This document shows positions 1 to 64,000 of a stretch of DNA of 64,000 nucleotides, piece after piece. Below the pieces are notes generated by a model. The model had not been told where the DNA came from. It worked only from the letters and a program-made list of their open reading frames with translations, and did not search any database. The translations under genes were made by a program, and so were the position numbers. Source of the DNA: Clostridia bacterium (GTDB lineage Bacteria > Bacillota > Clostridia > Peptostreptococcales > JAAYPU01); NCBI GenBank assembly GCA_016278615.1, contig JADQBM010000042.1, forward strand, positions 1 to 64,000. The letters run 5' to 3'. Numbering within the stretch: position 1 is the stretch's first letter; every line of letters starts with the position of its first letter.

Positions 1-119
1 TTTACAATGGATTTCAAGCTTTTTTTACTTTACAACTGTCAAAGATGAGATTATACCATATATTCTCCAAATAAAAGCTTTATTAAACCATTTTAACAAT
101 TCTTTATGAATTATTGTGT

Positions 120-1865
120 TTATAAAAGATTCATCTTTAGTAACAATCTTTTCATGATAATAGCTGTTTCAGCTCTCGTAATATTGTCTTGAGCGGCAAT
201 GATATTTCCACTTCTACCCGTAATTATTTCTTCCTTAGTGCAAATAGCCACAGATGCCTTTGCCCATTCACTCACTGAATTTCTATCAGAAAAAGCAGCA
301 AGTATATTCGTAATCTCATTAATATTTAGATCAGAACTTGTCATGGCTCTAACTACTATTGCCATAGCTTCTTCTCTCGTTATATTTGACAAGGGCATAA
401 AAGATCCGTCATCATATCCAGTAATTAGACCATTTTCAAAAGCTGTAAGTACTGAATCATAATACCAGTCTGAGGTAGTGATATCTATAAAAGGATTTTC
501 ATTATTTGAAGTCGTTAGATTTAAAGCTCTTGCCATTACTGCAGCAAATTCTCCTCTTGTAATATCTCTTTCTGGCTCAAATAAATTGTTTCCAACACCA
601 TTAATAATGCCCTTGGAACTCATTTCGTTGATGACTTCTTTGGCCCAATGATTTGAAGTGTCTGCAAAGCCACTTGGTTCTTCTATGGGTGGCTCAGGTG
701 TTACAGGTATAGAGGGTGTAGGTTCGGTAGGTGTAGGTGCAGTATAAGCAGCATATTTCATCACAGTTGCGCCTCTGTTGGTAATATCTCTATATCCAAC
801 GTAAGGAATACCGTTATCAACCATTAAAGATATAGACTCTATAAAACCTGCTGAAAAGCCAGCTAAGCCTACATTAACCCATGAAGTACCATCATGCTTC
901 ATAACAGTCACTTTATTGTTTATGGAATCCCTGTAAGCAACATATGGCGTTTTGTTATCGACATATAAGGCTGAAAAATCTGCAATTCCTTTAGTAAATC
1001 CGGCACTACCAACTGAAACCCATGAACTTCCATCGTATTTCATAACAGTTAGTTTGCTGTTTTTTGAAAAGTCTTTGTAAGAAACGTAAGGCGTTCCTGA
1101 TGACACTTGTAAAGAAACATATTCAGGTCTTGTGTCCGTGTCAAATTTATCAATAGCAACTTGCCCAATAGAAAACCCTGCGTTACCTATATTAACCCAG
1201 GAGGACCCATCGTATTTCATAACCGTTGCTTTATTATCCGCAGCGGAATCCTTAAAAGCCACGTATGGCGTGTTGTCATCAACAGTTAAAGAAATGCATT
1301 CTGCCATGCTTTGAGAGAATCCAGCTTTCCCTACATTGCTCCATGAAGTGCCATCGTACTTCATAACAGTAAGTTTATTACTATTAACGGGGTCTTTATA
1401 GGCTACATAAGGGGTATTGCCATCCACATGAAGTGCTATATACTCTGCATAACCATTAGAAAAACCAGCAGATCCTACATTACGCCATGAAGTGCCGTCA
1501 AATTTCATAACGGTGACTTTATTGCCAGTAGATGTATCTCTTATTGCTACATAGGGTGTGTCTTGGTCCACGTATAAAGAAAAATCAGTTACCTGGCCTT
1601 GAGTAAAGCCTGCGTTACCAACGTTGACCCAAGCGGTCCCATTATATTTCATAACGGTCATTTTCTTATTTCGCATATTGTCTTGATAGGCTACATAAGG
1701 CGTGCTGTCATACACAAACATGTCTAACAATGAAGTGCTGCTGAATCCTGCACCCCCTACCGTTTGCCAAGAATTGCTGGTGGCAACAGATGGTAGTGCG
1801 GATATGCCTATGAGACATATAATCAACAGAAAACTAAAAATTTTTTTATTATTATTCTTTGTCAT
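120..1865 (-). CDS. SLH-anchored surface protein with seven propeller-like repeats
   Basis: Secreted cell-surface protein of 581 residues. The N-terminus is a Lys-rich signal peptide with a hydrophobic core (residues 1-28). Residues about 32-375 hold seven repeats of about 48 residues, each starting W-x-x-V/I-G-x-A-G-F and continuing through PYVAYKD to TVMKYDGTS. Seven such beta-rich repeats suggest a seven-bladed beta-propeller. Repeat 5 carries an insertion of about 11 residues. A Pro/Thr linker (PTPTEPTPSIP) leads to three S-layer homology domains (about 405-581), which in Gram-positives bind pyruvylated secondary wall polymer. The start at 1865 has an AGGAGG-type site at 1871-1876. The ligand is unknown. 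The SLH call is secure; the propeller is inferred from repeat number and length. Confidence 0.9.
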   Translation of the reverse strand: MTKNNNKKIFSFLLIICLIGISALPSVATSNSWQTVGGAGFSSTSLLDMFVYDSTPYVAYQDNMRNKKMTVMKYNGTAWVNVGNAGFTQGQVTDFSLYVDQDTPYVAIRDTSTGNKVTVMKFDGTSWRNVGSAGFSNGYAEYIALHVDGNTPYVAYKDPVNSNKLTVMKYDGTSWSNVGKAGFSQSMAECISLTVDDNTPYVAFKDSAADNKATVMKYDGSSWVNIGNAGFSIGQVAIDKFDTDTRPEYVSLQVSSGTPYVSYKDFSKNSKLTVMKYDGSSWVSVGSAGFTKGIADFSALYVDNKTPYVAYRDSINNKVTVMKHDGTSWVNVGLAGFSAGFIESISLMVDNGIPYVGYRDITNRGATVMKYAAYTAPTPTEPTPSIPVTPEPPIEEPSGFADTSNHWAKEVINEMSSKGIINGVGNNLFEPERDITRGEFAAVMARALNLTTSNNENPFIDITTSDWYYDSVLTAFENGLITGYDDGSFMPLSNITREEAMAIVVRAMTSSDLNINEITNILAAFSDRNSVSEWAKASVAICTKEEIITGRSGNIIAAQDNITRAETAIIMKRLLLKMNLL

Positions 1866-2265
1866 ATAAATCCTCCTTTATACTTTCGTACTATGTATCA
1901 TTGTGGTGTCAAGAAGTAGCAAAGCTATGTCGCAATAACATATGTAATCAATTCTTAAAATACGCCGGATCAATTATAAAAAGCACTTTTATCAACAACA
2001 TATCTGTAAAAACATTATATAATAGTTTATTGCGAAAACCTATACCTTCAAGATAAAAATATGTATAGGAATATATGGTGATTCAATAAATGATAAAAAA
2101 ATGGAAAAGTCATTATTTAAATGTAGAGTAGTTGACATAAGTGTCCGTACTTTACATGATTTGTGGCAATTCAAAACTAGACGCTCTTAATAGAAATGCT
2201 ATTAATTATTATACGAGAAAGATTAATCATAATAGGGATTTTCAATAGAAGGTCTTAATTATTTT
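1866..2265. other. Intergenic stretch without a recognised gene
   Basis: This AT-rich stretch lies between the divergent side of the SLH gene and the sspH terminator. All frames are broken by stops. It should contain the promoter of the SLH gene, which reads leftward, but I could not pick one with good -35 and -10 spacing. A short open stretch near 2190-2240 looks vaguely like a transposase remnant but is too short to support. Confidence 0.4.
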
Positions 2266-2308
2266 AAAGCCTAAAGGTTGTAGATTTTATTCACAACATC
2301 CAGGCTTT
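2266..2308 (-). terminator. Intrinsic terminator of sspH
   Basis: Inverted repeat AAAGCCT (2266-2272) / AGGCTTT (2302-2308) with an inner GTTGT/ACAAC stem. On the minus strand the hairpin is followed by a run rich in A and T (TTTAAAATAATT). It lies 14 bases past the sspH stop codon. Confidence 0.65.
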
Positions 2309-2321
2309 GAAAAGTTTTAGC

Positions 2322-2495
2322 CTAATGAACTTCATGCAATTCATTAACAGGAATTTTCTCTTCAATATTGGTTGAGAGGTTTTTTACCTTTGCATAGTCA
2401 CCCTCTACTTTTTCTAACCAAACGGAAGCACCGTCATGTAACACTTGAATCATATCATTTGAATCAAGAATTTCCTTGGCTCTTTTTGTATTCAT
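2322..2495 (-). CDS. sspH: Small acid-soluble spore protein, H type
   Basis: A 57-residue protein that begins MNTKRAKEILDSNDMIQV and ends PVNELHEVH. The opening pattern M-x-x-x-R-A-K-x-I-L-D-S, the central V-W-L-E segment and the closing P-V-x-E-L match the SspH family of minor small acid-soluble spore proteins, which are made in the forespore and enter the spore core. Length is typical (about 59 residues in Bacillus). The ATG at 2493-2495 is preceded on the minus strand by AAGGAGG. The gene is monocistronic with its own terminator. The family is recognised from the sequence pattern; no role beyond spore packaging is implied. Confidence 0.85.
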   Translation of the reverse strand: MNTKRAKEILDSNDMIQVLHDGASVWLEKVEGDYAKVKNLSTNIEEKIPVNELHEVH

Positions 2496-2702
2496 GTTCG
2501 CTTCCTCCTTATTTTTATTCTTTAGTATTATTATCTATAAAAAAGAAAATATGTAGGGGCATGATGAAATCTCTACAAATCATTCATAAATGTGTCATGT
2601 ATTATGGCAACATATAAACGCATTATGTATATAGGGTTAGGGAATAATATTTAAAATAGTACCTAATTTAGTTAGAAAGAACTAGGAGGAACCTTTAGGA
2701 AA

Positions 2703-3665
2703 ATGAGCAATGGAATATGGGAAAAGGAAATAGAGATTGATGGTAAATACAAATTAAGAGGAACACTAACATTTCCCAACAGCATTCAGGAAAAACTTCC
2801 TGCGCTTTTGTTTGTACACGGTTCAGGAAAATTAGATAGAGATGGAAGCACAGCACATATTTCTATGAAAGTGTTTAAAGAATTATCTGATGAGATTTCT
2901 AAGCTGGGCATTGCGACCCTAAGATATGACAAGAGAGGCTGTGGGAAAAGTGAAGGTGTTTTTGACTCAGCAGGTTTTTGGGATTTTGTTGAGGATGCAG
3001 AATGTGCCATTGGCTTCTTAAAAAATCATGCAGGTATTGATTCTGAAAGGATCATTTTATTAGGCCATAGTGAAGGATGTGCAGTTGTAACTGCAGTAAA
3101 TAGAAAGATACCTGTATCGGCAATTATTTTACTTGCAGGTTTTCTTGGAAGTCTTCTTGATAATACAAAAACTCAAATTGATAGAATAATTTACGATATA
3201 GAAGAAATGAAAGGTATCAAAGGCATTCTCTTCAAATTACTTCTATCAGCAGTCAGGATAAAGAAACAAAATGATAAATTAAATAAAAGAATTAAGAACT
3301 CTACAGAGCCGGTCATTCGAATATGGGGTAAAAAAATTTATGCCAAATGGATTAGAGAACATATGTCTTTTCACGTAAACGATTTTTTGAAAGAAATTAA
3401 ATGCCCGGTGTTAGCCGTAGTCGGCACAAAAGATATGCAAGTTGTCTCAGAGCATACAAAAATGATGGGGAATATTATTCAAGCGCCATTTGAGTATCAT
3501 ATACTTGAAGATATGAATCACATTTTAAGGTGCCAAAAAGAACCCGTTACGATGATTCATTTGTTCAGGTTATATAAGAAACAGCTGAAGCAGGGTAAGC
3601 CAATAGATCCTCGGCTTATTGGGATTGTTAAAGATTGGTTGGCAAGGCATACGAAAATGACATAA
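2703..3665 (+). CDS. Alpha/beta hydrolase, probable serine esterase/peptidase
   Basis: A 320-residue cytoplasmic alpha/beta-hydrolase. The oxyanion-hole region FVHGSGKLDRDG (about 37-48) is followed by RYDKRGCGKSEG (about 74-85) and the nucleophile elbow GHSEGC with Ser123. The acid and base are probably in GTKDMQ and MNH near residues 240-275. A basic, helical insertion (about 165-215) forms a cap. This layout matches the serine aminopeptidase S33 / acyl-esterase group; the substrate cannot be read from sequence. The ATG has a strong AGGAGG site a few bases upstream. No terminator is evident before the next gene, which starts about 100 bp downstream. Confidence 0.85.
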   Translation: MSNGIWEKEIEIDGKYKLRGTLTFPNSIQEKLPALLFVHGSGKLDRDGSTAHISMKVFKELSDEISKLGIATLRYDKRGCGKSEGVFDSAGFWDFVEDAECAIGFLKNHAGIDSERIILLGHSEGCAVVTAVNRKIPVSAIILLAGFLGSLLDNTKTQIDRIIYDIEEMKGIKGILFKLLLSAVRIKKQNDKLNKRIKNSTEPVIRIWGKKIYAKWIREHMSFHVNDFLKEIKCPVLAVVGTKDMQVVSEHTKMMGNIIQAPFEYHILEDMNHILRCQKEPVTMIHLFRLYKKQLKQGKPIDPRLIGIVKDWLARHTKMT

Positions 3666-3770
3666 AAAATAGAATTCAAAATCACATAAACGCTTATAGA
3701 TATTTTCTCATAAAGCGTATATGCTATTTAGTAAGATACAATATTAGATACATCTAAAGGAGTGTTTGCT

Positions 3771-5015
3771 TTGGAATTCAATTATGGAGGCCCGCTCATT
3801 GCATTAGTATTGCTTTTATTTTTATCAGGTTTTTTTTCTGCTTCAGAGACTGCCCTCATGTCTTTGAGCAAAATTAGAATTCGACATTTGATGGAAGAGA
3901 AAGTGAAAGGGGCTGATATTATCGGGAGGCTTGTAGAAAAGCCAAGCAGATTATTGGGAGCCATTCTGGTGGGCAATAATATTGTCAACATAGGCGCCTC
4001 GGCACTGGCCACTTATATTGCTATTCAGTATTTCGGAAACAATGGTGTAGGTATTGCAACAGTTGTAATGACAATCTTGGTCTTGATATTTGGAGAAATA
4101 ACACCAAAGTCTTTAGCTGTTGAAAATTCAGAAATAATTTCTCTAAAGATTGCAAAAATCATTTTAGTGATTACAGTGATTTTAGAACCCATTGTATTCG
4201 TGCTTATGAAGATTACAAATATAATGATTAAGCTTCTGGGAGGTAAAAAAGATAGTAAAGAGCCTTTTATTACTGAAGATGAGCTTAAAACCATGGTTCA
4301 TGTTAGCCATGAAGAGGGTGTTTTAGAAGGCGAAGAAAAGAAAATGATTTATAATGTCTTTGATTTTGGTGATTCATTGGTTGAAGAAGTTATGACACCG
4401 AGGACGGATATGGTTGCGATTGAAATAGGGACATCTTTTGAGGACATTGTCGGTATCTTTAAGGAAAAGCAATTTTCCCGTATTCCAGTATATCAAGATA
4501 TTACGGATAATATTGTCGGTATTTTATATTTTAAGGATTTGCTTTTTTACGATAAAGCCATGGAAGAATTTGATGTTACACAACATATGAGATTGCCTTA
4601 CTTTACTTATGAATTTAAAAAAACCGCGAAATTATTCAAAGAAATGCAAAAAAATAGGATTCCTATAGCCATTGTACTGGATGAATACGGAGGCACTTCA
4701 GGAATGATTACTATGGAGGATTTAGTAGAAGAAATTGTGGGTGAACTTCAAGACGAATATGATGAACAGGATGAAGAAATAACAGTGGTTAAGGAAGATG
4801 AGTATATTGTGGATGGTAGTGCAAAAATAGACTTAGTGAATGAGATGATAGGAATTCATATTGAAACAGAAAATTTTGATTCCATAGGAGGCTTTATAAT
4901 AGGCGAGTTGGGCAGACTCCCAAAAGAAGAAGAAATACTAGAATATGAAAATAGTAAGTTTGTTGTTGAAAGGGTTCGACAAAATAGGATAGAAAAAATC
5001 CGAATTATAACTTAA
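3771..5015 (+). CDS. CNNM/HlyC-CorC family membrane transporter (DUF21-CBS-CorC)
   Basis: Membrane protein of about 414 residues. The N-terminal DUF21 (CNNM) domain with four hydrophobic segments (about 5-150) contains the conserved SGFFSASETALMSLS signature. It is followed by a CBS pair (VMTPRTDMVAI ... RIPVYQD ... DEYGGTSGMITMEDLVEEIVGE, about 200-335) and a C-terminal CorC/HlyC transporter-associated domain. Relatives bind ATP-Mg and are implicated in Mg2+ or Co2+ efflux; the label hemolysin is historical. I place the start at TTG 3771. The in-frame GTG at 3762 sits inside the Shine-Dalgarno sequence AAAGGAGTG (3757-3764), which is correctly spaced only for the TTG. Confidence 0.9.
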   Translation: MEFNYGGPLIALVLLLFLSGFFSASETALMSLSKIRIRHLMEEKVKGADIIGRLVEKPSRLLGAILVGNNIVNIGASALATYIAIQYFGNNGVGIATVVMTILVLIFGEITPKSLAVENSEIISLKIAKIILVITVILEPIVFVLMKITNIMIKLLGGKKDSKEPFITEDELKTMVHVSHEEGVLEGEEKKMIYNVFDFGDSLVEEVMTPRTDMVAIEIGTSFEDIVGIFKEKQFSRIPVYQDITDNIVGILYFKDLLFYDKAMEEFDVTQHMRLPYFTYEFKKTAKLFKEMQKNRIPIAIVLDEYGGTSGMITMEDLVEEIVGELQDEYDEQDEEITVVKEDEYIVDGSAKIDLVNEMIGIHIETENFDSIGGFIIGELGRLPKEEEILEYENSKFVVERVRQNRIEKIRIIT

Positions 5016-5050
5016 ATAAGCTATGGCATTAATGCCATAGCTTATTTTGT
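5016..5050 (+). terminator. Intrinsic terminator after the CNNM transporter
   Basis: A near-perfect palindrome, ATAAGCTATGGCA / TGCCATAGCTTAT (5016-5045), starts right after the stop codon and is followed by TTTTGT. It may also serve the converging minus-strand gene at 5071-5289. Confidence 0.85.
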
Positions 5051-5070
5051 ACAAATAAAATATAAATGTC

Positions 5071-5289
5071 TTATTTGTTTTTGTGTTTTAATACAAAATC
5101 CGCAAAGTTTTCGTAAGAAAAATCTGTAATGAGTTCCGCTTCTCCCTGAGATATTCCCATAAAAAAACAACGGGGAATTTCTCTGTCTTTAAGACTTATG
5201 GCAATGCATGGGTCACAGCCTTCGGTATGATTTTTAGGATTGTATTGACAATTAAAATCAGTGCATGGACAAAAATGATTATGGGACAT
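5071..5289 (-). CDS. Small cysteine-rich protein, DUF6485-like
   Basis: A 72-residue soluble protein. The N-terminal half is Cys/His-rich: CPCTDFNC, then C in TEGCDPC and a later C (PRCFFMG). This would suit a zinc or iron-sulfur site. The C-terminal half is ordinary and helical (SYENFADFVLKH). The pattern resembles the small DUF6485 proteins common in anaerobic Clostridia, whose function is unknown; the family call is from memory of the Cys pattern and is moderate. The start ATG is preceded on its strand by GGAGGTATCCC. It stands alone, converging on the CNNM gene. Confidence 0.65.
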   Translation of the reverse strand: MSHNHFCPCTDFNCQYNPKNHTEGCDPCIAISLKDREIPRCFFMGISQGEAELITDFSYENFADFVLKHKNK

Positions 5290-5487
5290 GGGATACCTCC
5301 TAAAAAATTATATATTAAAAGTATACAGCATTATACAGAAAAAGAATAGAAAAAGACTTAAATTTAAACGTTTTACCTGTTACATTTATTGTTTGTTATG
5401 TCGATTCATGTTATAATAAAACGATTTAAGTAAAATTTTGGAGATTTATTGTAAACGCCAATAAAAATCATCAAAGGGGGACTTTGC

Positions 5488-6858
5488 ATGGATTTTTTGA
5501 AAAATTCTTCAAGTGAAGAAAACGGGAGAGGACCAGTAGGTGAAAACGAAACTGAAAACCAGGGGAATGAAAGTACTATAAAATATTCAGAATACTTGAA
5601 AGTCGTGAACATTTTAGAGGGAGAGATGAAAGGGATAAAAGGGTTTATAGAGATTCTTCCCGTTGGAATCATGATTGTTGACGAAGATAAAAACATCGTG
5701 CACATTAATAGATCGTTAGAAAAAAAAATAAAAAAATCTAAAAGAAAAGTTATTGGGAAAAAAGGTGGGGAAGGGCTAGGCTGTTATAACAGTCAAAACA
5801 ATCCCTGTGGTGAAGGCAGGCTATGTGAAACATGCCCACTAAAGAACACTGTTGAATCAGTTTTAAAGACTGGAGTTCCTATATACGATATGGAGGTAAA
5901 TCCCCGTTTTATTATTGATGATGTGGTTACAAGTTTTTGGTTAAGGATAACCGTTTCTAGCATTATAATTGAAAACAAAAAATACGCATTTATTATAATG
6001 GAAGATATAGATAATGAAAAACGAAACATTCAACTTGAAAACGAGGTTACTGAAAGCGAAAAAAAACTAATAGAATTAATGCGATATGACCATAAGCGAA
6101 ATGAATTCTTTGCTAATGTTACCCACGAATTCAAAACCCCTCTTAATATTATTCTCAGCACCATTCAACTGCTGAATGACATGAACACAGAGAACAAAGC
6201 ATTTCTAAAATACAATAATATCATGAGACAAAATTGTTATCGGCTACTTAAATTAATTAATAATCTAATAGACATTGCAAGGATTGAATCTGGATTTTTT
6301 GATATAAATCTAAAAAATCAGAATATCGTGGCAATTGTAGAAGATACGACCCTTTCAACTGTTGAATATGCCAGGATGAAGGGAATAAAACTGGTTTTTG
6401 ATACGGATATTGAAGAAAGAATCATTGCATGTGATGCTGAAAAGATTGAAAGGATCATTCTTAATCTCTTGTCAAATGCAATAAAATATACAAAAGATAA
6501 TGGAAACATACATGTGCATTTATATGAGAAAGACCATCGTTTGATCCTGTCTGTCAAAGACTCTGGTATCGGAATACCGCCTGAGATGGCAAGCGAAATA
6601 TTTAAAATATTTAGACAGGTGGATACTTCTTTTAGAAGAAATAATGAAGGAAGCGGAATCGGTCTGTTTATTGTTAAAACCATTGTTAAGTTACATGGTG
6701 GGAATTTAAAGGTTAAAAGCCAAGTGAATCAGGGAAGTGAATTTATAATAGAATTTCCCATTAGAGTGATCTGTACTGAGGAAGAGACTTATGAGGCATA
6801 CTCTACATATGAGCACAATAAAGAAAAGTCCACCATTGAATTTTCTAATATTAAGTAA
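5488..6858 (+). CDS. PAS-domain sensor histidine kinase
   Basis: A 456-residue cytoplasmic sensor kinase without membrane segments. After a charged N-terminus, a PAS domain (about 50-180) contains four cysteines, C99, C107, C113 and C116 (ending C-x2-C-P-L), a spacing seen in many anaerobe PAS domains that could hold a metal or redox centre. A HisKA domain follows with phospho-acceptor His213 in VTHEFKTPLN. The HATPase_c domain has its N box (NLLSNAIKYT), G1 (DSGIGIPPE) and G2 (GSGIGLFIVK). No response regulator is adjacent, so it is an orphan kinase; a role in sporulation or redox sensing is only a guess. The ATG is preceded by AAAGGGGGA. Confidence 0.92.
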   Translation: MDFLKNSSSEENGRGPVGENETENQGNESTIKYSEYLKVVNILEGEMKGIKGFIEILPVGIMIVDEDKNIVHINRSLEKKIKKSKRKVIGKKGGEGLGCYNSQNNPCGEGRLCETCPLKNTVESVLKTGVPIYDMEVNPRFIIDDVVTSFWLRITVSSIIIENKKYAFIIMEDIDNEKRNIQLENEVTESEKKLIELMRYDHKRNEFFANVTHEFKTPLNIILSTIQLLNDMNTENKAFLKYNNIMRQNCYRLLKLINNLIDIARIESGFFDINLKNQNIVAIVEDTTLSTVEYARMKGIKLVFDTDIEERIIACDAEKIERIILNLLSNAIKYTKDNGNIHVHLYEKDHRLILSVKDSGIGIPPEMASEIFKIFRQVDTSFRRNNEGSGIGLFIVKTIVKLHGGNLKVKSQVNQGSEFIIEFPIRVICTEEETYEAYSTYEHNKEKSTIEFSNIK

Positions 6859-7039
6859 CTCAACTTTCCCACAACGAAAGTTAATTTAAATCTTCATGTT
6901 ACTAAATAGACCAGAGACATTCCTTAGAGAGATAGACCCTTAAGCGAAAGGTGTGTTCCTTTACCTTATATATTTATTTTTCTTTTGCAAACGAACCCTT
7001 AAGATAGGATTAAGCTTCAGCAAAGACAAAGTTGAGTTA
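6857..7039 (+). ncRNA. Candidate structured RNA, unidentified
   Basis: A 12-bp long-range pairing, TAACTCAACTTT (6857-6868) with AAAGTTGAGTTA (7028-7039), closes a region of about 180 bases holding several hairpins: TAAG-CG-AAAGG / CCTTT-AC-CTTA (about 6941-6966) and TCTTTTGC / GCAAAGA (about 6980-7026). The 5' closing strand can instead pair locally (AACTTTC / GAAAGTT, 6863-6882), so two folds compete. It lies between the kinase stop codon and the TPP-operon promoter and has no U-tract. No match to a class I know; transcription is unproven. Confidence 0.4.
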
Positions 7040-7069
7040 AGTAATTATTAAACGCTTAATTCTTTGGAC

Positions 7070-7097
7070 TTGATTTCTTGATGGAATACGATATAAT
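7070..7097 (+). promoter_or_regulatory. Promoter of the thiamine-transport operon
   Basis: TTGATT at 7070-7075 and TATAAT at 7092-7097 with a 16-base spacer. This places the start of transcription about 15 bases before the TPP aptamer. Confidence 0.7.
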
Positions 7098-7117
7098 GAT
7101 TACAACATAATAAAAAA

Positions 7118-7200
7118 ATGGGAGCTGTATTGCGGCTGAGAGGGAATAAGGAAATTCCGACCATTGAACCTGATCTGGATAATGCCAGCGTAGGAAGAAG
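7118..7200 (+). promoter_or_regulatory. TPP riboswitch (THI element)
   Basis: Contains the diagnostic conserved blocks of the thiamine pyrophosphate aptamer: GGGAGC, GGCTGAGAGG, then TGAACCTGATCTGGATAATG and CCAGCGTAGG. It is followed at once by a terminator hairpin, so high TPP should stop transcription of the downstream uptake genes. This fixes their role in thiamine or precursor transport. Confidence 0.97.
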
Positions 7201-7210
7201 CGAGTATACT

Positions 7211-7241
7211 ACTGTTGCCTATTCTGTGCAACAGTTTTTTT
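7211..7241 (+). terminator. Riboswitch-controlled terminator
   Basis: Perfect 8-bp stem ACTGTTGC (7211-7218) / GCAACAGT (7228-7235), nine-base loop, then six or more T. It is the likely expression platform of the TPP riboswitch. Confidence 0.92.
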
Positions 7242-7310
7242 GTTTGCATTTACTTACGTTCTAGACTTAAAAGAGGAATGGGAATTATTAGAATTGAAAG
7301 GAGTAAAAAA

Positions 7311-7595
7311 ATGATTCATGTAAGCTTACAAGTATTACCCGTGGTGCCAGAAAACCAAATATATTCAGTGGTGGATAAAGTGATTGAATTCATTGAAAAA
7401 AGCGGTGTAAGATATGAAGTTGGCCCTATGGAAACTACCATGGAAGGTGAATTGGATGTGCTACTCAAAATCGTAAAAGAGGCACAAGAAATATGTGTCA
7501 ACGAAGGGGCAAGCAGGGTAGTCTCTATAGTAAAAATAGACTATAAACCGGAGGGTGTGACAATAGATGAGAAAGTGGCAAAATACAGAAAATAA
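7311..7595 (+). CDS. Thiamine-binding protein, MTH1187/YqgV family
   Basis: A 94-residue cytoplasmic protein of the MTH1187/DUF77 family (thiamine-BP), a ferredoxin-like fold that binds thiamine or HMP-like ligands. It shows the usual VSLQVLPVVP start, GVRYEVGPMETTMEGE centre and RVVSIVKIDYKP end. The ATG at 7311 follows AAAGGAGTAAAAAA. An upstream in-frame TTG at 7215 lies inside the riboswitch terminator and is not credible. It is the first gene of the TPP-controlled operon and overlaps the permease gene by 29 bases. It may buffer or sense the imported ligand. Confidence 0.88.
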   Translation: MIHVSLQVLPVVPENQIYSVVDKVIEFIEKSGVRYEVGPMETTMEGELDVLLKIVKEAQEICVNEGASRVVSIVKIDYKPEGVTIDEKVAKYRK

Positions 7596-8328
7596 CTTCT
7601 GGTCGGTGGCTTTCATCATTTTTATTGTTTTCCTTTGGGAGCTAATGATTCATATATATGCCATACCGGTATACATTTTACCGGCACCCTCCAAGATTCT
7701 ATTGACTTTAATGGAGTCAAAGGAGGTTTTATGGGAACATACAAAAATAACATTACTTGAAGCTTTGAGTGGATTTTTCATTGCAATGGTTTTAGGCATT
7801 CTCATTGCAGGGATGATGAATCGGTTTAGAATTTTAAAGAAGATTTTCTACCCTATTTTGGTTATTTCACAGACCATCCCCATTATCGCCATTGCACCTC
7901 TTTTTATGATTTGGATGGGATTTGGTATTCAGCCAAAGATTGTTATTGTCATCTTAGTTTGTCTTTTTCCTATTGCAGTCAATGTAACAGAAGGTTTGTC
8001 TGTTGTTGATAGGGACTTGGTTAATTTATTAAAAGTAATGAAAGCCAATTCATGGCAAATATTTCATAAAGTAGAACTACCTGCTGTAATGCCAGCGTTT
8101 TTCTCAGGTCTTAAAATTTCAGCAACTTATAGTATTATGGGGGCCGTTATTGCAGAATGGATTGGGGCTAAAAAAGGTCTAGGAATCTATATGACAAGAG
8201 CCATGAGTTCGTTTCGTACAGAGGCTTTATTCGCAGACATTATAATTATCATTGTATTAAGTATTGGATTATTCAAGTTTATAGAATGGTTAGAAAAAAA
8301 AGTAATGCCCTGGACAATTATAAAATAA
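7567..8328 (+). CDS. thiX: ABC transporter permease for thiamine precursor (ThiX-type)
   Basis: A 253-residue BPD-type inner-membrane permease with about six hydrophobic segments and the EAA loop region near residues 155-180 (NLLKVMKANSWQIFHKVELP). It belongs to the SsuC/TauC/ThiX group. With the ThiY-like binding protein and ThiZ-like ATPase that follow, it forms a pyrimidine (HMP or formylaminopyrimidine) importer, as established for thiXYZ in other Firmicutes. The ATG at 7567 lies inside the end of the upstream gene, with GGAGGG at 7552-7557, so translation is probably coupled. TPP-riboswitch control supports the substrate; exact ligand is inferred. Confidence 0.85.
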   Translation: MRKWQNTENNFWSVAFIIFIVFLWELMIHIYAIPVYILPAPSKILLTLMESKEVLWEHTKITLLEALSGFFIAMVLGILIAGMMNRFRILKKIFYPILVISQTIPIIAIAPLFMIWMGFGIQPKIVIVILVCLFPIAVNVTEGLSVVDRDLVNLLKVMKANSWQIFHKVELPAVMPAFFSGLKISATYSIMGAVIAEWIGAKKGLGIYMTRAMSSFRTEALFADIIIIIVLSIGLFKFIEWLEKKVMPWTIIK

Positions 8329-8343
8329 TAAGGAGTGATACAA

Positions 8344-9339
8344 ATGCTTGGAAAAGTAAAATTTGTTTTAGCAGTTTTTTTATTAATGCTAATTTTTTCT
8401 GGATGTGCCACATTTGACGAAAGTAGTAATGAGATTGCCTTAAAAGAAATTACCCTATCACTGGATTGGACACCCAATACCAACCACACAGGCCTTTATG
8501 TAGCCATGGATCAAGGTTACTATAAAGAGGCAGGATTAGAGGTTGAAATCATACAACCTGCAGGGGGAACGGCTGAACAGTTAGTAGCAGCTGATCAGGC
8601 CCAATTTGGCATTAGCTATCAAGAGAGTGTTACTTTTGCAAGGTTGCAAGGTATTCCTATTGTCTCTATTGCATCCATTATTCAACATAATACTTCAGGT
8701 TTCGCATCTCTCAAAGAAAAAGGAATTGAAACACCTCAAGATTTTGAAGGTAAAAAATATGGGGGGTGGGGTTCTCCAGTTGAGGAAGCGACATTGAAAG
8801 CACTAATGGATAAATATGGTGCAGATGTTAGGAAAGTAGAGATTATTACAAGCGGCGATGTGGACTTTTTTGCTGCCAGTGAGCAGGACGTTGATTTTGC
8901 TTGGATTTTTGAAGGCTGGACGGGAATAGAAGCTCGTATCAAAGGCATAGACTTAAACTATATAGATTTGGGACAGGAAAATGAAGCCCTTGATTATTAC
9001 ACACCTATTATCATTACAAATGAACAAAATATTAATGAAAATCCAGATTTAGTTCGATCTTTTATGGCAGCAACCACTAAGGGTTATGAGTACGCCGTGA
9101 AAAATCCAGAGGAATCTGCGGAAATTTTGTTAAGTCATGCACCAGAGTTAGATAGGGAACTGGTTGTTGAAAGTCAGAAGTTTCTAAGTGATAAGTATCT
9201 GGCAGAAGCAGAAACATGGGGCATTCAGAGAGAAGAAGTATGGGAAAGATATACAAATTGGCTGTATGAAAATGAATTAATAGATGAAAAAATAAATGTA
9301 AAAGAAGCTTTCACCAATGATTTTTTGCCTGAAAGATAG
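8344..9339 (+). CDS. thiY: Pyrimidine-precursor-binding lipoprotein (ThiY-type, NMT1 family)
   Basis: A lipoprotein of about 331 residues. Its signal peptide ends at a lipobox (LIFSGC), so it is anchored outside the membrane. The mature part is an NMT1/THI5-like periplasmic-binding fold: ITLSLDWTPNTNHTGLYVA at the start, then EVEIIQPAGGTAEQLVAA, GISYQESV and GKKYGGWGSP. WTPNTNHTG is typical of the ThiY/THI5 subgroup. The ATG at 8344 is chosen because AAGGAG (8330-8335) precedes it at proper spacing; the GTG at 8335 falls within that site. It delivers substrate to the ThiX permease. Confidence 0.9.
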   Translation: MLGKVKFVLAVFLLMLIFSGCATFDESSNEIALKEITLSLDWTPNTNHTGLYVAMDQGYYKEAGLEVEIIQPAGGTAEQLVAADQAQFGISYQESVTFARLQGIPIVSIASIIQHNTSGFASLKEKGIETPQDFEGKKYGGWGSPVEEATLKALMDKYGADVRKVEIITSGDVDFFAASEQDVDFAWIFEGWTGIEARIKGIDLNYIDLGQENEALDYYTPIIITNEQNINENPDLVRSFMAATTKGYEYAVKNPEESAEILLSHAPELDRELVVESQKFLSDKYLAEAETWGIQREEVWERYTNWLYENELIDEKINVKEAFTNDFLPER

Positions 9340-9373
9340 ATTATTATGTTTGGCAAGAAGGGGATAATATAAT

Positions 9374-10165
9374 ATGACACCAAAAATCCAAATGTTAAAG
9401 ATTCGAAAAGATTTTAAATCTTCCCAAGAACTTCTGAAGGTCTTAGGCGATATCAGTTTGTTTGTGAATCCAGGTGAGTTTGTTTCAATTATTGGTCCCA
9501 GTGGATGTGGTAAAAGTACGGTTTTTCAAATTCTTACGGGGCTTGAGACATATGATGAGGGTCAAATAAAAATTGATAATATTCCATTAGAGAAGTGGCA
9601 TAAAAAAATGAGCTATATGCAGCAAAAAGATCTTTTAATGCCATGGAGAACCGTTATAGAGAATGTTCTTTTGCCTTTAGAGATTCAAGGAGCCAAAAAA
9701 AAGGATGCTTTAAACAGGGTGAAAGAGTTGCTTCCTGTTTTTGGATTGGACGGATTTGATAATGCGTATCCCCATCAACTATCTGGTGGGATGAGGCAAA
9801 GGGCAGCACTACTTCGGACTGTTCTCACAGATAGTGAGATTATGCTTTTGGATGAGCCTTTTGGAGCACTAGATGCCATCAATAGATCCCTAATGCAACA
9901 GTGGCTCCTTGAAATATGGGAAAGGTTCACCCACTCTGTTCTTTTCGTGACCCATGATATTGAAGAAGCTATTTTTCTTTCGGATCGAGTTTATGTCCTG
10001 AGTCAAAGACCAGCGAAGGTCGTAAAGGAAATTACCATTGATTTTCCAAGACCTCGAAAGAAAGAATTCTTAGTCTTACCAGAATTCTTAGAATATAAAA
10101 AAAGTGTGCTAGCTGCACTGGAACCCAGACAAGAGGCAATCCCCTTTATAGCAGGAAAGGAATAG
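9374..10165 (+). CDS. thiZ: ABC transporter ATPase for thiamine precursor (ThiZ-type)
   Basis: A 263-residue ABC ATPase with Walker A GPSGCGKST (about 43-51), Q-loop in YMQQKDLLMPWRT, signature LSGGMRQR (about 139-146), Walker B IMLLDEPF and H-loop VTHDIEEA. The QQKDLLMPW stretch is typical of SsuB/TauB/ThiZ ATPases. It powers the ThiX permease. The gene follows thiY by 34 bases, and its stop overlaps the region just before the next start. Confidence 0.9.
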   Translation: MTPKIQMLKIRKDFKSSQELLKVLGDISLFVNPGEFVSIIGPSGCGKSTVFQILTGLETYDEGQIKIDNIPLEKWHKKMSYMQQKDLLMPWRTVIENVLLPLEIQGAKKKDALNRVKELLPVFGLDGFDNAYPHQLSGGMRQRAALLRTVLTDSEIMLLDEPFGALDAINRSLMQQWLLEIWERFTHSVLFVTHDIEEAIFLSDRVYVLSQRPAKVVKEITIDFPRPRKKEFLVLPEFLEYKKSVLAALEPRQEAIPFIAGKE

Positions 10166-10167
10166 TG

Positions 10168-10938
10168 ATGAAGGCATTGAAATATATGGACGTTCATTGT
10201 CATTTGGATCAATATGATGAGATACAACTGAAGGAAATATTATCTGATAGTAGATTCAGAATAATTGGCGCTGCTATTAACAAAAGTTCTGGAGAAAAAT
10301 TACTTCGAATGAAATTGAAATATCCAAAGATTTCAGTGTGTTTGGGCATTCACCCCGAATATAGTGGGTATTATCATGAATTTGAAGAAGTAAAGAAGTT
10401 GATTATGGAAAATAGAAATCAAATAACTGCAATTGGAGAAATAGGATTACCATATTTTAATTTATGTAAACTAAATTCTAATGAAGTGAATACATTCAAA
10501 AAAGAGGCAGAGGAATTGTTTGTTCGTTTCTTGGATTTAGCGAAAGAAACAGAATTACCCGTGGTTTTGCATGCCATTGAAGATACAGCAACATTAGCTT
10601 TGCAAGAACTAAAAAAAAGAGAAATGAAACGGGTGCTCTTTCACTGGTTTGAAGGAAAGCAGGAGTTGATGGATGAAATTACAAAGGAGCGCTACTATAT
10701 TTCTGTAAGTCCAGATATTTTGTATAACGAAAAATATGCTCAATTTGTGTCCCGCCTCCCTGTAGAGAATATGGTGGTGGAGAGTGATGGCCCTTGGGAA
10801 TATAATAGGAATATAGGGGTCCCTTGTATGATTATTGATATTATAAGACATTTGAGCCAGCAGAAAAATATGAAGGAATCTCATCTCGCTAAGATCATTT
10901 ATGACAATTCATGTAGGTTATTTGACATCGCAGATTGA
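10168..10938 (+). CDS. TatD-like metal-dependent hydrolase of the thiamine operon
   Basis: A protein of about 256 residues of the TatD/amidohydrolase-like TIM barrel. Metal ligands are visible as DVHCHLD (H-x-H), GEIGL, LHAIED, FHWFEG and ESDGPWEY. Most TatD proteins are annotated as DNases, but this one is locked into the TPP-controlled operon directly after thiZ. A more fitting role is hydrolysis of the imported precursor, for example deformylation as YlmB does in Bacillus; that is inference. ATG 10168 is preferred over GTG 10165 because of AGGAAAGG just upstream. Confidence 0.8.
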   Translation: MKALKYMDVHCHLDQYDEIQLKEILSDSRFRIIGAAINKSSGEKLLRMKLKYPKISVCLGIHPEYSGYYHEFEEVKKLIMENRNQITAIGEIGLPYFNLCKLNSNEVNTFKKEAEELFVRFLDLAKETELPVVLHAIEDTATLALQELKKREMKRVLFHWFEGKQELMDEITKERYYISVSPDILYNEKYAQFVSRLPVENMVVESDGPWEYNRNIGVPCMIIDIIRHLSQQKNMKESHLAKIIYDNSCRLFDIAD

Positions 10939-10969
10939 CGATGCATGAAGGAATAGCAAATAAGCTCAA

Positions 10970-11260
10970 TAAAAACCGCGAAATTTAGCATTAATCGTAT
11001 ATTGACGAAAAACAGAGTTCTTGGCTTCAGATGGAGCCAAACTCCCATTGAAGCTTATCAAGTAAGACTCAGCTCAGGTCACTGAGCGCTTAGTCGTCTT
11101 ATCCAGGGGCTTTTCAATTCTTTCTTCAACACTTTGAAGTACTAGAATTGTTAGCCATCGGGTAAATCGTTATCCAGGGGCTGTTGAATTCTTAGTCATC
11201 GGATAAATAAAGAATAACCTCGTAGGCTGTAAGATATAATCAGAACCTAAGGGTTTTTTA
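10970..11260 (+). ncRNA. Candidate structured RNA with tandem modules and terminator
   Basis: No gene lies between the TatD-like gene and the cupin gene (about 470 bases). Instead there are successive hairpins: CTTG-GCTTCA-ATGG / CCAT-TGAAGC-CAAG (about 11017-11061), AAGAC-GCTCAG / CTGAGC-GTCTT (about 11064-11100), then two tandem modules that begin TTATCC-AGGGGCT and end TTAGYCATC-GGRTAA (about 11099-11210). Module 1 has an inner CAATTCT / AGAATTG stem with a TTCAA / TTGAA tip; module 2 is shorter with GAATTC. A terminator hairpin with a T-tract ends the region at about 11260. Structure is seen; RNA identity and function are unknown. Confidence 0.5.
11216..11260 (+). terminator. Intrinsic terminator before the cupin gene
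   Basis: Stem AACC-TAGG (11216-11226) / CCTA-GGTT (11246-11255), interrupted by a small internal loop, followed by six T. It ends the candidate structured RNA and perhaps the thiamine operon. Confidence 0.65.
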
Positions 11261-11406
11261 TTTGCGTGATTTGGAAGAGATGTAGCTATAGTTACAAATA
11301 ATCTGAGAAATATTTGGTATAATATAGAAGAAGGGACACCCTTTATAAGATGTTAAAAAAAGAATGTTTATAAGTTTATGAAGAAGAAAAAGAGGAGGAA
11401 AAATAA

Positions 11407-11745
11407 ATGTCAAATTATATTAAGAATATGGATTTTTCAAAAGTCTTAGAAATGGAATCGTTGGTAGAGTATCAAGATGGGCAAGTTGTGAGTAGAACCT
11501 TGGCCCAGGGAAAACCATTAAGCCTGACTTTATTTGCTTTTGATAAAGGTGAAGAAATAAGCTCACATGCTTCTGGAGGAGATGCTTTGGTCTATATTTT
11601 AGATGGCCAAGCAGAAATTACTATTGGGGATGAAGTCTTTCATCTCAGCAAAGGGGAAACAATTGTCATGCCCGCAGGGATACAACATGCGTTAATGGCT
11701 GAAGAGCAATTTAAAATGCTGTTGATTGTCGTTTTCAGCTTGTAG
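11407..11745 (+). CDS. Single-domain cupin protein
   Basis: A 112-residue cytoplasmic cupin. Motif 1 is degenerate (SSHASGGDALVYILDGQAE: the first metal His is kept, the second is replaced) and motif 2 is PAGIQHALMA. Such small cupins are common in anaerobic Firmicutes and their ligands are mostly unknown. The ATG follows AGAGGAGGAAAAATAA. It is flanked by the candidate RNA upstream and by a MITE-like repeat directly after its stop codon. It appears monocistronic. Confidence 0.85.
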   Translation: MSNYIKNMDFSKVLEMESLVEYQDGQVVSRTLAQGKPLSLTLFAFDKGEEISSHASGGDALVYILDGQAEITIGDEVFHLSKGETIVMPAGIQHALMAEEQFKMLLIVVFSL

Positions 11746-11779
11746 ATAGAGATTCAAGAGATAGATAAGAGATATAATA

Positions 11780-11923
11780 AAGATAGATAACAGATAATAG
11801 ATAACAGTTGAGGAAGGATTTTGTTCCAAAATCTTCAATTATTTTAGTAAAACATTAAAGAAAGTTTTGCAAAGCAAAACTAACCTTAACTATTATCTTT
11901 TAATTATTATCTATTATCTTTTA
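11780..11923. repeat. MITE-like palindromic repeat, copy A
   Basis: Left arm GATAACAGATAATAGATAAC with AGTTGAGGA next to it, right arm TAACCTTAACTATTATCTT continuing TAATTATTATCTATTATC. Inside are two hairpins, GATTTTGTTCCAAAATC and GTTTTGCAAAGCAAAAC. The same arms and hairpins occur at 43933-44110, and the left half recurs at 17705-17745. No coding capacity. It sits between the cupin stop and the cobalamin riboswitch. Confidence 0.8.
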
Positions 11924-11980
11924 TTGAATATATTGTAATAGGAATTAAAGAGTGCTATACTTTTAATTAATTGAAAAACA

Positions 11981-12122
11981 TATCATGTTTAAGGGAAAAG
12001 GGTTCAATGCCCTTGCTGTAGTCGCAGCTGTAACCAGTGATGAGAATCATATAATGCCACTATCGAAAGATGGGAAGGCGTGATTCAAAGATGACCTGGA
12101 AGCCAGAAGACCTGGCGTGATA
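11981..12122 (+). promoter_or_regulatory. Cobalamin (B12) riboswitch
   Basis: Closing pair TATCATG (11981-11987) / CGTGATA (12116-12122) surrounds the conserved blocks of the adenosylcobalamin aptamer, including GCCACT, GGGAAGG and the B12 box AGCCAGAAGACCTGGC (12101-12116). It precedes a terminator and the ECF/DUF4430 genes, so those should be repressed when B12 is plentiful. Confidence 0.95.
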
Positions 12123-12222
12123 TTCTTCAAATCATTTCCGACACTTAGAGAGATTGAAGAGATATGTCTGAAGATGTATTGACGTACATCATACTCATTC
12201 ATGTTTGGTGCCTTAGTGTTCA

Positions 12223-12257
12223 AAACCTCTCTATATATAATTAATAGAGGGGTTTTT
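12223..12257 (+). terminator. Terminator under cobalamin riboswitch control
   Basis: Stem AAACCTCTCTAT / ATAGAGGGGTTT with an AT-rich loop, then a T run ending about 12257. It lies 100 bases after the aptamer and just before the first gene. Confidence 0.88.
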
Positions 12258-12283
12258 TATTTCGTCTATAAAGGAGAATTCCA

Positions 12284-13213
12284 TTGAAAAAAATCTTTTT
12301 ATCATTAGCCCTATTGAGTCTAATAAATGTAGGATGCCAAGGCAACTTGGAAAATAGTTTTGACCAGGCGCAAATAATCATTTCAAGGGATTTTGGAAGG
12401 GAAGTTATATCTCAAAGACTTGTGGACATACAAGAAGGTACTGCGCTTTTGGATGTAATGGAAGAAAACTTTCAAGTGGAGACTGCTTACGGTGGCTCCT
12501 TCATAAATAGTATTGATGAACTGCAATCTGGTTTTACTGGCAAGAAAAACCATGAAAAGTTGGATTGGTTTTTCTATGTTAATGGCATTTTGTCTCAAAT
12601 AGGTTCAGGAGATTATGAGTTAAACCCAGAAGATTTGATTGTATGGGACTATCATGATTGGGACAAGGCGCCCTATCTTTCCAGCATTGTAGGGGCATAT
12701 CCCAGTAATTTTGTAAAAGGCTATGGCACACCTCTTGAACTGAAGATTATGTGTTCTGAAGGGTATGAGGATGAGGGGGAAAACTTGAAAGAATATTTAT
12801 CTGAAGAAGGGGTATCAAATGTTGTGGTTTCCAAAATAAATGATGAGATTCTTAAGGAAGGTCAGTCCAACATAATGGTCATTGGCTTGTGGGAAGATAT
12901 TTCAAAACATGAACAACTGAAGGAAATATATGATCACAGAGAAAAATCAGGCCTTTTTTTTGAAATAGGTGATGATATAAAAGTATTGAATCAAAATGGA
13001 GAAATTGCAGCAACTTATGAACAAGGAGCGGTAATGGTATCCGTGCTCAATGGATATGATGTTATGTCCACGATTTGGTTGATTACAGGAAATGAGGAAA
13101 AAGACATAAAAGAAAGTGCAAGGCTGCTTTATAAAAATCCTGATGCCATAAGAGGCATGTTCTCTGTATTTGTATCAGATAATCAGTTGATAAAATTGCC
13201 ATTTATTCAATAG
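12284..13213 (+). CDS. DUF4430 lipoprotein, putative cobalamin-binding component
   Basis: A 309-residue lipoprotein. The signal peptide ends at a lipobox with Cys18 (LINVGC). Residues about 45-125 form a DUF4430 (transcobalamin-like C-terminal) domain, with TALLDVM, DWFFYVNGI and GDYELNPEDLIVWDYHDW. The rest (about 130-309) is a less familiar domain containing GDDIKVLNQNGE. As the first gene after the cobalamin riboswitch, it is probably the extracellular B12- or cobinamide-binding part of the importer. The TTG start follows AAAGGAGAATTCCA. The ligand is inferred from the riboswitch and the domain, not shown. Confidence 0.85.
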   Translation: MKKIFLSLALLSLINVGCQGNLENSFDQAQIIISRDFGREVISQRLVDIQEGTALLDVMEENFQVETAYGGSFINSIDELQSGFTGKKNHEKLDWFFYVNGILSQIGSGDYELNPEDLIVWDYHDWDKAPYLSSIVGAYPSNFVKGYGTPLELKIMCSEGYEDEGENLKEYLSEEGVSNVVVSKINDEILKEGQSNIMVIGLWEDISKHEQLKEIYDHREKSGLFFEIGDDIKVLNQNGEIAATYEQGAVMVSVLNGYDVMSTIWLITGNEEKDIKESARLLYKNPDAIRGMFSVFVSDNQLIKLPFIQ

Positions 13214-13223
13214 GAGATAAATT

Positions 13224-13910
13224 ATGATGAGACTCCATCCAATGACCATGATATCTTTTCTTACCATTCTATTTTTCATGATATTGCTATACAACAACCC
13301 AATATATATTCTATCCATATTGGTGTTTTTAGCTGTGTTAACAAGTATTGTGAAAGACAACAAGAAGCTTAATAGTATGATGAGGTATTGTTTCTACAAT
13401 GTGTTGATTATTATGATTATTAATCCACTTCTGTCTCGAGAGGGTCAAACAATACTATTTCAAAGTCATAGATTACCCATAATAGGTAGAATAAAAATTA
13501 CAGGTGAGGCTTTAGCTTATGGTGCAAATATGGGGCTGAAATTGGCTTGTATAGTATTGGTTTTTATTATATATGGCATGATGACCCATAAGGATGACAC
13601 CTTTAGTTTCTTCTCAAAATTTGCTCACAAGTTGACCATAACGTTTTCCATGACAGTCAATATCATTCATCGATTAAAAGTTGAGACAACCAGAGTGAAG
13701 GAAGTTATGGAAATGAGAGGGGTAAATTTTTCGGAAAAAAAATTAATAAAACGAATTGAAGCTTACTACCCTTTATTAAAAGTCATTTTTGTCTCGGCTT
13801 TGGAAGGTTCCATTGATAGAGCAGAGGCCTTGCATTCCAGAGGGTATGGAAAACACAAAAGAACTAGTTATGTCTATTTAAAGATGTCATCATGGGATTA
13901 TTTTTGTTAA
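13224..13910 (+). CDS. ecfT: ECF transporter T component (EcfT), frame ends early
   Basis: The first 228 residues of an energy-coupling-factor transmembrane T component: four hydrophobic segments, then the two Arg-Gly coupling motifs MRGVNF and SRGYG that contact the ATPases. The frame stops right after SSWDYFC, where T components normally enter their last membrane helix. That helix is encoded in the -1 frame from the same spot (see 13892-14107). The break coincides with a T5 run (TATTTTTG). A sequencing or assembly indel, a real mutation or programmed -1 slippage are all possible. Joined, the protein would be about 294 residues, close to family size. Confidence 0.85.
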   Translation: MMRLHPMTMISFLTILFFMILLYNNPIYILSILVFLAVLTSIVKDNKKLNSMMRYCFYNVLIIMIINPLLSREGQTILFQSHRLPIIGRIKITGEALAYGANMGLKLACIVLVFIIYGMMTHKDDTFSFFSKFAHKLTITFSMTVNIIHRLKVETTRVKEVMEMRGVNFSEKKLIKRIEAYYPLLKVIFVSALEGSIDRAEALHSRGYGKHKRTSYVYLKMSSWDYFC

Positions 13911-14107
13911 TTATTTCCGCAATGCTTTTTTTGTTTTTGCTGTTAGGGATTATGAATCATGTAGGAGACTATCGCTTTTATCCCCAGCTTCAAAGCTTTA
14001 AAGATTTGGACTTTTTATGGTTAGTCCTATTGGATTGTATATTTGTAATGACACTATTATATGTTTGGGGGTGCAGGCATTGGAAATTTTTAAGATACAA
14101 AACTTAA
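13892..14107 (+). pseudogene. C-terminal membrane part of EcfT in the -1 frame
   Basis: Reads FLLIISAMLFLFLLLGI from the point where the EcfT frame breaks and carries two hydrophobic segments, ending 27 bases inside the ATPase gene. It has no ribosome binding site of its own at ATG 13892. The simplest view is that it is the end of the T component and is reached by a one-base frameshift. Independent translation is unlikely. Confidence 0.6.
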
Positions 14108-15699
14108 CTTACTTCTATCCAGAAAAGCAAGAGCCTGCTGTAAAAAATATCAACTTAACGGTTAATGAAGGGGATTTCATTCTTCTTTTAGGAGAATCTG
14201 GCTCAGGAAAATCCACCTTAGGAAGAATTTTTAATGGCATCGTTCCAGAATTTTATGGGGGGTCAATCAGTGGGCAGGTTGACGGTAATGCTTCGGAAGT
14301 AGGTATGGTATTTCAGGACCCGGAAAAACAGTTGATTATGGACAATGTTGAAAGAGAAATTGCTTTTGGTCTTGAAAATAGGGGAATGGAGTATTCTCTC
14401 ATGAAAAAGCGTGTTATGGAAACCCTGAGCTTTCTCAATATAGGAGAAATAAAGAATCAAAACACTTATGAACTCTCAAGTGGGCAGAAACAAAAAGTAG
14501 CCGTAGGGACTACCCTGGCCATGGGACACCCTTGCATTGTTTTTGATGAGCCTACTTCTCAGCTGGATCCTGCTGCTGCACATGAAATACTTCATGTCAT
14601 AGAAAGATTAAACAAAGAACTTGGCTACACCATTATTTTAATCGAGCAAAGAATTGACCGATGCTTTCACTTGGCCGATAGAATCATATTTATGAAGGAA
14701 GGAGAAATAGCCTTTGATGGAATACCTCAAAACTTTACTCAGTGGAGTAAAGTAAATGAATTTGATTTTCTGCCTTCTGTTCCAGGTTTATTTTCGCTTT
14801 TAGAATACAAGGAACTTCCAACTACTATAAAGGATGGCAGAAAGGCTCTTAAAGAAATCATGGGCTTGAAAGTAGCGCCCCAAAAAGAAAGAAATTTTAT
14901 GGCCCCATCGAAAGTTCCTGTTGTTACGTTAGAGAAAGCTTCTTATGAATATAGAGGTGGAAAACAAGCCTTAAAAGGGATGACCTTACAATTCGAAGAA
15001 AATGAGATAATAGGGGTCATGGGCCCTAATGGAAGCGGTAAATCAACCTTGTTAAAAATGATTGGAGGTCTCTTAAAACCTTCTTCAGGGAAAATTTCAA
15101 TAGAAGCAAAAGTAGGATATTTGTCTCAGAACCCCAATGATTACCTTTTCAGTGATTCTGTATATGAAGAGCTTAAATTCACTTTAGATATGAATAAAAT
15201 AAAAAAGCATGACAGAATCCATCGTGTTTTAACAGATTTAAAATTGAACCAATTTAAAGATAGGAATCCCAGAGATTTAAGTGGAGGTGAAAAGCAGAGA
15301 GTTGCTCTTGCTTCTGTTTTAGTTTCAGAGCCGCAAATCATTTTATTGGATGAACCCACCAGAGGATTGGACCGAAAATTAAAGGATGCATTAGGGAAAG
15401 TGATTCAATCACTTCAGCAAGATGGAAAAACCATTGTTATTGTTACTCATGATGTGGAGTTTGTTGCAAAGTTTTGCACGAAAACTTGTTTCATTTATGA
15501 TGGAGCTGTAGTGGAGATGGCACCTACTTATAAAGCTTTATCCTCAGGAATTTATTACACCACTCAAATGAAGAAATTATTTCATGGTTTAAGTGACCAG
15601 GTTTTGACCATTGAGGACGCAATGAATTTTATTACAGAATGTCAGAGAAAAACGGAAGAAGAGAGATTAGAGATTTTAACTAAAATCTCTAATCTGTAG
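14080..15699 (+). CDS. ECF transporter fused ATPase (A1-A2)
   Basis: About 539 residues with two complete ABC ATPase halves in one chain. Half 1 has Walker A GESGSGKST, signature LSSGQKQK and Walker B CIVFDEPTS; half 2 has GPNGSGKST, LSGGEKQR and IILLDEPTR. Separate EcfA1/EcfA2 subunits are more usual in Firmicutes, but fused double ATPases are known. I start at TTG 14080, served by GGGGGTG (14067-14073); the more upstream ATG at 14017 lacks a site and lies deep in the EcfT tail. It powers the T/S membrane pair. Confidence 0.88.
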   Translation: MEIFKIQNLTYFYPEKQEPAVKNINLTVNEGDFILLLGESGSGKSTLGRIFNGIVPEFYGGSISGQVDGNASEVGMVFQDPEKQLIMDNVEREIAFGLENRGMEYSLMKKRVMETLSFLNIGEIKNQNTYELSSGQKQKVAVGTTLAMGHPCIVFDEPTSQLDPAAAHEILHVIERLNKELGYTIILIEQRIDRCFHLADRIIFMKEGEIAFDGIPQNFTQWSKVNEFDFLPSVPGLFSLLEYKELPTTIKDGRKALKEIMGLKVAPQKERNFMAPSKVPVVTLEKASYEYRGGKQALKGMTLQFEENEIIGVMGPNGSGKSTLLKMIGGLLKPSSGKISIEAKVGYLSQNPNDYLFSDSVYEELKFTLDMNKIKKHDRIHRVLTDLKLNQFKDRNPRDLSGGEKQRVALASVLVSEPQIILLDEPTRGLDRKLKDALGKVIQSLQQDGKTIVIVTHDVEFVAKFCTKTCFIYDGAVVEMAPTYKALSSGIYYTTQMKKLFHGLSDQVLTIEDAMNFITECQRKTEEERLEILTKISNL

Positions 15700-15719
15700 T
15701 AAGTTGGAGGGAATGAAGG

Positions 15720-16379
15720 ATGAATTATGGGGTCCTATCCGGAATTATATTAATAATTTTATTAATATTAGTTTTTATATCCTATGAGAGAAGGAATACT
15801 TCTTTAAAAGAAATATCGTTAATAGCAACCTTGTCTGCCTTAGCAGGAATTGGACGGGTACCTTTTGCTGCTTTACCCAATGTGCAACCCACGACTTTTT
15901 TGGTAATTGTATCCGGATATGTTTTAGGTCCAAGATATGGATTTGTGGTGGGGGCCCTTGCCACCCTTGTATCCAATACATTTTTAGGGCATGGACCTTG
16001 GGAGCCATGGCAAATGATTGCTTGGGGGCTGGTTGGATTCAGTTCAGGACTTATAGGACGAGTGAAGAAAAAACCATCCCGTTTATTTTTAAGTGTTTTT
16101 GCATTTTGCTGGGGTTTCGCTTTTGATTATATGATGAATTTGTGGCATTGGTTGTTCTTTATATATCCATTGAATTTAAAAAGTTTTATCGCTATAAATG
16201 CAGCATCCTTTTATCTGGATATGATGCATGCTACGGGTAATTTCATTTTTGCATTCTTTTTTGGAAAGGACTTTATACGTATTTTAGGCCGGTTTAATAA
16301 AAGATTAACCTATACAGAAGTGAACGCATTTAAGAAACCTGAAACATTGGGAAAAGAGTTTAAAAATCGGTCAAATTGA
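15720..16379 (+). CDS. ECF transporter S component, probable cobalamin-type
   Basis: A 219-residue membrane protein with about six hydrophobic segments and the S-component features: ISLIATLSALAGIGRV (short-side-chain helix for T contact), a GPRYGFVVGALATLVSNTFLG block and GHGPWEPWQMIAW. In ECF importers the S subunit binds the substrate in the membrane. Riboswitch control and DUF4430 neighbours point to a corrinoid. The family assignment within S components cannot be fixed by eye. ATG 15720 follows GTTGGAGGGAATGAAGG, 21 bases after the ATPase stop. Confidence 0.82.
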   Translation: MNYGVLSGIILIILLILVFISYERRNTSLKEISLIATLSALAGIGRVPFAALPNVQPTTFLVIVSGYVLGPRYGFVVGALATLVSNTFLGHGPWEPWQMIAWGLVGFSSGLIGRVKKKPSRLFLSVFAFCWGFAFDYMMNLWHWLFFIYPLNLKSFIAINAASFYLDMMHATGNFIFAFFFGKDFIRILGRFNKRLTYTEVNAFKKPETLGKEFKNRSN

Positions 16380-16404
16380 CATAGCAGAAAGAGGAGGGTT
16401 TAAA

Positions 16405-17712
16405 ATGAAAAAAAAGATTGTATTGACCATGGTGCTTATACTTCTTTTGTCAAGTATGGTTTATGGTGCAACTATAGAAGCAACTGCACAATATCTGGAA
16501 AAGCAAAAGCTTGATCACTGGGGAATTTTAGCACTTTATAACAGTACAAATAATACCATTAGTAGAAGTCTTGAAGAAGTAGAATCAGAGTTAATGACTG
16601 ACTATGAAGCCTATCTTTTAGGCGCTACTGCATTAAGAAAAAATGTCCTGAAAGTCGTAGAAAAGATATCAGATTCCCAAAGAACCAACGGCAAGTTTTC
16701 TGATTACATAGACGGAACAGGTGACGATATGGTCAATGCACATATCTGGGGAGTTATCTCATTATATACTGCAAACTATGAGGGTTATGATAAGGGCAAA
16801 GCATTACAATGGCTCAAAGAAAATCAGAATAAGGATGGTGGGTTTTCTGTTTATGCGGGTACGAGTATTTCCGATTTAGACATGTCTGCCATGGCCTTAA
16901 TTGCTTTTGATATTTTAGGATTGGACCACAATGATCAAGAAGTAAAGCAAACACTTGCCTATTTAGATAGTAATATAAGCAAGAAAGAAAGCTGTGAATC
17001 CTATGCTTGGTATATATTAGCCAGGGTAAAGTTGGGGTTAGATATAGATGAAAGCTTGTATGAGGGTCTCTTAAAACATAAGTTGCAAGATGGTTCCTTT
17101 AAGCACTTTGTATCTTTAAAGAAATCAAACTATATGGCAACTTGGCATGGTCTTATGGCTCTTACAGATTATAATAATAAGATTTCTGTATTTGATAAGC
17201 TTCACAATGAATCTGGGTTTGTAGATTTAGGGACAACGGATAATCAATACAAAGAGATCATGACCCTTGTAAAGAAAGGCATTATTTCAGGATACTCAGA
17301 TAACACTTTTAGACCCAATGCATCTGTTAAAAGGGGAGAATTTTGTAAATTTCTTGTTTATGGTTCAGGGCTTCAAAATCAAATAGGTAGAGAAACATTT
17401 GATTTTGAAGACTTAAAAGGGCATTGGTCCAATAAAATTGTCAAAGTGGCAGTAAACAAGCAATGGGTTCAGGGGGTGTCAAGTAACCGATTTGCTCCAG
17501 AGGACAAGATTAAGGGATCAGAAATTGCAGCTATGCTTGTGAGAGTCAAGGGCTTTGACGAAGAAGCTGCTGCTATTAAAGGAAACAATTGGTATGATGG
17601 TTATGTTCAGGTTGCATCGGAGCATGGACTTTTATATACCAATTTCAATCCCAACGGGTATGCGACCAGAGCACAGTGTTCGGAAGCGGTTTATAAACTC
17701 ACCGAGAATTAA
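16405..17712 (+). CDS. Secreted alpha/alpha-toroid protein with SLH domains
   Basis: 435 residues. The signal peptide (1-22, ending VYG) is followed by an alpha/alpha-toroid (prenyltransferase/terpene-cyclase-like) region of about 250 residues with the repeated pattern QWLKENQNKDGGFS and LDMSAMALIAF. The C-terminal third carries SLH domains (KGIISGYSDNTFRPNASVKR, GHWSNKIVKVAVNKQWVQG), so it should sit on the cell wall. The same toroid fold forms the N-terminal barrel of intrinsic factor and transcobalamin. Being in the cobalamin-riboswitch operon, it may capture or present B12 at the surface (inference). AGAGGAGGG precedes the ATG. Confidence 0.85.
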   Translation: MKKKIVLTMVLILLLSSMVYGATIEATAQYLEKQKLDHWGILALYNSTNNTISRSLEEVESELMTDYEAYLLGATALRKNVLKVVEKISDSQRTNGKFSDYIDGTGDDMVNAHIWGVISLYTANYEGYDKGKALQWLKENQNKDGGFSVYAGTSISDLDMSAMALIAFDILGLDHNDQEVKQTLAYLDSNISKKESCESYAWYILARVKLGLDIDESLYEGLLKHKLQDGSFKHFVSLKKSNYMATWHGLMALTDYNNKISVFDKLHNESGFVDLGTTDNQYKEIMTLVKKGIISGYSDNTFRPNASVKRGEFCKFLVYGSGLQNQIGRETFDFEDLKGHWSNKIVKVAVNKQWVQGVSSNRFAPEDKIKGSEIAAMLVRVKGFDEEAAAIKGNNWYDGYVQVASEHGLLYTNFNPNGYATRAQCSEAVYKLTEN

Positions 17713-17790
17713 GATTAAGGAGAATTTTGTTTCACAAAATCTTCAATATGTCATTGCATGTAGAGAGGCAATCTTTTAGAAATGACGAGG
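17705..17790. repeat. Partial MITE-like repeat and small palindrome
   Basis: TTAAGATTAAGGAG plus the hairpin ATTTTGTTTCACAAAAT and CTTC match the left half of the repeats at 11780 and 43933. It is followed by a second element with GTCATT (17750-17755) / AATGAC (17781-17786), reminiscent of the TGTCATTGCGA-type dispersed repeats of Clostridia. It fills the gap between the two large surface-protein genes. Confidence 0.55.
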
Positions 17791-17844
17791 GAGTGAATCT
17801 CTACACACACTTATATTATTTGTAATTACAAAGGAGGCGACAAA

Positions 17845-20800
17845 ATGTTTTATAAAAAGAACCAAATGAAAAAAATTATTACCTTTTCTATAGCACTCAT
17901 TATGATTTTTTCTCTACTACCCATAAACAATAGCAACGTTTTTGCTATTGGAGTGGATTTGGCTCAAATCGCTGTCAGCAATAATTATGCAGAATATCAA
18001 GACGGAACAGAAGTAAAAGATAGCCTAGGGAATATAACAGCCTATGATGTATATGTCCTTGAAAAAGAAGGAGCAGATACAAGTCAATGGGAGAGAAATA
18101 ATACGAATCTTAAAGAAGAAACGCTTGAATTAATAGATAACAATCGAACGGATGCAGGCATAAAAGCACTAGCACAGTATTATTTGGTAACAAAAGAATA
18201 TGAGGACCTAACAAGAACAGCAATGCTAATAAACACTTTGCAAGACCAACAGAATACGACAACAGGTATATTTGGGTATAGTGATATATATAGCAACATG
18301 CCCCTATATGATATGCTCGGAAAAGTCGGAGATTTAAGTGAACTAGATATTGAAGCGTGTAAAACATATGTCATGGAAGAGCAAAATGTAGAAGATCCTA
18401 GCAATACTGAGGTATATGGAGCATGGGGAATAGCACAGTGGTATCAGGATACTGATGGAAGTTGGAAACAAGGTGCTTGGGGACCAGACTTTATAAGTAG
18501 CGTACAAGGAGTAAGGGTACTAAGCTATTTATATGACATAACATCTGATAGCGACATAAACAATAGAAAGAATATCGGATTAGAATGGCTTATGGCGCAA
18601 CAACAAGAAGATGGAAGTTTCATGTTTGCTGATTGGGATGATCCCACAACCAATACGGCAGAAATGATTATCACCTTAGACCAACTCGGAGAAAGAGGGT
18701 CTACAGCTTGGGATAAGGCAGTGAATTATTTAGAAAGCAATGCATTAAATGAAAATAGACAATTTGGGCGTTATGGCGGAATTGGCAATAACACTTTGGT
18801 TTTAGAAGCGTATAGAGTGATTAATGCCGCATCGTTGTCGAATGGGACTGTAATCGGCATCAATATTATTTCAGATGAAACGCCGGTATCAGTAGGTTTA
18901 TCTAAACAGTTTAACACTGAAGCCTATAAGTTTGGCGTAGGGAAGGAAATATTTAATCATGAAAATGTAATCTGGAGTACATCTGATTCAGACATAGCAG
19001 TAGCCAGTGAAGGACTCCTTAAGATCTTTGCGGATGAAGAAGTGATATTAAAAGTTCAGTATAATGAGCTTGAAGATGAAAAAACCATAAGTACAAAATC
19101 GAATCCTTCTATAATCGCTGTCAGCAATAATTATGCAGAATATCAAGATGGATTAGAAGTAAAAGATAGCCTAGGGAATATAACAGCCTATGATGTATAT
19201 GTCCTTGAGAAAGAAGGAGCAGATACAAGTCAATGGGAGAGAAATAATACGAATCTTAAAGAAGAAACGCTTGAATTAATAGATAACAATCGAACGGATG
19301 CAGGCATAAAAGCACTAGCACAGTATTATTTGGTAACAAAAGAATATGAGGACCTAACAAGAACAGCAATGCTAATAAACACTTTGCAAGACCAACAGAA
19401 TACGACAACAGGTATATTTGGGTATAGTGATATATATAGCAACATGCCCCTATATGATATGCTCGGAAAAGTCGGAGATTTAAGTGAACTAGATATTGAA
19501 GCGTGTAAAACATATGTCATGGAAGAGCAAAATGTAGAAGATCCTAGCAATACTGAGGTATATGGAGCATGGGGAATAGCACAGTGGTATCAGGATACTG
19601 ATGGAAGTTGGAAACAAGGTGCTTGGGGACCAGACTTTATAAGTAGCGTACAAGGAGTAAGGGTACTAAGCTATTTATATGACATAACATCTGATAGCGA
19701 CATAAACAATAGAAAGAATATCGGATTAGAATGGCTTATGGCGCAACAACAAGAAGATGGAAGTTTCATGTTTGCTGATTGGGATGATCCCACAACCAAT
19801 ACGGCAGAAATGATTATCACCTTAGACCAACTCGGAGAAAGAGGGTCTACAGCTTGGGATAAGGCAGTGAATTATTTAGAAAGCAATGCATTAAATGAAA
19901 ATAGACAATTTGGGCGTTATGGTGGAGTTGGCAATAACACCTTAATGCTTGAGGCAAATAATACTATTAATGAAGAGCCATTGGTAGCAGGAACCGTAAT
20001 AGAAATGGAGATTCCTTCTTCTGTAGAAATTTCTGTAGGTGATTACCATCAATTCAATCCTGAAGTATATAGATTTGGTTTGGGCTTTAATACCATCGCT
20101 GCAGACTTAGTCCATTGGTCAATAGCATCGAATGGAAATGTTGCTAGCATTAACAGTTCAGGTAGAGTCACAGCACAGGCCAATGGCACAGCTATCGTTA
20201 CTTCAAGATTTGGTAATTTTGAAAAACTAGTAAATATAACCGTCGAGGGAGGAGAAATTCCAGGTAATGCTGAAGAGCAACAAAGTTATGTTAGGATAAC
20301 CATGTATGTATCAGGAATTGATGACGAGGTTATGTATGCGGATGTCCTTAAATTAACAGATGATGAAGGAGAAGGAATTACAGTTTTGGATGCATTAGAT
20401 GCGACGAATTTGAATTATAGATCTAGAGGAGCTTATGTTTATAAGATAGATGGATTATCCGAGAAGGAAACATCTGCGTTATCAGGATGGAAATATAAGG
20501 TAAATAATATGGTTGGTGATGCATCAGCAGACAATTATTATCTTGATAATAAGGATGTAGTCATATGGTTTTATGCGGATGGGCCTTTAGATGAAGGACC
20601 CTCATTAAGTTCATTAATTTCAAATCTGGAAAAAGTACAAGAGGAAGAAGAAGAATCGGTTGATATCAATAAATCAAAAGAAGATAATGAAAAAATGTTG
20701 TCTGATGCTATTAAAAAAGATGGTCAAGCAGTTTTGGATTTAGAGAATAACCCTAATAGCAAGGTCTATCTATCCCCTAAAACTCTAAATGCTTTAGGAG

Positions 20801-21648
20801 AAAATGATCTGCCATTGACTATAAAAAATGATGCAATAAAAATTGAATTCTCACCAGATTCGATTCCAAATCATGTACTAACTCAAGCAAAGGAGCATCA
20901 ATCAGCATCTGTTGAAATAAAGGCGGCCATGATGAGTGAAGAAGAAAAAGAAGAGCTCCTTCGCAAAGCTGATCCAGAAGCTCTGAGAAATTTATTGGAT
21001 GTTGGAGGACAAATCATCGACCTGTCTGCTTATATTGTTTATTCAGATGATGAGGGCGTTATACAAAGAAGAGATAAGATAGAGACTTTTTTTGAACCAG
21101 TAAAAGTGACCATCGCCATAACAGAAGACATGAGTGTAGAAGAGGCGAAAAGAATTACAGGGATCAGATATGAAGTGGATGAGGATGGCAATACAATACC
21201 CGTAAAGTTAGGTGGCATATATGATCCGGAATCCCAAACCATTACATTTTATACAAACCGTTTTTCGTATTACGGAGTGCGACAGGCGAAGGAATTACAG
21301 AAAATCATTTTGCAGATTGATGAACCACAGATTACCATAAACGATGAAGTTCAAGATATAGATGTGGCTCCCGTTATCATGAATAGCCGTACCATGGTGC
21401 CACTTCGCTTTGTTTCTGAAGCATTAGGTGCAGAAGTTCAATGGATAGGGGAAGAAAGAAAAGTTATTATTATTCATGATGGCCAAACAATAGAATTGGT
21501 AATAGGAGAGATTTCTGATCCCAGTTTAGATGTACCTCCCGCCATTATGAACAATCGAACCATGGTACCCATTCGATATATTTCAGAAAAGCTAGAGGCG
21601 AATGTCCTTTGGATTCCTTCTATCAGAACAGTAGAAATTGTTAGATAA
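17845..21648 (+). CDS. Large secreted DUF4430 / alpha-toroid protein, intrinsic-factor-like
   Basis: 1267 residues. After a signal peptide (about 1-35) come two almost identical units of about 280 residues (about 41-318 and 423-700): alpha/alpha-toroid repeats with GLEWLMAQQQEDGSF and GAWGIAQWY. Each is followed by a bacterial Ig-like stretch. Then a DUF4430 domain (about 815-910; DALDATNLN, SGWKYKVNN, NKDVVIWFYADGP), an acidic helical linker, a mixed domain, and a C-terminal copper-amine-oxidase-N pair (NSRTMVPLRFVSEALGA, NNRTMVPIRYISEKLEA), which often anchors to the surface. Toroid plus DUF4430 is the architecture of vertebrate B12 carriers. It is probably transcribed from the cobalamin-riboswitch operon. 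AAAGGAGG precedes the ATG. Confidence 0.85.
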   Translation: MFYKKNQMKKIITFSIALIMIFSLLPINNSNVFAIGVDLAQIAVSNNYAEYQDGTEVKDSLGNITAYDVYVLEKEGADTSQWERNNTNLKEETLELIDNNRTDAGIKALAQYYLVTKEYEDLTRTAMLINTLQDQQNTTTGIFGYSDIYSNMPLYDMLGKVGDLSELDIEACKTYVMEEQNVEDPSNTEVYGAWGIAQWYQDTDGSWKQGAWGPDFISSVQGVRVLSYLYDITSDSDINNRKNIGLEWLMAQQQEDGSFMFADWDDPTTNTAEMIITLDQLGERGSTAWDKAVNYLESNALNENRQFGRYGGIGNNTLVLEAYRVINAASLSNGTVIGINIISDETPVSVGLSKQFNTEAYKFGVGKEIFNHENVIWSTSDSDIAVASEGLLKIFADEEVILKVQYNELEDEKTISTKSNPSIIAVSNNYAEYQDGLEVKDSLGNITAYDVYVLEKEGADTSQWERNNTNLKEETLELIDNNRTDAGIKALAQYYLVTKEYEDLTRTAMLINTLQDQQNTTTGIFGYSDIYSNMPLYDMLGKVGDLSELDIEACKTYVMEEQNVEDPSNTEVYGAWGIAQWYQDTDGSWKQGAWGPDFISSVQGVRVLSYLYDITSDSDINNRKNIGLEWLMAQQQEDGSFMFADWDDPTTNTAEMIITLDQLGERGSTAWDKAVNYLESNALNENRQFGRYGGVGNNTLMLEANNTINEEPLVAGTVIEMEIPSSVEISVGDYHQFNPEVYRFGLGFNTIAADLVHWSIASNGNVASINSSGRVTAQANGTAIVTSRFGNFEKLVNITVEGGEIPGNAEEQQSYVRITMYVSGIDDEVMYADVLKLTDDEGEGITVLDALDATNLNYRSRGAYVYKIDGLSEKETSALSGWKYKVNNMVGDASADNYYLDNKDVVIWFYADGPLDEGPSLSSLISNLEKVQEEEEESVDINKSKEDNEKMLSDAIKKDGQAVLDLENNPNSKVYLSPKTLNALGENDLPLTIKNDAIKIEFSPDSIPNHVLTQAKEHQSASVEIKAAMMSEEEKEELLRKADPEALRNLLDVGGQIIDLSAYIVYSDDEGVIQRRDKIETFFEPVKVTIAITEDMSVEEAKRITGIRYEVDEDGNTIPVKLGGIYDPESQTITFYTNRFSYYGVRQAKELQKIILQIDEPQITINDEVQDIDVAPVIMNSRTMVPLRFVSEALGAEVQWIGEERKVIIIHDGQTIELVIGEISDPSLDVPPAIMNNRTMVPIRYISEKLEANVLWIPSIRTVEIVR
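17967..18795 (+). repeat. Intragenic near-identical duplication, unit 1
   Basis: About 830 bases repeated at 19113-19941 with a constant offset of 1146 bases. The differences I can see are few (for example GACGGAACAG against GATGGATTAG near the start, and one silent AAA/GAG change). Such identity at silent sites means recent duplication or ongoing gene conversion, and it makes the locus prone to recombination and misassembly. Confidence 0.95.
19113..19941 (+). repeat. Intragenic near-identical duplication, unit 2
   Basis: Second copy of the unit at 17967-18795, in frame within the same gene. Divergence starts abruptly after GGCAATAACAC at the 3' side and before AATCGCTGTCAGC at the 5' side. 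Confidence 0.95.
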
Positions 21649-21708
21649 TTTTTATACTATTTGTTTCATTTTATCAATATGATTATAATAGAGGTGTTAT
21701 ATTTAGTT

Positions 21709-21737
21709 AAGACTCAGCCATTAATAGGCTGAGTCTT
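21709..21737 (+). terminator. Hairpin after the B12-capture operon
   Basis: Perfect 11-bp stem AAGACTCAGCC / GGCTGAGTCTT with a 7-base loop. No T-tract follows on either strand, so it may be a weak terminator or an mRNA 3' stabiliser. Confidence 0.5.
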
Positions 21738-21818
21738 ACTTGAATAGCTTGAGATGAGTTAAAAAGCCACTTAAAGCAAAGAAGTCTGTATAGGGATATA
21801 AAGAAAGGAAGCTGAAAG

Positions 21819-22409
21819 ATGAATCTTTTTCAGATATTTTTTGGGAATGCTTTTGACTACTTTGATGAAACCATTTATCACTTTTTATCTATGCATATTT
21901 CAGAAAACTTGACAAAATTCATGACAATCATTACGCATATGGGTTCTTGGCATATATTACTTTTGATTATGTTACTTACTTGTGTGATATTTAGCAAAAG
22001 CAGCACTTATACGCCGTACAGGGGACTAATCGTGATAAATCTTTTTTCAATATGGATTTTTAATGAAGTATTAAAAGAATTATTTCAGAGGGACAGACCG
22101 AATATACTACAGTTAGTACATGTTGATGGTTATAGTTTTCCAAGCGGGCATGCGATGATCAGTTTTGCATTTTATGGGTTGCTAATTTTCATCTTTTGTA
22201 GACATTTGCATAATAAAGGGATGCGTGTTTTTATCCTGACTATTATGGGAACGTTGATTATTCTCATAGGTCTGAGCAGAGTATATTTAGGCGTGCATTA
22301 TGCAAGTGATATTCTTGCAGGTTTTTTAGTAGGGTTTATTTGGGTTGTAGTGCTAATTTCAAGGTTTGAAATAAATGGAAAAGAAAAAAATGCTTATTTT
22401 GTAAAATAA
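21819..22409 (+). CDS. PAP2-family membrane phosphatase
   Basis: A 196-residue integral membrane phosphatase. The three PAP2 motifs are intact: KELFQRDRP (about 87-95), PSGHAM (about 107-112) and SRVYLGVHYASD (about 151-162), with the catalytic His residues in motifs 2 and 3. The size and about five to six hydrophobic segments fit undecaprenyl-pyrophosphate phosphatase of the BcrC/YbjG type or a phosphatidylglycerophosphatase. These recycle lipid carriers at the outer membrane face. AAAGGAAGC precedes the ATG. Stands alone. Confidence 0.9.
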   Translation: MNLFQIFFGNAFDYFDETIYHFLSMHISENLTKFMTIITHMGSWHILLLIMLLTCVIFSKSSTYTPYRGLIVINLFSIWIFNEVLKELFQRDRPNILQLVHVDGYSFPSGHAMISFAFYGLLIFIFCRHLHNKGMRVFILTIMGTLIILIGLSRVYLGVHYASDILAGFLVGFIWVVVLISRFEINGKEKNAYFVK

Positions 22410-22508
22410 AGAAGATTTAAAATATTCAAAAAGTATTGTAAGAAACATCAGAGTGTAGTATACTCAAATAAATAATCATACAATATATGGTAAAAGTAGG
22501 GATTGCAA

Positions 22509-23237
22509 ATGGCTTTTAAAGTATCAAAGAAAAAGCATATTATTTGGCAGACAATCATTATGTCAAGCATCGCATGTCTCTTATCTGTATACTTGTCTTT
22601 TTTTATTCGCCAATTATTTGATGTGCCCATTGAAATGATGGACGTTATTTTATCTTTCGTGATCCCATTGATCATTTCCCCTATTATTACTTATATTATT
22701 CTTGAACAGTCTCATGAACTATATTGTTCAAAAAAGCAAATTGAAGAGTTGGTTAATAAAGATGCTCTAACACAGATTTATAATAAGAGATATTTCGAAA
22801 CTTTTGCAAAAGAGATTTTTCTTAGTGGAGGAAGTTGCTCCATTATACTCATAGATATTGATGACTTTAAAAATATCAATGATCAATATGGTCATCCTGC
22901 CGGGGACTTAGTCATGAAAGAAACCGCTGCAATCATCAAATCCCAGTTGAGAGAGACAGATATTGTTGCACGTATTGGAGGGGATGAGTTTGCTATTATC
23001 TGCTTAGATGCGGAATCTGAGTATGGAAGAGAGATTGCTGAACGAATTAGAGAAAAAGTTGAAAAGACAGTATTCTCCTATTTATCTCAAAAAATATATC
23101 TTACTATCAGTGTGGGGTGTGTCTCAAATGAATATAACAAAGCAACGCTAAATGAAATTATTCAAAATGCTGATAATGCCTTATACGCATCTAAAGAAAA
23201 TGGTAAGAATAAAGTAACTTTTATAGATTGCGCTTAA
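22509..23237 (+). CDS. Membrane-bound diguanylate cyclase (GGDEF)
   Basis: About 242 residues. Two membrane helices (about 11-33 and 44-66) with a very short outside loop precede a GGDEF domain. The active-site motif is GGDEF at 157-161, and the product-inhibition I-site RETD lies exactly five residues earlier, so the enzyme should make c-di-GMP and be feedback-inhibited. No sensory domain is visible, only the membrane anchor. The ATG at 22509 is served by AGTAGGGA; a TTG at 22503 overlaps that site. Confidence 0.92.
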   Translation: MAFKVSKKKHIIWQTIIMSSIACLLSVYLSFFIRQLFDVPIEMMDVILSFVIPLIISPIITYIILEQSHELYCSKKQIEELVNKDALTQIYNKRYFETFAKEIFLSGGSCSIILIDIDDFKNINDQYGHPAGDLVMKETAAIIKSQLRETDIVARIGGDEFAIICLDAESEYGREIAERIREKVEKTVFSYLSQKIYLTISVGCVSNEYNKATLNEIIQNADNALYASKENGKNKVTFIDCA

Positions 23238-23268
23238 AACTTTTTCCATAATTAATACAATCTTTTAT

Positions 23269-23291
23269 GAAGCCTAGGGGCTTCTTTTTTA
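23269..23291 (+). terminator. Intrinsic terminator after GGDEF gene
   Basis: GAAGCC (23269-23274) / GGCTTC (23279-23284) followed by seven T. Confidence 0.85.
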
Positions 23292-23459
23292 TATAATAGG
23301 AAATATCGATTTTCTATCAAAGGCGGTAGCCACTTTTTTTAACGTTATTATACTAAAGTGCTGTTGCAATATATCCATTTTTGTCGAAATCAATTGTTAT
23401 AAATGGTAAAAAAATGTATAATAAGTACCATGATTATGGATTATGAAGGAGACAGGATT

Positions 23460-24617
23460 ATGGGAAAGACAATTTTACTTGTTGATAATAATGAACCTAT
23501 ACATATATTATTTCAAAAATTATTTATTGATACTGAGTATACCATTCAAATAGCAAAGTCAGGAAATGAAGCTTTAAGCCTTCTTGAGAAAAGCCAAATT
23601 GATTTAATTCTGTCAGATATTTACCTAACAGAAATGAATGGATATGACCTTCTAACTCAAGTACAAAAGGAATATCCAAAAGTGTTTCGAGTGATTCTTA
23701 GTGAAAATAAAAAGGATAAATTATTATTAAAAGCAATCCAGAAAAATATTGCTAAACTTTATATCTATAAGCCCTGGGATAACCAGAATCTTTTGAAGGT
23801 CATACGGGGTATTTTTGAGTTTATGAATAGCATCTCAAGTCCTGAGCTTATAAAGATTATTAATAATCATGAAGGACTTCCAACATTGCCAAGTTTATAT
23901 AATCACCTATGTGAAGCAATTCATAATGATGAAGATATTGATAACATTGCTTCAATCATTAAGAAGGATCAGGCCGTTGCTGCCCAAATTTTGCACATAG
24001 CTAATTCCGCCTTTTTTGGGATTAAAACAAGTTCCATCGCCCATGCTATTATAAATATTGGATTAAATAATATAAAAAACATCGTGTTGGCAACTTCGGT
24101 TTTTAATACCAATCTCCCTGCTTCAAGAATGAAAGCTTTTGCACAATTATGGCAACATGCTTATCTATGTAATCAATTAACCAGCTTGTTATATTTAAGA
24201 ATTTTTAATAAAAAAGTACCTGTAGAGTATTTATCTGCAGGATTACTCCATGATATTGGCAAGATTGTATTAATAAGTATATTTGGAAATGATTATTATA
24301 ACATATTGGAAAGTGATGATTTTTATAACAAAGAAAAAGAAGAAATAGGCATTACACATCAGCAAATAGGCGGGTATTTTTTAGATTGGTGGGAGTTGCC
24401 AATGCCTGTTGTTGAAAGTGTCTTGTATCATCATGAACCATTGAATATAAATGTAGTAAATAAGGATTTAATAGCCATTGTTCATTTGGCAGATTATTAT
24501 GCTCAGGCGGAAGCAAAAAGTACTACCATTTTAAATGAAGAAGTCTTTACATATTTGGGTATTGAAAAACATATTGTAGAACAATATGTAAACGAAAGTG
24601 GTATATTGAGCCAATGA
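23460..24617 (+). CDS. Response regulator with HDOD domain
   Basis: About 385 residues. An N-terminal receiver domain (1-120) has phospho-acceptor Asp53 in LILSDIYL, but its acidic pair reads VDNNEP instead of DD, so phosphorylation may be weak. The HDOD domain (about 140-345) begins LPTLPSLYNHL and keeps ILHIANSAFFG; the HD-like pair LLHDIGKIV is present. Such REC-HDOD proteins act as signalling scaffolds with c-di-GMP and chemotaxis circuits, which fits the neighbouring cyclase, though the genes are separately transcribed. ATG 23460 follows GAAGGAGACAGG; the earlier ATG at 23403 lacks a site. Confidence 0.88.
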   Translation: MGKTILLVDNNEPIHILFQKLFIDTEYTIQIAKSGNEALSLLEKSQIDLILSDIYLTEMNGYDLLTQVQKEYPKVFRVILSENKKDKLLLKAIQKNIAKLYIYKPWDNQNLLKVIRGIFEFMNSISSPELIKIINNHEGLPTLPSLYNHLCEAIHNDEDIDNIASIIKKDQAVAAQILHIANSAFFGIKTSSIAHAIINIGLNNIKNIVLATSVFNTNLPASRMKAFAQLWQHAYLCNQLTSLLYLRIFNKKVPVEYLSAGLLHDIGKIVLISIFGNDYYNILESDDFYNKEKEEIGITHQQIGGYFLDWWELPMPVVESVLYHHEPLNINVVNKDLIAIVHLADYYAQAEAKSTTILNEEVFTYLGIEKHIVEQYVNESGILSQ

Positions 24618-24679
24618 TTAATAAACCATTATTGTTATAGACTATTTTTAATATACAATCTTTTTAGTGAGGTGATAAA

Positions 24680-26206
24680 ATGAGGTCTACAGTTAACGAC
24701 ATAATGAGTACTGCTGTTAGCAGAGGACTTACTTACCAACAAAAGCTATTTAATCTTGCCAATATTGCGGAAAGGTTGATAGATCCTCAAGAGAATTTAG
24801 ATTATTCGGATAAGGAAATAGAATATATCCAAAAAGACATGATCTGTGATTTAAACGAAGGGTATGCCATATATCGACCCAGATATATCGTGCCAGATTA
24901 TTTTATTTACTTAAAATATGGTTGTGCATTTTTAGATATTAAGCCACCAGAAGACTTGAATGAGCTTTTGGATGGATTGCTGATCCTTTACCACCATGTT
25001 CCGTCTATAACTTCGTTTCCTGTATTCATTGGGCGATTGGACCTTTTGATAGATCCCTTTATTAATGATGAAAAGAATGATTATATTAAAATAAAAAGAT
25101 TCTTAAATCATATCGATAAGACCATAACAGATTCTTTTTGTCATGCAGATATTGGACCTAAAGCTACTAAAGCAGGAGAGATGATACTCAAAGCTATTAT
25201 AGAACTTGAGAATCCGACGCCGAATATGACATTGAGATACGATCCAGATATCACAGGAGAAGATTTTGCGGAAATGGCTGTGGAAGCCTGCTTAAAAGTT
25301 TCCAAGCCATCCTTTAGCAATGAAAAGCTGTATCGCCAGGATATTGGAGAGCATGAAATAGTCAGTTGCTACAATGCACTGCCATTAGCAGGAGGGGCTT
25401 ATACACTTCTAAGACTGAGATTGGGAACCATTGCAAGGAGTGCAGATTCACTAGAAAAATACCTTAATGTGGTGCTCCCTCAGGTATCTGAAGCAATGCT
25501 ATCTATAATGGATAAGAGAATAAAGTTTATAGTAGAAGAATCAAATTTCTTTGAATCCTCTTTTCTAATAACAGAAGGGTTTTTGAAAAAGGAGAATTTT
25601 ACTGCCATGTTTGGTATCATCGGATTAGCAGAGGCAGTCAATTATATGTTAGAGTTAGAAAACCTAAATGAGAAGTTTGGTGCATCTGTACGGGGGGATG
25701 AAATTGGCCATCAAATTATGGAAAAAATTCAGGCCATTGTAAATAATCACAAAGGTCTTTATGTGGAACGAACCCAGGGTAAATATTTACTACATGCTCA
25801 AGTCGGCGCAAATTTAAGCAAGGAAGATCAATTCAATACGCCGGCACATAGGATTCCTGTAGGAGACGAGCCTGCATTGCCTCTACATTTGAAGCAAGCA
25901 GGACAATTTCATAAATATTTTCCTTCAGGTACCGGTGATTTATTTGCATTTGATCAAACTTATCTCAATAAGCCGGAGGCTGTATTGGATATCATCAAGG
26001 GTGCCATGGAAATAGGGTATCGCTACATAACAACTTACTTGGAAAATACTGATTTAATTCGAGTTACCGGTTATCTGATCAAAAAGAGCGAAGCTAAGAA
26101 AGTTTCCAATGGCGAAGTCGTGCTTAGAGATACAGCTATTATGGGTGAGGGGACCAACGAGAATGCAAGGGTATTCCAAAGAAAAGTCAGAAATAATGGA
26201 CAGTAA
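24680..26206 (+). CDS. yjjI: YjjI-family glycyl radical enzyme
   Basis: 508 residues. It matches the YjjI (DUF3029) group of glycyl radical enzymes, which are shorter than pyruvate formate-lyase. The C-terminal radical loop reads IRVTGYL with the radical glycine at about residue 464, close to the end as in the family. The substrate is unknown in any organism to my knowledge. The enzyme is oxygen sensitive once activated, so it fits strict anaerobiosis. The activase gene yjjW overlaps its 3' end, so the two should be co-translated. The ATG follows GTGAGGTGATAAA. Confidence 0.88.
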   Translation: MRSTVNDIMSTAVSRGLTYQQKLFNLANIAERLIDPQENLDYSDKEIEYIQKDMICDLNEGYAIYRPRYIVPDYFIYLKYGCAFLDIKPPEDLNELLDGLLILYHHVPSITSFPVFIGRLDLLIDPFINDEKNDYIKIKRFLNHIDKTITDSFCHADIGPKATKAGEMILKAIIELENPTPNMTLRYDPDITGEDFAEMAVEACLKVSKPSFSNEKLYRQDIGEHEIVSCYNALPLAGGAYTLLRLRLGTIARSADSLEKYLNVVLPQVSEAMLSIMDKRIKFIVEESNFFESSFLITEGFLKKENFTAMFGIIGLAEAVNYMLELENLNEKFGASVRGDEIGHQIMEKIQAIVNNHKGLYVERTQGKYLLHAQVGANLSKEDQFNTPAHRIPVGDEPALPLHLKQAGQFHKYFPSGTGDLFAFDQTYLNKPEAVLDIIKGAMEIGYRYITTYLENTDLIRVTGYLIKKSEAKKVSNGEVVLRDTAIMGEGTNENARVFQRKVRNNGQ

Positions 26207-27038
26207 AGCAATCATTAATAACATCTTGCCTTTTTCAAATGTAGATGGACCTGGAAACAGATTTGCCATTTTTTTTCAAGGATGTAATGCAAATTGTATC
26301 TATTGTCATAATCCTGAGACCATTAATTATTGCAAGAATTGTTTAAAATGCACGGAGGTTTGCTCTCATGGGGCATTGAGTGTTACAAACAACAAGATTG
26401 TGTATAATGATTCCCTCTGTATTTTTTGTGATGCTTGCCTCCATAAATGCCCATATCAATCTTCTCCTAAAACAAAAAAAATTACTGTAGACCAGTTATA
26501 TGAACAGATTAAATTCTATAAGCCTTTTATTCGAGGCATCACCGTATCAGGTGGGGAACCGACGTTGCACAAAGATTTTATTGTAGAGTTGTTCCGTAAG
26601 GTTAAAAAATTAGGACTAACATGTTTTGTGGATACCAATGGCTTTTTTCATAAGAAGGAAATGGACACATTAATAGAGGTGACGGATAAATTTATGATAG
26701 ATATTAAAACCATTGATGAAGTTCAGATGTTATGTGGAATTGAAGAGCATAATCATTTAGAAAATCTGAATTATTTATTAAAAATGGACAAGATATATGA
26801 AGTTAGAACAGTTATAATAAATGATTTTATGGATGCTCACAAAACAGTAGCTAAGGTGTCATCCATGTTAAAGGCGTACCCGCATGTCAAATATAAATTG
26901 ATACGAGTGCATGCTCATGGGTTAAAAGAAAGTCAAAAAGAGATATTAAGTATTAAAACACCAAGTGATGAGAAGATGCAACAGATGAAAGATCTTGCAA
27001 AGAAAAAGGGCGTTCATACAGTGGAATGCATTCTATAA
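26196..27038 (+). CDS. yjjW: YjjW-type glycyl radical enzyme activase
   Basis: About 280 residues, a radical SAM protein. The start region ILPFSNVDGPGNRFAIFFQG leads to the SAM cluster motif CNANCIYC (C-x3-C-x2-C). An inserted ferredoxin-like module follows with CKNCLKCTEVC and CIFCDACLHKC for two more 4Fe-4S clusters, as usual for GRE activases. VSGGEPTLH is the SAM-binding GGE motif. It generates the glycyl radical on YjjI. I start at ATG 26196, within the last 11 bases of yjjI; ATG 26163, with GAGGGG upstream, is a reasonable alternative that adds 11 residues. Confidence 0.9.
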   Translation: MDSKAIINNILPFSNVDGPGNRFAIFFQGCNANCIYCHNPETINYCKNCLKCTEVCSHGALSVTNNKIVYNDSLCIFCDACLHKCPYQSSPKTKKITVDQLYEQIKFYKPFIRGITVSGGEPTLHKDFIVELFRKVKKLGLTCFVDTNGFFHKKEMDTLIEVTDKFMIDIKTIDEVQMLCGIEEHNHLENLNYLLKMDKIYEVRTVIINDFMDAHKTVAKVSSMLKAYPHVKYKLIRVHAHGLKESQKEILSIKTPSDEKMQQMKDLAKKKGVHTVECIL

Positions 27039-27041
27039 AAA

Positions 27042-27515
27042 TTAATCTTCTTGTTGTGTTCGATAATTGAAGAATGCTTCCTTGGTGTCAGGATGTTCCT
27101 CAAAAAAGTTGACGAGAACAGAAAAATTTTCAACTGTTTTTTTACTGATCGTGTGTTCTATTTTTTCTGTTTCTTGTAATATTTCCTCTTCTTTTATTCC
27201 TAATAATTTCAAAAAATTTTCTATGGTATTATGACGCTTCAGTAAGACCTCCCCTAACTCTTTTCCATGTTCCTCCATTATAATATAGCCATACTTCTCA
27301 TAGTGAACCAGCTTAAGTTTAGAGAGCTTTTGTACCATTTTAGTTGCTGAAGGAGGCTGGACATTAAGAGCAGATGACAACTCATGAATTCGTGTAAAAC
27401 CATTTTGGGATGAAAGTCTGTAAATCATTTCTAAATAATCCTCCATAGAAGCAGTAAGTAATTTATCTACATTTTTCATATATTCTCTGAAAGTATAAAA
27501 ATCTTTACTCTCCAT
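27042..27515 (-). CDS. MntR/DtxR-family metal-dependent repressor
   Basis: 157 residues. An N-terminal winged helix (about 22-85; SMEDYLEMIYRL, ALNVQPPSATKMVQKL) is followed by the dimerisation and metal-binding domain (RHNTIENFLKLLGI, EIEHTIS). Glu/His/Cys positions fit the DtxR fold, without a C-terminal SH3-like domain, so MntR-like. It likely represses manganese or iron uptake genes; none is nearby. It converges on yjjW with only 3 bases between stops. GGTGATGTT and AGAAGG precede the ATG on the minus strand. Confidence 0.88.
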   Translation of the reverse strand: MESKDFYTFREYMKNVDKLLTASMEDYLEMIYRLSSQNGFTRIHELSSALNVQPPSATKMVQKLSKLKLVHYEKYGYIIMEEHGKELGEVLLKRHNTIENFLKLLGIKEEEILQETEKIEHTISKKTVENFSVLVNFFEEHPDTKEAFFNYRTQQED

Positions 27516-27763
27516 AACATCACCTTCTCTTCTAATTATCTATATGCGATTAATTTTAAAACATGCTTTAGATCCTTGACCAAGATAATGATAACTCAAT
27601 TCAAAAAAGAACTTTCACATATTGTAATAATTTAAGAAGTACTTTTGTTTCTTTTTTCTTTTCTGATATGCATGTTTAATTATTCTTATGTTGATTACTT
27701 ATGGCGGCTCTAATATAATGAAATAAAAGAAATGCCTACAATTGGCTTATGGGGTGATTTGAA

Positions 27764-27970
27764 ATGTATTTAAGAATTATTTTTCTTATTCTTTTATGTA
27801 TGCCTGTTTTTTACATTGTATTTTTACTATTAGGCTATTCAATTGATGAGATTATCCAAAAAGAGCAAAGAAGGCATATGGATCCAAGGAAACATGAATA
27901 TAGAGATGATATGATTTCTGAAGAATATCGAATACAGAAAAAACGTAGTGGTTTGAAAGTAATAAGATGA
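27764..27970 (+). CDS. Small single-span membrane protein, unknown
   Basis: 68 residues. One membrane helix (about 4-26, ILLCMPVFYIVFLLLGY) is followed by a charged cytoplasmic tail rich in Arg, Glu and Asp. No family recognised. The ATG follows ATGGGGTGATTTGAA. It precedes the tmk cluster by about 80 bases and could be its first gene. The 250 bases before it, on the divergent side of the MntR gene, show no other feature. Confidence 0.65.
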   Translation: MYLRIIFLILLCMPVFYIVFLLLGYSIDEIIQKEQRRHMDPRKHEYRDDMISEEYRIQKKRSGLKVIR

Positions 27971-28049
27971 AATCAAAAGCAATGGAATTCTATTTTTATT
28001 TTAGGAGAAAATATGCAGAAAGGAAATTGCAATATTAAAGGTGTATTTA

Positions 28050-28697
28050 ATGCAAGGATATTTTATTTCTTTTGAGGGTCCTGACGGATCTGGTAAATCT
28101 ACCCAAATGAAATTGATTAAGGAATTTCTTCATGAGAAGGGATTTGATCTGGTTATAACAAGGGAACCAGGAGGCACAAGAATCAGTGAAAAAATAAGAG
28201 AGATTATTTTAGACAATACACATACTGAAATGGACTATATTGCAGAAGCATTGCTGTATGCCGCTTCAAGAGCACAACATGTTTCCCAAGTAATTATCCC
28301 TGCATTAAGAGAAGGAAAAGTTGTTATTTGCGATAGATTTGTTGATTCAAGTCTCGTTTACCAAGGTGTAGGCAGGGGACTGGGAGCGTGCGTTAAGGAA
28401 ATAAATGATATTGCTATCAGAGGGTGCATGCCCGATATAACCTTTCTATTTAAAATAGCCCCAGAAGAAAGTAAAAAGAGAATACAATGTGAAGACAGGC
28501 TGGAAATGGAAGAAATGGATTATCATAAGAAAGTATATAAGGGATATTTACAACTTGAAAAAGAATACCCAGATAGAATTAAGGGAATTAATGCCAGCAG
28601 GTCTGTTGAAGAAATTCACAAGGAGATAAAGGGATATTTAGAAATAATGCTGGGGGAATGTTTGTTCACGAAAAAGAAGGAAGATGACGTAAAATGA
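28050..28697 (+). CDS. tmk: Thymidylate kinase
   Basis: About 215 residues. Phosphorylates dTMP to dTDP. P-loop FEGPDGSGKST near the N-terminus, DR-x motif as VICDRFVDSS, and the TREPGG substrate loop are all present. The lid region ERIQCEDRLE-like (KKRIQCEDRLEMEE) is complete. ATG 28050 is chosen with AAAGGTG (28037-28043) as its site; the GTG at 28041 lies inside that site. It overlaps holB by 4 bases (ATGA), the start of a conserved replication/housekeeping cluster. Confidence 0.95.
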   Translation: MQGYFISFEGPDGSGKSTQMKLIKEFLHEKGFDLVITREPGGTRISEKIREIILDNTHTEMDYIAEALLYAASRAQHVSQVIIPALREGKVVICDRFVDSSLVYQGVGRGLGACVKEINDIAIRGCMPDITFLFKIAPEESKKRIQCEDRLEMEEMDYHKKVYKGYLQLEKEYPDRIKGINASRSVEEIHKEIKGYLEIMLGECLFTKKKEDDVK

Positions 28698-29674
28698 GTT
28701 TAAAGGATGTTATAGGTCAAGAGCGCGTGATACAGGGTCTTCATAAATCTTTAAAGGAAAACAATCTTTTTCATGCTTATATTTTTGAGGGGCCCAATGG
28801 AATGGGAAAGAGATTTACTGCTATTAATTTTGCTAAAGCGCTGTTGTGTCAATCACCCACAAAATATGACGCATGTGAATCTTGTAGATCGTGCAAAAAA
28901 ATGAATACCCATAATCACCCAGATTATTATTATATCGATTCTGAAGATAGCATAAAAGATGGTCAAATTGAAGAAATACAAAAAATCATGTCCAAAAAAC
29001 CCTATGAAAGTGAAAATACAGTCTTTATTATAAATGATGCGGATACAATGACACCTAGAGCACAAAATCGGTTATTAAAAACTCTGGAAGAGCCCAATAT
29101 CAATAATATTATGATTCTTTTAACTGAAAATTTAAATAGAATATTACCAACTGTTTCTTCAAGATGTATGATTCTAAAGTTTAAGCCTGTAATAGATGAA
29201 ATGATGTGCTCATATTTGATGAAAAGATATTCCATAGACTTTAAGGATTCGAAAATTTTAACTGCATATTCACAAGGTCGGATCGGTATAGCAAATAACA
29301 TGTACAACTCTGAGGATTTTAAAGAAAAACGTAACAAGAGTTTAAGTATTGTACAAAGAATGACTCAACTAGATGAAGAATTTTTTAATATCATATCTGA
29401 GTTGGATAACCAAAAAAATCATATTTTTGAATTCTTAGATATGATAGAATACTGGTATCGTGATATGGTCATGATTTTATCTGCAGGATGCCATGAAGAC
29501 TTATTAATGAATGTAGATCATGTAGATACTTTACTTCAAGAGGCAAATAAGATAGGATATGAGAAAGCTATAAGGATAATAAGTCTTATAGAAGTAGCAA
29601 AAAAAGAAATAAGTATGAACCTAAATTTCAATTTAGTAATTAAGAACATGCTTTTTAAAATACAGGAGGGTTAA
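28694..29674 (+). CDS. holB: DNA polymerase III subunit delta'
   Basis: 326 residues. Clamp-loader AAA+ subunit. The N-terminal domain begins DVIGQERVIQGLHKSL and has the degenerate P-loop GPNGMGKR (about 34-41), a four-Cys zinc module ending CESCRSC, the Walker B-like DADTMTPRAQNRLLKTLEEP and the SSRC motif. The C-terminal collar domain is shorter and less conserved. It starts in the tmk stop codon and ends one base before the PSP1 gene, so translation is coupled along the cluster. Confidence 0.93.
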   Translation: MSLKDVIGQERVIQGLHKSLKENNLFHAYIFEGPNGMGKRFTAINFAKALLCQSPTKYDACESCRSCKKMNTHNHPDYYYIDSEDSIKDGQIEEIQKIMSKKPYESENTVFIINDADTMTPRAQNRLLKTLEEPNINNIMILLTENLNRILPTVSSRCMILKFKPVIDEMMCSYLMKRYSIDFKDSKILTAYSQGRIGIANNMYNSEDFKEKRNKSLSIVQRMTQLDEEFFNIISELDNQKNHIFEFLDMIEYWYRDMVMILSAGCHEDLLMNVDHVDTLLQEANKIGYEKAIRIISLIEVAKKEISMNLNFNLVIKNMLFKIQEG

Positions 29675-29675
29675 C

Positions 29676-30581
29676 ATGGTAAAGGTCATAGGCGTAAGAT
29701 TTAAAAAGGCCGGAAAGATATATTATTTCGATCCGGATGAATTTGAAATAGTCAAAGGGGACAAGGTTATTGTTGAGACAGCAAGAGGTATAGAATTCGG
29801 AAGTGTTGTGGTAGGCGAAAAGATGGTCCGTGAAGAAGAAATTGTTCAACCTTTAAAAAAAGTAGTGCGGATTGCAACGGAAAAAGATATTGCCCATCAT
29901 GAAGAGAATGTATTGAATAAGACAAAAGCTTTGACAATATGCCAGGAAAAGGTTGAAAAACATGGACTTAAGATGAAATTAATAGATGTAGAATATACCT
30001 TTGATAATAATAAAATCATTTTCTATTTTACAGCAGAAGGGCGGGTTGATTTTAGGGAATTGGTTAAAGATTTGGCTGCGATTTTCAAAATGAGAATCGA
30101 ATTAAGACAAATTGGTGTACGAGATGAAGCAAAAATGTTAGGTGGAATTGGAACTTGTGGGAAAAGTCTGTGCTGTGCCTCATGGCTTGGTGAATTCGAT
30201 CCTGTTTCTATAAAAATGGCCAAAGTGCAGAATTTATCTTTAAATCCTACTAAAATATCCGGAACATGTGGCAGACTTATGTGTTGTTTAAAATTCGAAA
30301 GCGATATATATCAGATGCTTAGACAGAATCTTCCAGAGGCTGGTGAGAGAGTTATGACACCAGAAGGTTTAGCACGCGTCATGGAGAGTAATATTTTAGA
30401 AGAGAAAGTAAAAGTAAGACGTATTATCCAAACGTCTCCAGATAAAGAAGAAAAACTTGATGATGATGTTATGATTTTTGATAAAAAAAGTGTGGAAAGG
30501 TTAGATGTATCGGGGAAAGGGACTATGGAAGACGTAGATGATCATGTCCCTGAAGAAGTTAAAGAGCTTCTTGACGAATAA
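29676..30581 (+). CDS. ricT: PSP1/YaaT-family protein (RicT)
   Basis: 301 residues. The PSP1 C-terminal domain covers about 60-145. The signature GGIGTCGKSLCCASWL with later GTCGRLMCCLKFE carries Cys residues that in Bacillus RicT help hold 4Fe-4S clusters in the RicAFT complex, which promotes RNA processing, sporulation and biofilm development. Placement after tmk-holB is the conserved Firmicutes order. CAGGAGGG precedes the ATG. The symbol follows the B. subtilis homologue; the complex partners are not in the window. Confidence 0.9.
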   Translation: MVKVIGVRFKKAGKIYYFDPDEFEIVKGDKVIVETARGIEFGSVVVGEKMVREEEIVQPLKKVVRIATEKDIAHHEENVLNKTKALTICQEKVEKHGLKMKLIDVEYTFDNNKIIFYFTAEGRVDFRELVKDLAAIFKMRIELRQIGVRDEAKMLGGIGTCGKSLCCASWLGEFDPVSIKMAKVQNLSLNPTKISGTCGRLMCCLKFESDIYQMLRQNLPEAGERVMTPEGLARVMESNILEEKVKVRRIIQTSPDKEEKLDDDVMIFDKKSVERLDVSGKGTMEDVDDHVPEEVKELLDE

Positions 30582-30602
30582 AAAAGTGAAGAGGAGGTCG
30601 AC

Positions 30603-31202
30603 ATGAAAGAAAAAGGAATATTTATTATTTTTGTGTTTGTGATCACCCTATTTCTCTTTATTGGTTGTTCCAAGACAGGTCCATCTGAGGGTCTGGCTGA
30701 AGAATTAGATTCCCAAAAGGACATGATAGAGGATGCGGAAAGTATAGATGAAGATAATGAAGCTGGCGTTTTTGAGGGGGATAAAATTAAGGGCTTTTAT
30801 CTAGAAGATAATAGTGGCAACAGTGTGCGTAGCTCTGATCTTACGGGTAAAATCACTCTCCTTAATTTCTGGACTTCATGGTCCTTGGAGTCAGAAGAAG
30901 TTAATGCCCTTTTCTCTGATTCCTACAAAAAATTCGAAGAAGCTATTAACATTGTGTCTGTAAATGTTACTGCAGTAGAAGGTCATAACCTTGAGTATGT
31001 TATTAAATATATATGGAATAAGGGTTATGATTTTCCTATTTATTTTGACTTAGAAGGGGATGTTGCAAAACAATATCTTATTAGATCTTTTCCCACAACT
31101 TATCTAATTGATAAAGAGGGTTATGTAACTGAAATTTATGTTGGAGAAATAAATGAAGCGGATTTTACAAAAAAAGTAAAAGAATTAATCGACGAACAGT
31201 AA
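30603..31202 (+). CDS. TlpA-like thioredoxin-fold lipoprotein lacking CXXC
   Basis: 199 residues. A lipobox (LFLFIGC, Cys22) anchors it outside the membrane. After an acidic linker (about 35-60), a thioredoxin/TlpA-like fold follows: GFYLEDNSGN, ITLLNFWTSWSLESEEVN, then the cis-Pro loop IRSFPTTYLIDKEG. The catalytic W-C-x-x-C is replaced by W-S-L-E-S, so both redox cysteines are missing and thiol chemistry is excluded. It may be a binding or chaperone-like fold. It is co-directional with ricT and trmN6, with AAGAGGAGGT before the ATG. Confidence 0.85.
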   Translation: MKEKGIFIIFVFVITLFLFIGCSKTGPSEGLAEELDSQKDMIEDAESIDEDNEAGVFEGDKIKGFYLEDNSGNSVRSSDLTGKITLLNFWTSWSLESEEVNALFSDSYKKFEEAINIVSVNVTAVEGHNLEYVIKYIWNKGYDFPIYFDLEGDVAKQYLIRSFPTTYLIDKEGYVTEIYVGEINEADFTKKVKELIDEQ

Positions 31203-31212
31203 TAGGTGTGCG

Positions 31213-31953
31213 ATGCAAGAAATAATACTTAAAGAAAACGAACGTATTGAGGAAATTCAATTTGCAAAGTTAAAGCTTATTCAGAATCCGAAAGGGTTTT
31301 GTTATGGAATAGATGCTGTTCTCCTTGCAAAATTTTGCAAAGCAAAAAATGGGTATCGCGCTGTAGACTTAGGAACAGGTAGCGGAATCATTCCTTTGCT
31401 ACTTTGTCATTCAGCAAAATTTTGTGAAATTATTGGCATCGAAATACAAAATGAAGTTGCAGATATGGCAAAGCGAAGCGTCAGATTAAATCAGCTCGAG
31501 GATGTCATTAGGATTTTAAATATTGATCTTAAAGATTCTTGTAATTATCTTGAAATGAATGCTTTTGATATGGTTTTAAGCAATCCACCCTATATGGCGA
31601 AAGATGAGGGGTTACAGAATTTAGGCAATATTAAAGCTGTTTCGAGGCATGAAATAAAAACATCTCTTGAAGATGTTATTTCTTCAGCAAAGGCACTATT
31701 AAAGCCCCATGGACATTTTTATATGGTGCATAGGCCACATCGTTTGGTGGACATTTTATGTATCTGTAGAAAGCATCGTCTTGAGCCTAAAGAGATCCAA
31801 TTTGTACATCCGAAAAAAAATAAGAAACCAAATATTTTATTATTACACTGTACCAAATACGGGAAAGCGGAGCTGAAATTTAGGGAACCACTATATGTCT
31901 ATGAAGATAGTGGGGCGTACACAAAAGAAATTCTTGACATTTATGGGAAGTAA
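31213..31953 (+). CDS. trmN6: tRNA1(Val) adenine-N6 methyltransferase-like
   Basis: 246 residues, SAM-dependent class I methyltransferase of the YabB/TrmN6 group. SAM-binding motif I is DLGTGSGIIPLLL (about 56-68), the acidic motif II is GIEIQ, and the catalytic N6-adenine motif is NPPYM (about 126-130). Homologues modify A37 of tRNA1(Val). Neighbours and order (next to abrB, after ricT) match the yabA-yabB-abrB region of Bacillus. The ATG follows AATAGGTGTGCG, 10 bases after the upstream gene. Confidence 0.9.
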   Translation: MQEIILKENERIEEIQFAKLKLIQNPKGFCYGIDAVLLAKFCKAKNGYRAVDLGTGSGIIPLLLCHSAKFCEIIGIEIQNEVADMAKRSVRLNQLEDVIRILNIDLKDSCNYLEMNAFDMVLSNPPYMAKDEGLQNLGNIKAVSRHEIKTSLEDVISSAKALLKPHGHFYMVHRPHRLVDILCICRKHRLEPKEIQFVHPKKNKKPNILLLHCTKYGKAELKFREPLYVYEDSGAYTKEILDIYGK

Positions 31954-31972
31954 AAAAGTAAAAGCAAAGAAA

Positions 31973-32000
31973 AAAGCTTGTTGTATGTACAACAAGCTTT
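31973..32000. terminator. Bidirectional terminator between trmN6 and abrB
   Basis: Perfect 13-bp palindrome AAAGCTTGTTGTA / TACAACAAGCTTT. The T-rich tail is strong on the minus strand (TTTTTTCTTTGC), so it chiefly serves abrB; it also stops the plus-strand cluster. Confidence 0.85.
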
Positions 32001-32241
32001 ATAATTTCTTGATTTCTTCAAAGCAATCTTTACAAATATTTTTGTCATGAATTCGAGTTACATCTTTTGCATTTCCACAGAATATACATGCAGGAGCATA
32101 TTTTTTTAGGATAATCATTTCTCCATCCACATAAATTTCTAATGGATCTTTAATTTCAATATTTAGGTTTCTCCTTAATTCAATCGGTAGTACGACTCTT
32201 CCTAGTTCGTCAACTTTTCTAACAATTCCGGTCGCTTTCAT
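31999..32241 (-). CDS. abrB: AbrB-family transition-state regulator
   Basis: 80 residues. The N-terminal swapped-hairpin DNA-binding domain reads MKATGIVRKVDELGRVVLP followed by IELRRNLNI, the standard AbrB/Abh/SpoVT pattern. The C-terminal half holds CIFCGNAKDV and ICKDC, a four-Cys set seen in clostridial AbrB proteins that could bind metal. It represses stationary-phase and sporulation genes during growth. ATG 32241 has AGGAGG at 32249-32254 at ideal distance; a TTG six bases upstream is too close to it. Confidence 0.93.
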   Translation of the reverse strand: MKATGIVRKVDELGRVVLPIELRRNLNIEIKDPLEIYVDGEMIILKKYAPACIFCGNAKDVTRIHDKNICKDCFEEIKKL

Positions 32242-32359
32242 GTGCAAACCTCCTATTAAAATTTTACATATTTCGACAATAATCTGACTTTTATGATATC
32301 AAATGTAAAAAAATAAGTCAACATGTAAAAAAAATAATTAAAATGGATAAATATTCAAA

Positions 32360-32692
32360 TTATTTGAAAATTTTATTAAAAATATTCCTCAATGATGTTA
32401 TGGCGTTAATTACGGAAGTTAATGCTGCGATAATATTTTGATTATTCTTAATAGAATCCGAAAAAACAGATGCAGACTCTGTAAGATTATTGAGTGCAGA
32501 CTGAACATTTTTAGTACTATGTGACGCCATATCCGTGATGCTTTCGATGTCTTCTAACACGGAATTCATTTTTTTAACGGTTGGAATTAAATTCTTGATT
32601 AAAATAATGATGTAAATAATCATGATAATTAAAGCAGTGCCAATTAACATCCATCCCAACTCGCTTAAAGTAATACTGATAGCAGTATCCAT
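32360..32692 (-). CDS. DUF948-family single-span membrane protein
   Basis: 110 residues. A membrane helix (about 13-34) is followed by a long amphipathic coiled-coil-like tail rich in Ser, Asn and Ile (VLEDIESITDMASHSTKNVQ). This matches the DUF948 (YtxG-like) general-stress group. Function unknown. It is preceded on its strand by a GGAGGTATAG-type site. It stands alone between abrB and the spm genes. Confidence 0.7.
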   Translation of the reverse strand: MDTAISITLSELGWMLIGTALIIMIIYIIILIKNLIPTVKKMNSVLEDIESITDMASHSTKNVQSALNNLTESASVFSDSIKNNQNIIAALTSVINAITSLRNIFNKIFK

Positions 32693-32984
32693 TCTATACC
32701 TCCAATCAATGTCTTAAAATCTTTATATCATAGACAACATGTAAAATTTTGAATTTAATCTTACTTTATTATTACTCATAAAGAAATAATTTACAATATT
32801 ATTAATCAAATTAAAAAAAATATCCGTATATTTGTTTTAAGTTCCTAATAAATTATGAATTAACATTGCAATAGGTAGGAACTCATTTAATAGTGAATAT
32901 GCTGTATTATCTGTGAATATTAATTTAAATAGAGTTTGGCGCAAGATTTTTTGACCATTTACAAAAGGGTAAGGTGAGTTTGAT
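32693..32984. other. Divergent promoter region of DUF948 gene and spmA
   Basis: AT-rich, no ORF. An inverted repeat AGTTCCTA (32840-32847) / TAGGAACT (32876-32883) is a possible operator. Spore-specific sigma promoters for spmA would be expected here but I cannot assign one securely. Confidence 0.4.
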
Positions 32985-33557
32985 ATGATGGGTTATATTT
33001 GGTCAGGACTCATGATTATTGGAATTATGACTGCTACACTGTCTGGAAGATTGGAAGCATTAAATACTGTTTTCTTTCAATCATGTGAAGAGGCAGTCCT
33101 TTTTACAATTGGATTAGCAGGTATTATGGCTCTTTGGTCGGGAATGATGAATATTGCAAAAGGGGCTGGTATGATTCAGGCTTTTTCAAGAGCTGTGAAA
33201 CCAATACTGAGTTATATTTTCCCTGAAGAAAAGAATGAGGAAACTTTAAGTCTTATTGTAATGAATATGGTTATGAATATGTTCGGGGCAGGGAATTCTG
33301 CTACCGTATTTGGTATTAAAGCTATGAAAGCTCTTGATAAATCTAATCATTACAGAAAGAGAGCCAGTAGCACTATGTGTATGTTTTTGGTAATCAACAT
33401 GTCATCTGTACAGCTGATACCTCTTACCATCATTAAAATAAGAAATGACGTTGGTTCTTTGGATTCAGTGGATATCTTGATTCCTACTATTATTGCAACC
33501 TCAGTATCCACCTTGTCAGGTATTGCTATTTGTAAATTTTTTGAGAGGAGAGGCTAA
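32985..33557 (+). CDS. spmA: Spore maturation protein A
   Basis: 190 residues, polytopic membrane protein with the Gate/nucleoside-recognition domain. The segment GIMALWSGMMNIAKGAGMI and the block MNMFGAGNSATVFGIKAM are typical of SpmA. Together with SpmB it is needed for spore core dehydration and heat resistance in Bacillus and Clostridium. ATG 32985 and ATG 32988 are both possible behind AAGGTGAG. It abuts spmB with no gap (stop at 33557, start at 33558). Confidence 0.93.
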   Translation: MMGYIWSGLMIIGIMTATLSGRLEALNTVFFQSCEEAVLFTIGLAGIMALWSGMMNIAKGAGMIQAFSRAVKPILSYIFPEEKNEETLSLIVMNMVMNMFGAGNSATVFGIKAMKALDKSNHYRKRASSTMCMFLVINMSSVQLIPLTIIKIRNDVGSLDSVDILIPTIIATSVSTLSGIAICKFFERRG

Positions 33558-34082
33558 ATGGATATATTAAAGCTCATATCCTACTCAATTATTCCTAGCT
33601 TGCTCACGATTATTCTTGTTTTCGGCCTCGTAAAGAAAGTAGATATTTATAAGCTTTTTATAGAGGGGGCTAAAGAAGGCATCCATACAGCAGCGCACAT
33701 TATGCCCTATATGATTGCTATTTTTGTTGCAATAGCTTTTTTTAATACATCAGGAGCCTTGGGTATATTGGAACGGTTATTTACACCTATTTGTCAACTG
33801 ATAGGTTTTCCATCAGAGCTACTCTCTTTGCTTTTTATTAAGCCTGTATCAGGAAGTGGAGGATTGGCATTTATAAAGACCATTCTTGACCAATATGGAG
33901 CTGATAGTTATGTAGGACGCACCGCATCTGTAATGATGGGATCGGCTGAAACAATTTTTTATACCCTAGCAGTATATTTTGGTGTTACATCAGTAAAGAA
34001 TGGCAGGTATGTTCTTGTTAGCGGATTTATCGCCTATTTTGCTGGAGTAGCAGCTTCGGTGATTATTTGCAAATATATTTAA
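33558..34082 (+). CDS. spmB: Spore maturation protein B
   Basis: 174 residues, partner of SpmA with the same Gate domain. The block PVSGSGGLAFIKTILDQYGADS and GSAETIFYTLAVYFG are hallmarks of SpmB. Several hydrophobic segments. It is translated directly after spmA; GAGAGGAGAG lies across the spmA stop. Expected to work in the forespore membrane during late sporulation. Confidence 0.93.
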   Translation: MDILKLISYSIIPSLLTIILVFGLVKKVDIYKLFIEGAKEGIHTAAHIMPYMIAIFVAIAFFNTSGALGILERLFTPICQLIGFPSELLSLLFIKPVSGSGGLAFIKTILDQYGADSYVGRTASVMMGSAETIFYTLAVYFGVTSVKNGRYVLVSGFIAYFAGVAASVIICKYI

Positions 34083-34134
34083 AATTTTTTTATGTATAGA
34101 CAACAGTAAAATGGGAATAATTTAGATTGAACAA

Positions 34135-34210
34135 GGAAGATGTGTATTTTTTTAATATGTTTTCGTCCCCCTTTAGCATATTAATGCACACTTCCTTTTC
34201 TTTTTTTTTG
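34135..34210 (+). terminator. Terminator of spmAB
   Basis: Imperfect long hairpin: GGAAG-TGTG-AATATG side (34135-34159) pairs with CATATT-CACA-CTTCC (34177-34195) and is followed by TTTTC and then nine T. Confidence 0.75.
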
Positions 34211-34332
34211 ATAAAATGAAAGAAAGTGTGATATAATTTAAATTAGAATAAATCTTTAAAGCATATTAAGAAGTGTTGTAAAAATTGATGAAATAATATA
34301 AAATTCATAAAGCACCATAGAATCTCTAAAAA

Positions 34333-34356
34333 GATTAAAGGATTAAAGGATTAAAG
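34333..34356. repeat. Three tandem octamers GATTAAAG
   Basis: Three perfect copies of GATTAAAG upstream of murA. The 360-base gap between spmB and murA holds only the terminator, these octamers and presumably the murA promoter. Confidence 0.8.
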
Positions 34357-34444
34357 AGTTTGGAATTCCTTAATTTGTCAGAAGGGATTTTTAACCAAGT
34401 AGAGAATATATTATTAATTACTATTTATTTAGGAGGAAAGCTTA

Positions 34445-35710
34445 GTGCCCAAATATATAATAGAAAAAAATGGTCCCCTCAAGGGTGAGGTGGTGATGAG
34501 TGGCTCAAAGAATGCAGTATTGCCCATTATGGCTGCGTCTATTCTCACTTCAAAGCAGTGTACCATTACAGATATTCCAAAGCTTAGAGATGTAGATGTC
34601 ATGTGCCAACTACTGAGAAGTGTTGGGGCAGAAGTCAATATAGATTACATAAAAAAAGAAATATCAATAACTTGCGATACAGTTAGTGAATTAGAGGCAC
34701 CCTACGAGTTGGTGAAACAGATGAGGGCATCTAATCTCATTATGGGGCCGCTCCTTTCTCGAACCGGAAAAGTAAAAATTTCTATGCCAGGAGGGTGTGC
34801 GATTGGAGCAAGACCTATCGATTTACACCTTAAAGGGTTTCAAGCACTTGGTGCGGAAATCGAATTAGAACACGGGTATGTTGAAGCAAGAGCCGAAAAA
34901 TTGATTGGTGATAAAATTTATTTAGATTTTCCCAGCGTTGGGGCCACAGAGAATATTATGATGTGTGCTGTTTTAGCACAAGGCATCACAACCATTGAAA
35001 ATGCTGCAGAAGAGCCTGAAATTGTTGATTTGGCAAATTTCCTTAACAGCATTGGAGCTAAAATAAAAGGTGCTGGTACGGATACCATAAAGATAGAAGG
35101 TGTCAGTAAAAGTGAATTAACAGGAACAAAGCATGCTATTATTCCAGATAGAATTGAAACAGGAACATTTATGGTAGCCGCAGCAGTGACAAGAGGAAAT
35201 CTTCTCATAAAAAATGCCATTGCAGACCATGTAAAGCCTATTATAGCGAAGCTTAAGGAATGTGGCGTAGAAATAACAGAAACAGATGGAGATATACGAG
35301 TAACTGCAAATAAAGGCGTAAAAGCTACAGATATTAAAACACTTCCGTATCCAGGCTTTCCGACGGATATGCAAGCTCAGTTTATGACTTTGCTTACATC
35401 GGCAATAGGAACCAGTATCATTATTGAAACTGTTTTTGAAAATAGATATATGCATATCGGTGAATTAAATCGGATGGGATCAAATATAAAAATTGAGGGT
35501 AGGAGTGCTGTTGTTCCTGGAGAGCAAATGTTAGAGGGTGCTCAAGTGACGGCTACTGATTTGAGAGCTGGTGCAGCGCTAGTTCTTGCAGGACTTATAG
35601 CAGAAGGAACTACTGAAATATCTGATATTTATCATATTGAAAGAGGATATTCAGAATTTGTAGAAAAGCTATCTCGAATTGGGGCAAAGATTAGAAAAGT
35701 AGAGGACTAA
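34445..35710 (+). CDS. murA: UDP-N-acetylglucosamine 1-carboxyvinyltransferase
   Basis: 421 residues. First committed step of peptidoglycan synthesis: transfers enolpyruvate from PEP to UDP-GlcNAc in the cytosol. Conserved start GPLKGEVVMSGSKNAVLPIM with the catalytic Lys-Asn, and the active-site loop MPGGCAIGARPIDLHL with Cys118 (the fosfomycin target). Also GFPTDMQAQFM with the general-base Asp. The GTG start follows AGGAGGAAAGCTTA. Neighbouring spoIID suggests this is the murA copy of the sporulation-linked locus, as in Bacillus. Confidence 0.96.
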   Translation: MPKYIIEKNGPLKGEVVMSGSKNAVLPIMAASILTSKQCTITDIPKLRDVDVMCQLLRSVGAEVNIDYIKKEISITCDTVSELEAPYELVKQMRASNLIMGPLLSRTGKVKISMPGGCAIGARPIDLHLKGFQALGAEIELEHGYVEARAEKLIGDKIYLDFPSVGATENIMMCAVLAQGITTIENAAEEPEIVDLANFLNSIGAKIKGAGTDTIKIEGVSKSELTGTKHAIIPDRIETGTFMVAAAVTRGNLLIKNAIADHVKPIIAKLKECGVEITETDGDIRVTANKGVKATDIKTLPYPGFPTDMQAQFMTLLTSAIGTSIIIETVFENRYMHIGELNRMGSNIKIEGRSAVVPGEQMLEGAQVTATDLRAGAALVLAGLIAEGTTEISDIYHIERGYSEFVEKLSRIGAKIRKVED

Positions 35711-35950
35711 TAATTAATTAAGAATTAAGAATGAATAATGAATAATGAAGGATGGTTTCCCAAGGGAAACCTACATTTAGAAAAAATAATAGTTATAAAC
35801 TTAAAGAATTTCGCATTATGCGAAATTCTTTTGTGTTTCTTGAAGTTTTTTATTTATCATTATTCCCAATATCTTTGTTCGAAATTTTGCTTAATGCAAA
35901 ATTCACCTTAATTCTTAATTTTTATTTCTTAATTCTTAATTTTTCGTTTC
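35710..35950. repeat. MITE-like palindromic repeat, second family
   Basis: Left arm AATTAAGAATTAAGAATG with AATAATGAAGG, right arm CACCTTAATTCTTAATTTTT and its echo. Inside are the hairpins GGTTTCCC / GGGAAACC, AGAATTTCGC / GCGAAATTCT and AATTTTGC / GCAAAATT. Same design as the repeats at 11780 and 43933 but with different arm sequence. It separates murA from spoIID. Confidence 0.75.
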
Positions 35951-36039
35951 TTCACTATTTTCCTTAACGCTTTAAGGAATATTCACCATAAGCCTGTCAT
36001 ATAAATTTATAACGAATGATACGATTAAAGGTGGATAAG

Positions 36040-37020
36040 ATGAAGAAGTTAATTGTTTTGGGTCTTGTGCTTTGCTTTATGATTATTGGATTGCCTCTTG
36101 CGATTATCAGTACCTTTGATGATGAGCCCATAGTGGAAGAACGACCAGAATCAAAGGAGCGGGTAAGGGTATTTATTAATCAAGAGAATAAGACCATAGA
36201 AATGGATTTAGAGGCGTATATAAAAAGTGTTGTTGCCAGCGAAATGCCGGGAGAATTTCAAGAAGAAGCATTAAAGGCTCAGGCGGTGGCAGCAAGGACG
36301 TATGCTATGGCTCGAATGCGAATGTTTGGTGAAAATGGGCATCCCAATCACTCCCAGGCACCTCTTTGTGATGGTGTGCATTGTCAAGTCTATATTTCTT
36401 ATGAGAAATTAAAAGAAATAAAATCATCGGATTGGATTTTAAAGTATTGGGAAAAAATAAGTGAGGCGGTAGAGGATACTCGAGGGCTGGTTATGACTTA
36501 TGAAGGGGAATTGGTAGATCAACCTCTTTTCCATTCTACCAGCGGAGGAAACACTGAAAACTCAGAAGATGTTTTTACCACATCGGTTCCGTATCTAAGA
36601 AGTGTAGCGAGCCCCTTTGAGATAAAAGCGCCTTATTATAAAGACTCAGTAACTATAAGTTTAAACGACTTTAAGTCACAGATTTTATCAAAATATAAGA
36701 ACTTGTCCATTGATTTAAATCATTTTCAAGATTCTGTAAAAATTCTTGAACGTAGCAGCGGTGGTCGCGTAAGTGAAATTAAAGTTGGAAATCTTATTTT
36801 ATCTGGAAGGGATGTAAGAGAGATGTTGGGACTTAGGTCTGCAAACTTTACCATAGAATCCAAGAATAATCAGATTACCTTTAATACCATAGGATATGGT
36901 CATGGAGTTGGTATGAGCCAATGGGGTGCAAATGGGATGGCAGAACAAGGATCCGACTATATCGAAATTCTTAAGCATTTTTATCAAGGCGTTGAGATTA
37001 TTGAAATAGATCAATTATAA
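36040..37020 (+). CDS. spoIID: Stage II sporulation protein D
   Basis: About 326 residues, lytic transglycosylase acting on peptidoglycan during engulfment. One N-terminal membrane helix, then the SpoIID/LytB domain with VVASEMPGEFQEEALKAQAV (catalytic Glu in SEMP) and ARTYA. A four-part set of metal-binding and active-site features follows: CDGVHCQVY, STSGGNTENSEDVF, YGHGVGMSQWGA. I start at ATG 36040 with AAAGGTGG (36028-36035); ATG 36016 lacks a site. Confidence 0.95.
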   Translation: MKKLIVLGLVLCFMIIGLPLAIISTFDDEPIVEERPESKERVRVFINQENKTIEMDLEAYIKSVVASEMPGEFQEEALKAQAVAARTYAMARMRMFGENGHPNHSQAPLCDGVHCQVYISYEKLKEIKSSDWILKYWEKISEAVEDTRGLVMTYEGELVDQPLFHSTSGGNTENSEDVFTTSVPYLRSVASPFEIKAPYYKDSVTISLNDFKSQILSKYKNLSIDLNHFQDSVKILERSSGGRVSEIKVGNLILSGRDVREMLGLRSANFTIESKNNQITFNTIGYGHGVGMSQWGANGMAEQGSDYIEILKHFYQGVEIIEIDQL

Positions 37021-37070
37021 CATGACATAAGTAAGCCGCTCGCCAATTTACGAGCGACTGTTAATGCGAG

Positions 37071-37346
37071 TCAATAATTTGTCGTATAGCCCCAAAGGTA
37101 ATGCACATGACCATTATCATAGGAAGTAACACTTCTATAATAATGGCGGTGACCTCTACCAGCCATTAGTTTGGAGCTGGTAGGGAGATAATAGCTGTGT
37201 TTATGACCGTCTACAAAAGCTGTTTCTCCTTTCATATAATGAAAGTGATTAGGTGTATTTGGATCTGGGCTTGTCGTTCCGTCATATCCATGGGTGTGAT
37301 TATCATTAAATGTGGTTTTGCCATTATAATTATGAGTGTGCAACAT
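37071..37346 (-). CDS. YmaF-like histidine-rich protein
   Basis: 91 residues with repeated His pairs: HTHNYNG, NHTHGYDG, NHFHYMKG, GHKHSYY, GHRHYYR, GHVHYLWG. The pattern matches the YmaF family (function unknown; metal binding is plausible given the six H-x-H motifs, and a spore role has been suggested for His-rich small proteins). GGAGGTGATATTATG is read on its strand. It converges on spoIID, with a CGCTCG / CGAGCG hairpin at about 37038 between them. Confidence 0.8.
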   Translation of the reverse strand: MLHTHNYNGKTTFNDNHTHGYDGTTSPDPNTPNHFHYMKGETAFVDGHKHSYYLPTSSKLMAGRGHRHYYRSVTSYDNGHVHYLWGYTTNY

Positions 37347-37428
37347 AATATCACCTCCATTTTATCTTATGACTTATGGAGAACCGATGCGCCTATTTTA
37401 CAATTTATTTCGTCACAAAAAAGCCGCC

Positions 37429-37446
37429 CGTTAAAACGGACGGCTT
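37429..37446 (-). terminator. Terminator of the symporter operon
   Basis: Hairpin AAGCCG-CCGTT / AACGG-CGGCTT with one mismatch (approximately 37428-37446). On the minus strand it is followed by TTTTTT. It lies about 20 bases after the small accessory gene. Confidence 0.85.
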
Positions 37447-37464
37447 AATATGATTCACATTGTA

Positions 37465-37611
37465 TTATCTGCCTTGATCATTGAGTTTCTTGATTTTTAC
37501 TTTTACTGCCTTTGCATACCAGACAATAAGAAGTATGGGGCCAATAATGCACATCGCACCTGCCACATTACACCAAAAATCCCAGTCCCACATTAACACG
37601 CTATCAAACAT
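37465..37611 (-). CDS. Small membrane partner of the sodium:solute symporter
   Basis: 48 residues: a Trp-rich start (MFDSVLMWDWDFW), one membrane helix (about 14-33; GAMCIIGPILLIVWY) and a basic tail (KAVKVKIKKLNDQGR). Its ATG shares a base with the symporter stop codon (TAATG), so translation is tightly coupled. Its size, topology and position match the group annotated as symporter small accessory protein next to SSS transporters. Its role is unproven; stabilisation or gating is a guess. Confidence 0.8.
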   Translation of the reverse strand: MFDSVLMWDWDFWCNVAGAMCIIGPILLIVWYAKAVKVKIKKLNDQGR

Positions 37612-39116
37612 TAAAGATTACCCCCTTCGCTCATGGTTTCCTTTCCAAGGGCATTGGCAACTAAGTAAATGACCAGAACAATAGGTACAATGAGTAGTAT
37701 CCCTTGCTCTTGCCATAATTCAGTTGAGCCAATTTTAACAACATAAACTTCCCAATCATCCGACCATACGCCGAAGAAATTGGTCCAGATATACCAAGTA
37801 AATGAAAGCACAAGACCAGTTATCGTTGCAAGTGTTCCTGCAATTTTCTTAGGTGCTTTCTTAGAGAATGTTCCAAAGTAAACTGGAATCAATGATACGG
37901 AAAGAATAATGGTTGCTTGGAATACCCATATTTCCATGATTCTGTCAAAGACAAAAGTTAAGCCTAAGGATATAACAGCACTTGCAATAATTCCGTATTT
38001 TGTGATCTGTTCAACTCTCTTGCCATCTGCTTCAGGGTTAATGATTCTCTTATAAATATCATGACCCACAACACCACCAGATACTAAGAAGTATGAATCA
38101 GCTGTTGACATAGCAGCCGCAAGAACGCCAGCTATAAATAAACCAAGAATTCCAGGTGGCAGATATTGACCTACTATGGCCAGTAAGGCCTGATTTGCTT
38201 CAACTTCCGGAATCATTCCAAGACCGATTGCCGCTGCTCCTAAGATTCCAAGGAATGTAACAACCCAGTCAAAAGCTAACCACATGGGCACTCCAACTGC
38301 AAATGCCTTTTTGATTTCTTTTGGGCCGGCTGCAGCAAAAACTCTTTGGAAGAAAGCAGGTTCAGCAAGTACAGCAAGAGCAGTAATAGAATAAGAAACA
38401 AGAGTTGCAGGAGATAGATATCCGGCACCAACACTAAAGTAGTACCATGGATCTTCACCACACCATTCAGTTAATCCGATATAAACTTGTTCATATCCTC
38501 CGAAGCTACTCCAACCAACGATCATTGCGATACCCAGTGTTACCATCATGAGAATAAACTGGATAAAGTCAGTCATGGTAACAGCCCAAAGGCCGCCAGT
38601 GTAAGTATATATAACAACAACAACAGCACCAATAATGGTTCCTAACCAAATAGGAATAGGTAGAATAAGAGATAAAAGCATCCCAATTCCTAACATTTCC
38701 ATTGTATTGGTAGAATACACAAAGGCAGCGATTGAAGTTGCGATCCCAGCAGGTTTCCCATATTTTTCATAGCAGATATCCTGCATTGTGGTACCACCAG
38801 GAAACTTTTCTTTAAAAACAGGTGCAAGAAATGCCATTACAATATACATGGCAGTATAGGGTAGTGAATACGCAAAGAATCCTGAGATACCTTCATAAAA
38901 ACCAATTTCGGAAGTTCCGAATAAGGTATCTAGCCCGTAAAAGGTAGATACTAATGTACCAACTAGCAATGGAGCAGTAAGGTCTCTCCCTGCCATAAAG
39001 TAATCATCAAAGCCGGTAGATTTCTTTGAAAAATAAAATCCAAGCCATAGCATAAAGGCGATATAGCCTAAGATTATTGCGAAGTCAAGCGCATGAAGTT
39101 TTACAATAACATCCAT
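37611..39116 (-). CDS. Sodium:solute symporter (SSS family)
   Basis: 501 residues with about 13 hydrophobic segments. The SSS pattern is clear: DFAIILGYIAFMLWLG at the start, GTLVSTFYGLDTLFG, YTYTGGLWAVTMTDFIQF, and AGVLAAAMSTADSYFLVSGG with the sodium-site Ser residues. It should import an organic solute (pantothenate, proline, carboxylate-like) with Na+; the substrate cannot be told. AAAGGAGGAAAAATT precedes the ATG. A sigma-54-type regulator and hybrid kinase lie just upstream on the same strand. Confidence 0.92.
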   Translation of the reverse strand: MDVIVKLHALDFAIILGYIAFMLWLGFYFSKKSTGFDDYFMAGRDLTAPLLVGTLVSTFYGLDTLFGTSEIGFYEGISGFFAYSLPYTAMYIVMAFLAPVFKEKFPGGTTMQDICYEKYGKPAGIATSIAAFVYSTNTMEMLGIGMLLSLILPIPIWLGTIIGAVVVVIYTYTGGLWAVTMTDFIQFILMMVTLGIAMIVGWSSFGGYEQVYIGLTEWCGEDPWYYFSVGAGYLSPATLVSYSITALAVLAEPAFFQRVFAAAGPKEIKKAFAVGVPMWLAFDWVVTFLGILGAAAIGLGMIPEVEANQALLAIVGQYLPPGILGLFIAGVLAAAMSTADSYFLVSGGVVGHDIYKRIINPEADGKRVEQITKYGIIASAVISLGLTFVFDRIMEIWVFQATIILSVSLIPVYFGTFSKKAPKKIAGTLATITGLVLSFTWYIWTNFFGVWSDDWEVYVVKIGSTELWQEQGILLIVPIVLVIYLVANALGKETMSEGGNL

Positions 39117-39369
39117 ATAATTTTTCCTCCTTTAAATAGTATTTTAAAATAATGACAGAAGAAAGTTTCACCTCCCTTATAGAATAATATATTTCAAGCA
39201 AGTAATGATTAGACATTACAATGCTTGTGGGCTTAGATTTCATACAAAGCTTTAACCAGCATTTTTGTATTCAGAATCCATTTGTTTATGGGAGTAGAAA
39301 TTGTACGCGTCCAAAAAAAGGATCTGGGTCTAAGTCCCACTTAGTGTAGGTACCTATTTTATAAGCAAA
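39117..39369. other. Upstream region of the symporter
   Basis: No ORF. Because an NtrC-type regulator is adjacent I searched for a GG-N10-GC sigma-54 promoter on the minus strand and found no convincing one. Confidence 0.35.
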
Positions 39370-39373
39370 AAAT

Positions 39374-39394
39374 ATACCAAAGAAACTTTGGTAT
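39374..39394 (-). terminator. Intrinsic hairpin between regulator and symporter genes
   Basis: ATACCAAAG / CTTTGGTAT with a three-base loop. Minus-strand tail TTTTTTG after an AT step; A-runs on both sides allow function in both directions. Confidence 0.75.
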
Positions 39395-39469
39395 CAAAAA
39401 AGGGCTGGAAGCATAGAAGCACCAATAAAAAAATAAGTGAGCCATTAGAATATTCAAAAAATTAAGAAA

Positions 39470-39496
39470 GGGACACTGAATTATTTACAGTGTCCC
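39470..39496 (-). terminator. Terminator of the two-component operon
   Basis: GGGACACTG / CAGTGTCCC perfect stem (9 bp), followed on the minus strand by TTTCTTAATTTTTT. Confidence 0.8.
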
Positions 39497-39516
39497 TTCC
39501 CTAATGATGGTAATAT

Positions 39517-40854
39517 TTACGGGTTTATATGATATTTGTTTAATTTATTATAAAGTGTTTTCTCGCTAATGCCTAACATTTTTGCCGTTCTCTTTTTATT
39601 ACCACTTAATTTTTCAAGAGTGAATTCAATATAAGCTTCTTCCAATTGATCTAATGGAATAATTCTATCAGACTCGAAAAGGTGCGTGTATGGGTTCTTT
39701 GATTTGGCATCATAAATATAACGTGGTAAATCACTGGTATTTATGGTATCGGTCACAGTCAATGAAGCAGTAGTTTCAACAACATTTTTAAGTTCTCTAA
39801 CATTTCCGCTCCACTCATATTCTTCAAGAATTTCCAGTGCCTCTTTGGAAATTTTCTCAGCAGTTACCATGAATTTTTTGCGATATTGATTTAAAAAATG
39901 ATTAATCAGAGGTTCTATATCACTTTTCCGTTCTCTTAAAGGAGGCACTTGTAAAGTAATGGTATTGATTCTATAAAATAAATCTTGTCTAAAGTTGCCT
40001 TCTTTTACTTCCTCGTCTAGTTTTTTATTAGAGGCACAGATTAAGCGAAAATCTGTTTCAATTGTGTTTTTGCCACCGACTCTTTCATATTTTTTATACT
40101 CTAAAACACGCAAAAGCTTAGTTTGTAGACTGGGACTTAAGTCGCCTATTTCATCTAAAAAAAGGGTTCCTTTATTAGAAAGTTCAATTTTACCTTGCCG
40201 TGTATCCACTGCACCAGTAAATGCGCCTCTTTCATGGCCAAATAGCTCGCTTTCAGCTAAATCCCTTGGAATTGCTGCACAATTCACTTTTATCATATTG
40301 TTATATTTCCTGAGGCTGTTGTAATGGATAAAGTCTGCAAGTATTTCTTTTCCGGTTCCATTTTCTCCGAGAATTAGAATAGGAAGGTCGCTATTGCATA
40401 CTTTAAGAGCTTTATCGATACAGGCTTTTATTTCAGGGCTGTTGCTTACAAAATTTAATCGTCTATCAAAAAGCTCCTGTGAAGCTCCCTCATCTTCCTC
40501 GGAAAAAACATGAGCTAATACAGTATTGATTTCATTTAATGAAAAAGGTTTAGCAATAAAATCCATAACACCATTTTCCAAGAAATAATGTATTTTTTCT
40601 AAGTCTGCATAGGCTGTCATGATAACAACTTTTAGATTTGGGTCAATTCGTTTCATAAGTTGCAGAGCTTCTAAACCATTCATTTTAGGCATCTCAATAT
40701 CCATGATAATCAGATCAGGTGATTCTGACTTAATCTGAGAAAGTCCAGTTGAGGCATCACTGAATTCAAAAACCTTGTAACCAGAATTTTTCAATATTTT
40801 ATGAATTAATTTTAGAGTTGGGATGGAATCATCAATTACAAAGATTTTCTTCAT
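39517..40854 (-). CDS. Sigma-54-dependent response regulator (NtrC family)
   Basis: 445 residues. The receiver domain has Asp52 in LIIMDIEMPKMNG. The AAA+ domain shows Walker A GENGTGKE (about 163-170), the sigma-54-contact loop GAFTGA (about 210-215) and Walker B GTLFLDEIGD. A Fis-type helix-turn-helix closes the protein (NKKRTAKMLGISEKTLYNKL). It activates sigma-54 promoters when phosphorylated, probably by the hybrid kinase 14 bases upstream, and possibly targets the symporter. GAGGTGAAAA precedes the ATG. Confidence 0.93.
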   Translation of the reverse strand: MKKIFVIDDSIPTLKLIHKILKNSGYKVFEFSDASTGLSQIKSESPDLIIMDIEMPKMNGLEALQLMKRIDPNLKVVIMTAYADLEKIHYFLENGVMDFIAKPFSLNEINTVLAHVFSEEDEGASQELFDRRLNFVSNSPEIKACIDKALKVCNSDLPILILGENGTGKEILADFIHYNSLRKYNNMIKVNCAAIPRDLAESELFGHERGAFTGAVDTRQGKIELSNKGTLFLDEIGDLSPSLQTKLLRVLEYKKYERVGGKNTIETDFRLICASNKKLDEEVKEGNFRQDLFYRINTITLQVPPLRERKSDIEPLINHFLNQYRKKFMVTAEKISKEALEILEEYEWSGNVRELKNVVETTASLTVTDTINTSDLPRYIYDAKSKNPYTHLFESDRIIPLDQLEEAYIEFTLEKLSGNKKRTAKMLGISEKTLYNKLNKYHINP

Positions 40855-40868
40855 TTTTCACCTCAGAT

Positions 40869-43847
40869 TTAGCTATTTTCATAAGTTTTTTTAATATATT
40901 CTGCGACTTCGCTGAGTTTCTTTTCTATCAGTCTAATCCTTTGAAGGATGGTATCGTTTGGAAGTTGTTCTATTTCGTTTTCAAGGATTATAATGTCTTC
41001 TAACCCATATTGAATGTATAGGCTGGCTGCAGTTCCTTTAAGCCCATGTAATGTTTTCTTGCATTCAATTATATCATTTTTAAGAACAAAACTCTTTGTT
41101 TTTTCAATAAAATCCATATAAGAGTCGGTAAAGGTGGTCAATAAATCTCCAATAAAAGATTCCTCTCCACTTACAAGTTCACTGAGTTTTTGATGATTGA
41201 TATAAGGGGTATTTTTTTTAACAGACATTTGCTGAGTGCCAAGGTATTTTACAAGTTTATCATACAGCATATCTAAACTAATGGGTTTGCAAACATAATC
41301 ATCCATTCCTGCAACAAAGCATTTTTGGATTTCGTTCTCAAGTACATAGGCAGTAACGGCAATGATAGGAACATTTCTTTTTTGAAAGATACAGACTTCT
41401 TTGATTCTTGAGGCTGCTTCTAAACCGTCCATTACTGGCATTTCGATATCCATAATGACAAGATCTACAGGATGATTTTTAAATAGATCCAATGCACGCT
41501 TCCCATTGTCTGCGGTAAGAATATTAACATGAAGTTTCTGAAGAAGTTCTACTATTATTTTTCTATTGATATATCCGTCTTCAGCCACCAATACAGTTTT
41601 ATCAGAAAAAGAAACAAAGTTATGTACAACTTTTTTTAATTTTTCCTTTCCTTTTAACTGGCTCAAAGCATCATGTATGGCAGATATAAATTCTGAAGGC
41701 AGAATGGGCTTAATAACTTGGCTAAAGATATTAAGGTCTTCTAATAAGAGAGAATCACCAATCATATCCGCAGGAGAAACCAATAGTATTATGGGGACAT
41801 GTTCTTTTTTTATAGAAGAGAGTTGCTTGGACAATTCCAAGCCATCTATTTTTTCAAGATATAAATCGATGACAATGACATTAAAATCATTGGAAAATGC
41901 TGTTAAAGCTTCTTTCGCTGAGGATACGATAACATGGTCGATTTGTATATCAAAGCAAATCCTTTCTAGAGTATTTCTGATTTTAGCATTTTGCTCCACA
42001 ATAAGAACAGATTTATTTGAAAAACTTGTAAAGTTTTTAATGATTTGTTTTGTGTTTGAATGCTTAAAAGGAATATGAAAAGCAAAAGTGCTTCCACATC
42101 CTAATTTGCTTTCTACTTTTATGTCACCGCCCATGGCTTTAATCAATTGGTTGCTGATGGCTAAACCTAAACCGGTGCCACCGTATTTACGAGTAATGGA
42201 GCTATCGGCCTGGGTGAATTCTTCAAACATGGCATCCACTTTATCGGAGGCGATTCCAATGCCTGTATCTGATATGCAAAATTCGATATGGTTGCTTGAT
42301 TGATCCTTTTGGGTCACAGAAATGGTTATTTCACCTTTCTCGGTAAATTTAATAGCATTATTCAATAGATTTAACATGATCTGGTTAAGCCGCATAGAGT
42401 CTCCGATAACATATGATGGCGTGCTTTTGTCAATATCTAAAATAATTTCTATATTTTTTTGGAGTGCTCTTGTAGAGGTGAGTCGCGTTAATTTTTCTAT
42501 TGTATCTTTAAGATTGAATTCGTTATTTTCCAGTTGTAGTTTTCCTGCTTCTATTTTTGAATAATCTAAAATATCATTAATAATATTAAGCAGAATATTA
42601 CTTGAGTACCGAGTCATTTCTAAGTAGGTGCGTTGTTGAGGTGAAAGGTCTGTCATGTAGGTGAGGTCGGTCATGCCCATGATGCCATTTAAAGGGGTTC
42701 TGATTTCATGGCTCATATTGGCTAAAAAGCGGCTTTTGGTTTCATTGGCTTCTTCCGCATCTTCCTTTGCTTTTTTTAATGCTTCATGAGTCTTTTTTAG
42801 CTCTTCAGTTCTACCAAAGATGGTGGCCAGCATCTTATTAATGGAATTAGCAAGTATACCGATTTCATCAGATCCTCCAAGCTTAACACTTCTTTCCAAA
42901 TCGCCGTCAAGAGTAATGGTGGATACCTCATGGGTTAAATTGGTGAGTCGTGAAATGATATATTTGTTGAAAATATAAGAGCCTAAAATAGCAATAATCA
43001 CTCCGGCAGCTGTTAAGTAAAGGAGTATAAACATAATGGTATCTTTTCCTTGACGATAGATCTGCTTTTGAGATGAAATCTTAAATATGAAAATAGGATC
43101 GTCATAAATATCATTATAGATACCATAGGTTTCTAAAGCGTTGCTATCTGTAGTATGTCCTACAAAAATATTTTTTTCATTTTTAATGGCATCTGAAATT
43201 TGACGTTTGGTGTAGGAATCCGTTGCGTTATAATCCACGGGAATCAAAGGATGTACAAGTGAACTGTTTAATTCATTAATTGCATAATCATCAAAGTAGC
43301 GTGCAATAATCAAAGTTCCGTTGGAACCCTGCCAATCACTTCTCTGAATAGGAAGTGCACTAATCAATACCATTCTTCCTTCGCATGAAACAATGCCAGT
43401 CATTCCCGAATCTAATCGTTCTTGTTTGAAACCATTATGATTAAAAATATATATTAGCTGGGGAGGTATTTCAATATACTCTTTCTTTTCAATGTCATAA
43501 CCTTCTCCGTGATATAGATGGCCATCAATATCATAAAAAAGCATAAAATTGATTCTTAATGTACTGAAAGAGTTGTCAAATATATTGTTTTCTATGTATT
43601 CAGGGTAATCTCCAGCCATGTAGTCAAAAGTATCATCCCAGGCAGACCACTCAGCCGTTAAAGTCCTGAGAGAAGCAAGGCGATGATTAATTTCCGTGAA
43701 AGCCCTTATTACGTTTTGTTCATTTATTTCTTCGTCCATGGAGATATACTCGCCCATGATGATGGTATATAGAATGGCATACAGTAATAATGTAATCATT
43801 GTTACTGTAAGAATAATGGTAATGGTTGTTTTGTGTCGTAGTGTCAT
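40869..43847 (-). CDS. CHASE4-sensor hybrid histidine kinase with Hpt
   Basis: 992 residues. Domain order: membrane helix (about 8-30), extracellular CHASE4 sensor (about 45-240; [17 protein letters not shown]), second helix, HAMP (about 295-345), HisKA with [14 protein letters not shown], HATPase_c ([25 protein letters not shown]), a first receiver with a poor acidic pocket (VEQNAK), a second complete receiver ([21 protein letters not shown]), and a C-terminal Hpt ([15 protein letters not shown]). A full phosphorelay in one chain, most likely feeding the NtrC-type regulator 14 bases downstream. The ligand is probably a small solute. Confidence 0.92.
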
Positions 43848-43932
43848 AAGCTTCAGCTCCGTTATTATAATTGTATCTATTATATATCAGATTAATGTGA
43901 CGGGCAAATGTGATATAATTTAAGGACAGATG

Positions 43933-44110
43933 AAAGATAAAAGATGACAGATAACAGATAACAGATAATAGATAACAGTTAAGGATGATTTTGTTTGCAC
44001 AAAATCTCCATCTTAAAATAATCAGAAATACTGGTTTATATAAATAGACAAGTTTTGCTTCAGCAAAACTCTCCTTAACTGTTATCTATTATCTATTAAC
44101 TATTATCTCT
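43933..44110. repeat. MITE-like palindromic repeat, copy B
   Basis: Left arm AGATAACAGATAATAGATAA with CAGTTAAGGATG, right arm CTCCTTAACTGTTATCTATT and ATC. Inner hairpins ATTTTGTTTGCACAAAAT and AGTTTTGCTTCAGCAAAACT. Clear sister of the copy at 11780-11923. It lies between the divergent kinase and addB genes and so may affect both promoters. Confidence 0.82.
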
Positions 44111-44132
44111 CTTAATCCTTGGGGGTGTTGTG

Positions 44133-47100
44133 ATGGCTGTGAATTTTATTTTGGGAAGAGCTGATAAAGACCTAAATGAATATATGTATAAGAGAGTCGC
44201 TGAAAAAATGGAGATTCAGGAACAGCAAATTATTATTTTAGTGCCAGAACAATTTACATTACAGGCAGAACGGATTGCTTTGGAAAAATTAAATGTTTCA
44301 GGGTTGATTGGTGTAGAGATTCTCAGTTTTTCAAGACTCGCCCATAAAGTGTTGGGGGAAGTTGGAGGTGGCAAACAAACACATATTAATGAACAGGGCA
44401 AACATATGGTTCTTTATAAAATCATCTCTGAAGCCCATGAGGAGTTTGAGATTTTTGGAAATGTTGCAACTAAACATGGATTCATTAGTCTTGTTAATCA
44501 TTTAATATCAGAGCTAAAGCAATTTAATATCCACCCCAGTGAATTAAAGGCCATTGCTGATCTTCTTGAAGAAGACCAACAGATTCTTAAGAAGAAACTC
44601 AGGGATCTTCATTTAATATATGAAGATTTTAATAAAAATTTAGAGAGCAAATATATAGATTCTGAAGATTTTTTAAATTTGCTAATTGGGCGCATTCAGA
44701 AAGCCTCTTTTCTGAAAGGTGCAACAATATGGGTAGATGGTTTTGATTTTTTTAACCCTCAGACACTTGCATTGATTGAAAAACTAATGCAGTCTTCGGA
44801 TGAAGTCAATTTTAATTTTACAATAGATTCGGTACCTATGTGCCGAGATTGGGATCTTTTTGATGTCCCTCGATACACCCTAAACAAGTGTAAGGAAATA
44901 GCAGAAAAAAATCATATTTCTTATAAAACTATAAATATGGATGAATTCATAAAAGAGCGTGTTTCTGACATAAAACACCTTGAGAAAGAACTCTACACAT
45001 ATCCTTGGTTTTCTTATGATGATCTTGTTCAAAACGTTGAGATATTTTCATGCAGTAGCTTTACAGCCGAATTAGAAAGCGTGGCGTCAAAAATTATTGA
45101 ACTCGTAAGAAATAGAGGATATCGTTTTCGAGATATTGCAGTGATTGGCAATGATATGGACCGTTATGGACTATTGATTTCAAAGATTTTTGCTGAGTAT
45201 GAAATACCTGCTTTCATAGATACAAAAAGAACCATCATGCATAATCCTTTTGTTGAGTATACACTTTCTTTAATGGATATTGTTGCAAATGGTTATAGAT
45301 TTGAAGACATTTTTAGGTTTTTAAAGACAGGACTAACAGAGTTGAGTATCCAGGAGTGCGAAGAACTTGAAAACTATGCGCTTAGGTATGGAATGAAAGG
45401 AAATCAATGGAAAAAAGACTTTGTATTTGGGTTAGATGAATTGGGACAAGAGATCCTTTCTGAATTAAATAAATATCGCAGTAGCCTAATTGAATTTTTA
45501 AGTGAATTTGAAGCATCTATCAAAAAAGAAAAAAGTGTTAAAGGCAAGACCAAGGTATTATATGAGTTTATCCAAAACAAAACAAATCTGAACACGAAAA
45601 TTGAGGACTTAATAAATGACCTGAGAAAAGACAACGAACTGAGTTTTGTAAGAGAGATGACTCAAATCTGGAATACAATTATTTCTGTGTTGGATCAGAT
45701 GGTTGAATTGTTAGGAGACCTTGAGATAACAATGAGCGAATATGCAAATATTTTGCGAGCAGGCATGGAATCCATCGAGGTTGGCATTATCCCTACAACT
45801 GTGGATCAAGTGTTAGTGGGTACACTGCAAAGATCCAGAACAGGTGCAGTTAAGGGTTTGTTTGTCATAGGGGTTAACGATGGAATCATTCCAAGTGATA
45901 AAAAGAATAATGAGTTGCTTATTTTTGAAGAAAAAGAAGCTCTGAAACAAATGGACATTGAGCTTAGTAAGAATGAAGATATCAAAATGAAAGAAGAACG
46001 ACTTGCCATATATAAAACCATGAGTAGTCCAAAAGAATATTTATGGGTCAGTTATGTCGCTGCGGATTCGGAAGGGAAGGAGATGAGACCCTCTCTTTTG
46101 ATTAATCGATTAAAAAGAATACTTGGAAATATTGAGATTAAAAAAGATTACTTAGATAATCATAACAATTGGCAGTTGATATCAACACCTAAAAGCACAC
46201 AGAAATATCTGATTGGACAAATAAGAAGTGCCATGGATGGTGAAGAACTATCTGAAATGTGGAAAAGTGTTTTTAACTGGTATCTTAAAGATGAAGCACA
46301 TGCTTCTTTTATGGAACTGTTTTATTCGGGTTTATTTTATGAAAACAAAGCAAATAGACTGAATCAATCAGAGATAAAAGCCCTATATGATATGTATTCG
46401 GCATTCAGTCCAACACGTTTAGAATCTTTTTCCAGATGCCCTTTTGAACATTTCATGAGGTATGGCATTAGAGCAGAAGAAAGGAAAATCAGAGAATTAG
46501 CCGTTATTGAGATGGGGGAAATATTTCATCAGTCCCTAAAAAGATTTGCAGAAGAAATAATAAATAGAGGTATGAGTTGGCAGAGTATTGATCAAGTACA
46601 ATGCTTTGAATTAATGGATGAGGTTATTGAAGCGCTCGCGGAAGAATATGGAGAAGGTATTTTAAAACGAAACGAAAGATATGCTTACAGGCTTCTAAGG
46701 ATAAAGCGGGCAGCAAAAAAGACTGCTTGGATATTGACAGAGCACGTAAAGAAAGGCAAGTTTAATGAGTTCTATTTTGAAGTAAGCTTTGGACGAAAAG
46801 GAAAGTTTCCTCCAATTGAAGTGGTTCTCCCAGGGGAAGAAACGGTTTATATTGAAGGGAGAATCGATCGAATTGATGTTCTAAGAGAAGAAAAAGATAT
46901 TTTCATAAAGGTCATTGACTACAAATCAGGAAGTAAAAGCTTGAATCTTTCGGAAGTGGTCAATGGTTTACAATTACAGTTGATGATTTATTTGCATGCA
47001 GCATTAAAGGGGTTTGAAAACAGCAACAAAGATAAGGCAACTAAACCAGCTGGCGTTTTTTATTTCAAGATAGATGACCCCGTTATAGAGTCCACGGATA

Positions 47101-47519
47101 TTCAAAATAAGGAAACATTAGGCCCCATTATTGAGAATGAAATACGAAAGATATTCAAGATGGATGGTTTGGTTTTAAAGGATATGAATGTGATTAAAAA
47201 TATGGATGATGACATTAATGCCTATTCAGATATTATTCCTGTAAATGTAAAGAAAGATGGAACCATTGGAGAAAAATCCAAAACAATAGAAGGTGCGGAT
47301 TTAGAAAGACTCTTTTTACACATGGGAAAAATGACTGGAGAAATATGCAGTTCCATCATGCAGGGAGCCATTGACATCAAACCAAAAAAATTAGATAATA
47401 AAAAAACAGCCTGCACCTATTGTAAGTTTAAAACCATTTGTCAGTTTGATACTTCTTTGGCAGGCCAAAAATATGAAAAGTCAGATAAAATCAAACTGGA
47501 AGAAATTTTTAATAATTAA
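44133..47519 (+). CDS. addB: ATP-dependent helicase/deoxyribonuclease subunit B
   Basis: About 1128 residues, subunit of the AddAB double-strand-break repair and recombination nuclease. The N-terminal helicase-like part is followed by a RecB-type nuclease domain with YIEGRIDRIDV and VIDYKSGSK (catalytic Asp and D-x-K). The 4Fe-4S cluster Cys residues are in SRCPFEHF and the C-terminal CTYCKFKTIC. ATG 44133 has GGGGGTG six bases before it; GTG 44130 is too close. Its usual partner addA is not found in this window; a tRNA gene and an integrated element follow instead. Confidence 0.93.
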   Translation: MAVNFILGRADKDLNEYMYKRVAEKMEIQEQQIIILVPEQFTLQAERIALEKLNVSGLIGVEILSFSRLAHKVLGEVGGGKQTHINEQGKHMVLYKIISEAHEEFEIFGNVATKHGFISLVNHLISELKQFNIHPSELKAIADLLEEDQQILKKKLRDLHLIYEDFNKNLESKYIDSEDFLNLLIGRIQKASFLKGATIWVDGFDFFNPQTLALIEKLMQSSDEVNFNFTIDSVPMCRDWDLFDVPRYTLNKCKEIAEKNHISYKTINMDEFIKERVSDIKHLEKELYTYPWFSYDDLVQNVEIFSCSSFTAELESVASKIIELVRNRGYRFRDIAVIGNDMDRYGLLISKIFAEYEIPAFIDTKRTIMHNPFVEYTLSLMDIVANGYRFEDIFRFLKTGLTELSIQECEELENYALRYGMKGNQWKKDFVFGLDELGQEILSELNKYRSSLIEFLSEFEASIKKEKSVKGKTKVLYEFIQNKTNLNTKIEDLINDLRKDNELSFVREMTQIWNTIISVLDQMVELLGDLEITMSEYANILRAGMESIEVGIIPTTVDQVLVGTLQRSRTGAVKGLFVIGVNDGIIPSDKKNNELLIFEEKEALKQMDIELSKNEDIKMKEERLAIYKTMSSPKEYLWVSYVAADSEGKEMRPSLLINRLKRILGNIEIKKDYLDNHNNWQLISTPKSTQKYLIGQIRSAMDGEELSEMWKSVFNWYLKDEAHASFMELFYSGLFYENKANRLNQSEIKALYDMYSAFSPTRLESFSRCPFEHFMRYGIRAEERKIRELAVIEMGEIFHQSLKRFAEEIINRGMSWQSIDQVQCFELMDEVIEALAEEYGEGILKRNERYAYRLLRIKRAAKKTAWILTEHVKKGKFNEFYFEVSFGRKGKFPPIEVVLPGEETVYIEGRIDRIDVLREEKDIFIKVIDYKSGSKSLNLSEVVNGLQLQLMIYLHAALKGFENSNKDKATKPAGVFYFKIDDPVIESTDIQNKETLGPIIENEIRKIFKMDGLVLKDMNVIKNMDDDINAYSDIIPVNVKKDGTIGEKSKTIEGADLERLFLHMGKMTGEICSSIMQGAIDIKPKKLDNKKTACTYCKFKTICQFDTSLAGQKYEKSDKIKLEEIFNN

Positions 47520-47596
47520 AAGTTGAAAAGAAAAACGTAGGGGCTGGCCCTGTGCCTGCCCGCAAAGACTCTTAGTTTGGAACGTAGCTTCACCAT

Positions 47597-47671
47597 GCCA
47601 ACATAGCTCAGCGGTAGAGCAGCTCACTCGTAATGAGCAGGTCGTGGGTTCAAGTCCCGTTGTTGGCTCCA
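47597..47671 (+). tRNA. tRNA-Thr (anticodon CGT)
   Basis: Complete cloverleaf: acceptor GCCAACA / TGTTGGC, D arm GCTC-AGCGGTA-GAGC, anticodon stem GCTCA / TGAGC with loop CTCGTAA (anticodon CGT at 47629-47631), T arm GTGGG-TTCAAGT-CCCGT, and encoded CCA (47669-47671). A strong terminator follows. The integrase-bearing element begins downstream, so its 3' end is the likely attachment site. Confidence 0.96.
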
Positions 47672-47673
47672 TG

Positions 47674-47714
47674 AGAAGCTTGAAATTTAAATATTTCAGG
47701 CTTCTTTTGTTTTT
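47674..47714 (+). terminator. Terminator of tRNA-Thr
   Basis: Long hairpin AGAAGC-TGAAAT (47674-47686) / ATTTCA-GCTTCT (47693-47705), then TTTGTTTTTG. Confidence 0.9.
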
Positions 47715-48013
47715 GTCGTATGGTTTACATAATACGAATTGATGACTATTTGATGACTATAAGCATTTTTGAGACGAGAAAATGGGCAAAATTATAGAGA
47801 ATTTTTGTATTAGCTTGATGGATTATATTAATAATACATGATGAGGTTATCTTATTATATTGGCACGTCTAAATATCATAGTTCTACCCTTTATTTCATA
47901 AAATTACAAGTAATTTACAAATAAAGTATTGATATTTTATTTTCAATAACATAATATAGTAAATAGTAATAGTATGTATAACAATAACCCTATTATTGTT
48001 ATGGAGGCTTAGA
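47715..48013. other. Presumed left end of the element and promoter of the XRE gene
   Basis: AT-rich, no ORF. It has a direct repeat TTGATGACTAT (about 47740 and 47752), as near many integrase sites, and an inverted repeat AACAATA (47980-47986) / TATTGTT (47994-48000) immediately before the XRE gene, a candidate operator for it. Confidence 0.5.
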
Positions 48014-48367
48014 ATGTATAATATTGAGAATTCTCGTCCAAAGTATACTGATTATGAAATCTGCAATCTATTTAAGAAAAAGAGAAAAGATCTTGATTTA
48101 GGTATAAGTGAGGTTGCAAAACATTACAATACTGATGAAACCATTATTTCTTTTTTAGATGAATTTAAATCTAACTTGTCGTTAGAAATGATAGAAATTG
48201 CATCGGATTTTCTGAGTATTGAATTTAATGAGTTGACTGATATATTGGTAGATGATGATTTAAAAATAAGCGCAAGAGGTGCTTTAGACGAAGGGTCAAT
48301 GGTTGTATTTGATACTGCCAATAATATATTTAATAAATTAATTCATCAAATTAGGATGTCTAATTAA
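48014..48367 (+). CDS. XRE-like helix-turn-helix protein of a three-gene cassette
   Basis: 117 residues. A helix-turn-helix-like N-terminal region (EICNLFKKKRKDLDLG, SEVAKHYNTDETIISFLDEF) with an acidic C-terminal half. It resembles small XRE antitoxin-like regulators rather than phage repressors. ATG 48014 is preceded by TGGAGG (48002-48007). It ends 12 bases before the metallopeptidase gene, so the two are co-transcribed. An inverted repeat immediately upstream could be its own operator. Confidence 0.65.
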   Translation: MYNIENSRPKYTDYEICNLFKKKRKDLDLGISEVAKHYNTDETIISFLDEFKSNLSLEMIEIASDFLSIEFNELTDILVDDDLKISARGALDEGSMVVFDTANNIFNKLIHQIRMSN

Positions 48368-48379
48368 TAGGTGCATAAA

Positions 48380-49138
48380 ATGAATATACCTGAAGAAAAA
48401 GTATTAGAACAAGTCAATCAATTTAGAGACATGTGGTCTTTAAAGGAAGAGCCTATTCAAGATATCTTTCTTGAAGCAGTTAATAGGAATTTTATTGTAA
48501 TAGAATTCCCGAGTAATTTTCAAATCTCGGGATTTTTTGTTGAAAAAAAAGATAGAGACAAGATGTTTAATTGTATTTATATTAATAGCCTTGAACCAGT
48601 AGGAAGAAAAAACTTTAGCCTTGCTCATGAGTTATATCATTGCTATTTTTACAAATCAAATGACACAATTTGTGGAAGTAAGAATAGAAAGGATCCTATT
48701 GAAAAGGCTGCAGAATTGTTTGCGAGTAATCTATTAATTCCTAGAAAACATTTGTATTCTTTATTAAAGAAGAACTCTATTAAAAACACTATGCAAGTTA
48801 ACACAAAATTTATTTTTGCTTTACAGAAAATTTACAAAGTATCTTTCCAAGCGGTATTGTATACCCTTAAACAAATGAAAGATAACCCTGATTACGAGGA
48901 TGCAATCCCTTCTAATATAAATTCAGCTATTTTTACCAAATATTATAATCATAAATATTTTGAAGAACTAACTAGTTTAACATTATCTGATGATAAATTA
49001 AATAATTTGAATTCTGTCATTCCTAGATTTAAATTACCAGACAGATATAAGGATATATTAGTACAGAATTATAATGGAAATAAAATAAGTAATGACGAAC
49101 TAAAAGAGATATTTGATTTTTTTGAAGAAAGCATATAA
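48380..49138 (+). CDS. ImmA/IrrE-family metallopeptidase
   Basis: About 252 residues. The zinc motif is FSLAHELYHCYF (H-E-x-x-H), followed by the third ligand region EKAAELFASNLLIP (E-x-x-A-x-x-F-A), as in ImmA/IrrE (COG2856). Family members cleave repressors (ImmA of ICEBs1, IrrE/PprI), or act with XRE partners in toxin-antitoxin-like pairs. The C-terminal extension of about 100 residues is not recognised. ATG 48380 is used because the GTG at 48371 lies in the AATAGGTG site. Confidence 0.88.
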   Translation: MNIPEEKVLEQVNQFRDMWSLKEEPIQDIFLEAVNRNFIVIEFPSNFQISGFFVEKKDRDKMFNCIYINSLEPVGRKNFSLAHELYHCYFYKSNDTICGSKNRKDPIEKAAELFASNLLIPRKHLYSLLKKNSIKNTMQVNTKFIFALQKIYKVSFQAVLYTLKQMKDNPDYEDAIPSNINSAIFTKYYNHKYFEELTSLTLSDDKLNNLNSVIPRFKLPDRYKDILVQNYNGNKISNDELKEIFDFFEESI

Positions 49139-49171
49139 AAGCTGACTAAGGGATAAGGGGTAAGAGATATT

Positions 49172-49810
49172 ATGGGTGAGAAATTAGGTGTATATCCAAT
49201 ATGTGATACAGATTTTTGGATTAAACTATTTTGTTTGATTAAAAAAGTAAAAGTTGATTTAACCAGATGTAAACATGAATGCCTTTATGTTCCCGATGCT
49301 GTAAGATTTGAATTAAACAAAAAGAAAATAGAAGAGCATGTATTATCTTCGGAGTCCCTTAGTTTTCTAAGGGATAAATTGAAACTGAATGAAGTATATA
49401 TTATGAATATTCTTGATAGTGGAATGTTTGATGATAAAGAGAGAAAATATATTTTAAGAGCTTTTTCAAGTCATCAAATAGCTTATAGTAGTAAAGAAAA
49501 AAGCTTTAGAAGATCTCATAATTTAGGTGAAAAAGTATCACTTATTTATGCAGCGGCAAAAAAATTACCTGTTGTTCTATCTGATGATGGTGGTGCCAAA
49601 TCGTTCAGAAGTATTCATTTTAAGAATATAGAAGTTTATAATGTTAAAGAAGCTTTATGTAATATGTACGGATATAGTAATATTGATGCGCAAAAATACA
49701 TTGATCTTGTTAGAAAACATGAAGACGACTGCGAGAAAAGTAATTTAAAAAGTCAATCAGTTTTAGGTCAGTATAAGAAAATGCTTCTTGAGAAAGAGAA
49801 AAATAATTAG
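49172..49810 (+). CDS. PIN-like domain protein of the cassette
   Basis: 212 residues. The start CDTDFWIKLF has the N-terminal PIN Asp pair; further acidic positions lie in PDAVRFELNKK, and the typical C-terminal metal-binding strand is LPVVLSDDGGAKSF. This pattern fits a PIN-type nuclease fold, although the divergence means I rate it moderate. It follows the metallopeptidase by 34 bases with AAGGGGTAAGAG before the ATG. PIN nucleases with XRE and ImmA/IrrE neighbours are known in TA-like modules; RNA cleavage by this one is inferred. Confidence 0.65.
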   Translation: MGEKLGVYPICDTDFWIKLFCLIKKVKVDLTRCKHECLYVPDAVRFELNKKKIEEHVLSSESLSFLRDKLKLNEVYIMNILDSGMFDDKERKYILRAFSSHQIAYSSKEKSFRRSHNLGEKVSLIYAAAKKLPVVLSDDGGAKSFRSIHFKNIEVYNVKEALCNMYGYSNIDAQKYIDLVRKHEDDCEKSNLKSQSVLGQYKKMLLEKEKNN

Positions 49811-49905
49811 GACTTATAAATCTCATGATAATTTAATACATAAGAAAGTATTTACCTATAAAAGAGCTTGAAAAAACCACCCAATAGGTGGCTTGCAGCA
49901 GAAGT

Positions 49906-51168
49906 CTATAAGGCTTTATCCTTTATTTTAGGATAGAAAACATCTTCCATGATATCAGAAGCCTGTTGATCTGCAGAAATTAAAGCGTGGGCGTAAATAT
50001 TAGTTGTGGTGGATGTTTGAGCATGTCCTAGACGAGCAGATACAGCTTTAATATTTAGACCTCTATCAATTAGTAGAGTAGCTGCAGTATGCCTTAATCC
50101 ATGAAACGATATCTTAGGAATATATAAGCTTTCCTTAACTTCATTAGTAAGTTTAGGGTCTGCTTTAATGCTTTTATTTATTTCTTCTATAAACTCCGGA
50201 AACCATTTAGTGATTGTATCTATATGCATTGGTTTTCCGTTCCATTGAGTGAATACAAAGTCAGATTTTTTATCCCATAAGGGACCGGCTTTTAATTCAT
50301 CTTCTATTTGAGTTTTCTTATATACTTCAAGTAAATCTATTGTTGATTGAGGAATAGAGATGTTTCTTATCGAACTTCTGTTTTTGGGTTCTTTCAGGCT
50401 TGCTTCACCTGATAAAAACTGTAAAGAATATCTTATCTGAACAATTCTTTTTTCTAGGTCAATGTTTTTCCATTGTAAAGCACCCAATTCACCACGCCTA
50501 CAACCAGTAATAATGGCAAGGGTAATCATAAGCTTATATTTTATAGGCTGTTTTTCTAACTCTTGAAGAATTAATGTAGCATGTTCAGGGCTTAAGTATT
50601 TCATCTCCTTGTGTTTAAGTTTTGGAGGGTCAACTTTTGAAGTAGGACTAAAAGATATAATTTGCCATCTTACAGCTTTCTCAAACATAGAAGAGAGTAA
50701 AGCATGGTATTTTCTTACTGTTCCAGGAGACAAGGCCCCTGCTCTTTTGTCTTGCCTTATACCGTCTTCTTGAAGGTTACTATAGAACTTTTGAAGATGT
50801 AAAGGCTTTATGTCTTGCATTTTCAAATGACCTAGCGCGGGTAAAATACGAGCTTCTAACAGTTGTTTATAAGCAGAGATTGTTCTTGGTTGCAATTGCT
50901 TTTCTGCATGCTCTGTTACCCATAGTTTTGAATATTCTTCTAATGTAAGTTTTGTAGATTTAACGAAGTCTCCTTTTTCTGTTTCGGCAAGAAATAAAGC
51001 TAACTGTCTTTCTGCTGCTTTCTTTCTACTTTCAAACGTCCTACCTTCAACATGTACGGTTTTTGTAAAGCGCATTTTTTTACCTTCTCTATCGTAGCCA
51101 TCTGATACTACAAGTTGCCACGAATAACCGTCTTTATCTCTTTTTGAGATACTTCCTTTACCTGCCAT
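49906..51168 (-). CDS. int: Phage-type tyrosine integrase
   Basis: About 420 residues. The N-terminal arm-binding domain (SISKRDKDGYSWQLVVSDG) is followed by a SAM-like core-binding domain (LTLEEYSKLWVTEHAEK) and the catalytic domain with TGCRRGELG (first Arg), HGLRHTAATLLI (H-x-x-R-H) and TNIYAHAL (nucleophile Tyr). It mediates insertion, probably at the neighbouring tRNA-Thr. The start is ATG 51168 with GAGGAG at 51178-51183; a TTG immediately after that site at 51177 is too close. It overlaps the repressor gene by 11 bases. Confidence 0.94.
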   Translation of the reverse strand: MAGKGSISKRDKDGYSWQLVVSDGYDREGKKMRFTKTVHVEGRTFESRKKAAERQLALFLAETEKGDFVKSTKLTLEEYSKLWVTEHAEKQLQPRTISAYKQLLEARILPALGHLKMQDIKPLHLQKFYSNLQEDGIRQDKRAGALSPGTVRKYHALLSSMFEKAVRWQIISFSPTSKVDPPKLKHKEMKYLSPEHATLILQELEKQPIKYKLMITLAIITGCRRGELGALQWKNIDLEKRIVQIRYSLQFLSGEASLKEPKNRSSIRNISIPQSTIDLLEVYKKTQIEDELKAGPLWDKKSDFVFTQWNGKPMHIDTITKWFPEFIEEINKSIKADPKLTNEVKESLYIPKISFHGLRHTAATLLIDRGLNIKAVSARLGHAQTSTTTNIYAHALISADQQASDIMEDVFYPKIKDKAL

Positions 51169-51895
51169 TATTTTCAACTCCTCGTTCTAATTGCTTTTTC
51201 AATTCTAATAATTCGGCTTGTGCTTTTAAAAGATATGTTGCATTTAATTCTTCAGTAGATATAAATTCAATAGTGTCTTGACCTTTTCTCTGTACTCTAA
51301 AATAAGCTCCAGTGTCAGCTTTATTAGCTTTATCTGAATTTACAAAATCGGAGAATAAAAAATTTGATAGATTGTCTATAATTTTAACTCCTATATCAAA
51401 TTCGAGCAAAGTATTAATGACTTTTATATTGTAGTCTTTAGTAAGAGTTCGTATTAATTTAGCTCCGTTTTTCGTAAACTTTTCGATATTCTTTTGAGTT
51501 GTTTGTATTACATATTTTTTCTCCCCATCTTCAAGAAAAAGTACTGTATTATGATTCATTTTATTTAATTTTTCTAATGATTTTTCAGAAAAGCCTGTAA
51601 TTTCACATATTTCTCTTGTAGTTACATCTATGGTCTGGTGAGGTGTCAGTCCTAACAAATATTCTAATGATACTTCATAGAATTCCGCTATAGCAATTGC
51701 ATAATCGACATTCATAATGTGTTTGTCCTTATTTGTAATATCGTTATTTTCATAGTTCATGAGTTGAGTATGGGATATTTTCACTCCCGTTTTTTCTTCT
51801 ATAGCTTTTGATAATGCTTCGAATGAATATTTTGTTTTTCCGTTAGGTTTTCTTAGGTCTTCAAGTATTTCAGCGGTTTTAATTTTGTCAAACAT
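51158..51895 (-). CDS. CI-like repressor
   Basis: 245 residues. N-terminal XRE helix-turn-helix (about 20-90; ALSKAIEEKTGVKISHTQLM, YEVSLEYLLGL) and a long C-terminal part that is not a LexA/S24 protease, suggesting a repressor released by another route, such as the ImmA-like peptidase of this element. It is divergent from the replication genes and upstream of int on the same strand, the layout of a lysogeny control region. GGAGGTATACC precedes the ATG. Confidence 0.82.
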   Translation of the reverse strand: MFDKIKTAEILEDLRKPNGKTKYSFEALSKAIEEKTGVKISHTQLMNYENNDITNKDKHIMNVDYAIAIAEFYEVSLEYLLGLTPHQTIDVTTREICEITGFSEKSLEKLNKMNHNTVLFLEDGEKKYVIQTTQKNIEKFTKNGAKLIRTLTKDYNIKVINTLLEFDIGVKIIDNLSNFLFSDFVNSDKANKADTGAYFRVQRKGQDTIEFISTEELNATYLLKAQAELLELKKQLERGVENNGR

Positions 51896-51909
51896 GGTAT
51901 ACCTCCGTT

Positions 51910-51951
51910 ATAAACTATAATTTATTTTGTGATAAAATCATAAACTAAAAT
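51910..51951. promoter_or_regulatory. Operator-like direct repeats
   Basis: ATAAACTATAAT (51910-51921) and ATAAACTAAAAT (51940-51951), exactly 30 bases apart, in the divergent gap before the repressor gene. Likely binding sites for the repressor. Confidence 0.55.
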
Positions 51952-52056
51952 AAATATTTACTGATATACAGCACCAGCATGCCCTTGATGGTATTATACA
52001 TTGTAGTTGATGTTATTGTCAATACGTAAACAATGATTTATAAAGGAGGTAAGATA

Positions 52057-52116
52057 ATGAGAAACCAAGATATTAGAGAAAAAGGGCTGGTTGATAGATC
52101 GATTAGACAGAAGTGA
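52057..52116 (+). CDS. 19-residue leader-type ORF
   Basis: ATG with a near-ideal site (AAAGGAGGTAAGATA) and only 19 codons (MRNQDIREKGLVDRSIRQK). Its stop touches the replication-initiator region, whose own start has no strong site. It may be a leader for coupled translation, or the remnant of a small regulator with the start MRNQDIRE common in clostridial phages. Confidence 0.45.
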   Translation: MRNQDIREKGLVDRSIRQK

Positions 52117-52125
52117 GTGATAATA

Positions 52126-52851
52126 ATGGCCAATGTACAAAAAGAGAATGGATATACCCCGATTGCCAATGAAATTATAGAACAACTTGTTAGGCTGCCT
52201 CTTAATGGTACTCAATTACGGATTATAGCGGTTGTATGGCGATATACCTATGGTTTTAGTCGTAAGCAACATGAATTATCTATTAGCTTTATAAGGAAGT
52301 CTTTAGGATTAGAAACAACGCAATATAAACAAGTAACAAGAGAATTAAAAAGACTTTTAGATATGAAAATTTTAATAGAAAAGGTAAAGCCAAATAAAAA
52401 CAAGACAAGGGTAATAGCATTTAATAAAAATCATGACCTATGGATTAAACAGACCACTGGACGAATTAGACCAGAGGACGAATTAGACCAGAACGAGGGG
52501 ACTAAAAAGACCAGAGAACCACTGGACGAATTAGACCACCAAGAAAACAATATAAAAACAAAATATAAAACAAGCACATATACACCTGAGTTTGAAGAGT
52601 TTTATAAGGAATATCCAAGAGCAGAAGAAAAGAGAAGGACTTTTACTAATTGGAAGAAATGTCTTAAACAATATAAGTTTAAACAATTAATGACAGCATG
52701 CAATAACTATAAATCCGTCAAAGAGGGTACTGAAAAGCAATTTCTAAAAACATCTGCAAACTTCTTAGGAAAAGACAAAGTGTTTGAAGATTATATAGAT
52801 TATCAGATTGAAGAACCTAAAAAAATTATGGCCGGAGGGATTTCGTACTAA
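52126..52851 (+). CDS. Phage O-type replication initiator
   Basis: About 241 residues. The N-terminal winged-helix region (YTPIANEIIEQLVRLPLNG, GTQLRIIAVVWRYTYGFSRK) is typical of phage replication protein O, N-terminal domain. The middle is acidic and variable, and the C-terminus (EFYKEYPRAEEKRRTFTNWK) resembles helicase-loading parts of such proteins. It should recognise the element's origin and load the DnaB helicase encoded next. I use ATG 52126; GTG 52117 is an alternative. The stop overlaps the helicase start (TAATG). Confidence 0.85.
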   Translation: MANVQKENGYTPIANEIIEQLVRLPLNGTQLRIIAVVWRYTYGFSRKQHELSISFIRKSLGLETTQYKQVTRELKRLLDMKILIEKVKPNKNKTRVIAFNKNHDLWIKQTTGRIRPEDELDQNEGTKKTREPLDELDHQENNIKTKYKTSTYTPEFEEFYKEYPRAEEKRRTFTNWKKCLKQYKFKQLMTACNNYKSVKEGTEKQFLKTSANFLGKDKVFEDYIDYQIEEPKKIMAGGISY

Positions 52852-54125
52852 TGGACAGATACATAGTAGAAGAACAAATACTCGGGTGCTTACTAAATAA
52901 TAAAGGATTAACATATATAGACATTTTATCAGAAAAAGACTTTATACATACAGCGGTGATATACAAAGCTATTCGCCAAGTTTATTCAGAAAAAAAATAT
53001 ATCAATCCGGTATTGGTATCGCAAGAAGCAAACATGGACTTATCGACACTTAGAACCATGATGAACAATGCTTTTTCTGATACAGCCTTTGAATCAAATA
53101 TTACAGCTCTAAAAGATGAAACTGCAAAACTTGAATATAAAGACATACTGAATCAGGCCATTAAGACAGAATCTAAAGATATATATTCAGCAGCAGAAAA
53201 AACAATTGAAAAATTAAAGAAAATAGCTCCTTTTTCATCCGGTAATGAGACTATATCTCTTACTGATGCTTGGTATCAACTTGAAGATTTTATTAACAAT
53301 AAAGCCAAAAACAAGGGCAATGAATTACATACATCAATACCTACACTTAATAGAATAACAGGAGGCTTTCAACCCGGACAAACTATCACAATTGCAGCAA
53401 GACCGGGTGTCGGAAAGTCAGCTTTTGCCCTACAGCTTTCCAGAGATATTGCAAGAAAAGATAAGAAAGTGTTATTCATAAGCCTTGAAATGACCTCAGA
53501 AGAAATCATGATGAGAATTGTAAGTAATCAGACAAATATACCAACGGTTGACCTTATAAATGCAAATTTAAAAGACAATGATTGGGGAAAAATTGGCACT
53601 GTTTTAGACACAGCAAGCCAAGAAAAAAGCTTAATCATTAACACAAGCTACAGAACTGTTAAGCAAATAAGAAGAGCAATAATAACTGAAAGTCCTGACC
53701 TAATAGTAATTGACTATCTGAACTTAATGAAATCGGATGGAGAATCAGAAAGAATACGGATCACGAACCTTACAAGAGAATTAAAGCAATTAGCCATTGA
53801 ATTTAAGATACCAATAATACAAATTGCTCAATTAAATAGAGATTCAGAAAACCGATTCCCTACTCTTTCGGATTTAAAGGAAAGTGGAAGCATTGAGGAA
53901 GATAGTAATATTTGCATGATGCTATACGAGGTTAAAGATGAAAAAGCACTTCAAGACAATGTTCCAAAAAGTTTATGTGATGAGTTGCATTATAAAAGCA
54001 TTATATCAAAAGGTAATAAGCTTATAATCCTGAGTGTGCAAAAGAACAGAAATGGTCAACTTAAAAATATACCTTTAATCTTTCATCCACAGCAGTACAA
54101 GTTTATTGAAATTCAAAGGAATTAA
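52851..54125 (+). CDS. DnaB-type replicative helicase
   Basis: 424 residues. DnaB N-terminal domain (EEQILGCLLNNKGLTYIDIL) and RecA-like helicase core with Walker A ARPGVGKSAFAL (about 181-192), FISLEMTSEEIMMRI, Walker B LIVIDYLNLM and QIAQLNRDSENR (Arg-finger region). 5'-3' DNA unwinding at the element's fork. Smaller than chromosomal DnaB and translated directly after the initiator, as in phage and plasmid replication modules. Confidence 0.93.
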   Translation: MDRYIVEEQILGCLLNNKGLTYIDILSEKDFIHTAVIYKAIRQVYSEKKYINPVLVSQEANMDLSTLRTMMNNAFSDTAFESNITALKDETAKLEYKDILNQAIKTESKDIYSAAEKTIEKLKKIAPFSSGNETISLTDAWYQLEDFINNKAKNKGNELHTSIPTLNRITGGFQPGQTITIAARPGVGKSAFALQLSRDIARKDKKVLFISLEMTSEEIMMRIVSNQTNIPTVDLINANLKDNDWGKIGTVLDTASQEKSLIINTSYRTVKQIRRAIITESPDLIVIDYLNLMKSDGESERIRITNLTRELKQLAIEFKIPIIQIAQLNRDSENRFPTLSDLKESGSIEEDSNICMMLYEVKDEKALQDNVPKSLCDELHYKSIISKGNKLIILSVQKNRNGQLKNIPLIFHPQQYKFIEIQRN

Positions 54126-54128
54126 GCA

Positions 54129-54338
54129 ATGAATTTTATTGAATTTATGGAAATAGATAATAACTTAGATGCCATATATCAAACTTCTATTTTAATCAAC
54201 AGCTTAAACTTAAGCCCTAAAAAACTCGACATAATCGGAGATGTTTTTAAGCAAAAAATTGAGCAGCAGTACCAAGACAAGGCGATAATCAATTATTTAA
54301 ATAGTGAAATACAAACTACTTTGAAAGGAGGACCGTAA
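54129..54338 (+). CDS. Hypothetical protein, 69 residues
   Basis: Starts four bases after the helicase stop (MNFIEFMEIDNNLDAIYQTS) and ends next to the following small gene. Acidic and helical, with no known domain. The weak start site and tight spacing suggest coupled translation within the replication operon. Confidence 0.6.
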   Translation: MNFIEFMEIDNNLDAIYQTSILINSLNLSPKKLDIIGDVFKQKIEQQYQDKAIINYLNSEIQTTLKGGP

Positions 54339-54476
54339 ATGACTGAAAAAGACATGAGAGTTGAACTTGAAAAACTTTCAAAAGAAGAACTTATAAATCA
54401 ACTGTGTATAAGAAACCAAACCATTCAAAAGCTTACCAAAGAAATAGATAAATTTGAATCTAAAAATAAAAATTAA
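54339..54476 (+). CDS. Small coiled-coil protein, 45 residues
   Basis: MTEKDMRVELEKLSKEELIN onward, Lys/Glu-rich, ending ESKNKN. AAAGGAGGACCGTAA precedes the ATG, which abuts the previous stop. The heptad-like pattern suggests a short coiled coil. No known family. Confidence 0.6.
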   Translation: MTEKDMRVELEKLSKEELINQLCIRNQTIQKLTKEIDKFESKNKN

Positions 54477-54498
54477 AAATTAAAAGGAGAAAAAAACA

Positions 54499-54996
54499 AT
54501 GAGTAATAAGATTATAAACCTAAAAGAAAGAGTTAAGGAAATGATGACTAATGAAGGAATAGGTACAAGAGATATTGAGGAAGCAATAAAACTAATACAT
54601 AAAGAAGCTGTTAGATTTTCAGATATGCCAAGAAATGAGCAAATAGACTGCTTTATTAATAAATTAAGCAGTCATGAATTTGAGGAAGAAATTGCGGATA
54701 TGCTCTCTACATTAACAGCTTATAACTCTGAAACATATAAGAGCAAATATTGTGAAGAAAACTATTTTGAACATACCTCAGATACATTAAGAAACCTTCT
54801 AAATGGAGACATTCTAGATGCAGATGATCCAGAAGAAGAAAAAGCATGGAATTTAATATTAGATGTATTAGGAGAAAGCACTATCTTTAAATGTATCGAT
54901 GATGATGATTACAGAAATGAATATCTAAGATTAACACTTGACATAAGAGAAAAAACTGAGTCAATGCTACAAGAAGTTGTAAAGAAAATGGCATAA
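54499..54996 (+). CDS. Hypothetical acidic protein
   Basis: 165 residues, strongly acidic and helical (DADDPEEEKAWN, DDDDYRNEYLRL). No domain recognised. AAAGGAGAAAAAAACA precedes the ATG. Position after the helicase fits a phage-type early accessory protein. Confidence 0.6.
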   Translation: MSNKIINLKERVKEMMTNEGIGTRDIEEAIKLIHKEAVRFSDMPRNEQIDCFINKLSSHEFEEEIADMLSTLTAYNSETYKSKYCEENYFEHTSDTLRNLLNGDILDADDPEEEKAWNLILDVLGESTIFKCIDDDDYRNEYLRLTLDIREKTESMLQEVVKKMA

Positions 54997-55002
54997 AAAA
55001 AG

Positions 55003-55052
55003 ACCCTTCCAGGTCCAACTCTTAATAACAATATAACATGATTTGGGAGGGT
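55003..55052 (+). promoter_or_regulatory. Hairpin that can hide the sigma-like gene's ribosome site
   Basis: ACCCTTCC (55003-55010) can pair with GGGAGGGT (55045-55052), which is the Shine-Dalgarno region of the next gene. The pairing would reduce translation of the sigma-like factor until it is opened. Confidence 0.5.
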
Positions 55053-55058
55053 TAGCAA

Positions 55059-55715
55059 GTGAATAGTGAAGATACAAAAAAAGGTATGTACGAAAGACAC
55101 TACCGCGCCATATACCAAATATGCTGGAAGGTCTTAAATAGCCGATATAGCGTTGATATTGATGATTTATTACAAGAGGCTTACTTGATTATAAAGCTTA
55201 AATTTGAACCTTCATTTGACGCTGAAAGAGGCTGTTCAGAAGTTGGATTTTTATTCAAATACCTTCCCTACCATCTTAGAAGATATCAAAAACAATTTAA
55301 GATATGTGATAGTTTGAATAAGCCTCTGCCGGATTATGAGGATGTTGAATTAATGGATGTTTTGCAAGATGAATCTGTAAATATAGAAGGCATGGTTACA
55401 AATAAAGTATTTGATAGCCAGTTACAAAAGACAGTTCATAAAGAAATATCTACCCTTCCGGAAGTCGAACAAGAAATATTAAAACAAAGATACTTTCATA
55501 AAAATACACTCAAAGAAACAGCTGCAGAAATAGGAATTAATTTAAGTGAACGAGTAAGGTGTATTCAAGCAAGAGCAGAAAGGAGATTAAGATCACGTGC
55601 AAGCTTAATTAAGCTTAAAAATGAAATACTTGAAAATAGAGCGTACAGACATGTTACACTAAAAGAATTTAAATATACACGTACAAGTGCAGTAGAGAAA
55701 GCATTGCATTTATAA
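55059..55715 (+). CDS. Sigma-70-like transcription factor of the element
   Basis: 218 residues. A region-2-like start (YRAIYQICWKVLNSRYSVD, DIDDLLQEAYLIIKLKFEP) and a region-4-like end (LPEVEQEILKQRYFHKNTL, KETAAEIGINLSERV, RARAERRLR-type helix) fit a small sigma-70 family factor, probably directing late genes of the element. GTG start, site GGGAGGG at 55045-55051, which an upstream sequence can sequester. Confidence 0.78.
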   Translation: MNSEDTKKGMYERHYRAIYQICWKVLNSRYSVDIDDLLQEAYLIIKLKFEPSFDAERGCSEVGFLFKYLPYHLRRYQKQFKICDSLNKPLPDYEDVELMDVLQDESVNIEGMVTNKVFDSQLQKTVHKEISTLPEVEQEILKQRYFHKNTLKETAAEIGINLSERVRCIQARAERRLRSRASLIKLKNEILENRAYRHVTLKEFKYTRTSAVEKALHL

Positions 55716-55729
55716 ACAGGAGGTAAAAC

Positions 55730-56263
55730 ATGAGAGGAAAGAAAACTACCGAAGAAAAGAAAGAAGAAGTAAAGGCATTACTATATATAAATCCTTATAT
55801 ATCACAAAGAGAAATATCAAGGAAAACTGATATACCTTTGACTACGGTTCATGAAATACAAAAGAAAGTTGTGAATACTGATGAATTTGAACAATTGCGA
55901 ACACAGAAAAAGCAAGAGTTTATAGATAAAGCTTGGAATGTAGTCCAGAAAGCCTTAGATTTAACAGAAAAGAGGTTCGATAAGGCATTAGAGAATGAAG
56001 CAGAATTTGACCTATTATTGGACAAAATAGGCGATTCAGACATGACACTTAAAGAAAAGTCTGCTCTTGTTAGTAAACTTAAAGCCATTGAAATGACTAA
56101 TATCCGTGATATAGCTATCACTTTAGGCACGATTTATGACAAACAAGCCTTAGCATCAGGTGAGCCAATTACTATATCAGAACATACAGAACCAACTCCA
56201 ATGTTAATCGAAGAATTAGAAACAAAGATGAAACAACTTAGACAATTAATATCAAAACAGTAA
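55730..56263 (+). CDS. Helix-turn-helix protein, possible small-terminase-like
   Basis: 177 residues. An N-terminal helix-turn-helix (NPYISQREISRKTDIPLTTV) is followed by helical segments (FIDKAWNVVQKALDLTEKRF) and the closing NIRDIAITLGTIYDKQALASG. Similar proteins precede phage terminase genes and are sometimes annotated as small terminase, but no large terminase follows here. GGAGGTAAAAC precedes the ATG. Transcriptional regulation is the alternative. Confidence 0.6.
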   Translation: MRGKKTTEEKKEEVKALLYINPYISQREISRKTDIPLTTVHEIQKKVVNTDEFEQLRTQKKQEFIDKAWNVVQKALDLTEKRFDKALENEAEFDLLLDKIGDSDMTLKEKSALVSKLKAIEMTNIRDIAITLGTIYDKQALASGEPITISEHTEPTPMLIEELETKMKQLRQLISKQ

Positions 56264-56295
56264 CTATTCCCATATTGCACTTTGTGGGAATAGTT
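56262..56295 (+). terminator. Hairpin after the helix-turn-helix gene
   Basis: Perfect AACTATTCCCA (56262-56272) / TGGGAATAGTT (56285-56295) stem overlapping the stop codon. No T-tract, so a weak terminator at best. Confidence 0.55.
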
Positions 56296-56443
56296 GTATA
56301 ACAATATAGTAATTGCAATACTTATAGGATTTGTAAAAAAATAACCAATTCATTTTTATGCATGGGCATGCACAATATACGCTGTTATACAGTAGTTATG
56401 CATTATTTTATACAGAGTTCATGTAGTTTTTTCAGCACAAGCA

Positions 56444-56488
56444 GGGGGGAGGGTACACCCCTATGCCTGTTATCGATGGGGGTGGGGG
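56444..56488 (+). other. G-rich island upstream of the radical SAM gene
   Basis: Four G runs, 6 (56444-56449), 3 (56451-56453), 5 (56478-56482) and 5 (56484-56488), within a very AT-rich region. It lies in the nearly 300-base gap after the possible small-terminase gene. It could fold as a G-quadruplex or be part of a packaging site (speculative). A GCATGGGCATGC palindrome lies upstream, at about 56360. Confidence 0.6.
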
Positions 56489-56560
56489 TATATATATAAC
56501 TACCACACATACACCGCAGATAACAAAAAGCCCTTATAAAGAAAAAAGAGGTGAGAATAT

Positions 56561-58120
56561 TTGAAAAATATATTATTACTATCCGTAGAAGATGAAGAAA
56601 ATAGTATCTGTATTAACACATATAAAGATGCCGCGACCCTTACATTAACAGCATATCTAAAGGAAAAAGGACATAATGTAAAAATAATTGATGAAGATAT
56701 CAAAGACATAGACTATACAGACATAGAGAAGTTCAAGCCTGATGTAATAGGAATACATGGTTACATAGAATCTTTATTTAATAAAGCATTGCCAGAAATT
56801 AAAAAGAACAACCCTAATACATATATCTGTATGGGATTAGGACAACCTGATTCAAACATTAAAGAAATATTGAAGAAGTATCCTATAATCGACTTTGCTG
56901 TATATAATGAGGCTGAATTAACCTGGCATAATCTTTTAAAATGTTTGAAAGATAATAAGAGTCTTGAAAATGTTAAAGGCCTCATATATAGAAAAAATGA
57001 TGACTTCATTACTACTGAACCTGAAGAATTATTAGATGTTAATACATTGCCATTTATAGCCTTTAATCAAGACCACAAAAAAAGAACATTAAACATACAA
57101 ACTTCAAGAGGCTGCACGAATCATTGTTCCTTTTGTACCATGCGGTCACAACAAAGAAAATATCGGATGAAGGATGTTAAAAGAACCGTTGATGAAATAG
57201 AATACTTTGTCAGAGAACATAACAAAACAAAAGTTCATTTTTCAGATTATAGTTTTGAAGATCCTAATAAGAATAGATTAAAAGCCTTACTACAGGAAAT
57301 AATCAACAGAGACCTTAACATTATGATGTCAGGTAATTTCAGGCCAAACTTTATTAAGAAGTTAGACGCTGAATTATTAGACTTATTATTAAAAGCAGGA
57401 TTTACAATGGCTTTTGTGGGAGTTGAAGCAGCCAATGAAGAAGATTTATTGCTTTATAATAAGCAATCTACTGTTCAAGATGCTCATAAAATTATAAATG
57501 CTTTTAAATGGTCGGGTATCTATACAAAAATTGGATTTATTAATTTTAATCCGTACTCTACTTTAGACAGCTTGAAGAAAAATATTGATTTTCTTGATTG
57601 GTACGGATTTGCAAACTTTTTGAATGTTAAATCTACACTAGGGATAATTAAAGAGACTCCTATATATAATTCTATCGAAAAGGAGTTGATGACTATAGAT
57701 GATTTAGGTAGAATAACCTTTAAATTCAAGAATCCAGAGGTTGCTAAAGTATATGAATTTGTAAATTGCTATTTTAACTACCTTAAAAATGAAAAAGTTA
57801 TCCAAGACTATGAGGAAGAATTCAGGGATATATTAAATATTTATGAGTTAAGTCTTAAGTTAAAAAGAAGAGGAGATATGGAACCTTCATCATGCGCTTT
57901 AGACTATTACCATCAAATCAAACACATGTCTGATGCCATGAGTCACTATATAGCAAGTTGGTTTAAAAAACTCATAGATTTAGCTGATAAAGGTTTTAAT
58001 GAGAAAGAAGCGCAATTAATATCTATTACTACATTAAGCTCTGACTTCATCCAGGAGACCACAGAAATAATGAGAGAGAAAAGAAAAAGATTTAATAAGA
58101 CATTTGGTATAGAGGATTAA
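56561..58120 (+). CDS. Cobalamin-binding-type radical SAM enzyme
   Basis: 519 residues. An N-terminal B12-binding-type Rossmann domain (about 1-135; TLTAYLKEKGHNVKIIDEDI, FKPDVIGIHGY) lacks the D-x-H-x-x-G motif. The radical SAM barrel starts RGCTNHCSFC (Cys triplet C-x3-C-x2-C) and has FVGVEAANEEDL. The C-terminal 130 residues are helical and unfamiliar. Class-B-type radical SAM enzymes of this layout methylate or rearrange substrates; target unknown and no precursor peptide is evident nearby. The TTG start follows AGAGGTGAG. Cargo of the mobile element. Confidence 0.88.
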   Translation: MKNILLLSVEDEENSICINTYKDAATLTLTAYLKEKGHNVKIIDEDIKDIDYTDIEKFKPDVIGIHGYIESLFNKALPEIKKNNPNTYICMGLGQPDSNIKEILKKYPIIDFAVYNEAELTWHNLLKCLKDNKSLENVKGLIYRKNDDFITTEPEELLDVNTLPFIAFNQDHKKRTLNIQTSRGCTNHCSFCTMRSQQRKYRMKDVKRTVDEIEYFVREHNKTKVHFSDYSFEDPNKNRLKALLQEIINRDLNIMMSGNFRPNFIKKLDAELLDLLLKAGFTMAFVGVEAANEEDLLLYNKQSTVQDAHKIINAFKWSGIYTKIGFINFNPYSTLDSLKKNIDFLDWYGFANFLNVKSTLGIIKETPIYNSIEKELMTIDDLGRITFKFKNPEVAKVYEFVNCYFNYLKNEKVIQDYEEEFRDILNIYELSLKLKRRGDMEPSSCALDYYHQIKHMSDAMSHYIASWFKKLIDLADKGFNEKEAQLISITTLSSDFIQETTEIMREKRKRFNKTFGIED

Positions 58121-58204
58121 GGTCGGATTTAATATCTGATAACTTATAATCTTGTATTAAATTGTCCTCGTCAATAATGGCGAACCCCTCATAATCTTCT
58201 TTTT

Positions 58205-58285
58205 AAATAAGAACAGTGATTGCTCAGACTATTCATGGATATCCTCTCATCTTGTGAGCCTGTCGGAGAACGCACGTTCTTATTT
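58205..58285 (+). ncRNA. Candidate structured RNA after the radical SAM gene
   Basis: Outer stem AAATAAGAAC (58205-58214) / GTTCTTATTT (58276-58285), then inward GTG/CAC, an ATTG/AACG internal loop, CTC-A-GAC / GTC-G-GAG, and an apical part with CTCA / TGAG. A T-rich tail follows (TCTTATTC). The remaining 250 bases up to the next gene show no ORF. Could be a terminator-like element or a functional RNA; class unknown. Confidence 0.45.
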
Positions 58286-58535
58286 TCTTATTCAAGTGGT
58301 GTATTTATATTCTCAACTATATAAAAATGAATATAGCGAGAATTAGAGCCTTGTTATGGTTATTCGACGAGTGACTAAGTACGTATAATGAAAAAGTGAA
58401 AAAAATAAGCAAACAATACAAAACTATTGTCAAGATATCATATTTTTAATACATAAATAAGCTAACTTAGTTCTGAACTGAATAAAGGATTTTCTCAGTA
58501 TATGACGAATTAGGAATTAAAAGGTGGTGTAAGCT

Positions 58536-58883
58536 GTGAATACTGATAATAGTAGAACGGAAAAAATTATTTGTCCGGAGTGTGACCACATATTTGAAAT
58601 TAAAGAATATCAACCTGTATGGAGTTTTTCTGATGAAGGTATAAAAATACAAAAGGCTATTAACCGTGTAAATTTATGGCACAAGATAAATGATTCGATA
58701 TTCTTTATTTTGGGAACAATCATACTAGCGTTTTTTGTTCTAATAGACCAAAAATTAGGAGGAATTGTATATTTGTTAAGTATTGCAATAAGGGCATCAG
58801 GTATATTTTATTTATATAAATTGGAAAATAAATTTTTAAAGAAAGTATTGAGAAAAGTATATCCAATAGCTTTTAATTCATAA
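58536..58883 (+). CDS. Small membrane protein with a CPEC motif
   Basis: 115 residues. Near the N-terminus IICPECDHIF gives a single C-x2-C, half of a zinc ribbon. Two hydrophobic segments follow (FFILGTIILAFFVLI and IVYLLSIAIRASGIFYL). No family recognised. GTG start with AAAGGTGGTG upstream. Stands alone between two structured non-coding regions. Confidence 0.65.
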   Translation: MNTDNSRTEKIICPECDHIFEIKEYQPVWSFSDEGIKIQKAINRVNLWHKINDSIFFILGTIILAFFVLIDQKLGGIVYLLSIAIRASGIFYLYKLENKFLKKVLRKVYPIAFNS

Positions 58884-58953
58884 TTTCACATAATACAATA
58901 TAAAGTTCGCAGTAAAGAATAATCATTATACGGTTATCAGAAACCCTAAAAAT

Positions 58954-59050
58954 ATGGATAGCTTCATTAACATTCGTCATTTAGTACGAATGGAGTAAAA
59001 ATGTTATCCATGAGCCTTCAAGGGTATGAAGGTGCTCCGAAAGGGAGAAA
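58954..59050 (+). ncRNA. Candidate structured RNA
   Basis: ATGGATA (58954-58960) pairs with TATCCAT (59005-59011) around an inner ATTCGT / ACGAAT hairpin (58972-58991). It is followed directly by GAGC-CTTCA / TGAAG-GCTC (59012-59037) and a CTCC-GAAA-GGGAG tetraloop hairpin. No ORF covers it. The 270-base gap between flanking genes ends at a bidirectional terminator (59142-59157). Class unknown. Confidence 0.4.
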
Positions 59051-59141
59051 AAAATATAGAGATTGCTGTAACAGCTTTGATGTTAAAGTTAAAATAAAGT
59101 ACAAAAACAATCGTGAAGATCATTTTATTTAATATAAAAAA

Positions 59142-59166
59142 GACACATAAAAGTGTCATTTTTTTT
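59142..59166. terminator. Bidirectional terminator
   Basis: GACAC / GTGTC stem (59142-59157) with A-run before and T-run after; the T-run doubles as the last Lys codons of the minus-strand repressor. Serves that gene and any plus-strand RNA. Confidence 0.7.
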
Positions 59167-59368
59167 TAGGAATCCACTCTATGTTATAGCCTATAATTTC
59201 GGCTATTTCTAAGGCTTCTCGGTATTTTATAGTTCCCCTAGAAAGCTTTGCGCTTAGGTTTTGAACTGAATCTTGCCGATTGTATTTTTCGTTAAGAGAT
59301 TTAACTATGTCACTCATAGTCCAACCTGATTTTACTATTATTGCTTTAATATCATCTTTAATAGTCAT
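59156..59368 (-). CDS. Small XRE-type repressor
   Basis: 70 residues, almost all helix-turn-helix: IVKSGWTMSDIVKSLNEKYN, then QNLSAKLSRGTIKYREALEI. Small phage-type DNA-binding protein of a common clostridial mobile-element group. GGAGGTGATTATAAA precedes the ATG. Divergent from 59543 with operator-like repeats and a promoter pair between them, so it most likely controls both genes. Confidence 0.8.
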   Translation of the reverse strand: MTIKDDIKAIIVKSGWTMSDIVKSLNEKYNRQDSVQNLSAKLSRGTIKYREALEIAEIIGYNIEWIPKKK

Positions 59369-59389
59369 TTTATAATCACCTCCGAGAAT

Positions 59390-59418
59390 ATTATATAATG
59401 ATATTTGTTATTATTCAA
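59390..59418 (-). promoter_or_regulatory. Promoter of the small repressor
   Basis: On the minus strand TTGAAT (59413-59418) and TATAAT (59390-59395) with a 17-base spacer. Confidence 0.8.
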
Positions 59419-59421
59419 TCT

Positions 59422-59525
59422 TAAAGTTAAATATTTAATTCTAAAATTAAATTATTACTTGACTAATTGAATGATTAATCCTATAATTAAACTATGGAGT
59501 TGAATTTTTAACCGTATAGTTAAAT
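59422..59525. promoter_or_regulatory. Operator-like repeats between divergent promoters
   Basis: TAAAGTTAAA (59422), TAAAATTAAA (59442), degenerate ACTAATTGAA (59462), TATAATTAAA (59482) and TATAGTTAAA (59515). The first four are exactly 20 bases apart, two helical turns, and overlap both promoters. Probable binding sites of the 70-residue repressor. Confidence 0.7.
59459..59487 (+). promoter_or_regulatory. Promoter of the gene at 59543
   Basis: TTGACT (59459-59464) and TATAAT (59482-59487) with a 17-base spacer; one repeat copy overlaps each box. Confidence 0.82.
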
Positions 59526-59542
59526 TTAAGGGAGGGATTTAA

Positions 59543-59842
59543 ATGAAAGAATCTAAAAAGACGAGCTTGTTTAATATTACAGACGAAATTTGTAACATGG
59601 AAACAGATATTGAAAAAATAAGAGTGCTAATGAAGGAATTAGAATTAGAACATTTTAGCATTTCCGGCATTGAAAAAGGCATGAATTATCTTAAGGATTT
59701 TGATAGTCCATTAGTGAAATTAGTATGGGAATATGATAGTCATTGTACTATGTTTCGGATCATGGAAGATTACGTATATTCTATTTATGACCAGATTAAT
59801 GGACTAAGAAAAGAATTGGAGGGGGCGTTAAAATCATGTTAG
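59543..59842 (+). CDS. Hypothetical protein under repressor control
   Basis: 99 residues, helical, no known domain (ITDEICNMETDIEKIRVLM, YSIYDQINGLRKELEGAL). GGGAGGGATTTAA precedes the ATG. Its promoter is covered by operator repeats. It overlaps the next small gene by 7 bases. May be the inducible output of the small switch. Confidence 0.65.
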   Translation: MKESKKTSLFNITDEICNMETDIEKIRVLMKELELEHFSISGIEKGMNYLKDFDSPLVKLVWEYDSHCTMFRIMEDYVYSIYDQINGLRKELEGALKSC

Positions 59843-59934
59843 TAAATAAATGGATTCAAAAGTATATTGAGCTGCTCAATCACTTATCAGAAGAAGAACT
59901 GGAAGATGTGTTGAATATTATTAAAAGAAGGTAG
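59836..59934 (+). CDS. Very small protein, 32 residues
   Basis: MLVNKWIQKYIELLNHLSEE continuing to IIKRR; a single predicted helix with acidic centre. ATG lies inside the end of the upstream gene, with GGAGGGGGCG just before. Coupled translation is likely. Function unknown. Confidence 0.55.
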   Translation: MLVNKWIQKYIELLNHLSEEELEDVLNIIKRR

Positions 59935-60430
59935 ATTAGATTAAACCTAGGGGGTGTGTATGCTATGCATCCCCTTATCTTTCGGACAAAAATGTACAAA
60001 ACTTTATTTTCCAACGGGTAGAAGTAACGAAGGAATATTTCCCTTGGTTAAAGTGTCGGAAGAGAAAATCACCTTCCCTTTTTTTATTTTTATCCGGGAC
60101 ATCAATATATATCACAATATGGATTCTGAGGTCAGAAACACTGTACAGTTCTTTATTTCCTAAATGAAACTCGGTCAAGCCATAGTTACCCCTTACCCTG
60201 ATATATAAAAAATTTATTAGTTAGATTAGAGGGTGTTTTTACCGAAGGGAATTTTCCCTTGAGTGAATCGGAAATTGGATTGAGTAACTTTCAGACCAAT
60301 GTAAGACCGAAAGTATGTTCAGTAAATTAACCGAACAGATTTGTACTCCATAAATTTAGACACAGGATTGCGTTTCAAACGTAACCCTTTTAAACTTAAA
60401 GAAAAAATGAAATTTATGGAGGTATGAAAA
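59935..60430. other. Gene-poor stretch with palindromic repeats
   Basis: A GC-richer hairpin at about 59950-59974 (GGGG-GTGTAT / ATGCAT-CCCC) may terminate the small operon. Two related palindromes CGAAGGAATATTTCCCTTG (about 60028) and CGAAGGGAATTTTCCCTTG (about 60243) are each followed some bases later by TCGGAA. Short ORFs on both strands here look accidental. Confidence 0.45.
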
Positions 60431-60772
60431 ATGAATAACACAAAGGAAGTAAACGAAAGAATATTAAAAATTACAGAAGAACTAAAAATGATAATGTTAA
60501 AAACCACAGAATTAGAAAGCCAAGAAAAAACTCAACAAAAAGAAAGGATTAAAAAATTAGAAAAACAACTACAGCCGCAACCACAGCCGCAACCACAGCC
60601 ATGTCAATTATTAACACTTTATGAAGTATGCGACATTCTAAGAGTCAAAAGATGGACAATCTATAAGCTAGTTGAAAGCGGAAAGCTTAAAGGCTACAAG
60701 ATGGGCAAAGAGTATAGATTCAAGAAAGAAGATGTAGATGCCTATTTTGAAAGTAATCTGATTAAGTATTAA
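60431..60772 (+). CDS. Excisionase-like helix-turn-helix protein
   Basis: 113 residues. A basic coiled-coil start, a Gln-Pro run (PQPQPQPQP, from tandem 12-base units), then a MerR-like excisionase domain: LTLYEVCDILRVKRWTIYKL, SGKLKGYKMGKEYRFKKEDV. This domain is typical of DNA-binding excisionases and plasmid regulators. Possible partner of the integrase at 49.9 kb, though it is 9 kb away. GGAGGTATGAAAA precedes the ATG. Confidence 0.8.
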   Translation: MNNTKEVNERILKITEELKMIMLKTTELESQEKTQQKERIKKLEKQLQPQPQPQPQPCQLLTLYEVCDILRVKRWTIYKLVESGKLKGYKMGKEYRFKKEDVDAYFESNLIKY

Positions 60773-60799
60773 CCAATGCTAAATATGAGGGTATTATTT

Positions 60800-60831
60800 A
60801 GAGGCTTAGAATACCTAAGTCTCTTTTGTTT
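60800..60831 (+). terminator. Terminator of the excisionase-like gene
   Basis: AGAGGCTTAG (60800-60809) / CTAAGTCTCT (60815-60824), then TTTGTTTT. Confidence 0.88.
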
Positions 60832-60900
60832 TGGGTAACATGTAAAATCATGGTATAGTATAGCTATAAACAAGATAATATAAATGTTTGGAGTGGTTTT

Positions 60901-61734
60901 ATGCTATCTCTTGAAGAATATATAGCAAAAAGAAAAAAAGAAGACAAGCTAGATGAATTTGACTACGAACAAAGATTGGAAAATATTAAAACTTGCGTTG
61001 AGTATGTTTTGGAATATTACACAAGGTATTTAGGATTAACTGAAGGAGAAAACAGATCAGCTATACAGGAGAATAAACTTAATAATTATAAAGAAAAAAT
61101 AAAAGTATATAGTCCTGATGTCCAAAAAAAATTGATAGAGTTTTATGATAATTATCACACTTGTGTAGAAATTCGATTGAACAATTTCATAAAATCGAAT
61201 GCCATGTTTTTAATTTATAATACAGAAAATGAGTTTAGAAATCTTTCTTATGAATGTTATGATTTTTTATCAAGAAAATTACCGTATCTTAAAAAAGAAG
61301 GTGAATTTATATTTGTCCTTCTTAAAGATACTTTTAGAATAAAAAGCGAAGAAAATTCAGATTTTACATTTTTAAAAAAAGATATAAAAGAATCTGTAGT
61401 TCAATGGATGGAAAAGATTTACTATAAATATGATATTAATATATATAATTTCGCTTATGAATATATCTTAAAATTTGAAGAAGGAACAACAAGAATAAGA
61501 GAAAAAGACGATATTAATTATTCAATTGACCCATTTGTATATTATGATTATAAACAGAGTCAAAACTTATTTAATCTAGATAATGTTTATCCTAAAATTG
61601 CACATAAACCTTTTATTAAAGGAAAAAGGAAAGAATTAGAGTTAATAATGATGTATGTATGGACAAACGGAATGTTAAGAGATAAAAGGTATTGGAAGGA
61701 GTATTTAGATAAAGTTCTACCATATGTAAAGTAG
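60901..61734 (+). CDS. Hypothetical protein, 277 residues
   Basis: Soluble, Lys/Glu/Tyr-rich and largely helical (YEQRLENIKTCVEYVLEYYT; ELELIMMYVWTNGMLRDKRY). No domain or catalytic motif recognised and no membrane segment. The ATG follows TTTGGAGTGG. It lies among accessory genes of the element. Confidence 0.65.
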   Translation: MLSLEEYIAKRKKEDKLDEFDYEQRLENIKTCVEYVLEYYTRYLGLTEGENRSAIQENKLNNYKEKIKVYSPDVQKKLIEFYDNYHTCVEIRLNNFIKSNAMFLIYNTENEFRNLSYECYDFLSRKLPYLKKEGEFIFVLLKDTFRIKSEENSDFTFLKKDIKESVVQWMEKIYYKYDINIYNFAYEYILKFEEGTTRIREKDDINYSIDPFVYYDYKQSQNLFNLDNVYPKIAHKPFIKGKRKELELIMMYVWTNGMLRDKRYWKEYLDKVLPYVK

Positions 61735-61759
61735 TATATGAATACTAACATTCTCAACA

Positions 61760-61942
61760 TTGCGTGAATATGCTAATGTTTTAAAAACTCAATACGTTAA
61801 TACAGAAGTATCTCTTGAAGAAAAAATTGAATGGTTGTTAGAAAAAGCTGATTGGCTTGATCCATTAGTAAATAAAGAAGACCCTATACTTGGCAAGAAC
61901 CGATATGAGTTGGTAAAAAAAATCTTTGATAGTGAAGAATAA
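61760..61942 (+). CDS. Small hypothetical protein, possibly truncated
   Basis: 60 residues, acidic (LEEKIEWLLEKADWLDPLVN, EDPILGKNRYELVKKIF). The first available start is TTG 61760 without a ribosome site, and the frame stays open a little upstream (ILTFSTLREYANVL), so this may be the end of a decayed gene. It is followed by the terminator at 61982. Confidence 0.4.
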   Translation: MREYANVLKTQYVNTEVSLEEKIEWLLEKADWLDPLVNKEDPILGKNRYELVKKIFDSEE

Positions 61943-61981
61943 TGCGTACACAAATAAACACACAATTAGATATTTTTTATA

Positions 61982-62007
61982 AGAGACTAGATAGAGAGTC
62001 TCTTTTT
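61982..62007 (+). terminator. Intrinsic terminator
   Basis: AGAGACT (61982-61988) / AGTCTCT (61997-62003) followed by TTTT. Confidence 0.85.
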
Positions 62008-62088
62008 CGCTAAATAACCACAATAATTTACCAAATTTTGATATAATGAGAAAATGAGGATATTACTTATAACAAAGGGGGTTTTATC

Positions 62089-63444
62089 ATGTTAACTAAT
62101 AAAATAGGGAAAAGCTTATTTATTTTTCTTTTGATTATTGTTTTCTCAACGTCTAATGTGTTTGCAGCCAATATTAGCGATGTTGACGATACAATCTATC
62201 AAGATGCAGTTCATTATTTAATTGATAATGGAATTATGTCAGGTTATCCTGACGGTGAATTTAAACCTAATAATGATATAACAAGAGCTGAAATGGCTGC
62301 AACTATAGTGAGAGCAATAGGAATAAATTTTGTTGATATTGAAGAAAAAAGCAATTTCAATGATATGGCTGGGCATTGGGCAGACAAATACGTATCTGTT
62401 GCATTTAAAAAGAATATTGTTACCGGTTATACTGATGGCACATTTAGACCAGATTCCAAAGTAACATTCCCGGAAGCTATTACATTAGTAGTTAAAATGG
62501 CGGGGCTTTCAAGTGAAGTTAGTACAACAAGGGGTTGGCCGACAAACTATATAAACTATGCTCATGAAAAAGGTATTCTAAGAAACGTAGAGGTTGTTTT
62601 ATCAGAAACAGCAACTAGAGGCGATGTGGCCATCATGTTATATAATGCTTTTAATATTCTAAACAGCTATGACAATATAGGTGTTGCTAAGGCCACTGTA
62701 AATACTTTCATAAGTGATGGTATTAATACTAAAGACATAAAATCAGAAAATGATTTTGCAAACAATCTAAATTATTTTATTGGTGTTGAGACAACTCTTG
62801 ATTATCCAAGTCTAAGTGAAAGCACTAATGTACCAATTAATTATTTGATATACAAAAATAATAATTTAGTATATCAAATCACCAAGACAGTAGCATTAAA
62901 CAAAAATACAGCTAGCGCCACCTTTTACTCTCATTTACCAATCGATGAATTTATCAATAAAGAAGATGGTCAGTATCGAATTGATATTATTTCAAATCAG
63001 AATTTAATTAAAAGCAAAAAAATAGATTTATATACTGATTACAGCTACGAAGTGGGAATTATTGAAGGTATTGAAGCTAAATCATTAAAATTCTTTGCCA
63101 GTAATGGCGACTATATTGAAGAAAAGCAAAGAATATATACAAATGAGATTCCACGAACTTACCAAACAAAGTGTATTTGGTGGGAATTAGAAGTATTATA
63201 TCCTGATTTAGATAGAAATATTGAATTTCCAATACATTATAAATATATAAAGAAAAGTAATGGTTTTGCATATGGAGATCATACGGTAGACTATTTTTTA
63301 TATTTAGATAAAAACTTGGACAAGTTTATTGGCGGCATATATTCGGAAAAATTCATTGAATGGCCTACCGGTACATATAAAGTTCAAGTGTATTCCTATG
63401 ATAAATTAATTGCTGAAGGAGATTTCAAAATAGTAGAAGATTAG
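62089..63444 (+). CDS. SLH-domain surface protein carried by the element
   Basis: 451 residues. Signal peptide (1-25, ending VFA). Three SLH domains follow at the N-terminal side (about 30-200; GYPDGEFKPNNDITRAEMAA, GHWADKYVSVAFKKNIVTGY, a divergent third). The C-terminal 240 residues are a beta-rich, unfamiliar region (two related stretches with PINYLIYKNN and PIHYKYIKKS). It should be displayed on the cell surface. Surface proteins are uncommon cargo; a role in adhesion, phage exclusion or mating is possible. AAAGGGGGTTTT precedes the ATG. Confidence 0.88.
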   Translation: MLTNKIGKSLFIFLLIIVFSTSNVFAANISDVDDTIYQDAVHYLIDNGIMSGYPDGEFKPNNDITRAEMAATIVRAIGINFVDIEEKSNFNDMAGHWADKYVSVAFKKNIVTGYTDGTFRPDSKVTFPEAITLVVKMAGLSSEVSTTRGWPTNYINYAHEKGILRNVEVVLSETATRGDVAIMLYNAFNILNSYDNIGVAKATVNTFISDGINTKDIKSENDFANNLNYFIGVETTLDYPSLSESTNVPINYLIYKNNNLVYQITKTVALNKNTASATFYSHLPIDEFINKEDGQYRIDIISNQNLIKSKKIDLYTDYSYEVGIIEGIEAKSLKFFASNGDYIEEKQRIYTNEIPRTYQTKCIWWELEVLYPDLDRNIEFPIHYKYIKKSNGFAYGDHTVDYFLYLDKNLDKFIGGIYSEKFIEWPTGTYKVQVYSYDKLIAEGDFKIVED

Positions 63445-63557
63445 GTCTTTAGATGATTGTAGTTTTTGTGATGATGTATAAGAACTGAAAAATTATTTGT
63501 AATATTTTCTTATTATATGGTATCATTACTTAATGCTAAGGGTTTGGGATATACATT

Positions 63558-64000
63558 ATGATTAAAAATTTTGATAATTGGGAAGAATTTGAAGGAGCTT
63601 CAGAGGGTAGCGGGAGAAGTGAAAAAATTTGGTTAATAAATAATGATACCAAAGAAATTGGATTGTTTAAGTTTACAAAGAGTGAACTTACAACAGAACA
63701 TTTCTCTGAAAAGTTTGCCGCTGAGATTGCTCAAGTAATTGGCGTAGAATGCGCTAGAGTAGATTTAGGAATCTACCATTCTAGAATAGGCTCATTTAGT
63801 TATAGGATTAATAGTGATACTGAAAGTTTAATTGAAGGCATACAATTAATTAGTAGACATTACCCAGCCTTTGACCCTATTAGTTTATATGACTTAGCAG
63901 GAAAAGAATACTATTCATTAGAGATGATTCAGAAATCTTTAGAAGGATTTGATTTTCAAAATGAATTTAATAAAATTCTTGTTTTTGATTATTTAATTGG
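63558..64000 (+). CDS. HipA-like kinase, start only (cut by window end)
   Basis: 147 codons are visible without a stop. The sequence has the HipA/CtkA-like kinase pattern: a variable start with EKIWLINNDTKEIGLFKFTK (nucleotide-binding Lys region), a helix EHFSEKFAAEIAQVIGVECA, and KILVFDYLIG just before the expected N-Q/D-R-H catalytic loop, which is outside. Such kinases are toxins or regulators in HipBA-type modules. The partner antitoxin is not visible upstream. Confidence 0.75.
   Translation, partial: MIKNFDNWEEFEGASEGSGRSEKIWLINNDTKEIGLFKFTKSELTTEHFSEKFAAEIAQVIGVECARVDLGIYHSRIGSFSYRINSDTESLIEGIQLISRHYPAFDPISLYDLAGKEYYSLEMIQKSLEGFDFQNEFNKILVFDYLI

Follow-up and report, generated by a model that had tools for sequence, protein, structure and literature searches.

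A cobalamin riboswitch-controlled ECF operon with DUF4430 and alpha/alpha-toroid surface proteins, a predicted cobamide importer of a Clostridia bacterium

Which substrate is taken up by an ECF transporter whose genes are headed by a cobalamin riboswitch, and do the surface proteins encoded beside it take part in the uptake? This question is raised by an operon in the first 64,000 nucleotides of contig JADQBM010000042.1 (Clostridia bacterium, assembly GCA_016278615.1), the stretch of DNA called the window here. Our reading, to which we give a probability of about 80%, is that the operon imports cobamide (vitamin B12-type) and that its surface proteins catch corrinoid and hand it inward to the S component CbrT. 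Judged from the sequence, there is good support for control by B12 and for the import of cobamide; surface capture of corrinoid and its hand-over to the importer we infer.

All features described below lie on the forward strand. The operon is headed by a cobalamin riboswitch aptamer (RF00174, 11969 to 12133), matching the full-length model with 85.6 bits (E 1.1e-19; the curated score of the family is 31.5 bits). The original prediction, which placed one such riboswitch at the head of the cluster, thus proved right, with a start (11981) set 12 bases late. An intrinsic terminator with a 13-bp stem and six T residues (12222 to 12256, RNA fold z -2.51) forms the expression platform, the second feature of the family found here beside the full-length aptamer. 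At low cellular cobalamin, the riboswitch would let transcription pass this terminator, acting as an OFF switch. The TAGAGAG motif near 12146 could be the antiterminator strand, pairing with the 5' arm of the terminator. A weak candidate for a sigma-70 promoter (TTGTAA-17-TATACT with a TG ahead of the -10 element, 11933 to 11961) came from a consensus scan, in which the number of sites was no higher than in shuffled sequence. A genome search showed this riboswitch to be the sole cobalamin riboswitch of the genome.

The importer consists, in the predicted order, of an EcfT component, a fused A1A2 ATPase and an S component, matched by CbiQ, two ABC_tran and ECF S domains, respectively. Residues 27-197 of the S component (15720 to 16379) matched a single PDB entry, 6fnp_A (E 3.6e-11), which is the B12 transporter ECF-CbrT (PMC5997447). 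The genome search found no further CbrT copy. The EcfA1-A2 ATPase (14017 to 15699; TIGR04520, 356.7 bits) is intact, in contrast to the EcfT/CbiQ transmembrane component (13224 to 13910; CbiQ, 52.8 bits), which is cut short to 228 aa by a -1 frameshift. Reading frames and an alignment with a sibling genome locate the break at a T run near 13895; the lost C-terminus is legible in another frame up to about 14100. With EcfT continued in that frame, the natural start of the ATPase is probably the TTG at 14080.

CbiQ/CbiO-type proteins beneath a cobalamin riboswitch might also belong to a CbiMNQO-type cobalt importer feeding B12 synthesis, as exemplified by C. difficile, where such a riboswitch lies ahead of cbiMNQO (PMC11477304). 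However, the T component reaches 34.2 bits, far under the CbiQ equivalog cut-off of 111.8, the S component is CbrT-like, and there is no CbiM in the operon and, by a single-family search, no CbiC in the genome. On these grounds we rejected this very improbable reading.

The genome contains 7 B12-binding matches, among them a MetH-like protein, a methylmalonyl-CoA mutase B12 domain and methyltransferase corrinoid proteins. Single-family searches of the genome detected neither CbiC, a marker of corrin-ring synthesis, nor CobS, nor a BtuF-type binding protein (PF01497), the latter being present in 13 of 14 controls. With none of the three found, the operon is the only recognised cobamide uptake route of the genome. 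The occurrence of corrinoid enzymes without CbiC, CobS and a BtuF-type protein argues for cobamide import, together with the CbrT match, the lone riboswitch and the conserved gene order described below. On these grounds a cobalamin-controlled ECF corrinoid importer, as first proposed, is well supported.

The broken EcfT gene might alternatively indicate a transporter decaying in this strain, with a real frameshift and a non-functional operon. The frame break in the T run and the EcfT length of 283-326 aa in the surveyed loci, compared to 228 aa in the assembly of the window, are in line with this. On the other hand, all other genes of the operon are intact, the remainder of EcfT, when read in the other frame, is still well conserved, as a sequencing error or a very recent change would leave it, and the cell needs the imported cobamide. 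Furthermore, a second EcfT encoded on contig 126 could power CbrT. Decay is therefore improbable.

Three genes of the operon encode surface proteins, whose predicted domains were recovered by Pfam or profile searches. The first is a DUF4430 lipoprotein of 309 aa (12284 to 13213; DUF4430, 61.1 bits) with a TTG start and a lipobox-like VGC motif; its C-terminal region of about 180 aa matched no Pfam family. The second (16405 to 17712) is secreted and combines an alpha/alpha toroid with two anchoring SLH domains. Its Prenyltrans/SQHop match is marginal (26.3 bits), and the AlphaFold2 model (pLDDT 93.9) has helices alternating as in an alpha6/alpha6 toroid. The third is a secreted protein of 1267 aa (17845 to 21648) composed of two toroids, a Big_2 domain, a DUF4430 domain (42.1 bits) and two Cu_amine_oxidN1 domains, in which the toroids were assigned by profile homology; Pfam yielded nothing for them except a weak SQHop_cyclase_N match.

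Both domain types had been linked to the vertebrate B12 carriers, intrinsic factor and transcobalamin. For DUF4430 the link to the transcobalamin beta domain held: an earlier profile found no match in the PDB, but with a denser profile the top five matches were all transcobalamin (transcobalamin-2, E 0.0023), supporting a relationship of the two domains. For the toroids the outcome was mixed. The modelled SLH toroid does have the alpha6/alpha6 fold, but the B12 carriers were absent among the 50 structural matches listed, the best of which were RabGGTase beta and squalene-hopene cyclase. Cobalamin_bind (PF01122), the alpha domain of the vertebrate carriers, had no match at E 0.1 in the genome, toroids of the window included. 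The AlphaFold2 model of the second toroid with Big_2 and DUF4430 was too poor for use (pLDDT 48.5). In the wider family, however, an operon of the same kind (L056) encodes one protein with Cobalamin_bind (51.4 bits), DUF4430 and SLH domains, and a toroid profile built without this protein still finds it (E 1.6e-27). Kinship with the alpha domain of the carriers is thus supported for the wider family and not directly for the toroids of the window. As both carrier signatures occur in one protein there, the carrier link could be tested better on L056 than on the window. Like the vertebrate carriers intrinsic factor, transcobalamin and haptocorrin, the 1267-aa protein joins an alpha/alpha toroid to a following DUF4430-type domain in one chain, but it has two toroids as well as Ig-like and surface domains, and its corrinoid binding is putative.

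The closest solved sequences to the toroids are likewise squalene-hopene cyclases and prenyltransferase beta subunits, which might suggest secreted terpene cyclases or prenyltransferases. But the proteins that carry the toroids are secreted, anchored to the surface and under B12 control, and the class II acid motif DXDD has been lost, the aligned site being D-x-D-hydrophobic-T. The fourth Asp is present in 1 of 44 toroids, and the toroid of the window reads DLDM. A terpene cyclase was rejected; enzymes of this kind are very improbable.

To see the arrangement in other genomes, we surveyed 40 DUF4430 loci of the same class, picked regardless of their neighbours. CbrT lies within about 10 kb in 31 of them; EcfT was found in 30, A1A2 in 32 and a toroid in 30 loci, and all five parts occur together in 23. 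The gene order is thus conserved beyond the window, and the arrangement is common in Clostridia. A Cobalamin-clan riboswitch was present in 22 of 28 scanned stretches, in 20 of them heading or inside the cluster, compared to a chance expectation of about 0.014 per 20 kb (about 176 in 98 genomes).

It might also be that only the ECF part imports cobamide, and that the toroid/DUF4430 proteins, though under B12 control, serve another purpose, such as the binding of polysaccharide, of other cells or of another ligand. The missing Cobalamin_bind signature in the toroids of the window, wider architectures with Ig-like, SLH and other surface domains, the occurrence of DUF4430 in very large surface proteins and the 9 of 40 loci without a nearby CbrT would fit such a role. 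Against it, toroid/DUF4430 genes lacking an adjacent CbrT are still headed by their own cobalamin riboswitch in three loci (L050, L053, L071), the family has Cobalamin_bind-positive members, and transcobalamin is the first PDB match of the DUF4430 profile. The same holds for the riboswitch if L060 is included: in all four loci it heads the toroid/DUF4430 genes, with CbrT not nearby or the ECF genes on the opposite strand. We regard such another purpose as unlikely and prefer corrinoid capture.

The arrangement was already predicted by Burroughs, Balaji, Iyer and Aravind in 2007, who assigned operons of a transcobalamin-like SLBB clade to B12 scavenging and proposed this bacterial clade as the source of the animal B12 carriers (PMC1796856). 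Their operons share with the window secreted SLBB (i.e. DUF4430) proteins, CbiO and CbiQ genes, alpha/alpha-toroid fusions on either side and a second SLBB paralogue. Their hosts usually lack B12 synthesis, and the genome of the window lacks CbiC and CobS, too. The CbrT S component, riboswitch and SLH anchoring documented here are not mentioned in their operon description, and the twin-toroid protein sets the window apart from the operons described there. In Lactobacillus delbrueckii, ECF-CbrT has been characterised as an importer of both cobalamin and cobinamide (Santos et al. 2018, PMC5997447). It, too, pairs an S component of the CbrT type with ECF components, of which EcfT is frameshifted in the assembly of the window; transport by the proteins of the window is predicted. 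The L. delbrueckii cbrT gene belongs to an nrdJ-cbrS-cbrT-pduO cluster, whereas the operon of the window has its own T component, a fused A1A2 and three surface proteins. PMC9963975 quotes a database entry annotated as 'Additional lipoprotein component of putative cobalamin ECF transporter', in which a lipoprotein is assigned to a cobalamin ECF transporter, as we do for that of the window. The annotated protein is presumably of the DUF4430 type, and ours has the additional C-terminal region in comparison.

In our reading, corrinoid would be caught outside the membrane by the SLH toroid protein, the 1267-aa protein and the tethered lipoprotein, probably clamped between toroid and DUF4430 beta-grasp domain in transcobalamin style. 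The surface proteins would then pass it to the CbrT-like S component which, powered by the EcfT/EcfA module, would move it across the membrane, as suggested by homology to ECF-CbrT. BtuG and BtuH of Bacteroides (cf. Wexler 2018, cited in PMC6593275) are surface B12-capture lipoproteins of an outer-membrane TonB-dependent system; they work alike in capturing B12 ahead of a transporter, but their fold is different and we claim no kinship. More tentatively, the SLH toroid, having no beta domain, and the lipoprotein, having no toroid, might form a transcobalamin clamp split over two chains: toroid proteins would hand corrinoid on across the wall to the lipoprotein, whose DUF4430 domain would close on it and dock on CbrT. 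An ECF transporter would thereby gain a partner resembling a substrate-binding protein, which ECF systems, to our knowledge, are normally thought to do without. Should the surface proteins bind corrinoid, Gram-positive cells would possess a chain of extracellular proteins that captures B12 for an ECF transporter, and the proposed descent of intrinsic factor and transcobalamin from bacterial proteins would become testable on living bacterial homologues. As the arrangement is common in the class, this would also bear on competition for B12.

The toroid units of the 1267-aa protein (17967 to 18776 and 19113 to 19922) share 806 of their first 810 bases, differing at 4, and are near-identical recent copies; the sibling genome has one unit instead of two. 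Neither this duplication nor the EcfT frameshift had been noticed in the original prediction. A search with this unit matched the sibling genome alone, so toroids of the surveyed kind are highly divergent. A contig search with the lipoprotein pair led to one locus, in a MAG labelled Anaerovorax odorimutans.

The only cobalamin riboswitch found by searching the 3.5-Mb genome (RF00174, 85.6 bits) is located at 11969-12133 and heads six genes on the same strand. These encode a DUF4430 lipoprotein, EcfT, a fused A1A2 ATPase, an S component, a toroid-SLH protein (16405..17712, forward strand) and a 1267-residue protein (17845..21648, forward strand) containing two toroids, Big_2, DUF4430 and two Cu_amine_oxidN1 domains. 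The riboswitch match and the domain searches thereby bear out the riboswitch, domains and gene order of the original prediction. A stem of 13 bp with a T6 tail (12222-12256, fold z-score -2.51) lies between riboswitch and first gene, so that the riboswitch most likely works via transcription termination; through it, cobalamin would switch the operon off. The C-terminal part of the lipoprotein (about 180 aa, 12660-13213) matches no Pfam or NCBIfam family and is conserved in a sibling genome carrying the same kind of operon, probably also in the related locus L059.

The S component, present in a single copy in the genome, has one PDB relative, 6fnp_A, the CbrT protein of ECF-CbrT, a B12 transporter that has been characterised (PMC5997447). 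A MetH-like protein and a methylmalonyl-CoA mutase B12 domain are encoded in the genome (99% complete, as estimated by the tool itself), as well as several methyltransferase corrinoid proteins and B12 radical-SAM proteins. Single-family searches of the genome detected neither CbiC nor CobS, and the BtuF-type binding protein (PF01497), present in 13 of 14 control genomes, is absent from it, too. A cell requiring cobamides but lacking these synthesis and salvage markers must import them, and the operon is the only recognised import route of this genome. Together with the CbrT match and the lone riboswitch, this supports the predicted cobamide import, to which we assign a probability of about 0.93. 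A 521-aa protein of the radical-SAM type has a weak match to a B12-binding domain (56633-56926) and is a possible further cobamide user. At 7108-10165 a TPP riboswitch precedes an apparent thiamin-precursor ABC importer (permease, binding protein, ATPase).

Riboswitch and terminator, domains, CbrT homology, lack of the tested synthesis markers and co-conservation are directly seen. Toroid/DUF4430 clamps, including a putative carrier-like one in the large protein, would capture corrinoid at the cell surface, and the lipoprotein may hand it over to CbrT. Corrinoid binding by the surface proteins is predicted and appears likely.

The proposed kinship with vertebrate B12 carriers is supported for DUF4430, while the evidence for the toroids is mixed. 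A profile built from 62 bacterial DUF4430 domains and searched against the PDB gave transcobalamin-2 as the five best matches (best E 0.0023). Structure prediction of the SLH-protein toroid, suggested as a check in the original prediction, yielded a confident model of alternating helices (pLDDT 93.9), but the solved folds most similar to it are those of RabGGTase beta and squalene-hopene cyclases, with no B12 carrier among the 50 structural matches listed; the toroid sequence profile agrees on the nearest solved proteins. Cobalamin_bind, which represents the carriers' alpha domain in Pfam, has no match in the genome. At the related locus L056, a protein with Big_2, Cobalamin_bind (PF01122, 51.4 bits), DUF4430 and SLH (L056:12224-16411, reverse strand) lies within or next to a riboswitch-headed CbrT operon. 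A toroid profile including the window toroid, but not this protein, matches it at 1.6e-27. Judged from this match, from the genome without Cobalamin_bind and from the non-carrier folds, the window toroids belong to a family with carrier-like members, yet stand far from the carriers themselves. As a bacterial counterpart of transcobalamin, the L056 protein comes closer than the proteins of the window. A joint model of toroid and DUF4430 from the large protein was of low confidence (pLDDT 48.5). Assignment of the toroids to the class II terpene cyclases was rejected, the fourth DXDD residue being Asp in only 1 of 44 toroids.

Two features had escaped the original prediction. EcfT ends at 228 aa, a T run near 13895 being one base short; what is left of its coding sequence (13885-14100) can be read on in a different frame, extends into the ATPase gene and aligns with the 293-aa EcfT of the sibling genome. 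This may be either a sequencing error or a mutation. Given the frameshift, and by analogy with the sibling genome, the annotated A1A2 start at 14017 is probably spurious and TTG at 14080 the likelier start. Contig 126 of the genome encodes a second EcfT. Furthermore, the tandem toroid units of the large protein (17967-18776 and 19113-19922) are near-identical, with 4 differences over the first 810 bases and sharp divergence in the linkers thereafter. As the sibling counterpart has a single unit, this suggests a recent duplication or gene conversion, or else an assembly fault.

The operon is real and its kind already known as a prediction. Burroughs et al. 2007 (PMC1796856) describe the bacterial transcobalamin-type SLBB domain with toroid fusions on either side, and operons in which paralogous SLBB pairs accompany CbiO and CbiQ; a DUF4430 (SLBB) pair, a toroid fusion and CbiO/CbiQ-type genes are what the window shares with these. 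The same text notes that the hosts often lack B12 synthesis, and proposes a role in B12 scavenging and a transfer of the domain to animals. PMC9963975 quotes 'additional lipoprotein component of putative cobalamin ECF transporter', a name given to a lipoprotein in databases. Our search of the open-licence literature, which leaves out most subscription journals, turned up no experiments testing these surface proteins.

DUF4430 is present in 159 of 393 genomes of the class. We surveyed 40 DUF4430 loci of about 20 kb, nearly all from separate genomes and chosen irrespective of their neighbours. Of these, 31 have a CbrT-like protein, 30 EcfT, 32 A1A2 and 30 a toroid, and 23 combine all five parts. 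The order DUF4430 lipoprotein, EcfT, A1A2, CbrT recurs among the loci; the gene-order survey thus shows the window operon to be one case of a common arrangement. Cobalamin-clan riboswitches were detected in 22 of the 28 stretches scanned, against about 0.014 expected per 20 kb from a summed background of about 176 riboswitches in 98 genomes; by comparison of positions by hand, in 20 they share the strand of the cluster and either head it or lie within it. Toroid/DUF4430 genes are headed by the riboswitch at L050, L053 and L071, where no CbrT was detected in the vicinity. At L060, the gene headed by it encodes a toroid-DUF4430 protein and runs on the opposite strand from the ECF genes. The surface proteins are therefore controlled by B12 in their own right. 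A1A2 ATPase and CbrT form one fused open frame of 806-912 aa at ten loci (L051, L052, L056, L058, L060, L074, L080, L082, L083 and L085).
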